The notes under the pieces were generated by a model, which worked only from the letters and a program-made list of their open reading frames with translations, made no database searches and was not told where the DNA came from. The translations under genes and the position numbers were made by a program. A stretch of 26,870 nucleotides of DNA from a virus: positions 1 through 26,870 of the IMG/VR virus record IMGVR_UViG_3300030107_004565, one strand, 5' to 3'. Of the stretch, positions 1 through 26,870 are shown piece after piece (the first letter of the stretch is position 1; every line of letters begins with the position of its first letter).

Positions 1-2
1 TT

Positions 3-269
3 CGAGTTCCTCGAAAGCTCTTAGACGTTCCAGCAAAAAACTGGCGTAATAATGATATGTTAGGAGAGTGGGACAGATCATGGCTCGGACACCATGTAGT
101 AACTACAGGAAGCGCAATCGCTAAGGGGTGGCATTCTGCCAGCCTTCGAATTGCCGTTGACCCTGGGTATAATTCCGCGACTGGGGCTGATCTCTACTTT
201 CCCCACGAATCGTGTCACACCCATTGTCGTGTTCGAGTTCGATCAATGGATTATGTCTTGTTTCATTAG
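3..269 (+). CDS. 3' end of an unidentified phage gene (start outside window)
   Basis: Frame 3 is open from the window edge to a TAG at 267-269, giving at least 88 residues. The translation reads like real protein, with several Trp and Gly residues and codon choice (CGA, GGA, GTT) like the genes that follow. The TAG stop forms part of the TAGGAG Shine-Dalgarno of the next gene, the same stop-in-SD arrangement seen at 1002-1007 and 15195-15200. I recognise no family. By position it should be a virion gene, since ejection-protein-like genes follow directly. The alternative is a short gene tail ending at 24 in frame 1 followed by a 250-base leader. I prefer the frame 3 reading but am not certain. 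Confidence 0.55.
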   Translation, partial: RVPRKLLDVPAKNWRNNDMLGEWDRSWLGHHVVTTGSAIAKGWHSASLRIAVDPGYNSATGADLYFPHESCHTHCRVRVRSMDYVLFH

Positions 270-278
270 GAGATAAAA

Positions 279-1004
279 ATGAGTTTAGGAGACGTCGGAA
301 ATTGGGTGTCGGATCACATTGTCGGATCCGGAATCCGCTCAAAAGGAGCCTACAACAGGGCTCTTCGAGAAGACACCAAGGCAATGCAAGAGGGCAAACT
401 TGGTTACACTCAGGGTAAAAAAGACTACCTGAAGACGGGAGCAACCGATGAGGCTCAAAGAAACGTCAAGGCTGCTTTAGATGATGCCTCAGAAACAGGA
501 AAACTCGATTCGGGCACCGCGATTGAGGCAGCGAAAGCAGCGGCAGGAGAGGCTGCGAAGACATTCAAAGATGTCGAGATTATGAGTTCTATCGAGGCAG
601 AGAATAGGCGAAAAGAAACTATGAATGCCCTCAACCAGAAGCGCCAAGAGTGGAATGATGCTCTCAGTACAGTCCTGACCGCAGGAGGGGAGGCAGCAGC
701 GGCAGCCGCCGCTGGGGGCGGAACGAGCGGGGCGATTTCTGCGGCCTTGATGGCTCTTTGTTGGGTAGCAAGAGAAGTTCTTCCTGAACAATGGCGAGAT
801 TGCAGAACTTATGTTCTTTTTGGAGCCCCGAAGTGGTTTCGAAACTGGTATGTGAAGAACGGAGAGCAGGCCGCTGAGTGGCTTCGCGCTCACCCCTGGG
901 CAAAAGTTCCCCTCAAGCCTGTATTTAGATACTTTGCTTGGAGAGGAAAAGAGATGGCTCGTCGAGATCCGTCTCTCATCAGCGCACAAGCAGGTTTACT
1001 TTAG
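279..1004 (+). CDS. internal virion protein, gp14-like position, with CWVAREV C-terminal domain
   Basis: This encodes 241 aa with an ATG preceded by TAGGAG. Residues 55-130 are Ala/Lys/Glu-rich and probably helical. Residues 137-160 form a small-residue run (GGEAAAAAAAGGG then a short hydrophobic stretch) that could insert in a membrane. Residues 161-220 begin CWVAREV and include APKWFRNWY, a C-terminal module I recall from many phage structural proteins. Size, the Ala/Gly segment and position just before a roughly 1000-aa and a roughly 2000-aa gene match the T7 gp14 slot, a protein ejected into the cell envelope. This is inference from layout; sequence similarity to gp14 is not claimed. The stop overlaps the SD of the next gene, so the two are translationally coupled. 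Confidence 0.75.
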   Translation: MSLGDVGNWVSDHIVGSGIRSKGAYNRALREDTKAMQEGKLGYTQGKKDYLKTGATDEAQRNVKAALDDASETGKLDSGTAIEAAKAAAGEAAKTFKDVEIMSSIEAENRRKETMNALNQKRQEWNDALSTVLTAGGEAAAAAAAGGGTSGAISAALMALCWVAREVLPEQWRDCRTYVLFGAPKWFRNWYVKNGEQAAEWLRAHPWAKVPLKPVFRYFAWRGKEMARRDPSLISAQAGLL

Positions 1005-1012
1005 GAGTTGTC

Positions 1013-4000
1013 GTGTCGATTGGAGAATGGAACGAAGAGAGAAAGGCGCGTAGGGCTCGACGAAACCGGAATATCTTGGCCCGAAAGAGTTTGAGAGAAG
1101 CGCATCCCGAACTCACAGAACTCTTGGACGAGAGAGCAGAAGACAAAGAACAACTCAAAGCCAAGCAGTACGCGAACTACTGGGGACTGGAAGGAGTTGA
1201 TCTTATTGCTCCTCCTGACCTGTCAGAAAGGTATGACAAGGCTCTTGCTTTTTTGGCGAAAGCCGCAGAAGCTCAGGATGATTTGGTAAAAGCTACGGCT
1301 CCTCAACCTCATCCTCTTTTTGCTGAGTTGTTCAGCCTTTACCGTACAGAAGCGACCGCATTGTCTGGGGTTGAGGGAAAGAAGGCCACGGAACACGGAA
1401 AGGTTCTGGACGCTCAGATGGGGAATCTCTCGGACATTCGTGCAAAAGTACGGACACGACTTCCGGCTTCTGGATCTGAGACTCGAAACCGATTGATTGA
1501 AATGAAGTCTGAGAACTTCAACGAGGCCGGTGGCTGGGCCACGGACCCCACTCGTACTGGAAACTGGGGATATGATGTTTTAGAAATTATGCGAGACATC
1601 CCAGATCCGGAGGAGCAGTCTGCGGCTTTTGCATGGCTTTCAATGGAAACCGGAGTTTCTGTAGAAGACATGATGGACGCAGCAGAGTCTAATCTGGGAG
1701 CCGCAAATCTCGATGCTCAGGACATGAGAACCCACTTGGCTCAAATGAGGAGAGTCCAAGAAGGATTGGCAGGAGAGTATGATGCAGGAGTTGCTGCGGT
1801 AAACGGAGCATACAGTGACCTCCAAGGCGTCTACGGTGGACTGTCCCGTCGAGGTCGAGAACTCGGAGATGCAGTTCTGGACGCTCTAATCTCAGGAGAC
1901 CCAGAACAAGTATCTGTAGCTCTCGGACTTTCTCGAAACCAGGATCTTCCCGAGGGTGCAGCTACAGCCCAGGGTCGACGTGTCATCGATGACATGCTCA
2001 AGCTCGATGAAGATGTCGATTACTGGATGCAAGACTCGGAGCATATCGAGAGGATCCTAAACTCTCCTTATTTTCGAGAAGCAGCACAAGAATACGGTTT
2101 TGAGGGATGGGAAGACCAAGCTGCCTCTATGGATATCTTGGATCGGTTCGAGAACTACCATGAAAGAGAACAAGCCTCTACGACGGATAGGAACAAGCTT
2201 GCTGAAGCTTACCGAATCCTTGAGGGGCATCAAGACAGCAATGCGTGGGAATACTTGAAGGCTCGTGTCTACGCAGCATCCCGTCCCAAGCTCTATGACG
2301 AGTATGTGGCAGAGATGAAAGGAATTTCGCCTCAAGCAGCCGCCCAAGAGAACAGCCAAGTAGATGTCCAAGAGGAAATCAACGCTCGGAAGGTTCCTTC
2401 CGCTTTCGGTATAGATCTTCCTACTGGTCCTAATGGAGAACCTCTTTCCTTAGAAGAGTTTACTCGCCTTCTCCCCTCTCTCGCGAGATCTCTCCCTCGG
2501 GAAGCCATGGCGGAACTGAGAGCACAAGGAATCTCAAGTCCAGCAGAGGCCTATGAGTGGTACAAAGGAAGGTTTGCTCAAGAAACCCCCGCCGAGGAAA
2601 CCCCTATCGAGGAGACTCCCGAGTCCGAAACTCCCGAGTCCGAAACTCCCGCAGCAGCCGAGAGACCTCTTCTTCGTTCTGGAAGTCGAGGATCAGAAGT
2701 AGAAGCTCTTCAAAGAACTCTTCAAGGTCTTGGATATGACTTAGGAACTTCAGGTCCGAATGGAGATGGAATCGACGGACAGTTTGGTCCTGCGACCAAA
2801 CGAGCAGTTGAAGCTTTCCAAACAGCCCAAGGGATTGGAGTGGATGGAAGAGTAGGTCCGGATACATGGGGAAAACTTGCAGACGTGGGCGATCCCTCAC
2901 CGAGTGAGGAAGCTGCTCCGACTGAGCCTCCTCCAGACATTCGAGTTCCTGACGCGGGAACGATTCGAGCCATGCAAAGGCTGGCAGACAGCCAAGGGCG
3001 AACCCTCCCTCTGGGATCAAGTGGATTGTACTTGGAGCCCCAAGGTGAAGGTCAGCTATACCAAATTGAAGGCTTCAAAGAGTCCGGACCTCTTGTTCCT
3101 TATTCTCCTTCACAGCCCGCAGAGACTCCGACAGAAACTCCAGCCGTGGACGAACCAGAACTGGTCGGAGGAGACGCTGGACAAGTTCGAACGGGAACAG
3201 ACGGAGCCTACGACTACACTCTTGATTCCGATGGAACAATTCGATTTACTGTTCCTGGAGAAGATCGAGAACGAAAGATCACTCCACGAAACCCTGGAGC
3301 CTACTACGCTGTCATGGAGGATGCTTTCGGGGAAACGGTTCCCCAGAATATGCAAGCCGTTGTCACAAATGCGCGTAATCGCTGGGCTAATCGAAATCAG
3401 CCCGCAGAAGGATCTGCTGATGGGGAAGAAGCAGAGGCTGCCCTTGTCGAAGACGCTCCTGCTGAGGACGAAGCAGTAGAAGCAGTAGAAGCAGCGCCCG
3501 TCGTGGAGGACGAAGCGGCTGAGGAAGAGACGGAGGACCAGGAAGAAGAACAGATTGACGAACTCGACATCTCGGCTCTCGGATCTCCTGCGGCTCCCAC
3601 CGGAACTATGAGCGAAGGCTCAACGATGGTAGCAGGTCCGGACTCCGTGAGGCGTAGTCCTTCTCGAAGAGAGAAGGTCAATGCGTGGCTTCGCAGTCAG
3701 GGAGTGAGCCAAACTGATGTGGATACGCTCAATCAGGCTGCGGATGAAGTCATGGGATCCATGAAACGTCGCCTTCCTGCTCAAGCGGCTGCTCCTACGA
3801 ACTTTGAGGCCCAATCGAAGGGACTCACGAACATGCCACCGAGCACTTCCGCTTCTGTAGCCTCCCCTCCTGGGCTGGGACAAGCGAGTGAGACGGTTTC
3901 TGGAGGAGGAGGCAGGACCAGATCAGCCATAGCCCAACAGAACATTCAGGCAGTTCTGGATAGCGCGAAAAAGAAGAAATCAGATAGACCTCAGCCTTCG

Positions 4001-4036
4001 ACGGCTGCCCCCGCACCCGGACAGAGAGCGGAATAG
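1013..4036 (+). CDS. large internal virion protein with peptidoglycan-binding domain (gp15-like position)
   Basis: This encodes 1007 aa from a GTG at 1013, chosen because AGGAG at 1003-1007 sits 5 bases upstream. An in-frame TTG at 938 would overlap the previous gene by 67 bases and has no good SD. Residues 1-520 are charged and mostly helical. Residues about 523-546 are an ETPxE linker. Residues about 550-626 are a PG_binding_1-type domain: GSRGSEVEALQRTLQGLGY, then DGQFGPATKRAVEAFQ and VDGRVGPDTWGKL. Residues about 800-850 are very acidic, and the C-terminus is low complexity. The PG domain predicts contact with the cell wall during genome ejection or lysis. It lies between the gp14-like and gp16-like genes, so a role as an ejected protein is inferred. 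No catalytic lysozyme domain is recognised. Confidence 0.8.
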   Translation: MSIGEWNEERKARRARRNRNILARKSLREAHPELTELLDERAEDKEQLKAKQYANYWGLEGVDLIAPPDLSERYDKALAFLAKAAEAQDDLVKATAPQPHPLFAELFSLYRTEATALSGVEGKKATEHGKVLDAQMGNLSDIRAKVRTRLPASGSETRNRLIEMKSENFNEAGGWATDPTRTGNWGYDVLEIMRDIPDPEEQSAAFAWLSMETGVSVEDMMDAAESNLGAANLDAQDMRTHLAQMRRVQEGLAGEYDAGVAAVNGAYSDLQGVYGGLSRRGRELGDAVLDALISGDPEQVSVALGLSRNQDLPEGAATAQGRRVIDDMLKLDEDVDYWMQDSEHIERILNSPYFREAAQEYGFEGWEDQAASMDILDRFENYHEREQASTTDRNKLAEAYRILEGHQDSNAWEYLKARVYAASRPKLYDEYVAEMKGISPQAAAQENSQVDVQEEINARKVPSAFGIDLPTGPNGEPLSLEEFTRLLPSLARSLPREAMAELRAQGISSPAEAYEWYKGRFAQETPAEETPIEETPESETPESETPAAAERPLLRSGSRGSEVEALQRTLQGLGYDLGTSGPNGDGIDGQFGPATKRAVEAFQTAQGIGVDGRVGPDTWGKLADVGDPSPSEEAAPTEPPPDIRVPDAGTIRAMQRLADSQGRTLPLGSSGLYLEPQGEGQLYQIEGFKESGPLVPYSPSQPAETPTETPAVDEPELVGGDAGQVRTGTDGAYDYTLDSDGTIRFTVPGEDRERKITPRNPGAYYAVMEDAFGETVPQNMQAVVTNARNRWANRNQPAEGSADGEEAEAALVEDAPAEDEAVEAVEAAPVVEDEAAEEETEDQEEEQIDELDISALGSPAAPTGTMSEGSTMVAGPDSVRRSPSRREKVNAWLRSQGVSQTDVDTLNQAADEVMGSMKRRLPAQAAAPTNFEAQSKGLTNMPPSTSASVASPPGLGQASETVSGGGGRTRSAIAQQNIQAVLDSAKKKKSDRPQPSTAAPAPGQRAE
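2612..2656 (+). repeat. 15-base in-frame tandem repeat encoding ETPES linker
   Basis: Three consecutive 15-base units, GAGACTCCCGAGTCC, GAAACTCCCGAGTCC and GAAACTCCCGCAGCA, encode ETPES-ETPES-ETPAA just before the peptidoglycan-binding domain. The first two differ by one base, so the linker length has probably changed by slippage or unequal exchange. Similar Pro/Thr/Glu linkers occur in other virion genes here. Confidence 0.9.
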
Positions 4037-4038
4037 CG

Positions 4039-7000
4039 ATGTCTACTACAGAGGATACCTTTTCTCGGGAGGTGGTCGAAGGCTACGAACCTCCAGAAAA
4101 GACAGAAGAGCAAAAGAAACGAGAGCAGGCGATTCGAGATACTGCTGCTCGTTTCCAGGAACGGATGCAGGAGTCTCTGACTCCTCCCCGCTCTCGCCCA
4201 AGTGCTCCTTCTCCTCAACCCTCTCTTGTCGCTCCTTCTATCCGTCCTCAAACTTCTCAATGGGATTTTCAGACTCCTGGGGAAGAGTTCGTTGAGAGGG
4301 AGAAGAAAACATTCTACCCGGGCTTGCACGAAACTTCGTCTTCCAACCCCGTTCTCTTAGACACTCCTCGGGCAACAGAAGAAGACGAGCGCCGAGAGTC
4401 TCCTCTCAACTTTCTCCAATCTGAAAAACCTCCAGAAGGCTGGCAGCCAACTCCCCAAGACATCTCTCGTCTAATGGACGAGGGTTTGCTGGCTAAGGAT
4501 GACGTCAATAATCCAGAATGGGTTTGGATGGCTGGAAGAGCTTCGGCTGAAAGAAGCAGGGCCCCAGGTGGATGGTTTCAGAAAGCATCGGGAGATGCTC
4601 TCGTAGAAGAAGTCCGGTCTGGAGAGAGTGCCATCCAGAAAGCCATCTGGGGTACGGTCCCGATGAACTCCCGAATTGTTCGGGGAGACATCGTTCTCGA
4701 TACCGCTAAGATGTATCGAGATACCCATCAGATTCATCGAACTAAGCTTCTTCGAGAACTCGCAGAAGACCGGGGAATGAATTTCCAACAACTTTCTCCG
4801 GAAGAACAACAAGAAATCGAGGAGAAAGCTCGAAGGAGAACTCAGATCTCGATGGCGGTGTTCATGAACTCCGGAACCCGGATGTTCTACACCGACCGTT
4901 TTGATCGAGACATTACTGAAGAAATCAGAAACTCTTCCGGCCTCACTCGAATCTGGAAACTCCTTACTTCCCCGACGCAATATGGCGCAGTGGGCGCGAG
5001 TTTCCCGGACACTCAAGCGGGAGATATCGCCAGAATGCAGGCGACTCTCTCCCCCGGGCAGTTGAAAACCGAAAGTGCTATAGCCAAGTTCGGACGCATG
5101 TCCCTTTCGACTCTTTGGTCTCCGATGGTTTTCGGGGGGCACGAGTGGATGTCGGAAGATTACATCGATGCCGTCCGAGCCGGAGACGAGCTTATTCTCC
5201 ACATTGGAGATCTCGCAGAGAGAATTGATGGAGTAGAGACAGGAGAAGGAACTTCTGACTCAGCCAAGGTTACATCAGCAGTGACCGTGGGTGCCATTAT
5301 CCTCAGTGAGCCGGATATCGTTTCTCTATCTTTTCTTCCTTTTGGTCTTGCGGCAAAAGGGCTCCGTGTCGCAAGGGCGGCTTCGATTGCGGGAAAAGCA
5401 AGACGGTCTGCTGAGACCCTTAGAAAGCTTCGGCAGGCAGTTGAAAATGGAGAAGAGCTTCCAGAAGTAGCCAAGAGACTCGGAGCATACGACGAGGCCG
5501 TGAAGCAAGCTGTCCAGCTTCGAGCCCTCTCTGAGTGGAACCTCAATGAGGTGACTCGGGTAAGAGGAACGGGTGGCGTAGAAGAAGCTGAAAGGCTTTA
5601 CCAACAGGCAGAGGCTGCTGCCAAAAAAGCAGATAAAATTAGAGACGAACTCGCTACGATGTCTACCGACCTGTTGGGGGCAGAGACCAAAGCTCGAAAA
5701 GCACTCTTGGACTTTCAGGCTGCGGAACAGGATCTTTTTGTCGCCTATGCTCGTCGAGAGATGTCAGAAGTCCAGAAGAACGAGTTTCTTCAACTCTTCG
5801 GACTTTCTCCAGAAGACGCTGCTCGGATTCAGTATCGGAAAGACGTTCCTGCTTTCGAGCAGGGGGCGAGAAATGCTGAAAAGGCGGCTAAGGAGATTCG
5901 TAAAAGGGCAAGAGCACTTCGAAAAGTAAAGGCGAATAAGGCTCTCCTGGATACCTATGACAAAAAAGCCCGGGAGTTGGGAAGCCTCTTTCGTACAATG
6001 GAAGAAGGATTCTACGGGGTCGAGGAAGCCACGACCAAAGGAGGCAAAAAACTCCGAGCCGGATGGGAAGTCCTCACGGGAGAAGCCCTCCCCCTGGGCA
6101 AAATCTCTCGAACAGGAGAGCCCTTCCGGATTCCTGTCTACGGACAACAGATTCGAATCCCCACAGAGCGAGGAGGAACTGTTCTTCGAGTCGTTGAGGG
6201 AATCGAGATTCGAGGTCCAAAGACAAAGAAACTCTCTGATGGGCCAGACAATCGAATCATTCTCAAGGTGAGAGGACCCTCTGGAGAGATTGAGGAGTTT
6301 GTCCATCCGTTTAGAATCAAGAAGCAGGCTGCGGAGAATCTTCGCACCAAGATCCTGGACTTCGAAGAAACTCATAAGATCCTAACTGCTGATGGCGGTT
6401 TGATGGATGAGTTGACTACCTTGGATAGGCTTGCTGCTCAGGCTGATGAGTACGCGGCTTCTCTGCGAATCGATGGTCCTGCTGGGTTGAAACTCCAAGA
6501 GTTCGAAGACACCTCCCAAGCTCTTATTGATGCCTCGAAGGCATATAAAAAAGCAGCCAAGGAAGCCAAGCTTCCGGTGAAGAATCTCGAAAAACTCACG
6601 AGAGAGCACACAGGAAAGGGAAGAGCCCTCGTTCGGTCAGAACTGGAAGCACTCGAAAAGGGCAACATGCGTAAGGTCTATGCAGACGCCCTGGAGGATA
6701 CAGCGAGGGGCTTAGACAACTTCATTGATACGGGTCTTAAGAACATCGGAATCGTGGGATTCAAAGGACCCAAGCAGATTGCCCAGAGTATCAAGGGTCT
6801 GGTCAAGATGAGCGGAGACGATATCAAAACCTTCGGAATGAAGGTTAGTGATCGAAAAGTCGAGGAAGGCTACCGTGAGATCTTGGAGAAGAACTCTACC
6901 TTCAAGGCCCAAGACAAAGGTAGGAAAGAAGCTATTGTCGAGTTTGATGTAGATGGAATCATTCGAGATCTAATCCCTCGAATGGGCGGAGCAGAAAACT

Positions 7001-10000
7001 TACACAAGTTTGTTAAAACTCCAGAAGGAGCCGGACTGAACACCCTTTTCGAAAAGGCGTCCAGCGGGGGTTGGAAGCCCACGCCTGTCGGACTTCGAGG
7101 AGAAATTGCCTCTGAAGTTCAGCAGTCTATTCGAGAAGCAGTTCGTCACGGAGAAGCAAGGAAACTCTTCACAGACGATGTTGTTTGGGGACGAGCAATC
7201 CATGAAGCCTGGAGAGATCTCGGCTTGGAGAATAGGGCTACTCGCCTAAATCGACTCAAGAACGCGGCGAGCTATTTCCCTCTGGTAGGGAAGAAGTTCC
7301 GGGGATCTTTCAAAAATGTAGGATTTCGAGTAGGAGAATACTCGAAAGACGTTGAGGACGCCTTTATGGCGACGGAGCGACTTCTCAATAGAGGTCGCAT
7401 GGAACTTCTTGAAATCGGACGGCTCGAAGAATTCGGAGATACTCCCTATGAGAGACTTTCCAATTGGCTCGACTTCCAGGGAGAAGTCCGTCTTAGTGAA
7501 GGAACAAGTCAGTGGTCGGTAGCTACTGGCCTTGGAACTCCCTACGAGAAAGGAGCCCTTGCTATTCTTGCAGATCGAAGGATTGATCCGAGATTACGAG
7601 AGATAGGAGCAGCAGAGCTTTCTCATAGAGCACGGACACATCGAAGAACTCTTGAAAACCTCCTAAGAAAAAGCCTGGGCAAGACTCTTGATGATGGAAC
7701 CGAGATCACACAAGACTTCATCGATGAAGCAGTCGAGGCAGCAGGAGAGATCACAGAAGATCTCATGGCCCTTACTCCAGATGGAGGAGTAAGCGGAGCC
7801 CCACTTAGTCTGACTGCTGTTTCTCGTATGTGGCTTCCTCGGGGAGAAGGCATCGACGTCACCCCCGAGCAGGGACGTCTCCTTATGGGACTTGCCCGAC
7901 AGTTTCTCCAGAAGTCCAACACCTTTGGTCCCGCAAAGAATGCCCTCGGTGAAGTGGTCGACGCTGGATTCTCAGAGAAAATGCGAAAAGCAACCTTCGC
8001 CATCCTGGGCAGAACAGAGAGCAGCTTCGCCCGGGCGAATGCTTTCGCAGCCGGAGGCTTTCAAGCAGCCGCCACGATGGGAACCCTAAGCCATCGACTT
8101 GGAAGAGCATCAGGTCTTCGACTCTCTGCGGAGCAGGCGACAGACATCAATCGAATCATGATGGGAGATGTCGAAAACGTAAAAGACATGCCCGCTGCGA
8201 TGGATGCGCTCAACCGAATGGGCATGCCGTTTACTCAGAAGTCCGTAGATCGAGGAGTAGGAAGCAAGATCTCCGGGTCCGGAGGTGGAGTTGACCTAAA
8301 AACTCTCGTCGAGGTCGGATCGGATCCAAGCACAGCTTCCTTTGTTCCGCTCAACCTTCTGAAAGAATTGGAAAGAAAGGCAGGCAGGCTCTCAAAAGAA
8401 CTTGAATCTTTCTCTCCAGCATCCCGAGATGCTTCTCAGCTTTTCTACAATAGAGCAGTCCAGGGATACCTAAGTTTATGGAGAGGGTCTGCGGTTACAG
8501 GACTTTGGGTTCCCAACCCTCGATACTGGACAAACAACATGATGGGCGACTTTTCCCAAATGTGGGAAGAGGTTGGATTCATTCGTGCTGCCCAGAGGAG
8601 TTTTATCAACGCCCCGACAAACCTTCCTTTTGTGGGACGGTGGCTTCAGACTAAATCGCTCTATATGGCAGAGAGGGTAACGGGAAAATCAGGTCGAGGC
8701 CAAGCCCTCCCGGGCATCATCGACACCTGGACAAATCCTTGGTTGGGTCGAGTATTCAAAGGAGAAAAGGGCCAATTCGTAACCAAGAACGGGGACATCA
8801 TAACCTACGATCAAGCTCGAACATGGGCGATTGAGGATGGTATTTCCGAAGCCTTCGTTCGTGAAGAGCTTATGGATATGTACAGCCGCACTGCGGGCGA
8901 CTTTGATGCCATGGGCACAGAGATGGGCAAGTGGTGGAAGAACGATGGCATCTATTACCATGCTGCTCAAACACAGGAACGGCAACGAGTGGCTCTATAC
9001 CTGGACATGATCCAGCGAGGAGCTACCAGAAAAGAAGCGGCACAAGCGACAAAGCGGGCTCTTTACGACTGGTCTCATGGAATCGCAGAATGGGAAGCGA
9101 GAACGATTGCTCGTATCGTTCCCTTCTGGAGATTCTGGAGACTTCGTTTGAAGCAGACTGAACAGTCTTTCATCGAACCTTTCGTTCGTCCGGCAGACGA
9201 GTACGCGAAGAAAGCTCTTGTAGGAAACACTCGACTCGCTCGACTCCGACAGCAGACCGTAATCTTTCCTTCTCTTCCGGATTTCGTCTATCAAGACAAC
9301 CCTCATGCCGGAATGACGGAGAATGAGAAAGTAGACATGCTTGCTCGCCAACTCTACCCAACCTGGGCCGACACCAAACCTAAGTTGGGGATTGTCCCTT
9401 GGAGCCCAACTCGGAGGATGAAATACCTGGAGAGAACCGGAAAAGAGATGACCCATGGAATGATTACTCTTCCTATGGGATCCTCCTTAGACGGACTGGA
9501 CATGGCAAGCGCCCTCTACACGGGCATGTTCATGATCGCAAATGAAACCGCTAAGACACTAAAACTTCCTCACGCGGATTTTCAGGCTCCCGGGGATGTT
9601 GCTGCTCGATTCATGGAGCCGATTCTTGGGGGAATGATGCCCATTCCGGAGTCTGCTACTCGTGCTTTGATGTCACAGATGAATGTAGACTTGGACTTCC
9701 AGATTCGAGGAGCAGATCGATATCTGTCTCCCGAGGAAGAACAGACTTGGAGGAAGTTCCCAGACTGGCTGCCTGTTTTGGGAGCAGAGATGCAATTCGA
9801 TCATGAAGCAGGTCGATACAAAGTCCCACAAGAAACCTACTGGGCATGGAGAGCACTTCCCTTCACAACAACTCAGATCCAACCTTGGATCGGAGCGTTC
9901 TCTTCTCCCGAGTGGGACGAAGGATTCAAGCAGGGCTTTTGGGCAGCCACAAAACGCTTGACGGGAATCGGTCGAGAGATTCCCTTCAACGTAAACAAGG

Positions 10001-10179
10001 AAATCGATGGCAGACGGCGTGATATGCAGGAGCAGTTCAAACGATTCGTGAAAACGCAATCCGCTACCTTGCAGCCATATGATCGTCGAGGTCGGAGACG
10101 AGAAGGACTGCCCGACTTAGAGCAGAAATGGGTAGATGAAGCAAAGAGGAGAACTCGAAGAATCGAGGGAGAAGATTAG
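4039..10179 (+). CDS. giant internal virion (ejection) protein, gp16-like position
   Basis: This encodes 2046 aa, the largest gene here, with its ATG two bases after the previous stop. The N-terminal 100 residues are Pro/Ser-rich. Around residues 415-450 there is a hydrophobic stretch (VGAIILSEPDIVSLSFLPFG), followed by a long Ala/Lys/Glu coiled-coil-like region to about 640. Around residue 1500 it reads GLWVPNPRYWTNNMMGDFSQ. Near 1675-1705 it has YDWSHGIAEWEARTIARIVP followed by FWRFWRLRL. That last pattern resembles the 'YDYS..xxFE..xxRRxxPFYTW' segment found near the end of very large phage internal proteins. I see no lytic transglycosylase signature. Size and position match the T7 gp16 slot, the protein thought to help form the DNA ejection channel. 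Function is inferred from context. Confidence 0.75.
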   Translation: MSTTEDTFSREVVEGYEPPEKTEEQKKREQAIRDTAARFQERMQESLTPPRSRPSAPSPQPSLVAPSIRPQTSQWDFQTPGEEFVEREKKTFYPGLHETSSSNPVLLDTPRATEEDERRESPLNFLQSEKPPEGWQPTPQDISRLMDEGLLAKDDVNNPEWVWMAGRASAERSRAPGGWFQKASGDALVEEVRSGESAIQKAIWGTVPMNSRIVRGDIVLDTAKMYRDTHQIHRTKLLRELAEDRGMNFQQLSPEEQQEIEEKARRRTQISMAVFMNSGTRMFYTDRFDRDITEEIRNSSGLTRIWKLLTSPTQYGAVGASFPDTQAGDIARMQATLSPGQLKTESAIAKFGRMSLSTLWSPMVFGGHEWMSEDYIDAVRAGDELILHIGDLAERIDGVETGEGTSDSAKVTSAVTVGAIILSEPDIVSLSFLPFGLAAKGLRVARAASIAGKARRSAETLRKLRQAVENGEELPEVAKRLGAYDEAVKQAVQLRALSEWNLNEVTRVRGTGGVEEAERLYQQAEAAAKKADKIRDELATMSTDLLGAETKARKALLDFQAAEQDLFVAYARREMSEVQKNEFLQLFGLSPEDAARIQYRKDVPAFEQGARNAEKAAKEIRKRARALRKVKANKALLDTYDKKARELGSLFRTMEEGFYGVEEATTKGGKKLRAGWEVLTGEALPLGKISRTGEPFRIPVYGQQIRIPTERGGTVLRVVEGIEIRGPKTKKLSDGPDNRIILKVRGPSGEIEEFVHPFRIKKQAAENLRTKILDFEETHKILTADGGLMDELTTLDRLAAQADEYAASLRIDGPAGLKLQEFEDTSQALIDASKAYKKAAKEAKLPVKNLEKLTREHTGKGRALVRSELEALEKGNMRKVYADALEDTARGLDNFIDTGLKNIGIVGFKGPKQIAQSIKGLVKMSGDDIKTFGMKVSDRKVEEGYREILEKNSTFKAQDKGRKEAIVEFDVDGIIRDLIPRMGGAENLHKFVKTPEGAGLNTLFEKASSGGWKPTPVGLRGEIASEVQQSIREAVRHGEARKLFTDDVVWGRAIHEAWRDLGLENRATRLNRLKNAASYFPLVGKKFRGSFKNVGFRVGEYSKDVEDAFMATERLLNRGRMELLEIGRLEEFGDTPYERLSNWLDFQGEVRLSEGTSQWSVATGLGTPYEKGALAILADRRIDPRLREIGAAELSHRARTHRRTLENLLRKSLGKTLDDGTEITQDFIDEAVEAAGEITEDLMALTPDGGVSGAPLSLTAVSRMWLPRGEGIDVTPEQGRLLMGLARQFLQKSNTFGPAKNALGEVVDAGFSEKMRKATFAILGRTESSFARANAFAAGGFQAAATMGTLSHRLGRASGLRLSAEQATDINRIMMGDVENVKDMPAAMDALNRMGMPFTQKSVDRGVGSKISGSGGGVDLKTLVEVGSDPSTASFVPLNLLKELERKAGRLSKELESFSPASRDASQLFYNRAVQGYLSLWRGSAVTGLWVPNPRYWTNNMMGDFSQMWEEVGFIRAAQRSFINAPTNLPFVGRWLQTKSLYMAERVTGKSGRGQALPGIIDTWTNPWLGRVFKGEKGQFVTKNGDIITYDQARTWAIEDGISEAFVREELMDMYSRTAGDFDAMGTEMGKWWKNDGIYYHAAQTQERQRVALYLDMIQRGATRKEAAQATKRALYDWSHGIAEWEARTIARIVPFWRFWRLRLKQTEQSFIEPFVRPADEYAKKALVGNTRLARLRQQTVIFPSLPDFVYQDNPHAGMTENEKVDMLARQLYPTWADTKPKLGIVPWSPTRRMKYLERTGKEMTHGMITLPMGSSLDGLDMASALYTGMFMIANETAKTLKLPHADFQAPGDVAARFMEPILGGMMPIPESATRALMSQMNVDLDFQIRGADRYLSPEEEQTWRKFPDWLPVLGAEMQFDHEAGRYKVPQETYWAWRALPFTTTQIQPWIGAFSSPEWDEGFKQGFWAATKRLTGIGREIPFNVNKEIDGRRRDMQEQFKRFVKTQSATLQPYDRRGRRREGLPDLEQKWVDEAKRRTRRIEGED

Positions 10180-10184
10180 AATCC

Positions 10185-10213
10185 TCGACAAAAGAACTTG
10201 CACACAGTAAGAT
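10185..10213 (+). promoter_or_regulatory. sigma70-type promoter for the decoration-like gene
   Basis: TCGACA at 10185-10190 and TAAGAT at 10208-10213 are separated by exactly 17 bases. They match the -35 and -10 consensus at five of six and four of six positions. The site lies in the only gap of any size in the rightward gene block, just after the 2046-aa gene. Transcription would start near 10220, at the base of a hairpin. Use by host RNA polymerase is inferred. Confidence 0.6.
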
Positions 10214-10221
10214 TCTAATAA

Positions 10222-10240
10222 CTTCCGCGAAGAGCGGGAG
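10222..10240 (+). promoter_or_regulatory. 5'-end mRNA hairpin in the leader of the decoration-like gene
   Basis: CTTCCGC at 10222-10228 pairs with GCGGGAG at 10234-10240, with one U-G pair and loop GAAGA. It would begin about two bases after the predicted transcript start. Hairpins at the very 5' end are known to protect phage and bacterial mRNAs from decay, so a stabilising role for an abundant virion mRNA is a reasonable inference. Confidence 0.6.
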
Positions 10241-10256
10241 TCCTCACTGAAGATAG

Positions 10257-10279
10257 TTAGAGAAGACTCTAAATAGGAG
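10257..10279 (+). promoter_or_regulatory. second leader hairpin abutting a strong ribosome-binding site
   Basis: TTAGAG at 10257-10262 pairs with CTCTAA at 10267-10272 around the tetraloop AAGA. Two bases later comes AGGAG (10275-10279), 7 bases before the ATG at 10287. The stem ends before the SD, leaving it exposed, which would favour efficient initiation. Confidence 0.5.
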
Positions 10280-10286
10280 AGTAGAA

Positions 10287-10754
10287 ATGCCCGTCATGAA
10301 GCAGAAGTCCCTTCAGCCCGCGACAAATGTCCCTTACGCAGAGGGAATCATGGTGTTGAATAATACCGTCGCTGATATCCCCGCAGGTCGAATGGTGACT
10401 TTTCAACGAGGAGCAGCCACTGCCACGTCAGGTGCTGTCCTTACTATCGAACTCGCAGATGCTTCAAGTGCCGCCCGGGCGAATCAGCCTCTCCTCATCA
10501 CGAAGCACATGATTCCTGCTGGACGTCGAGGTGTTTGTCTGCCCTGGATGATGCTGACGGGAATCGACACCAGCGGTCTCGCTCTTGGAGCTTCTGTTTA
10601 TCTCGCCGCTGCCGCAGGAACGGGTTTGCCGAGACTCACTGGAGGTGCGCCAGGTAACGCTCGAATCGTCGGAGTTTGTTTCGAGGTCTCTCCTGGCGGT
10701 CAGCCCACGGGACGTATCTTTCTCTGCCCCACGATGATGGCCGCTCAGAACTAA
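10287..10754 (+). CDS. head-decoration or cement-like virion protein
   Basis: This encodes 155 aa rich in Ala, Gly, Thr and Val with little charge. The C-terminal half carries the pattern LALGASVYLAAAAGTGLPR, then ARIVGVCFEVSP and TGRIFLCP. That spacing (GxxVYL, then G-L-hydrophobic, then RxVGVxxEVS, then G-hydrophobic) is typical of small beta-rich capsid-stabilising or DUF2190-like phage proteins. It has its own promoter and structured leader, as expected for a protein made in many copies. The alternative is another abundant virion component such as a tail or spike protein. The exact role is inferred; its being a structural protein is fairly secure. Confidence 0.65.
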   Translation: MPVMKQKSLQPATNVPYAEGIMVLNNTVADIPAGRMVTFQRGAATATSGAVLTIELADASSAARANQPLLITKHMIPAGRRGVCLPWMMLTGIDTSGLALGASVYLAAAAGTGLPRLTGGAPGNARIVGVCFEVSPGGQPTGRIFLCPTMMAAQN

Positions 10755-10766
10755 TAGGGGGCCTGA

Positions 10767-11120
10767 ATGGCTGGTGCAGTAAGCAGGAAAACCTGGGTAC
10801 GAATCTCAGGCTCTCGGACAGGGAACGGCGAGATTTCTCTCGCCAATGTTCCTATTCGAGGATGGCTGCGTCGTGTTCGATGCAGCGCGGCTGGTGGTGG
10901 TAATGTCACCGTTAGTCTCGATGAAGCCCAAGTTCCGGGCATATTTGGTGTGGTGTTGGCTTATGGAACCACCGCAACTCCCCTCGATCAAGAAGAGGAT
11001 CCGGGAGTGTTTTATCAAATCAACCCCACTGCAACCTCGGGTAGTGTGGGAACACTGTTCTGTGAAGTTACCGGAGCCGGAGTTATCAGCGTCCAACTCG
11101 ATATTGAGCCCGCCAATTAG
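10767..11120 (+). CDS. small beta-rich virion protein, unassigned
   Basis: This encodes 117 aa, 12 bases after the decoration-like gene, with TAGGGGGCC as a G-rich SD. It has alternating hydrophobic and polar residues with many Gly, Val, Thr and Ser and almost no predicted helix (for example GGGNVTVSLDEAQ and GTLFCEVTGAGVISVQLDIE). This suggests a beta-sandwich, as in small tail, spike or head-fibre components. I do not recognise the family. It shares the transcript of the decoration-like gene, so it is probably an abundant virion or accessory coat protein. Confidence 0.6.
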   Translation: MAGAVSRKTWVRISGSRTGNGEISLANVPIRGWLRRVRCSAAGGGNVTVSLDEAQVPGIFGVVLAYGTTATPLDQEEDPGVFYQINPTATSGSVGTLFCEVTGAGVISVQLDIEPAN

Positions 11121-11128
11121 GGGGGCCC

Positions 11129-12709
11129 GTGGCAGAGGTTGGAGAGTTAGAGTGGTGGCAGAAGGAAGAAAATAGACAGTCGTTAGACGAGCTTGGTCTT
11201 CCTCAGCACCCTTTTATTTCGGAACGAGCCCTCTACGACTTGGCTTCGATCTACTCATTTATGGAGGAGTTTAGCATCGATGGCTTCTATCGTCTTCCTG
11301 CGGATCCCGCAGAGAAGATGGAGATCATTCGATCCTATGGTCCATTACGGATCGATCATGTTTTTCCAAACTACTTGGAAATCAATCGAAAAGATGTCCA
11401 AACTATCCAAAGGGGAGAAGATCCCTTTAAGAGCGATCCAGAACGAAAGCATGTCATAGATGACACTTGGTTTAGCGAGGATAGAAAAGCTCAGGCCAGA
11501 GAGAGGATCGAAAGTACACAAAGAGGAACATTCCAAGACTTTGCAGCTTTGGGATTTACCCTAAACGATCTCGAAGACTTCAATGAAGAGGATAATACCT
11601 TCCGCCTCAATCCGAACCCTCCTCGCGCAGAAGGAGAATATCGAGCACCCCGACCTCTCTCTGCCGGAGCGTGGATAGACGAGACCGAAGAAGAGAAGCA
11701 GCTTCGAGAAATGAGAGATCAGACTACAGGATCTCTTCTTATGGATATGGCAAGCGGGTCGCCATACTGGGGGATTACTGCCTACGGCCTTGGCCGCGCT
11801 TTCAAGAAGAGAAGAGGACAGCAACTCCAAGCAAGGGAAGACAATCTGGCTGAGTTGAGAGGAGATCCCTACTACGAGGTAGCATCCTCCCTCGCTCGAA
11901 AGGGTGTTCGAGAAGCCATGCAGAACATGGAGCCCCAGGCACTTCGGGCAGTTCTCGCTGCGGAAGACCCCGAGGCAGCAATGAGTGAGAGGTTTGCGGG
12001 GGGAAGTGGATCCGCAGGGGAAATTGGGGAGATCACAAAGTTACTTACTCCGAGTTATTTCGAAGTGCCAAACTTATCGGAATACCGAAAAGAGCCGGGA
12101 GGATCCTTTGCAGAGTATCGAGACCTGACTGCAATGACCTTGGGGAGTGCTATAACTTACCCCTTTTCCTGGATCGACGGAGTTGGGATCTTGGCAGAAG
12201 AGGAAGATCTTCTTCAGCGGGGTGATCGAGAAGAGAAGCGGAAACTCATTCAAAAACTTGCGGCAGCCGAGGCAAAACAAGAGTGGCTGTATCAAATGCA
12301 ACGCAAACAGAACCGAATCAATCGAACTGCTCGTATGAGGGCAGCCGGTTTGCTTACTGATGAAGAGATGCACGAGAGAAATCTGCGAGACTTATACGGA
12401 ATCTCCGCGCCGACTCCCACAGAATCAGAAGCTCCCACAGAAGCCGAAACTCCTTCGACAGCACCCGAAACCCCAGCTTCGGCCCCGACTCCCGCTGTTG
12501 TTCCTGCAACACCTGCCGCTTCAGTAGCTCGACCCCCTGTTCAGGGAACAGAACCGGCTACTCCCACAGTAACTCCTGAACAAAGAGACCCTTTCTCGAA
12601 CGACTGGCTTCCCCAAGGAGTTTCTGCTCCAAAAGAGGAGCCCTTCCGCCCAAGACACCGTGACCCCTACACAGGAAAATGGATCTACCAGGAGAGTTCT
12701 GATGAGTAA
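11129..12709 (+). CDS. virion structural protein with Pro/Thr-rich tail, unassigned
   Basis: This encodes 526 aa from a GTG at 11129. A six-G run just after the previous TAG stop serves as SD, and no ATG fits better. The N-terminal 170 residues are acidic and aromatic. Residues 200-225 are Gly/aromatic (MASGSPYWGITAYGLG), followed by a basic helical stretch. Residues about 340-430 are charged helices. Residues about 430-500 are a PTE/PAT linker (for example TPTESEAPTEAETPSTAPE), and the last 30 residues are compact and basic/aromatic. The linker resembles that in the 1007-aa protein, which suggests both are extended virion components. No enzyme motif is seen. Confidence 0.65.
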   Translation: MAEVGELEWWQKEENRQSLDELGLPQHPFISERALYDLASIYSFMEEFSIDGFYRLPADPAEKMEIIRSYGPLRIDHVFPNYLEINRKDVQTIQRGEDPFKSDPERKHVIDDTWFSEDRKAQARERIESTQRGTFQDFAALGFTLNDLEDFNEEDNTFRLNPNPPRAEGEYRAPRPLSAGAWIDETEEEKQLREMRDQTTGSLLMDMASGSPYWGITAYGLGRAFKKRRGQQLQAREDNLAELRGDPYYEVASSLARKGVREAMQNMEPQALRAVLAAEDPEAAMSERFAGGSGSAGEIGEITKLLTPSYFEVPNLSEYRKEPGGSFAEYRDLTAMTLGSAITYPFSWIDGVGILAEEEDLLQRGDREEKRKLIQKLAAAEAKQEWLYQMQRKQNRINRTARMRAAGLLTDEEMHERNLRDLYGISAPTPTESEAPTEAETPSTAPETPASAPTPAVVPATPAASVARPPVQGTEPATPTVTPEQRDPFSNDWLPQGVSAPKEEPFRPRHRDPYTGKWIYQESSDE

Positions 12710-13040
12710 GAAAGGCAAAGACAGTTCTTGTCCGAGCCATAATGGCTCGAAGAAACGAGACTACAAGTGCGAGTACGAGGCAAATCACAAGTCGAAAAAG
12801 GCCAGAGATAAGAGAAAAGATCGGAACGCTAATCGTCGAAAAGCGGAGAAAGAAGGAAGAGTCCACAAGGGAGACGGCAAGCACCTCCATTCTCCCTCCG
12901 GGCACAAGACGAGAGGAGCGAAAGTCGTCGTTCAAACGGCAAAAGAAAACAACAACTACTGGGATGATGATCGGTCTGATATAAATACAATCAAGAAGAA
13001 GATCTCTGAGTCCCTGAAGGCCCACTGGAGAAAAGCATAA
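12702..13040 (+). CDS. small, very basic phage protein, possible degenerate HNH-type fold
   Basis: This encodes 112 aa from an ATG at 12702 inside the end of the previous gene, with GGAGAG 5 bases upstream. About one residue in three is Lys, Arg or His. Residues 20-60 (KKARDKRKDRNANRRKAEKEG then HKGDGKHLH) resemble the 'RRKAxKxGxVxKGDGKxVDH' start of small phage HNH-like proteins. The following 'DHKNGNPxxNLRV' part is replaced by HSPSGHKTRGAKVVVQTAKENN. The catalytic H-N-H pattern is therefore not clearly intact. It could bind nucleic acid in the virion or during assembly. Family assignment is tentative. Confidence 0.6.
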   Translation: MSKKGKDSSCPSHNGSKKRDYKCEYEANHKSKKARDKRKDRNANRRKAEKEGRVHKGDGKHLHSPSGHKTRGAKVVVQTAKENNNYWDDDRSDINTIKKKISESLKAHWRKA

Positions 13041-14017
13041 TGGCAAGAACAGTCCCAGCCCCAGCAGCAGGAAGAACAGTCCCCGCGCCAGCACCTGGAG
13101 GCGGTGGCGGCGGAGGCGGAAATCCTTGGAAATCTTTTCAAGATCTAACGAATCCCAACAACGGAGAATGGACCATCATCGATGGCTCTGGCGTGAACGG
13201 TGACACCAGTTTGACGATGGACGGCGATGTCTTGGTGTTCAATCACCCGACTGCCAGCAAGTTGTTTGTGCAGGGCTCGACCATGATGGGCAAAGCCATG
13301 ATCCGCAGTAAGCACTTAGAGATGGTTACAGAAGCAGGCCTTCAACAACCTGCCGGTGTTGCTTCCAACCTCCTTCAGCCCGAAGCGGTTGTGTATAAAA
13401 TGGAAGTGCAATTCGACACCGACAACGGGGGCCCTATCAATGGAACGGCCACAGGCGGAACCGATGCCTATGGTCACAAAATGACTGTGATCGCTGGCCT
13501 GGTCGGCTACGGCTCAGATCAGAACGGCAACCCATCTGGTTTTGGCACCAACGTCGTTTGGCTCGGCTCTCAAGTTTATAAGAACTCAAATACACAACCA
13601 TCCGCAGATGCTGCGACCAGCGTCTACAGGGTTGGATGGAAAAGTTATTGGCAAAATGGCGGTACGACTACGGGATACACATGGAAGAACCAACTAAATG
13701 CGCCAGCGGCAGCACACGACTCTCTGATATTTCAACTGGGAGCCGTGCGACTGCAAGCAGCGGCGGGTAACAGTAAACTCGCCACTTATGGAGGCTCATA
13801 CGCAAAAGACCAACCCTGGAATCCGATTGGTATAGCGTCCAACTTCAATTGGACTGGCATGAATGACAACGCCACCCGATACTGGAATGCAGGCGCTCAA
13901 TACTGGCACCCCTTTGTTATCTTCGGAAGCTCAAACTCCAATGTACGAGGCAATATCCGCATTAAGAAAATCAACCTGCTTTTGCAGCCACTGGTAGGAA
14001 GGACGGGAATCACATGA
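13040..14017 (+). CDS. candidate receptor-binding or tail-fibre protein
   Basis: This encodes 325 aa, starting in a TAATG overlap. Residues 3-20 are a nine-residue unit repeated twice (RTVPAPAAG, RTVPAPAPG), followed by an eight-Gly run at about 20-27. Residues from about 28 onwards are rich in Gly, Asn, Trp and Tyr with beta-type alternation (for example GWKSYWQNGGTTTGYTWKN and FNWTGMNDNATRYWNAGAQYW) and look like a carbohydrate-binding or jelly-roll domain. Short anchor, flexible linker and aromatic beta domain is a common layout for tail tips and fibres. Codon use differs from its neighbours, with many GGC and GTG codons rather than GGA and GTT/GTC. This fits recent acquisition of a host-range domain. 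No family is named with confidence. Confidence 0.65.
   Translation: MARTVPAPAAGRTVPAPAPGGGGGGGGNPWKSFQDLTNPNNGEWTIIDGSGVNGDTSLTMDGDVLVFNHPTASKLFVQGSTMMGKAMIRSKHLEMVTEAGLQQPAGVASNLLQPEAVVYKMEVQFDTDNGGPINGTATGGTDAYGHKMTVIAGLVGYGSDQNGNPSGFGTNVVWLGSQVYKNSNTQPSADAATSVYRVGWKSYWQNGGTTTGYTWKNQLNAPAAAHDSLIFQLGAVRLQAAAGNSKLATYGGSYAKDQPWNPIGIASNFNWTGMNDNATRYWNAGAQYWHPFVIFGSSNSNVRGNIRIKKINLLLQPLVGRTGIT
13046..13099 (+). repeat. 27-base imperfect tandem repeat in fibre N-terminus
   Basis: Two 27-base units encode RTVPAPAAG and RTVPAPAPG. Both begin AGAACAGTCCC, then diverge at a few wobble positions. They are followed directly by an in-frame run of eight Gly codons. This is a low-complexity linker between the start of the protein and its globular domain. 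Confidence 0.85.
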
Positions 14018-14316
14018 GTTCATCAATTACGTTCATTCTTTGCTCAAGCTCTTCAGTAGCCCAGGGTGTCGTTGATGATGTCAAGGCGGGAGAGCTTTGG
14101 GGTGTCAACATGGGAACTACCTCGAAGTCTTCGAGTTATTCCAACTATGCACTCGTCGAGGCAACTGAAACTCGCACACTCGCTTTGCTTGAAAGTGTGC
14201 CAGACGATGGCAAGTTTGATATCCAGAGTTCTGAGCTTGACGTGGACTCCTTCACGGAATCATACGGGAATGAGAAGCTCTGGTTCTTACGCGGTAAGCG
14301 AGTGGGGGAAGAGTAG
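14014..14316 (+). CDS. small protein coupled to the fibre gene, unassigned
   Basis: This encodes 100 aa in an ATGA overlap with the fibre candidate, so its translation is coupled. The N-terminus is Ser-rich with a short hydrophobic stretch (SITFILCSSSS). The rest is acidic (ESVPDDGKFDIQSSELDVDS), ending KLWFLRGKRVGEE. I do not recognise it. By position it may be a fibre-associated subunit or assembly factor, since short genes tightly coupled to a fibre gene often are. The sequence itself shows no motif that tests this. Confidence 0.55.
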   Translation: MSSSITFILCSSSSVAQGVVDDVKAGELWGVNMGTTSKSSSYSNYALVEATETRTLALLESVPDDGKFDIQSSELDVDSFTESYGNEKLWFLRGKRVGEE

Positions 14317-14317
14317 A

Positions 14318-14509
14318 ATGGAACAACGTGTCCGAAAACTTGAAACAGACGTAGCCGTCCTGGGCCAACGAACGGACACGGTAGAAGGTGAGGTGTCTGC
14401 GATTCGCCAGGACATCCAAGGTATCAAGAAAGAGATCCACAAAGCCCAAGGTTTGATCTTAGCGACCGTCGTCATCATGCAATGCATCGCGATCTTTATG
14501 GAGGGGTAG
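14318..14509 (+). CDS. small coiled-coil membrane protein, XhlA/holin-like
   Basis: This encodes 63 aa from an ATG one base after the previous stop. Residues 1-42 (MEQRVRKLETDVAVLGQRTD and onward) are a heptad-like amphipathic helix. Residues 43-62 (KAQGLILATVVIMQCIAIFM) form a single transmembrane segment at the C-terminus. This topology matches the haemolysin XhlA type of phage protein, often found beside holins. It lies directly before another single-TM protein and a few genes before a cell-wall enzyme, which supports a lysis or membrane role. A virion or tail-associated membrane role is the alternative. Confidence 0.7.
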   Translation: MEQRVRKLETDVAVLGQRTDTVEGEVSAIRQDIQGIKKEIHKAQGLILATVVIMQCIAIFMEG

Positions 14510-14668
14510 ATGGAATCGGAATTCGTTGCGCACCTCCTCGACCTGGGCATGACAGGTGTGTTCGTTGGCTACCTGATCTATCAGAACAAGAAGATGGGAA
14601 TCCAACTTACTAAGATGACAAAGAAATATGAAGAGCTTTTCGAACGCGTACTGAAGGCGGTCGAATAA
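14510..14668 (+). CDS. 52-aa single-TM protein, holin candidate
   Basis: This short gene starts with an ATG directly after the previous TAG, with GAGGGG upstream, and stops at TAA 14666-14668. Residues 5-24 (FVAHLLDLGMTGVFVGYLIY) are a hydrophobic segment with a short N-terminal tail. The rest (QNKKMGIQLTKMTKKYEELF then ERVLKAVE) is a charged amphipathic helix. Its topology is the mirror image of the preceding 63-aa protein, so the two may act as a pair (holin with antiholin, or a two-part pore). The holin role is inferred from size, topology and context. Confidence 0.65.
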   Translation: MESEFVAHLLDLGMTGVFVGYLIYQNKKMGIQLTKMTKKYEELFERVLKAVE

Positions 14669-14708
14669 ATAATCGCATCCCAACTATAGCGATTTCCAAG
14701 GAACAGGC

Positions 14709-15197
14709 ATGGCACACTTCTCTCTCGATGAGTTTGTTGGAGCAATACAAGAAGCCGTCGTCAAATCTACTGATATTGCAGAGCAGCACGAACTCGATAA
14801 CATCCGCAAAGAAGAATACTGGATAGCTACTGACGAGAAAGCAGAAGACGGGACTCCCATCTACAAACCCAGAATGGTGACTGTTCGTTTGCCCGTTTGG
14901 GTTGAAGGGAAGCAGACGGAACAAGACATTCAAGTTCCAATGCAAACACTCGTCACCGGGCAGTCGCTCGCCATTGAGCAGATGACGGTTGAGATGGATA
15001 TCGAACTCCAGGGCATGGAGGATGGAGCAGACATTGGATGTATCCATCGAAAGCTAAAAATAAATCCCTCAATTGGAGGGAATGGGTGGTTCGCTAAAAA
15101 GCGAAATACTGCTAAGATTTCAATCACTTTCAAGGGGCAAGAGCCTCCAGAAGGTTATGCAAGAATCGACAATCAACTCATCAAACTACTTCCGTAG
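14709..15197 (+). CDS. DUF2589-related protein, first of a paralogous pair
   Basis: This encodes 162 aa with AAGGAA six bases before the ATG. Residues 5-35 are a helix (FSLDEFVGAIQEAVVKSTDI). Residues 57-101 are beta-type and include QVPMQTLVTGQSLAIEQMTV followed by EMDIEL. The end (AKISITFKGQEPPEGYARID then NQLIKLLP) matches the end of the next gene in layout. The next product shows the DUF2589 pattern clearly, and this one aligns with it by eye over helix, middle strands and C-terminus. It is therefore probably a diverged member of the same fold. The molecular function of this family is unknown to me. It lies between holin-like genes and a cell-wall enzyme. Confidence 0.65.
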   Translation: MAHFSLDEFVGAIQEAVVKSTDIAEQHELDNIRKEEYWIATDEKAEDGTPIYKPRMVTVRLPVWVEGKQTEQDIQVPMQTLVTGQSLAIEQMTVEMDIELQGMEDGADIGCIHRKLKINPSIGGNGWFAKKRNTAKISITFKGQEPPEGYARIDNQLIKLLP

Positions 15198-15206
15198 GAG
15201 AGAACA

Positions 15207-15836
15207 ATGGCAGACGGTCTCGTAAAAATGTCCGACCAGTTTGGTGGTCTTCCAATGGATCAGCTCATCGGCGGTCCCCTAAAAGCAGCTTGCGACTCCC
15301 AAGTCCAACTCGCGAAGGCTACCGCTGACTTCATCCAGAACGTGGGCCTCGAAACAGATGCCAATGGTGTGATGAAAGCCCGAACGGTGGACTTTACCTA
15401 CTCCAAGCCTGTGAATGACGGCGCTGGCGGGTACACCGAAGTTACCAACCAACTCGATGTTCCGATCCTCGCGATCCTGAACACTCCTTCTCTCCAGGTG
15501 AAAGAAGTCGAAGTCGATTTCACTATGGAAGTAAAGTCGAGCACCTCGGAAAAGAGCAGTCGAGACTACGAAGCTGCTATGGATACTCATGTCAAAGCAG
15601 GATGGGGTCCTGTCAGCGTAGATGTGAAAATCCATGGTTCTATCTCTGCTAAGAGCGAGAACACTCGAACTTCTGACAACTCCGCGAAGTACAACGTCAA
15701 AGTGATTGCCCGAGATGATGGCATGCCTGAAGGGCTCAAGCGTTGTCTCGATATCGTTCAGCAGGCGATTGCAGAAAAACCGCAGGCTGCTGCTCCAACC
15801 ACTCCCCCAGCACCAACCCCCGCAGCGAGGACATAA
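15207..15836 (+). CDS. DUF2589 family protein, second of the pair
   Basis: This encodes 209 aa; the SD TAGGAG includes the previous stop. Residues 15-47 read LPMDQLIGGPLKAACDSQVQ then LAKATADFIQNVG. Residues 60-110 include TVDFTYSKPV, then LDVPILAILNTPSLQVKEVE and VDFTMEVKSS. These are the hallmark segments of DUF2589 (a helix, then a VPxLAIxNxPSLxVxEVxxxFxMEVKSS core). Residues 190-209 are an Ala/Pro/Thr tail. No catalytic residues, signal peptide or membrane segment are visible. I know of no established function. The tandem arrangement suggests the two proteins form a complex, possibly acting with the lysis genes beside them; that is inference. Confidence 0.8.
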   Translation: MADGLVKMSDQFGGLPMDQLIGGPLKAACDSQVQLAKATADFIQNVGLETDANGVMKARTVDFTYSKPVNDGAGGYTEVTNQLDVPILAILNTPSLQVKEVEVDFTMEVKSSTSEKSSRDYEAAMDTHVKAGWGPVSVDVKIHGSISAKSENTRTSDNSAKYNVKVIARDDGMPEGLKRCLDIVQQAIAEKPQAAAPTTPPAPTPAART

Positions 15837-15839
15837 ACC

Positions 15840-16067
15840 ATGACGAATAAAGGAAAAATCCTACAACAAGCGATTGTTATGGCAGAAGATCTCTTTCCCG
15901 GGCCAAAAATGGGGAAGAAGAAGCGAGCTTGGGTTATCAAGTTCATCAACGAGCACGTCAATCTCCCAATCCTCAATGAGAGGCAAGAGGCAAAAATCAT
16001 TGGATTCGCTGTTGATGTTCTATGCGATCTCATGTTCCAAAAAGTCCAAGAGATCAAAGCACAATGA
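15840..16067 (+). CDS. 75-aa helical protein in the lysis region, unassigned
   Basis: The ATG lies three bases after the previous stop, with GAGG about nine bases upstream. The product is two helical segments joined by a basic turn: residues 5-18 (GKILQQAIVMAEDL), PGPKMGKKKR, then residues 30-75 (WVIKFINEHVNLPILNERQE and an amphipathic C-terminal helix with FAVDVLCDLMF). It is moderately hydrophobic but has no clear full-length TM segment. It overlaps the next gene by ATGA and so is coupled to the cell-wall enzyme. A regulator or partner of lysis is possible; I do not recognise the family. Confidence 0.55.
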   Translation: MTNKGKILQQAIVMAEDLFPGPKMGKKKRAWVIKFINEHVNLPILNERQEAKIIGFAVDVLCDLMFQKVQEIKAQ

Positions 16068-16657
16068 TCCCCGCACTCCTAAGACGTGTCCATTATCTGG
16101 GCCATCGTATTTTCGATGGTGGTCATGCCTATAATCTCAACATCATCGGCATTCGAAATCGCCAAAACGGGAACTCGTTCAACGATTTCTTGTGCTGCGT
16201 GTACCGAGAAGAAGAAGACGGCCCTTGGATAGTAAAATACTGGCCCGCGACAACCGATCCGGGCAAGTTCTGTCTTGAGAATCCAGAAGTTTATGGAACT
16301 GATGCAGGAACAGCCATCATAGTCCCCGGGCAGTACCGAGGAGTCTACAAACTCGATCTGCATCGAGGGAAATATGAGGCTTTGTGCCAACGAAACGGAA
16401 AGATCAAAGTTTACCGAGACGGAAACCGAGATGATGTCGTAGACATGGATCCCGATACTATCCAAGAGGGATATTTCGGATGCAACATCCATAAAGCTGG
16501 CACGAACTCGACCAGAGTAGATAAGTGGTCAGCAGGGTGTCAGGTTTTTGCTCGGAGCAAGGATTTCGACGAGCTAATCGCATTGTGCCATAAGCAAATC
16601 GAGCATCATCCCAACTGGGCAAAAACCTTCACATACACCCTCATCATGGAGTGGTAA
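16064..16657 (+). CDS. YkuD-like cell-wall enzyme (putative endolysin)
   Basis: This encodes 197 aa from an ATG overlapping the previous TGA, with no strong SD, so it is probably translated by coupling. The core is residues 139-164: H143, then 12 residues, then S156-A-G-C159-Q-V-F. This is the His...Ser-x-Gly-Cys signature of L,D-transpeptidase/YkuD-type enzymes, in which Cys is the nucleophile. Upstream PGQYRGVYKLDLHRGKYEAL and KIKVYRDGN fit the beta-rich lead-in seen in phage members of this group. No signal peptide is seen, so release through a holin is expected. Its neighbours (holin-like and signal-anchored proteins) support a role in peptidoglycan cleavage at lysis. Hydrolase rather than transpeptidase activity is inferred. 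Confidence 0.7.
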   Translation: MIPALLRRVHYLGHRIFDGGHAYNLNIIGIRNRQNGNSFNDFLCCVYREEEDGPWIVKYWPATTDPGKFCLENPEVYGTDAGTAIIVPGQYRGVYKLDLHRGKYEALCQRNGKIKVYRDGNRDDVVDMDPDTIQEGYFGCNIHKAGTNSTRVDKWSAGCQVFARSKDFDELIALCHKQIEHHPNWAKTFTYTLIMEW

Positions 16658-16659
16658 AA

Positions 16660-16884
16660 ATGGAAAAGATCAAAGCCCTACTGAAGAAACACGGTGTGAC
16701 AGTCTCCCTCGCGGGAGCCAGTCTCGTAATCGGAACCGCTTACGGTTCTTGTGTTCTTTCTCCTGACGCACCTTCTGCCCCGGAAGTGGCAGAAGTAGCG
16801 GAAGAGCCAAAACCAGAAGAAGCTCCCACTGAGGAAGCTCCGGAAGAAGCTCCCTCGGAGGAAGCTCCAGAGGTCGAAGAGTAG
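16660..16884 (+). CDS. signal-anchored Glu/Pro-rich protein, possible spanin component
   Basis: This encodes 74 aa from an ATG at 16660 with GGAG seven bases upstream; an in-frame GTG at 16651 has no better SD. Residues 1-9 are basic (MEKIKALLKK), residues 10-33 are hydrophobic (HGVTVSLAGASLVIGTAYGS) ending at Cys, and residues 35-74 are Glu/Pro/Ala-rich with EEAP repeats. It resembles a secreted or inner-membrane-anchored small protein. The Cys after GS could be a poor lipobox, but Tyr at -3 is unfavourable. Position after the cell-wall enzyme and Pro-rich character recall outer-membrane spanin (Rz1-like) proteins. That role is a guess. Confidence 0.5.
   Translation: MEKIKALLKKHGVTVSLAGASLVIGTAYGSCVLSPDAPSAPEVAEVAEEPKPEEAPTEEAPEEAPSEEAPEVEE
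16816..16869 (+). repeat. fourfold 12-base repeat encoding EEAP
   Basis: Four units of GA(A/G)GAAGCTCCN, at 16816, 16831, 16843 and 16858, encode Glu-Glu-Ala-Pro four times within the C-terminal half of the 74-aa protein. They are separated by 0 to 3 bases. This low-complexity acidic linker probably extends away from the membrane anchor. Confidence 0.85.
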
Positions 16885-16896
16885 TAGAGAAAAAGC

Positions 16897-16976
16897 GTGA
16901 TGGGGGAGGCCACAGCGTTGGGCTAAAGGCAAAGGAAGTGTGCCTGTTTTTACTTCCTCTCCCCCATCACTTTTCT
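16897..16976 (+). terminator. long-stem structured spacer with embedded terminator-like hairpin
   Basis: GTGATGGGGGAG at 16897-16908 pairs perfectly with CTCCCCCATCAC at 16959-16970, flanked by A-rich and TTTTCT arms. Inside, AGGAAGT (16933-16939) can pair with ACTTCCT (16952-16958), extending the long stem. Alternatively AGGCA (16927-16931) can pair with TGCCT (16941-16945), followed by GTTTTT (16946-16951), like a weak intrinsic terminator. The two inner pairings exclude each other. This spacer lies between the lysis genes and the 44-aa gene and may set how much late transcription continues. Structure is seen in the sequence; termination is inferred. Confidence 0.5.
16917..16927 (+). repeat. 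11-base repeat GTTGGGCTAAA, copy 1
   Basis: This motif lies in the loop of the long hairpin here and recurs exactly at 22991-23001, at the edge of another long hairpin next to the polymerase start. Both copies are outside genes and in the same orientation. Confidence 0.6.
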
Positions 16977-16989
16977 TAGGAGTTCAAGC

Positions 16990-17124
16990 ATGCCTTTCAA
17001 GAAAGTCGGTAAGAACAAGAACAAGTCTTCTTCAGGCAAGCTATACACGGACAAACAGAAGGCGCTGTACTACGCAACTAAAGGTTTTCAAGAGAAGGCC
17101 AAGAAAAAGAAGAAATCTAAGTGA
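16990..17124 (+). CDS. 44-aa Lys-rich small phage protein
   Basis: The ATG is preceded by TTAGGAG, eight bases upstream, and the gene ends with TGA at 17122-17124. The sequence starts MPFKKVGKNKNKSSSGKLYT, then DKQKALYYATKGF, then a run of Lys. I recall a similar small-protein pattern, M-P-(Y/F)-K-K-V-G...S-G-K/R...K-Q-hydrophobic-YYATKGF, from other phage genomes, where its function is unknown. It is the last rightward gene and overlaps the convergent ATPase gene by eight bases. The high Lys content suggests nucleic-acid or cell-envelope binding. Confidence 0.7.
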   Translation: MPFKKVGKNKNKSSSGKLYTDKQKALYYATKGFQEKAKKKKKSK

Positions 17125-18439
17125 CGTCTAAAGGATGTCCCGGGGTCCGGGAAATCTCGACGTAAGTCCAGTTAGCTCTTTTTCTCCCCTTGGGCCGAAG
17201 GGTCGTCATTAGGACAACCTGAGAGTCTGCTTTCTCCAATACGCCCATGGTCTTGGAGAGGGTATCAGCATCCCACATTCTATCGTCTACGACGATGAGA
17301 CTGTCTTTGTTACCCAGAGTAGCGGCAATCGCAGCGAGCACCCGAGCTTCTGTACTCCCCGAGAGAGCGGTGTGAATCTCATTCTCTCGTTCCAAGCCGA
17401 TTCGAAGCTGGAGGTCTGCTCCTACCTCAAACACGAACCTTTCTCCCTTGGGCAGGAACTTCCCAACAGCTTCTGCGAAGTTTCGAGCAGCAGCATCGAG
17501 CATCTCGAACATTATGTCCAACAGAGCTTCTTTTAGAGCCTTCAAGGAGTCCTGAAGACTCCGCGCTTTCTTCTCACCATTCCGGGCAGCATTCGCAGCA
17601 CGAGAAAGTCGTGTAGAAAGAAGGACTTCTGCATACTCAGCCTGAACATCAGGAGTAGGAGGAATCCGCTTGATGGCCTCATCTCCTCCCATGTAGTTCA
17701 CGAGGTGACGAAGTACATGACTGGCTTGGATGGTAGGATCTGCTCGATAATCGATGTAGAGCATCCGGATTAGGTCTCGGAGGAAGGCTCGTGATAGCCC
17801 CCTTCCTACTCCTTCGAGTTCTTCTCCACCGACAGACTGAAAAGAACCCAAAGACTCCAGGGCAATCTGTCCTGCTTTGATTACGCTGGACTGTTCCCGT
17901 TGGAACTTGCCCAAACGTGCCAGGGCGTCTGGAATACTCACCGCTCCACTAAGAAGAGGACACACAAGCACGAGAGCCTCGTGAAGTTCCTCATCAACGA
18001 GAGAAAGAAGGTCTCCGATTGGGACAGGAGAACAAATCTTGTTCCAGAAGAACTTTCCTTTGGTCTCGTTGTTCCCCGCCATCACTGCGTGCAACTCCGC
18101 TACGGAGAGAGACCCTCCCTCTGGTCCACCCCTCTTGGGCCGCTTCCCTCTTTCCAGTTCCCAGAAGCAGCACTCGCCATCATCCAACTCTGCGGTGACG
18201 ATTGCGGAGTTTGACACTTCTGGAATCAAAGCAGAAAGAAGAGACCCGTCTTTGATAGGCTTATCCCTATAGAGAAGACCAAAAGCACTCCCCGTTCGGG
18301 CAAGTTGAATCGACTCCGCGATTGCGCTCTTACCTGCCTCATTCGGGCCGATTAGAACTGTGTTCTTTCCCAGAGGGACTTCGTAGGGAGTCCCGTCCGG
18401 GCTCTTTACGTTCGAAATAACCTTTACTGCATGACTCAT
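17117..18439 (-). CDS. SMC/RecF-like ATPase with short body
   Basis: This encodes 440 aa from an ATG in a TAATG overlap, with AGGAG seven bases upstream. Residues 31-38 are a Walker A motif (GPNEAGKS) in the N-terminal setting typical of Rad50, RecF and SbcC. Residues 359-365 (LSGSTEA) resemble the ABC signature LSGGE. Residues 381-386 (LIVVDD) are Walker B with Asp where the catalytic Glu is usually found. Between them are only about 320 residues, some helical (about 270-330), so the long SMC coiled-coil and zinc hook are missing. It probably handles DNA ends or acts with the nuclease and recombination genes of this operon. Asp at the Walker B Glu position could make ATP hydrolysis slow. Confidence 0.75.
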   Translation of the reverse strand: MSHAVKVISNVKSPDGTPYEVPLGKNTVLIGPNEAGKSAIAESIQLARTGSAFGLLYRDKPIKDGSLLSALIPEVSNSAIVTAELDDGECCFWELERGKRPKRGGPEGGSLSVAELHAVMAGNNETKGKFFWNKICSPVPIGDLLSLVDEELHEALVLVCPLLSGAVSIPDALARLGKFQREQSSVIKAGQIALESLGSFQSVGGEELEGVGRGLSRAFLRDLIRMLYIDYRADPTIQASHVLRHLVNYMGGDEAIKRIPPTPDVQAEYAEVLLSTRLSRAANAARNGEKKARSLQDSLKALKEALLDIMFEMLDAAARNFAEAVGKFLPKGERFVFEVGADLQLRIGLERENEIHTALSGSTEARVLAAIAATLGNKDSLIVVDDRMWDADTLSKTMGVLEKADSQVVLMTTLRPKGRKRANWTYVEISRTPGHPLDVT

Positions 18440-18693
18440 TATTCCTCTCCTTTCTCAAAGAGTGATTCGTAGGTTCGAAGCAATGCTGCTCCATGAGCCC
18501 GGGTTGGAATAGAAGTTCCCTTCTTCCACCGAGCGATGCTTTGGACACTGGGGTTCATTCCAGAGAGATGCTCCCCACACTTCACTGCAATCAGTTCGTA
18601 GGACATCCCTTTCTCAAGCATGTGCTCTATGAAAGGGCCACAGTTTGTACGGAGGTTAGCAAGCTTCTCTATATCAAGAGGTTTTTTCGGCAT
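18439..18693 (-). CDS. small HTH DNA-binding protein
   Basis: This encodes 84 aa from an ATG at 18693, chosen because AAGGAG lies seven bases upstream; an upstream in-frame start at 18741 lies deep inside the previous gene without an SD. Residues 31-59 (SYELIAVKCGEH, then NPSVQSIARWKKG) look like a Cro/CI-type helix-turn-helix in which the second helix ends in a Trp-Lys-Lys-Gly turn. It is the only stand-alone regulator-like gene here. It sits near the end of the replication operon, 20 bases inside the preceding gene. It may control the switch from early to late transcription or act with the ATPase it overlaps. Confidence 0.65.
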   Translation of the reverse strand: MPKKPLDIEKLANLRTNCGPFIEHMLEKGMSYELIAVKCGEHLSGMNPSVQSIARWKKGTSIPTRAHGAALLRTYESLFEKGEE

Positions 18694-19147
18694 TAGAAGT
18701 CTCCTTATGTCCGAGTGGAAGTTCGAGTTGTTGAGGCTCACATCGAAATCCGCCCTGCCAATCCTCTACGTCGAAAGGATAGACTTGGGTGATTCGTTCG
18801 AGCTTCTCCTCGGAGAGCAAAAAGACAGGGCGGCCTGCCCGAACTGCCAGATCAACAATCTGAGCAGTCGCCCTGCCTACGGTGGTGCCGGGGACTACGA
18901 TGAAATCGTAGTAAGGCTTCCGAGTGATAGCGTGCTCTCTCCTCACGACACTCTTGGCCCAGACGTTCCAGTCTCCTCGACAGTTGATCCGAAAGTCGTC
19001 CCTTCCCGAGATGACCGACACTTTCAGATCCTTACCCGCACGCTCTCCCTTGGCACGGATAAACTCTCTTATTCTAATACTCGTCTGGGCGATAGTTTTC
19101 TCGTTCTCGCCTGACGGGTGTGCGTAAAATACTCTAATGTTTTTCAT
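18674..19147 (-). CDS. deoxyribosyltransferase/SLOG-like conserved phage protein
   Basis: This encodes 157 aa with AAGGAAG six bases before the ATG. It starts with a strand (IRVFYAHPSG), has VSVISGRDDF in the middle, and then YYDFIVVPGTTVGRATAQIV followed by DLAVRAGRPVFLL. Strand, 'hydrophobic-V-P-G-T-x-x-G-x-A', helix, 'G-(R/K)-P-V' is the pattern of the nucleoside 2-deoxyribosyltransferase-like and LOG/SLOG Rossmann-type folds that bind nucleotides. A Glu in the usual catalytic site is not clearly identifiable. It could act in nucleotide salvage or modification, or sense a nucleotide signal. It overlaps the genes on both sides, so it belongs to the operon. Confidence 0.55.
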   Translation of the reverse strand: MKNIRVFYAHPSGENEKTIAQTSIRIREFIRAKGERAGKDLKVSVISGRDDFRINCRGDWNVWAKSVVRREHAITRKPYYDFIVVPGTTVGRATAQIVDLAVRAGRPVFLLSEEKLERITQVYPFDVEDWQGGFRCEPQQLELPLGHKETSNAEKTS

Positions 19148-20463
19148 GCTTCACTTCCTTTCACTCGAATAGTTGCAACTGCGGTGGGAAGCCCCCACCC
19201 GAAAGCTTCTTCCCTCCCCGGGGCTGAGACGCACTCCAACTCAATCTCTGATCCCCAGCCTTCCTCTTCCCGGATTTGAGAAATGAGGGGAGCTTCGTTC
19301 GCTGAGTCGATGGGAGTAACGAAGGTTCCGTCTGACTGCTCTTCGTATTTGCCAATACGGTGCGTGGTGATGTTCATGTACTCAGAACGATTCTCATCAT
19401 CATAGGAGCCCATTGTTTCGTGTGCCTTCCAAGCAGCGATTGTCATGGGCTTTATGTCCAAGACTTTCGCAGCCTCCTCGCATGAGTACATTCCCGAACC
19501 GACAAGTTCTATTGCGATGCGTCGAACACTGGTTTCTTCCTCTCCCTTGAGAAGGGAAAACATCCGCATGAACTGTCTGGAGAAAGTCGCATGCTGAGTG
19601 AGGATCTTCTCTACTGTTGCCCAGGTTTTCTCTTCTTTAGAGACGATAAACCCGACTGTATAAAATGGAGTTCCGTTACCGTGTTTCGTTCGTGATTGGT
19701 ATGTTGTTATCAACACTGGTCTTATCTGGAATCCATGGTATCCAAGACAAGCATTCAGGACCTCATGAATCACACTGACTCTTGCCATAGCAAGACCCAA
19801 TCCAGTCAGGTTCTTCCCTGACGGAGAGTACAGACGAAGAGCCTTTCGACCCCTTGATCTTTGTTCTACAGGAAAGTGAGTACGGACTTTCTTAGCTCCG
19901 ACCTTAATCATCTTTCTGGGATCAAAGGGCCTTTTTGTGTTCAAGAAATGAGCGCCTATCCAATGCTTCCGTTTTATGCAGAAGGCTCGATGGTCTCGCA
20001 ACTCCCGGGAAGACACATCAGGAAGGAGCTTCTTCTTGCTCTCTTTACCGAACTCTCTTCCCTTCAGCATCGTAATGGCGATATAGGACGTATCTTCCCC
20101 GTTGAGCATCACCTCTTTGATTGTGCAGAGATTCTCAAGAGATAGTCCATTACAGAAGTCCAGGTGGGCTGCATTGTAGGAGAGATCTTTGCAGACTTCT
20201 GCCACATCTCCCTGAATCGTTTGGACGTTCGGATATAGTTCCTGGCAATACTCGGCTGCATCCTTTGCGATATCAACCGCAATGATTTTCTCTGGCTCGA
20301 CTTTCAAGCCCTTTAGGGTGCTGATGTCGCCTCCGTGTCCTGCCAGGGTGAGGATTCCCTCGCATTCCTTTTTGAGCATTTGCATCCAGATCGCGGCCTG
20401 CATCCACAGATGTGCTCGGTTTGCCTTTTTTCCCAGGCTGTCTCCTTTATAGGTACTGTCCAT
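19144..20463 (-). CDS. SAM-methyltransferase-like protein with C-terminal HTH
   Basis: This encodes 439 aa; its SD (AAAGGAG) overlaps the polymerase stop. Residues 36-50 (EGILTLAGHGGDISTL) resemble the SAM-binding loop, residues 61-66 (IAVDIA) the acidic strand, 85-87 GDV, and 99-107 (AHLDFCNGL) the motif IV position. The DNA-methylase DPPY/NPPY motif is absent, so an adenine or N4-cytosine DNA methylase is unlikely. Residues 313-348 (SVRRIAIELVGSGMYSCEEA then AKVLDIKPMTIAAWKAHE) look like a helix-turn-helix. The combination suggests a DNA-associated enzyme or a regulator on a methyltransferase scaffold. The substrate is unknown. Confidence 0.55.
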   Translation of the reverse strand: MDSTYKGDSLGKKANRAHLWMQAAIWMQMLKKECEGILTLAGHGGDISTLKGLKVEPEKIIAVDIAKDAAEYCQELYPNVQTIQGDVAEVCKDLSYNAAHLDFCNGLSLENLCTIKEVMLNGEDTSYIAITMLKGREFGKESKKKLLPDVSSRELRDHRAFCIKRKHWIGAHFLNTKRPFDPRKMIKVGAKKVRTHFPVEQRSRGRKALRLYSPSGKNLTGLGLAMARVSVIHEVLNACLGYHGFQIRPVLITTYQSRTKHGNGTPFYTVGFIVSKEEKTWATVEKILTQHATFSRQFMRMFSLLKGEEETSVRRIAIELVGSGMYSCEEAAKVLDIKPMTIAAWKAHETMGSYDDENRSEYMNITTHRIGKYEEQSDGTFVTPIDSANEAPLISQIREEEGWGSEIELECVSAPGREEAFGWGLPTAVATIRVKGSEA

Positions 20464-20473
20464 GTTGACTCCT

Positions 20474-22987
20474 TTAGACTTCGCTCCAGCGATTACCGAT
20501 GTCTGCTCCAGCGGTGTAATCGAGGAGAGGGTTCACTTTCCTGCGTCGGTTCATGGCCTGTTCCAGAACTTCCGCAGCAAACTCTGCTTCCCCCTCGGGC
20601 ACCTCTAAGTAGAGAGCATCGTGGCCGTGATTGATGAGCCACTCCACAGGGAGAGTTTCTTTCGGGGGATTGATTGCTTCTGTCGCGAACCAATCTTGAA
20701 CCCCGTAAATAAGTTCGAGCATTGCCTCATTCACAATCACCACCCCTCCTGACTGGATGGGGTGATTTACAAGCTCGTTGATTTTGTCTTCATTTCTGAA
20801 GTAGCGGCGACGATCCCAAAGGGAGTCACCGATGAATCCTTCTTTCCGGTAGCGAGTTTCAATCATTCGCCACCATTTCGGGATCTCGGGATCTGCTCTC
20901 TTCAGTCCTTCGACGACTTGACGGACGTCTTCAACCGTAAGGTGAGAGTAGAGGAGGTTTCCTTCGTCGTCTTCGACTGAAACGATTTGCTCGTGGATTC
21001 GCTTAGTAGAAGCGGCATACTGCCAAGCGTACCGGGTGTTTTTTGTGATGTCTCGGGTTGCTTTGAAGGTCGCCTTGCCCTTCTCCTTACGATCACTGGG
21101 AGCCCCGTCGAGTTTCCAGATTCCTTTGCCATATACGATCTCCATTGTTTCGTTGTGTGGATCAAGTCCCTCTCGAATAACTCGAAGGGAATGCTTTGCT
21201 CGGGCTTCCTCTGCGATAAGCCGCAGTTCAAGCTGGTCCATGTCTGCGCCGATGAGCACACACCCCTTCCGGGCAACAAAGATGTCCCGCAAACTATAAG
21301 GGATGTTCTGTGCATTCGGGTTGCTTGAAGAGTATCTTCCCGTAGCGGGGAGCCTGTTGTAGCTGGGATGAATCCGAGTGATTTGCTTCTCAATCAGAGG
21401 TCGGATGTATGTGCCCAGGAGTTTGGTGACTTTTCGATAAGTCCGAACCGACCGAAGAAACGCGACTCGGTGCTCCTCCAATCCGTAATGAACAATCATC
21501 GTGCGGAGAGTTTCGTCATCCGTGGAAGGGTCTCCAGTCTTCTCAGAGTAATGATGAGGAGCGAGGCCCCACTCAGAGAAGAGAAGATTTGCCATCTGTC
21601 GGGTGCTTTGGGGATTGAATCCCTCGCCTACGATGTCTTGGCAGCGTCGGAGATGAATCTTTGCTTCCGTATCCAACCTGACCAAATGTTCAGTAGCCTT
21701 CCCGAGGTCAACTCCCATGCCTACGCTTTCCATCGTAGCGCCCAAGGATTGAAGCATGTGTTCCCGAGGAAGGAGATGTTGCTGGCTTCGCTTCTTCACA
21801 TCCCGGGCAAGAGGCTTCGTGATTCGAGCCGTGACGCATACATCCTTTCCGCAGTAGATATGCAGTTCTTCGTCTGTCTTAGCCTGAACCGCCGTGTGGT
21901 CTGCCTTCCATGCTTCTGGGTTGTCTGTATAAAAAGAACCGACAAACCCCAGGTTATGAGGAAGTTCGTTGTCTGCGAGAAGATGAAGAAGGATCGTATC
22001 GCAGGTGAGATTGGGGGTGATCCCCAGCCAGGACTCTACGCAAAGACGATCATATTGTCCTGCATTATGTCCAATAAGAGGAATCTGCGGATCCAGGAAG
22101 AACTTCTTTAGGGAGTTTTCGAGTTTCTCAATCTCACCCAAACTGGCTAAGTAACTCCCATCGATAGATCGAATCTCGACAACGACCGCTTCTTCCTCTG
22201 TTCCCAGACCTACACACCTGACGTTCGCGGTCATGGGGTCAATGCCGTCTGTCTCCAAGTCATAGGCAACCGGAGACTTATTTGCTCTCCACCGGGCAAT
22301 GAAGTTCTCCAGAACTTCTACATCGGCTGTGCGAGTAATCTTAGGCTCGGGCCAGTCCAGCGTTCCTGAGAAGAAGCGAAATGCTTTTCGCAGGTCATGA
22401 CGAAACACTTCTCGATAGGCTGCTTGTCTCAGCACCCAAGCTGGGTGCATCGTATATCCAACCTCCAAGATCACATCTGGATCCCAGGGGGCTATCACAA
22501 GTTCGCACCCTCCTCGGATGTTCATGATGGAGACATCTCCCCCTCGGATTGCTCTCGCTGCTGTCTTACCCAGGCAAATGATGCGTTTGATTCCGGTGGC
22601 TTTCAGTTCCTCATAGAGGAGAGTCTTGCAGGCATCCACGGGTCGAAGGAGCTTTACAGCTTCTTCTCCTTTCTCCCGGGCCTTCTTCTCCCTTCTCCGA
22701 TTGATTCGAGAAACCTGAATGTTGACTGCTTCCAGGTCATTCTTAGGAGGACGACATCGAACAGTGTTCGCGATGTAGCACTTGTCCCGAGGAATGTTTA
22801 GAGCATTGAGAGCAGCTTGGAGTTCCAGACCACTTGGACCGACAAAGGGTCTCCCCTCAACAGTCTCGTGCATTCCAGGTGAGTCTCCCAGAATGATCAC
22901 ACGATCATCATCGTGCGCTTCGGATAGCACTGGGGCAGCGGCACCGCCCTGGTTTAGGGCGCAGTTTTTACAGATTGGGTAGAGCAT
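20474..22987 (-). CDS. uracil-DNA glycosylase / DNA polymerase I fusion
   Basis: This encodes 837 aa and is the replicative polymerase candidate. Residues 1-205 form a family 4-type UDG domain: Fe-S cysteines C6, C9, C78 and C120, GDSPG at 34-38, GRPFVGPSG at 45-53, and HPAWVLR at 181-187. Residues 238-395 are a 3'-5' exonuclease with D243/E245, H307-N308 with D313, and Y378...D382. Residues 535-837 are the family A polymerase core: motif A D582...E587-L-R, motif B R645...K649...Y653...Y657, and motif C H789-D790. There is no 5'-3' nuclease domain. An in-frame TAG lies 12 bases before the ATG, so the start is fixed. No Shine-Dalgarno is present. Confidence 0.93.
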   Translation of the reverse strand: MLYPICKNCALNQGGAAAPVLSEAHDDDRVIILGDSPGMHETVEGRPFVGPSGLELQAALNALNIPRDKCYIANTVRCRPPKNDLEAVNIQVSRINRRREKKAREKGEEAVKLLRPVDACKTLLYEELKATGIKRIICLGKTAARAIRGGDVSIMNIRGGCELVIAPWDPDVILEVGYTMHPAWVLRQAAYREVFRHDLRKAFRFFSGTLDWPEPKITRTADVEVLENFIARWRANKSPVAYDLETDGIDPMTANVRCVGLGTEEEAVVVEIRSIDGSYLASLGEIEKLENSLKKFFLDPQIPLIGHNAGQYDRLCVESWLGITPNLTCDTILLHLLADNELPHNLGFVGSFYTDNPEAWKADHTAVQAKTDEELHIYCGKDVCVTARITKPLARDVKKRSQQHLLPREHMLQSLGATMESVGMGVDLGKATEHLVRLDTEAKIHLRRCQDIVGEGFNPQSTRQMANLLFSEWGLAPHHYSEKTGDPSTDDETLRTMIVHYGLEEHRVAFLRSVRTYRKVTKLLGTYIRPLIEKQITRIHPSYNRLPATGRYSSSNPNAQNIPYSLRDIFVARKGCVLIGADMDQLELRLIAEEARAKHSLRVIREGLDPHNETMEIVYGKGIWKLDGAPSDRKEKGKATFKATRDITKNTRYAWQYAASTKRIHEQIVSVEDDEGNLLYSHLTVEDVRQVVEGLKRADPEIPKWWRMIETRYRKEGFIGDSLWDRRRYFRNEDKINELVNHPIQSGGVVIVNEAMLELIYGVQDWFATEAINPPKETLPVEWLINHGHDALYLEVPEGEAEFAAEVLEQAMNRRRKVNPLLDYTAGADIGNRWSEV

Positions 22988-22990
22988 AAT

Positions 22991-23001
22991 GTTGGGCTAA
23001 A
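22991..23001 (+). repeat. 11-base repeat GTTGGGCTAAA, copy 2
   Basis: This is an exact second copy of the motif at 16917-16927. On the minus strand it reads TTTAGCCCAAC and lies immediately before the polymerase ATG, where a Shine-Dalgarno would be expected. Confidence 0.6.
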
Positions 23002-23004
23002 AGA

Positions 23005-23079
23005 TGGAGGTGGTGGGCCCTGGTACACGAAACCTGCGGGCGGATGCCCATAAATAGTTAGTGAATCCCACCACCTCCA
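23005..23079 (-). promoter_or_regulatory. 13-bp stem enclosing a branched loop upstream of the polymerase gene
   Basis: TGGAGGTGGTGGG at 23005-23017 pairs perfectly with CCCACCACCTCCA at 23067-23079. In the minus-strand RNA the enclosed 49 bases can form GGGC-AUCC-GCCC and GGU-ACC hairpins, giving a branched shape. The 5' arm holds the only GGAGG near the polymerase gene, buried in the stem. This may regulate translation or be a processed small RNA. It belongs to the 265-base spacer 22988-23252, which has no convincing gene. Confidence 0.55.
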
Positions 23080-23088
23080 GGAAAGGGA

Positions 23089-23150
23089 GAGCCACCGTTC
23101 ATATTTTCTGAACACCCCATCATGATTCGTGAGTGGGCGAACGGTGACTC
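23089..23150 (-). promoter_or_regulatory. 12-bp hairpin with minus-strand-specific G-U pair
   Basis: GAGCCACCGTTC at 23089-23100 pairs with GAACGGTGACTC at 23139-23150. The single non-Watson-Crick position is C opposite A on the plus strand but G-U on the minus strand, so the stem is complete only in minus-strand RNA. The loop is 38 bases. It is the middle of three hairpins between the SSB-like and polymerase genes. Confidence 0.55.
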
Positions 23151-23204
23151 ATAAGGGTAAGGCATCTATTTGACCACGGACATGCCTTCCTGCTCCGCCG
23201 TCTT

Positions 23205-23248
23205 CATGAGAAGAGAAACATGGGTTAGAAAAAGTTTCTCATCTCATG
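23205..23248 (-). promoter_or_regulatory. 15-bp hairpin just after the SSB-like gene
   Basis: CATGAGAAGAGAAAC at 23205-23219 pairs with GTTTCTCATCTCATG at 23234-23248, with one central mismatch and a 14-base loop containing a run of five A (U on the minus transcript). It begins five bases after the SSB-like stop. It could slow the polymerase or protect the 3' end of the upstream mRNA. No U-run follows the stem, so it is not a standard intrinsic terminator. Confidence 0.55.
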
Positions 23249-23252
23249 CAAG

Positions 23253-23783
23253 TCAGTCCATAAGAAACTCGAACTCATCAGAGGATGAAGTCGTAGCTAC
23301 GGGAGCAGAAGCTCCGTTGGTGACGGGAGCTACTTCCTGTTCTTCTACTTGAAAGTCAGCAGGAGCAGGAGCAGCAACAGCCTTCTTCATTTGATTGAAG
23401 TAGTTCTCATTGACATAACGATAGTCGGGGTAACTCCCTTCTACTGGACGGCCATTAGCACCCATAGTGGGAGCAGTGTAGTTGAAGTGAACAGTCTTCC
23501 CTGCAAGTTTGTCGAAGGGGAACTTAGTCTTTCCTTTCAACTTACCCTCGGGCACACCAGCAGAGACCAAGAAGCCCATAAGAAAAGGCATAGCCTTTGG
23601 GTTCAAGGAGAAGCTGTCCTTGTGACGAATCCCGTTCGTCACCATGTAGACGAGCAAACGGTTGGAATCTTCGTAGTGACGAAACTCCAAGATTTGGGCA
23701 GAGTGCAGCCCGGTTTCAAGATAGCCGATACCGGCTCCCGCAGGAGAGTGTCCGGTAAAGTCGAGTTCAATAGTTACAGACAT
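23253..23783 (-). CDS. single-strand DNA-binding-like protein with acidic tail
   Basis: This encodes 176 aa with TTAGGAG eight bases before the ATG. Residues 1-125 are beta-rich (SVTIELDFTGHSPAGAG, NRLLVYMVTNGIRHKDSFSL, GKTVHFNYTAP), recalling phage DUF669-type proteins that serve as single-strand binders. Residues 135-176 are a flexible Ala/Pro/Val linker ending SSSDEFEFLMD. An acidic, Phe-containing C-terminal tail is a hallmark of SSBs that recruit replication partners. It follows a Sak4-like recombinase gene and precedes the polymerase, the expected company. OB-fold membership is inferred. Confidence 0.65.
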   Translation of the reverse strand: MSVTIELDFTGHSPAGAGIGYLETGLHSAQILEFRHYEDSNRLLVYMVTNGIRHKDSFSLNPKAMPFLMGFLVSAGVPEGKLKGKTKFPFDKLAGKTVHFNYTAPTMGANGRPVEGSYPDYRYVNENYFNQMKKAVAAPAPADFQVEEQEVAPVTNGASAPVATTSSSDEFEFLMD

Positions 23784-23845
23784 TTGTGACTCCTAAGTCA
23801 GTCTGGGGGTGAAAACCCACAACACACACGCGAGTGGGAAAGATG

Positions 23846-23903
23846 GGATCGAGAGCAGGCAACTCGGGGGACAAAGGAAAAACCCAAATCCCGCTCCCGA
23901 TCC
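23846..23903 (-). promoter_or_regulatory. hairpin between the Sak4-like and SSB-like genes
   Basis: GGATCGAGAGC at 23846-23856 pairs with GCTCCCGATCC at 23893-23903. The one odd position is A opposite C on the plus strand but G-U on the minus strand, so the full 11-bp stem forms only in minus-strand RNA. It lies one base past the Sak4-like stop in a 121-base spacer (23784-23904) that holds no gene and ends in the SSB ribosome-binding site. Confidence 0.55.
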
Positions 23904-23904
23904 A

Positions 23905-24861
23905 CTAAATGAATAAGCCCTCTTCTTCCTCGATGGGTCGAGAGAATAGCTCAAGAGCTTCTACGGTTTCGTAATGCTTGATGGTCGCTCGGTGCAATCC
24001 ATCCTGAAGAGCCCAACGAATGTGAGGAAGTTCTTTCTTGCCTTTGAGATTCTCAACGGCCTTCCGAAGAACATCCGACCAGTTTTCAATACCGGCCTTC
24101 AAGATTTCATCACACACACCCTGGGCAACTTTATCAATCCATTCCAATCCTTTAGGATAAGGAATCTGATATCCAGCGGCTCTAAGTCCTTCTGCGATAT
24201 TCATTGGAGCCATGCCGGGAAAGACAGAAAGCCTGTCTCCGGAGACGTAATCTGGTTGAGGCTCAAAGCAGAGTTGGTACTTCCAAGGGGCAGCGGTAGG
24301 CTCGAACATTGCTCGGCCAATCACGTCGACCATGCCGCTAAACTTTTCTGGGAGCTGACCGGGTAGTGAAGGACCACCGCGAACGAACTTACCGCTGCTT
24401 GTTCGGGGAGGTTGTTCGTGACAGTTGAAGATGACAATCATCCCCAGGGCAGTAGCTGCGCGAGCAGCATCTCGGCAAGCGAGCACATCTCTCGTCAAAG
24501 CCGACCACATCCCTCCTCTTCCCTTAGAAGTTTCGTACTCGTTGATAGTAGACTCCACCATCAGGGAGAAGTCATCAATAACAATAGAAGGGACTTTCGC
24601 TCCCTTAGAGACAGCGGCTTCGATAGCTGCTGTCGCTTCGGGAACAATCCGCGCAGAGACGGCGTTCAACTTCTCAAGTCCCAGAAACCTCTGGGCAGAA
24701 AGAAGTCCTGCGGGATCCCCTATGAAGATTCCTGTCGCTCCTGCTGCGGCAGATGCGATTGTTTTTCCGGCTTTACTTGGTCCGTAGAGGCAGATGAATA
24801 CGCCCCCAACAGGCGAACTGCTTCGACCATTGGATCCATTGGATCCATTCTTAGTAGACAT
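23905..24861 (-). CDS. Sak4-like RecA-fold ATPase (recombinase)
   Basis: This encodes 318 aa from an ATG at 24861 with GGAG seven bases upstream; a GTG at 24879 in frame has no SD. Residues 5-16 are an NGS-repeat linker. Residues 27-34 are Walker A (GPSKAGKT), 93-98 Walker B (IVIDDF), and 143-150 (VIFNCHEQ) a strand with a polar end like the RecA-type sensor. Length and motif order fit the phage AAA_24/Sak4 group, which promotes single-strand annealing with an SSB partner. The SSB-like gene directly downstream and the nuclease upstream support a recombination cassette. Oligomerisation and annealing activity are inferred from family knowledge. Confidence 0.75.
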   Translation of the reverse strand: MSTKNGSNGSNGRSSSPVGGVFICLYGPSKAGKTIASAAAGATGIFIGDPAGLLSAQRFLGLEKLNAVSARIVPEATAAIEAAVSKGAKVPSIVIDDFSLMVESTINEYETSKGRGGMWSALTRDVLACRDAARAATALGMIVIFNCHEQPPRTSSGKFVRGGPSLPGQLPEKFSGMVDVIGRAMFEPTAAPWKYQLCFEPQPDYVSGDRLSVFPGMAPMNIAEGLRAAGYQIPYPKGLEWIDKVAQGVCDEILKAGIENWSDVLRKAVENLKGKKELPHIRWALQDGLHRATIKHYETVEALELFSRPIEEEEGLFI

Positions 24862-24898
24862 CGATTTCTCCAAACACACACTTGTTGGTTTATGAAAG

Positions 24899-25090
24899 CT
24901 AACACGCTGGTTTTTGATCGGTCAACTGGATCACGTCAATGATCTGGTCAATGATCTGTAGTTTACTGACCTCTTCGGGGGTCTTCGTATCCGGGCCTTG
25001 TCGGATCATATCTTCCAACTCTCTCCCGAAAAAGTGAAGAGCTTCGAGAATGACCGGCTTCTCTTCTTCTGTAATCTTGAGTAGAATCAT
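24899..25090 (-). CDS. 63-aa helical protein in the recombination operon
   Basis: The start is taken at the ATG at 25090, seven bases after GGAG; a GTG at 25093 is possible but only four bases from the SD. The start overlaps the stop of the nuclease gene, so translation is coupled. The product (MILLKITEEEKPVILEALHF, then FGRELEDMIRQG and KLQIIDQIIDVIQ) is two amphipathic acidic helices. No family is recognised. Placement between the Cas4-like nuclease and the Sak4-like ATPase suggests an accessory subunit. Confidence 0.55.
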   Translation of the reverse strand: MILLKITEEEKPVILEALHFFGRELEDMIRQGPDTKTPEEVSKLQIIDQIIDVIQLTDQKPAC

Positions 25091-25902
25091 CACTCATCTC
25101 CAAAGCGACACAAGTCATACGCATCGCACTGTCCGTACTTTCCAAAGCACGTTTGATTGTTTAGGGCCATCGGCCACTCTTCAATCGGCTTTCCATCAAA
25201 GAGGGCTATCTTGCGCTCTCCTTCTTCGATGACCTGGACGAAGTATTTGAGAGCTTGGGGAGCAGGTTCGAGGGGACGACGGTCAAAGTCAAAGGGAGCA
25301 GAGAGCTTGATTCGGTTTACCAGAACTCCCGCAAATCTTTCTTTGTATCGAGCTTTACCAAAGAGTTGGTATCCAATGAACTGTCCATCAAGAATGTGCT
25401 GCCGGAGAGTTTTCGAGTTCAAGCGGTAGGCCGACTTGTGGTCAACAATCCACACTCGGTCGTTGGCGTCCTCGATGATGAGGTCTGCTCGTTGAGTGTA
25501 AAGGTGCTTCTTTGCTCCGAGGTGAGCTTTGAGTTGGTGCTCGACGTCGAGAACTTTCCACTCTTCAAAGTGCCAGTTGTGCCGATAGGCAAAGTAGGCA
25601 TCTTGTATCTGAGGGATAGCGGCCATCCATAAGGGAGACTCATCTTCATTCTTCTCCGCGAGGGCGACGATTGCATCTTCTGGTAGAAGCCAATCATCTG
25701 GATTCCCTCCTGTTTGTTTTTCTTTTAGTCTCTGGTAGTGATGCGCCAGGGCAACATGGATCAGCGATCCATTTACTAAAGGAGCAGACACCTTGAACTT
25801 CTTGCCTCCAATCTCTCTCCAAGCGAAAAGCCTGGGACATCGGATCACATTCTGTATTCGGTGCCACCCTCTCTCGGAGGGGCCAGCGTCTAATAGTTTC
25901 AT
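25090..25902 (-). CDS. Cas4/RecB-type PD-(D/E)XK nuclease with Fe-S cysteines
   Basis: This encodes 270 aa from an ATG at 25902 with AAGGAA eight bases upstream. The motifs appear in order: C22 (RCPRLFAWRE), H49 (NGSLIHVALAHH), E121, D140 (QRADLIIED), D154-H-K156 (IVDHKSA), Q174...Y178 (QFIGYQL), and C252, C259, C265 near the end. The D...D-x-K with QxxxY is the RecB nuclease signature. One early plus three late Cys is the 4Fe-4S arrangement of Cas4 and AddB. Family members are 5'-3' exonucleases that make 3' overhangs. There is no CRISPR array here, so it is most likely a phage recombination exonuclease feeding the Sak4-like protein. Confidence 0.85.
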   Translation of the reverse strand: MKLLDAGPSERGWHRIQNVIRCPRLFAWREIGGKKFKVSAPLVNGSLIHVALAHHYQRLKEKQTGGNPDDWLLPEDAIVALAEKNEDESPLWMAAIPQIQDAYFAYRHNWHFEEWKVLDVEHQLKAHLGAKKHLYTQRADLIIEDANDRVWIVDHKSAYRLNSKTLRQHILDGQFIGYQLFGKARYKERFAGVLVNRIKLSAPFDFDRRPLEPAPQALKYFVQVIEEGERKIALFDGKPIEEWPMALNNQTCFGKYGQCDAYDLCRFGDE

Positions 25903-25955
25903 TGCCTGTTCCTTTTTATTATAGTCAAGTGAGCTTCGAATGCAAGGCTCAAATG

Positions 25956-26870
25956 TCAAGGGGATGTCAACTGAGCCACTCTTTGGAGAAGACGTTCGCC
26001 CGCACCCTCGGAGTTGTCGACGCCACCCAGGGCATTCTCAATCTCTTCAGCCGCTACATCTTCTCCTACCTCTCCGACGTGAGGAAGTTTGTCTAAGAGG
26101 AGGTCAGCTACGTCCTCATCTGCTGTGGTTCGTGCAATCACATACGAAACGAGAACTGCTCTCTTCTGTCCAAGGCGAGAGAAACGTCCTTCCCACTGAA
26201 TCACTTTGTCCGGCGTCCAGGGCAGCATAGCAATGAGAGCAAGATCGGTGTCCTGCAAGTCTACGCTTTCTCCCCAAGCATCTCCTGTTCCGACAAGAAG
26301 ACATGGGCCGGGGTGAGACATATACTCGTGGCGAATCTCATCTCGGTCAGAGGGATCTGTCCCACCATGCGCCCACCACATGCTGCATCCTGGGATCTTG
26401 TCTGCGACTTTCTTCAATCTCGCTGCGAGGCGCTCACAGTCTAATCGTCTTCCAGAAAAGACAGTCACCTTCTGACCACACTTGAGGGCAGACAGCACTC
26501 GGTCTTCTACATAGGAGTGTTTGCGAGAAGCGGCTTCCATTAGCAAAGTCTCGAAGAAACTCTCTCGTCCTTCTTCTCCTCCAGTCTTTGCCATCTTCTG
26601 GGCCTTGGCGATTTCTCTCTTCATCGCAGAGGGCTTGTCTTGTTCTGATACCTCTAAGCGAACAACCTCTCTCCTCTTCTTGGGCAGGTGCTTGTTCACC
26701 TCATCTCGGGTGACTCGAACCTTTACTTCCCGAAGGCGGTCCCGAAGTTCCTCGACGTTGCTTTTTCCGAGGTACTCGTAACCATAACCGTTGTGCTGGC
26801 CTGCACAGTATCGAATGCCGAACTGATGGAAACTCCCCCATTGCCAGGGCTCAATGATGTCTAACTGAGT
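25956..26870 (-). CDS. SNF2-family helicase, C-terminal part (start outside window)
   Basis: The frame is open to the window edge, giving 304 residues; an apparent GTG start at 26699 is internal. The visible part begins with FHQFGIRYC, then GYGYEYLGKSNVEELRDRLR, VRVTRDEV and LPKKRREVVRLEV. This matches the end of lobe 1 of SNF2/SMARCAL1-type ATPases. Lobe 2 follows: VTVFSGRRLDCERLAARL (motif IV), LLVGTGDAWGESVDLQDTD (motif V) and QWEGRFSRLGQKR (motif VI, with both Arg). Phage SNF2-type proteins are annealing or branch-migrating helicases, and this one heads the visible recombination operon. Walker A and B lie outside the window. Confidence 0.85.
   Translation of the reverse strand, partial: TQLDIIEPWQWGSFHQFGIRYCAGQHNGYGYEYLGKSNVEELRDRLREVKVRVTRDEVNKHLPKKRREVVRLEVSEQDKPSAMKREIAKAQKMAKTGGEEGRESFFETLLMEAASRKHSYVEDRVLSALKCGQKVTVFSGRRLDCERLAARLKKVADKIPGCSMWWAHGGTDPSDRDEIRHEYMSHPGPCLLVGTGDAWGESVDLQDTDLALIAMLPWTPDKVIQWEGRFSRLGQKRAVLVSYVIARTTADEDVADLLLDKLPHVGEVGEDVAAEEIENALGGVDNSEGAGERLLQRVAQLTSP

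Follow-up and report, generated by a model that had tools for sequence, protein, structure and literature searches.

Fusions of a UDG domain to a family A DNA polymerase (PolA) recur in phages, and the role of the UDG part has stayed open. The SPO1 type, PaBG gp205 and the Lupandier group, for which a UDG-PolA fusion was described in 2020 (PMC7412058), and the phiLo polymerase (PDB 9qhs) all carry an N-terminal UDG domain, a 3'-5' exonuclease and a family A polymerase on the same chain. The phiLo structure, released in 2026, is a solved precedent for this architecture, and in the PDB the UdgX entries continue to bear the title 'Phage SPO1 DNA polymerase-related protein'. Our search for literature on the biochemistry of UDG-PolA fusions or on phiLo found nothing usable. 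The preliminary description of the DNA studied here held that UDG domains on phage polymerases were already known, which SPO1, PaBG and phiLo bear out; it singled out a cluster-bearing version with the insertion described below, and cluster-bearing fusions as such are already known as well.

Two groups of enzymes serve as the reference for the UDG part. In the family 4 enzyme TthUDGa, kinetics show that E47, F54, N80, N89 and H155 matter for catalysis, N89 positioning the attacking water; k2/Km falls from 2.4e5 to 94 in H155S (a cost of >1000-fold) and to 5.5e3 in N80A, and E41Q brings a ~1000-fold loss (PMC5387724). In UdgX, the R-loop holds the nucleophilic H109 (PMC10359453).

Here, we analysed a virus record of 26,870 bases (hereafter, the window) encoding an 837-aa protein of this kind. 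Relatives were gathered from IMG/VR and one metagenome-assembled genome (MAG), and their UDG domains were thinned to 46.

The polymerase gene and its surroundings

The open reading frame named in the preliminary description was recovered exactly and lies on the minus strand, a detail that the description did not give (Table 1). It begins with ATG, is preceded by an in-frame stop four codons before the start, and has no internal stop. Based on Pfam annotation, this one frame joins the UDG domain to an exonuclease-polymerase core, as had been proposed, and the protein thus has the UDG, exonuclease and PolA parts of a phage UDG-PolA fusion on a single chain. The Pfam domains and the catalytic residues are those of a family A polymerase with proofreading, and the four exonuclease residues are all kept in the relatives. 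Y653 occupies the position of E. coli 762 and is of the tyrosine type discussed for virulent marine phages (PMC6302109). The UDG part is a genuine gene product, with dN/dS of 0.03–0.07 across pairs of relatives.

Table 1. Features of the UDG-exonuclease-polymerase gene (positions in the window)
Feature	Position	Strand	Basis or remark
UDG-exonuclease-PolA fusion, 837 aa (P0001)	20474..22987	minus	ORF, Pfam, dN/dS
N-terminal family 4-like UDG domain, residues 1-209	22361..22987	minus	Pfam UDG 26-189 (2.5e-23), model, fold match
C6-x-x-C9, first two presumed cluster ligands	22961..22972	minus	invariant in 46/46 rows
Motif A GDSPG, residues 34-38	22874..22888	minus	E/D toggles within family
C78, third presumed cluster ligand, within RCRPPKN; N83 there = TthUDGa N89	22754..22756	minus	
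Inserted helix (predicted), residues 85-106, R94 and N96 near-invariant	22670..22735	minus	pLDDT ~95
C120, fourth presumed cluster ligand	22628..22630	minus	46/46 rows
H181-P182, motif B catalytic histidine (= TthUDGa H155)	22442..22447	minus	H in 42/46 rows
3'-5' exonuclease domain, residues 225-397; D243, E245, D313, D382	21797..22315	minus	Pfam DNA_pol_A_exo1 (4.3e-10)
Family A polymerase domain, residues 439-836; D582, R645, K649, Y653, D790	20480..21673	minus	Pfam DNA_pol_A 439-836 (1.8e-42), fold match

The minus-strand neighbours of the polymerase encode a Sak4-like AAA protein, a PD-(D/E)XK nuclease and a helicase, so that the gene belongs to a tailed-phage replication module. We suggest that the 837-aa protein is the replicative polymerase (family A) of such a phage, with a built-in family 4-like UDG domain. 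The two genes directly downstream of it (18674–19147 and 19144–20463, minus) have no Pfam match; the first looks by eye like a nucleoside deoxyribosyltransferase-type protein, and the second has a weak PHROG match to a methyltransferase (E 0.0037).

On the plus strand, two adjacent genes in the phage structural/lysis region (14709–15197 and 15207–15836) encode DUF2589 proteins (4.9e-17 and 3.8e-42), and the relative G002 also has two DUF2589 members. The same strand carries genes for a 2046-aa protein (4039–10179) that matched neither Pfam nor PHROG and for a 1032-aa protein (938–4036) with a peptidoglycan-binding domain at residues 584–647 and low-complexity acidic stretches.

Cysteines, predicted fold and uracil pocket of the UDG domain

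The translation contains C6, C9, C78 and C120, i.e., the four-cysteine CxxC...C...C pattern of family 4 UDGs, with a distance of 42 between C78 and C120, exactly as first described. These cysteines are invariant in all 46 thinned relatives, down to 35% identity, so that homologues lacking both the motifs and the cluster, named in advance as evidence against the proposal, did not occur within the family. The Cys3-Cys4 spacing was 16 in 7/7 readable cellular family 4 UDGs, which were retrieved from Pseudomonadota genomes using a profile of the UDG domain of the 837-aa protein and whose spacings were partly read by eye from printed segments. It is also 16 in the alignment of T. maritima 1vk2 (C101–C117), in line with the value of about 16 quoted earlier for family 4. 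UdgX-type proteins in the same Pseudomonadota control had a spacing of 23, with His replacing the third Cys. The insertion is thus real and larger than that of UdgX; across the relatives of the 837-aa polymerase, 25–44 residues separate Cys3 and Cys4.

When the full-length model was compared with PDB libraries, only polymerases were returned, because the polymerase fills the list; the UDG domain was therefore modelled separately. The AlphaFold2 model of this domain, built with 46 related domains, had a pLDDT of 94.1 and a pTM of 0.90. It matched 4zbx, 1vk2, 1ui0 and 1l9g with Z of 21.6–22.0 and rmsd of 2.2–2.5 Å over 174–179 residues, as expected for a family 4 UDG fold. The match to UdgX was about equal (Z ~21.8), followed by another Thermus UDG (2d3y) at Z 17.2; for the phiLo polymerase, the UDG part gave Z 15.4. 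Since the structural match extends over the full domain and the sequence alignment pairs its cysteines with the family 4 ones, a shared cluster site is the natural inference: in the modelled fold, the four cysteines would converge in space, and C6, C9, C78 and C120 presumably bind a [4Fe-4S] cluster. With NCBIfam TIGR00758, however, the protein scored 85.8 bits against a cut-off of 125.3, so the domain is called family 4-like and not a member of family 4.

Two further cysteines of the UDG domain, C138 (42/46) and C161 (45/46), are near-invariant and are not known as family 4 cluster ligands. The same stretch (residues 138–161, window positions 22505–22576) is accompanied by an invariant R158-G159-x-x-E162.

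The insertion had been proposed to be very charged and to form a separate helix. Both points agree with our results: residues 85–106 are a single helix in the domain model and also in the full-length model, the element is conserved across the family, and by charged fraction (46%) residues 79–119 rank 24th among 796 segments of the protein. A strongly basic insertion was rejected, since the net positive charge of residues 79–119 is modest (+5, 106th of the 796). R94 (41/46 relatives) and N96 (43/46) are conserved at the level of catalytic residues, N96 even better than N83 (37/46). The insertion starts directly after N83 and is located at the site of the UdgX R-loop. For this reason, the helix would begin at the active-site edge and probably lie on the DNA side, a position that appears likelier from the sequence than a contact with the polymerase. 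No histidine occurs between C78 and C120 in the window protein, and UdgX chemistry is therefore not expected. The family-specific inserted helix is a new element.

The residues E47, F54, N80, N89 and H155 of TthUDGa have counterparts in E41, F48, N74, N83 and H181, so that the equivalents of the family 4 catalytic residues N80, N89 and H155 are present; H181 and N74 are each found in 42 of the 46 thinned relatives. Motif A is indeed GDSPG and not the usual GEAPG, as had been pointed out, but this is not remarkable. Residue 35 is E in 27 and D in 14 of the 46 rows and switches between the two at least seven times on the tree, many relatives having GEAPG, and GDSPG was rejected as a functional oddity. 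It should be noted that D at residue 35, where family 4 enzymes with their GE(A/G)PG motif have E, counts against activity in this particular protein, together with the ~1000-fold loss seen in TthUDGa E41Q.

Loss of the catalytic histidine and the role of the domain

In a tree built from the exonuclease-polymerase part, in which L126 and L127 are long branches of unsure placement, H181 was lost at least four times: in L020 (H181S plus N74Y), in L042/L044 (H181D plus N74Y), in L124 (H181P) and in L132/L134, where all motifs are gone. L020 and L124 are each a single metagenome contig. The cysteines are kept in every case, and loss of the histidine is usually accompanied by loss of the uracil-reading asparagine. 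By analogy with TthUDGa, where H155S costs more than 1000-fold, the domains lacking H181 are very likely inactive. The two His-less lineages that could be measured are nevertheless under strong purifying selection, with UDG dN/dS of 0.07 (L042 vs. L044) and 0.05 (L132 vs. L134), like the motif-bearing pairs (0.03–0.07), and no member without a UDG domain was found among relatives down to 35% identity. This suggests that in those lineages the domain is kept for a role other than excision, which could also be something other than DNA binding, e.g., polymerase folding.

The reverse case is seen outside this family, in Microcystis phage Mel-JY34, Caulobacter phage Kuura and the isolate ctMlz233, which, with starts taken as annotated, have lost the cluster cysteines and largely kept the motifs. 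Either of the two, cluster or catalysis, can therefore be lost without the other, and their separation is a new finding. The family of the window protein amounts to a natural experiment, since the same polymerase occurs in relatives that keep the catalytic histidine and in others that lack it, with the cluster cysteines present throughout; comparing them separates a repair function from a structural one directly.

Based on the above results, we suggest, with a probability of roughly 55%, that the polymerase-tethered UDG has a permanent structural or DNA-holding role together with uracil excision in most members, probably including this one. As a lasting structural part, the UDG module would grip DNA next to the polymerase, and this would account for the constant presence of cluster and fold. 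In the majority of lineages, and probably here, it would also cut uracil from the template or from single-stranded DNA at the fork. The two options offered in the preliminary description, coupling of uracil detection to synthesis or a scaffold only, can both apply: the uracil pocket is retained in most lineages, and at least four have lost it and kept the domain. A stronger form of the proposal, in which the cluster-bearing UDG became an obligate DNA-gripping part whose Fe-S fold and DNA-side helix are essential and whose excision activity is dispensable and was discarded several times, can be put forward only tentatively.

It is rather unlikely that the domain is purely catalytic, i.e., an active UDG tethered at the fork to clear uracil, with the catalytically dead relatives as decaying side branches. 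The uracil pocket is kept in ~91% of the thinned rows, and the fold and motifs are of the family 4 type, as this account expects. However, the His-less pairs show no relaxation (UDG dN/dS 0.05–0.07), every cysteine is kept over at least four independent losses of the histidine, and no phage uracil-metabolism genes turned up in the relatives searched. None of the 16 virus records of relatives that were searched gave a dUTPase (PF00692), whereas the same search was positive in 11/14 control genomes and in the MAG. In Pfam scans of two near-complete relatives, covering the ORFs other than the polymerase and the largest structural ones, we found a helicase, a primase, a PD-(D/E)XK nuclease and a Sak4-like ATPase, and MT-A70 in one of them, with no match to the thymidylate synthase, deaminase, dUTPase, AP endonuclease or ligase families. 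The phage therefore brings no visible uracil-repair pathway, and a repair reading gains no support there. On the same evidence (no dUTPase in 16 records; no thymidylate synthase, deaminase or dUTPase in the two relatives), a uracil-containing or thymine-modified genome was rejected as the reason for the UDG; host genes may serve in place of phage-encoded ones.

A purely structural role, in which the UDG fold is a DNA-binding or processivity element and catalysis is irrelevant in this protein too, is quite unlikely. Vaccinia D4 would be its model, a UDG fold serving the polymerase in this way (see also PMC10253040). The cysteines outlive catalysis and selection is maintained without it, but H181, N74 and E/D35 are kept in ~90% of rows, and a pure scaffold would not need them.

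We consider it improbable that the domain is a uracil sensor that holds a template uracil without release and stalls the polymerase. Archaeal family B polymerases stall at template uracil using another pocket. The pocket is intact here, and residue 35, often D or another residue in place of E, might lower turnover; no specific pointer to sensing emerged, however, and most rows keep the catalytic histidine. Finally, a UdgX-like covalent trap, with the insertion as an R-loop crosslinking the domain to an abasic site, is highly improbable and was rejected on sequence: the insertion sits at the KRRIH site and its near-invariant R-x-N (R94, N96) recalls the R-x-H of UdgX, but the insert has no His and is predicted with confidence as a helix where UdgX has a flexible loop, motif A lacks the Gln of UdgX, and the third ligand is Cys, not His.

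Comparison with known systems

The UDG domain of the window protein shares the fold, the four cysteines and the uracil-pocket residues with the family 4 enzymes TthUDGa (1ui0), T. maritima TM0511 (1vk2) and S. tokodaii 4zbx. It differs from them in the Cys3-Cys4 spacing (42 instead of 16), in motif A (GDSPG instead of GE(A/G)PG) and in its fusion to a polymerase. UdgX of M. smegmatis carries its insertion in the same loop of the active site and has an equally close fold, whereas its KRRIH R-loop with the His nucleophile, its GEQPG motif A, its His third ligand and its flexible loop are absent here; none of the relatives has Q in motif A.

The polymerases of Serratia phage Serbin and Pseudomonas phage Almagne have the same UDG-exonuclease-polymerase architecture and the four cysteines, the first pair in Almagne being found upstream of the annotated start. 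They differ in a normal Cys3-Cys4 spacing, in motif A (GDAPN/GDNPN) and in Pro in place of the uracil-reading Asn. In Mel-JY34, Kuura and ctMlz233, the UDG-type domain has an insertion at the site used in the window family; they keep variants of motif A (GEAPG, GDCPT and GEFPG), the Asn and the HP motif, without the cluster cysteines. In Kuura (L149), the UDG-exonuclease (2953–4062) and the polymerase (4675–6357) are encoded in two genes, separated by two small ORFs, and represent a split fusion. Virus Rctr197k (L152, 2902–5850) encodes a UDG-PolA fusion with a far longer insertion (~100 residues) at the same Cys3-Cys4 site.

Compared with the phage UDG-PolA fusions other than SPO1, the window family keeps the four cysteines together with its insertion of 25–44 residues between Cys3 and Cys4. 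The UDG part of phiLo reaches only Z 15.4 to the window domain, against 22 for the family 4 enzymes. If the structural reading is true, the family would offer a phage counterpart of poxvirus D4, here as an Fe-S domain built into a replicative polymerase.
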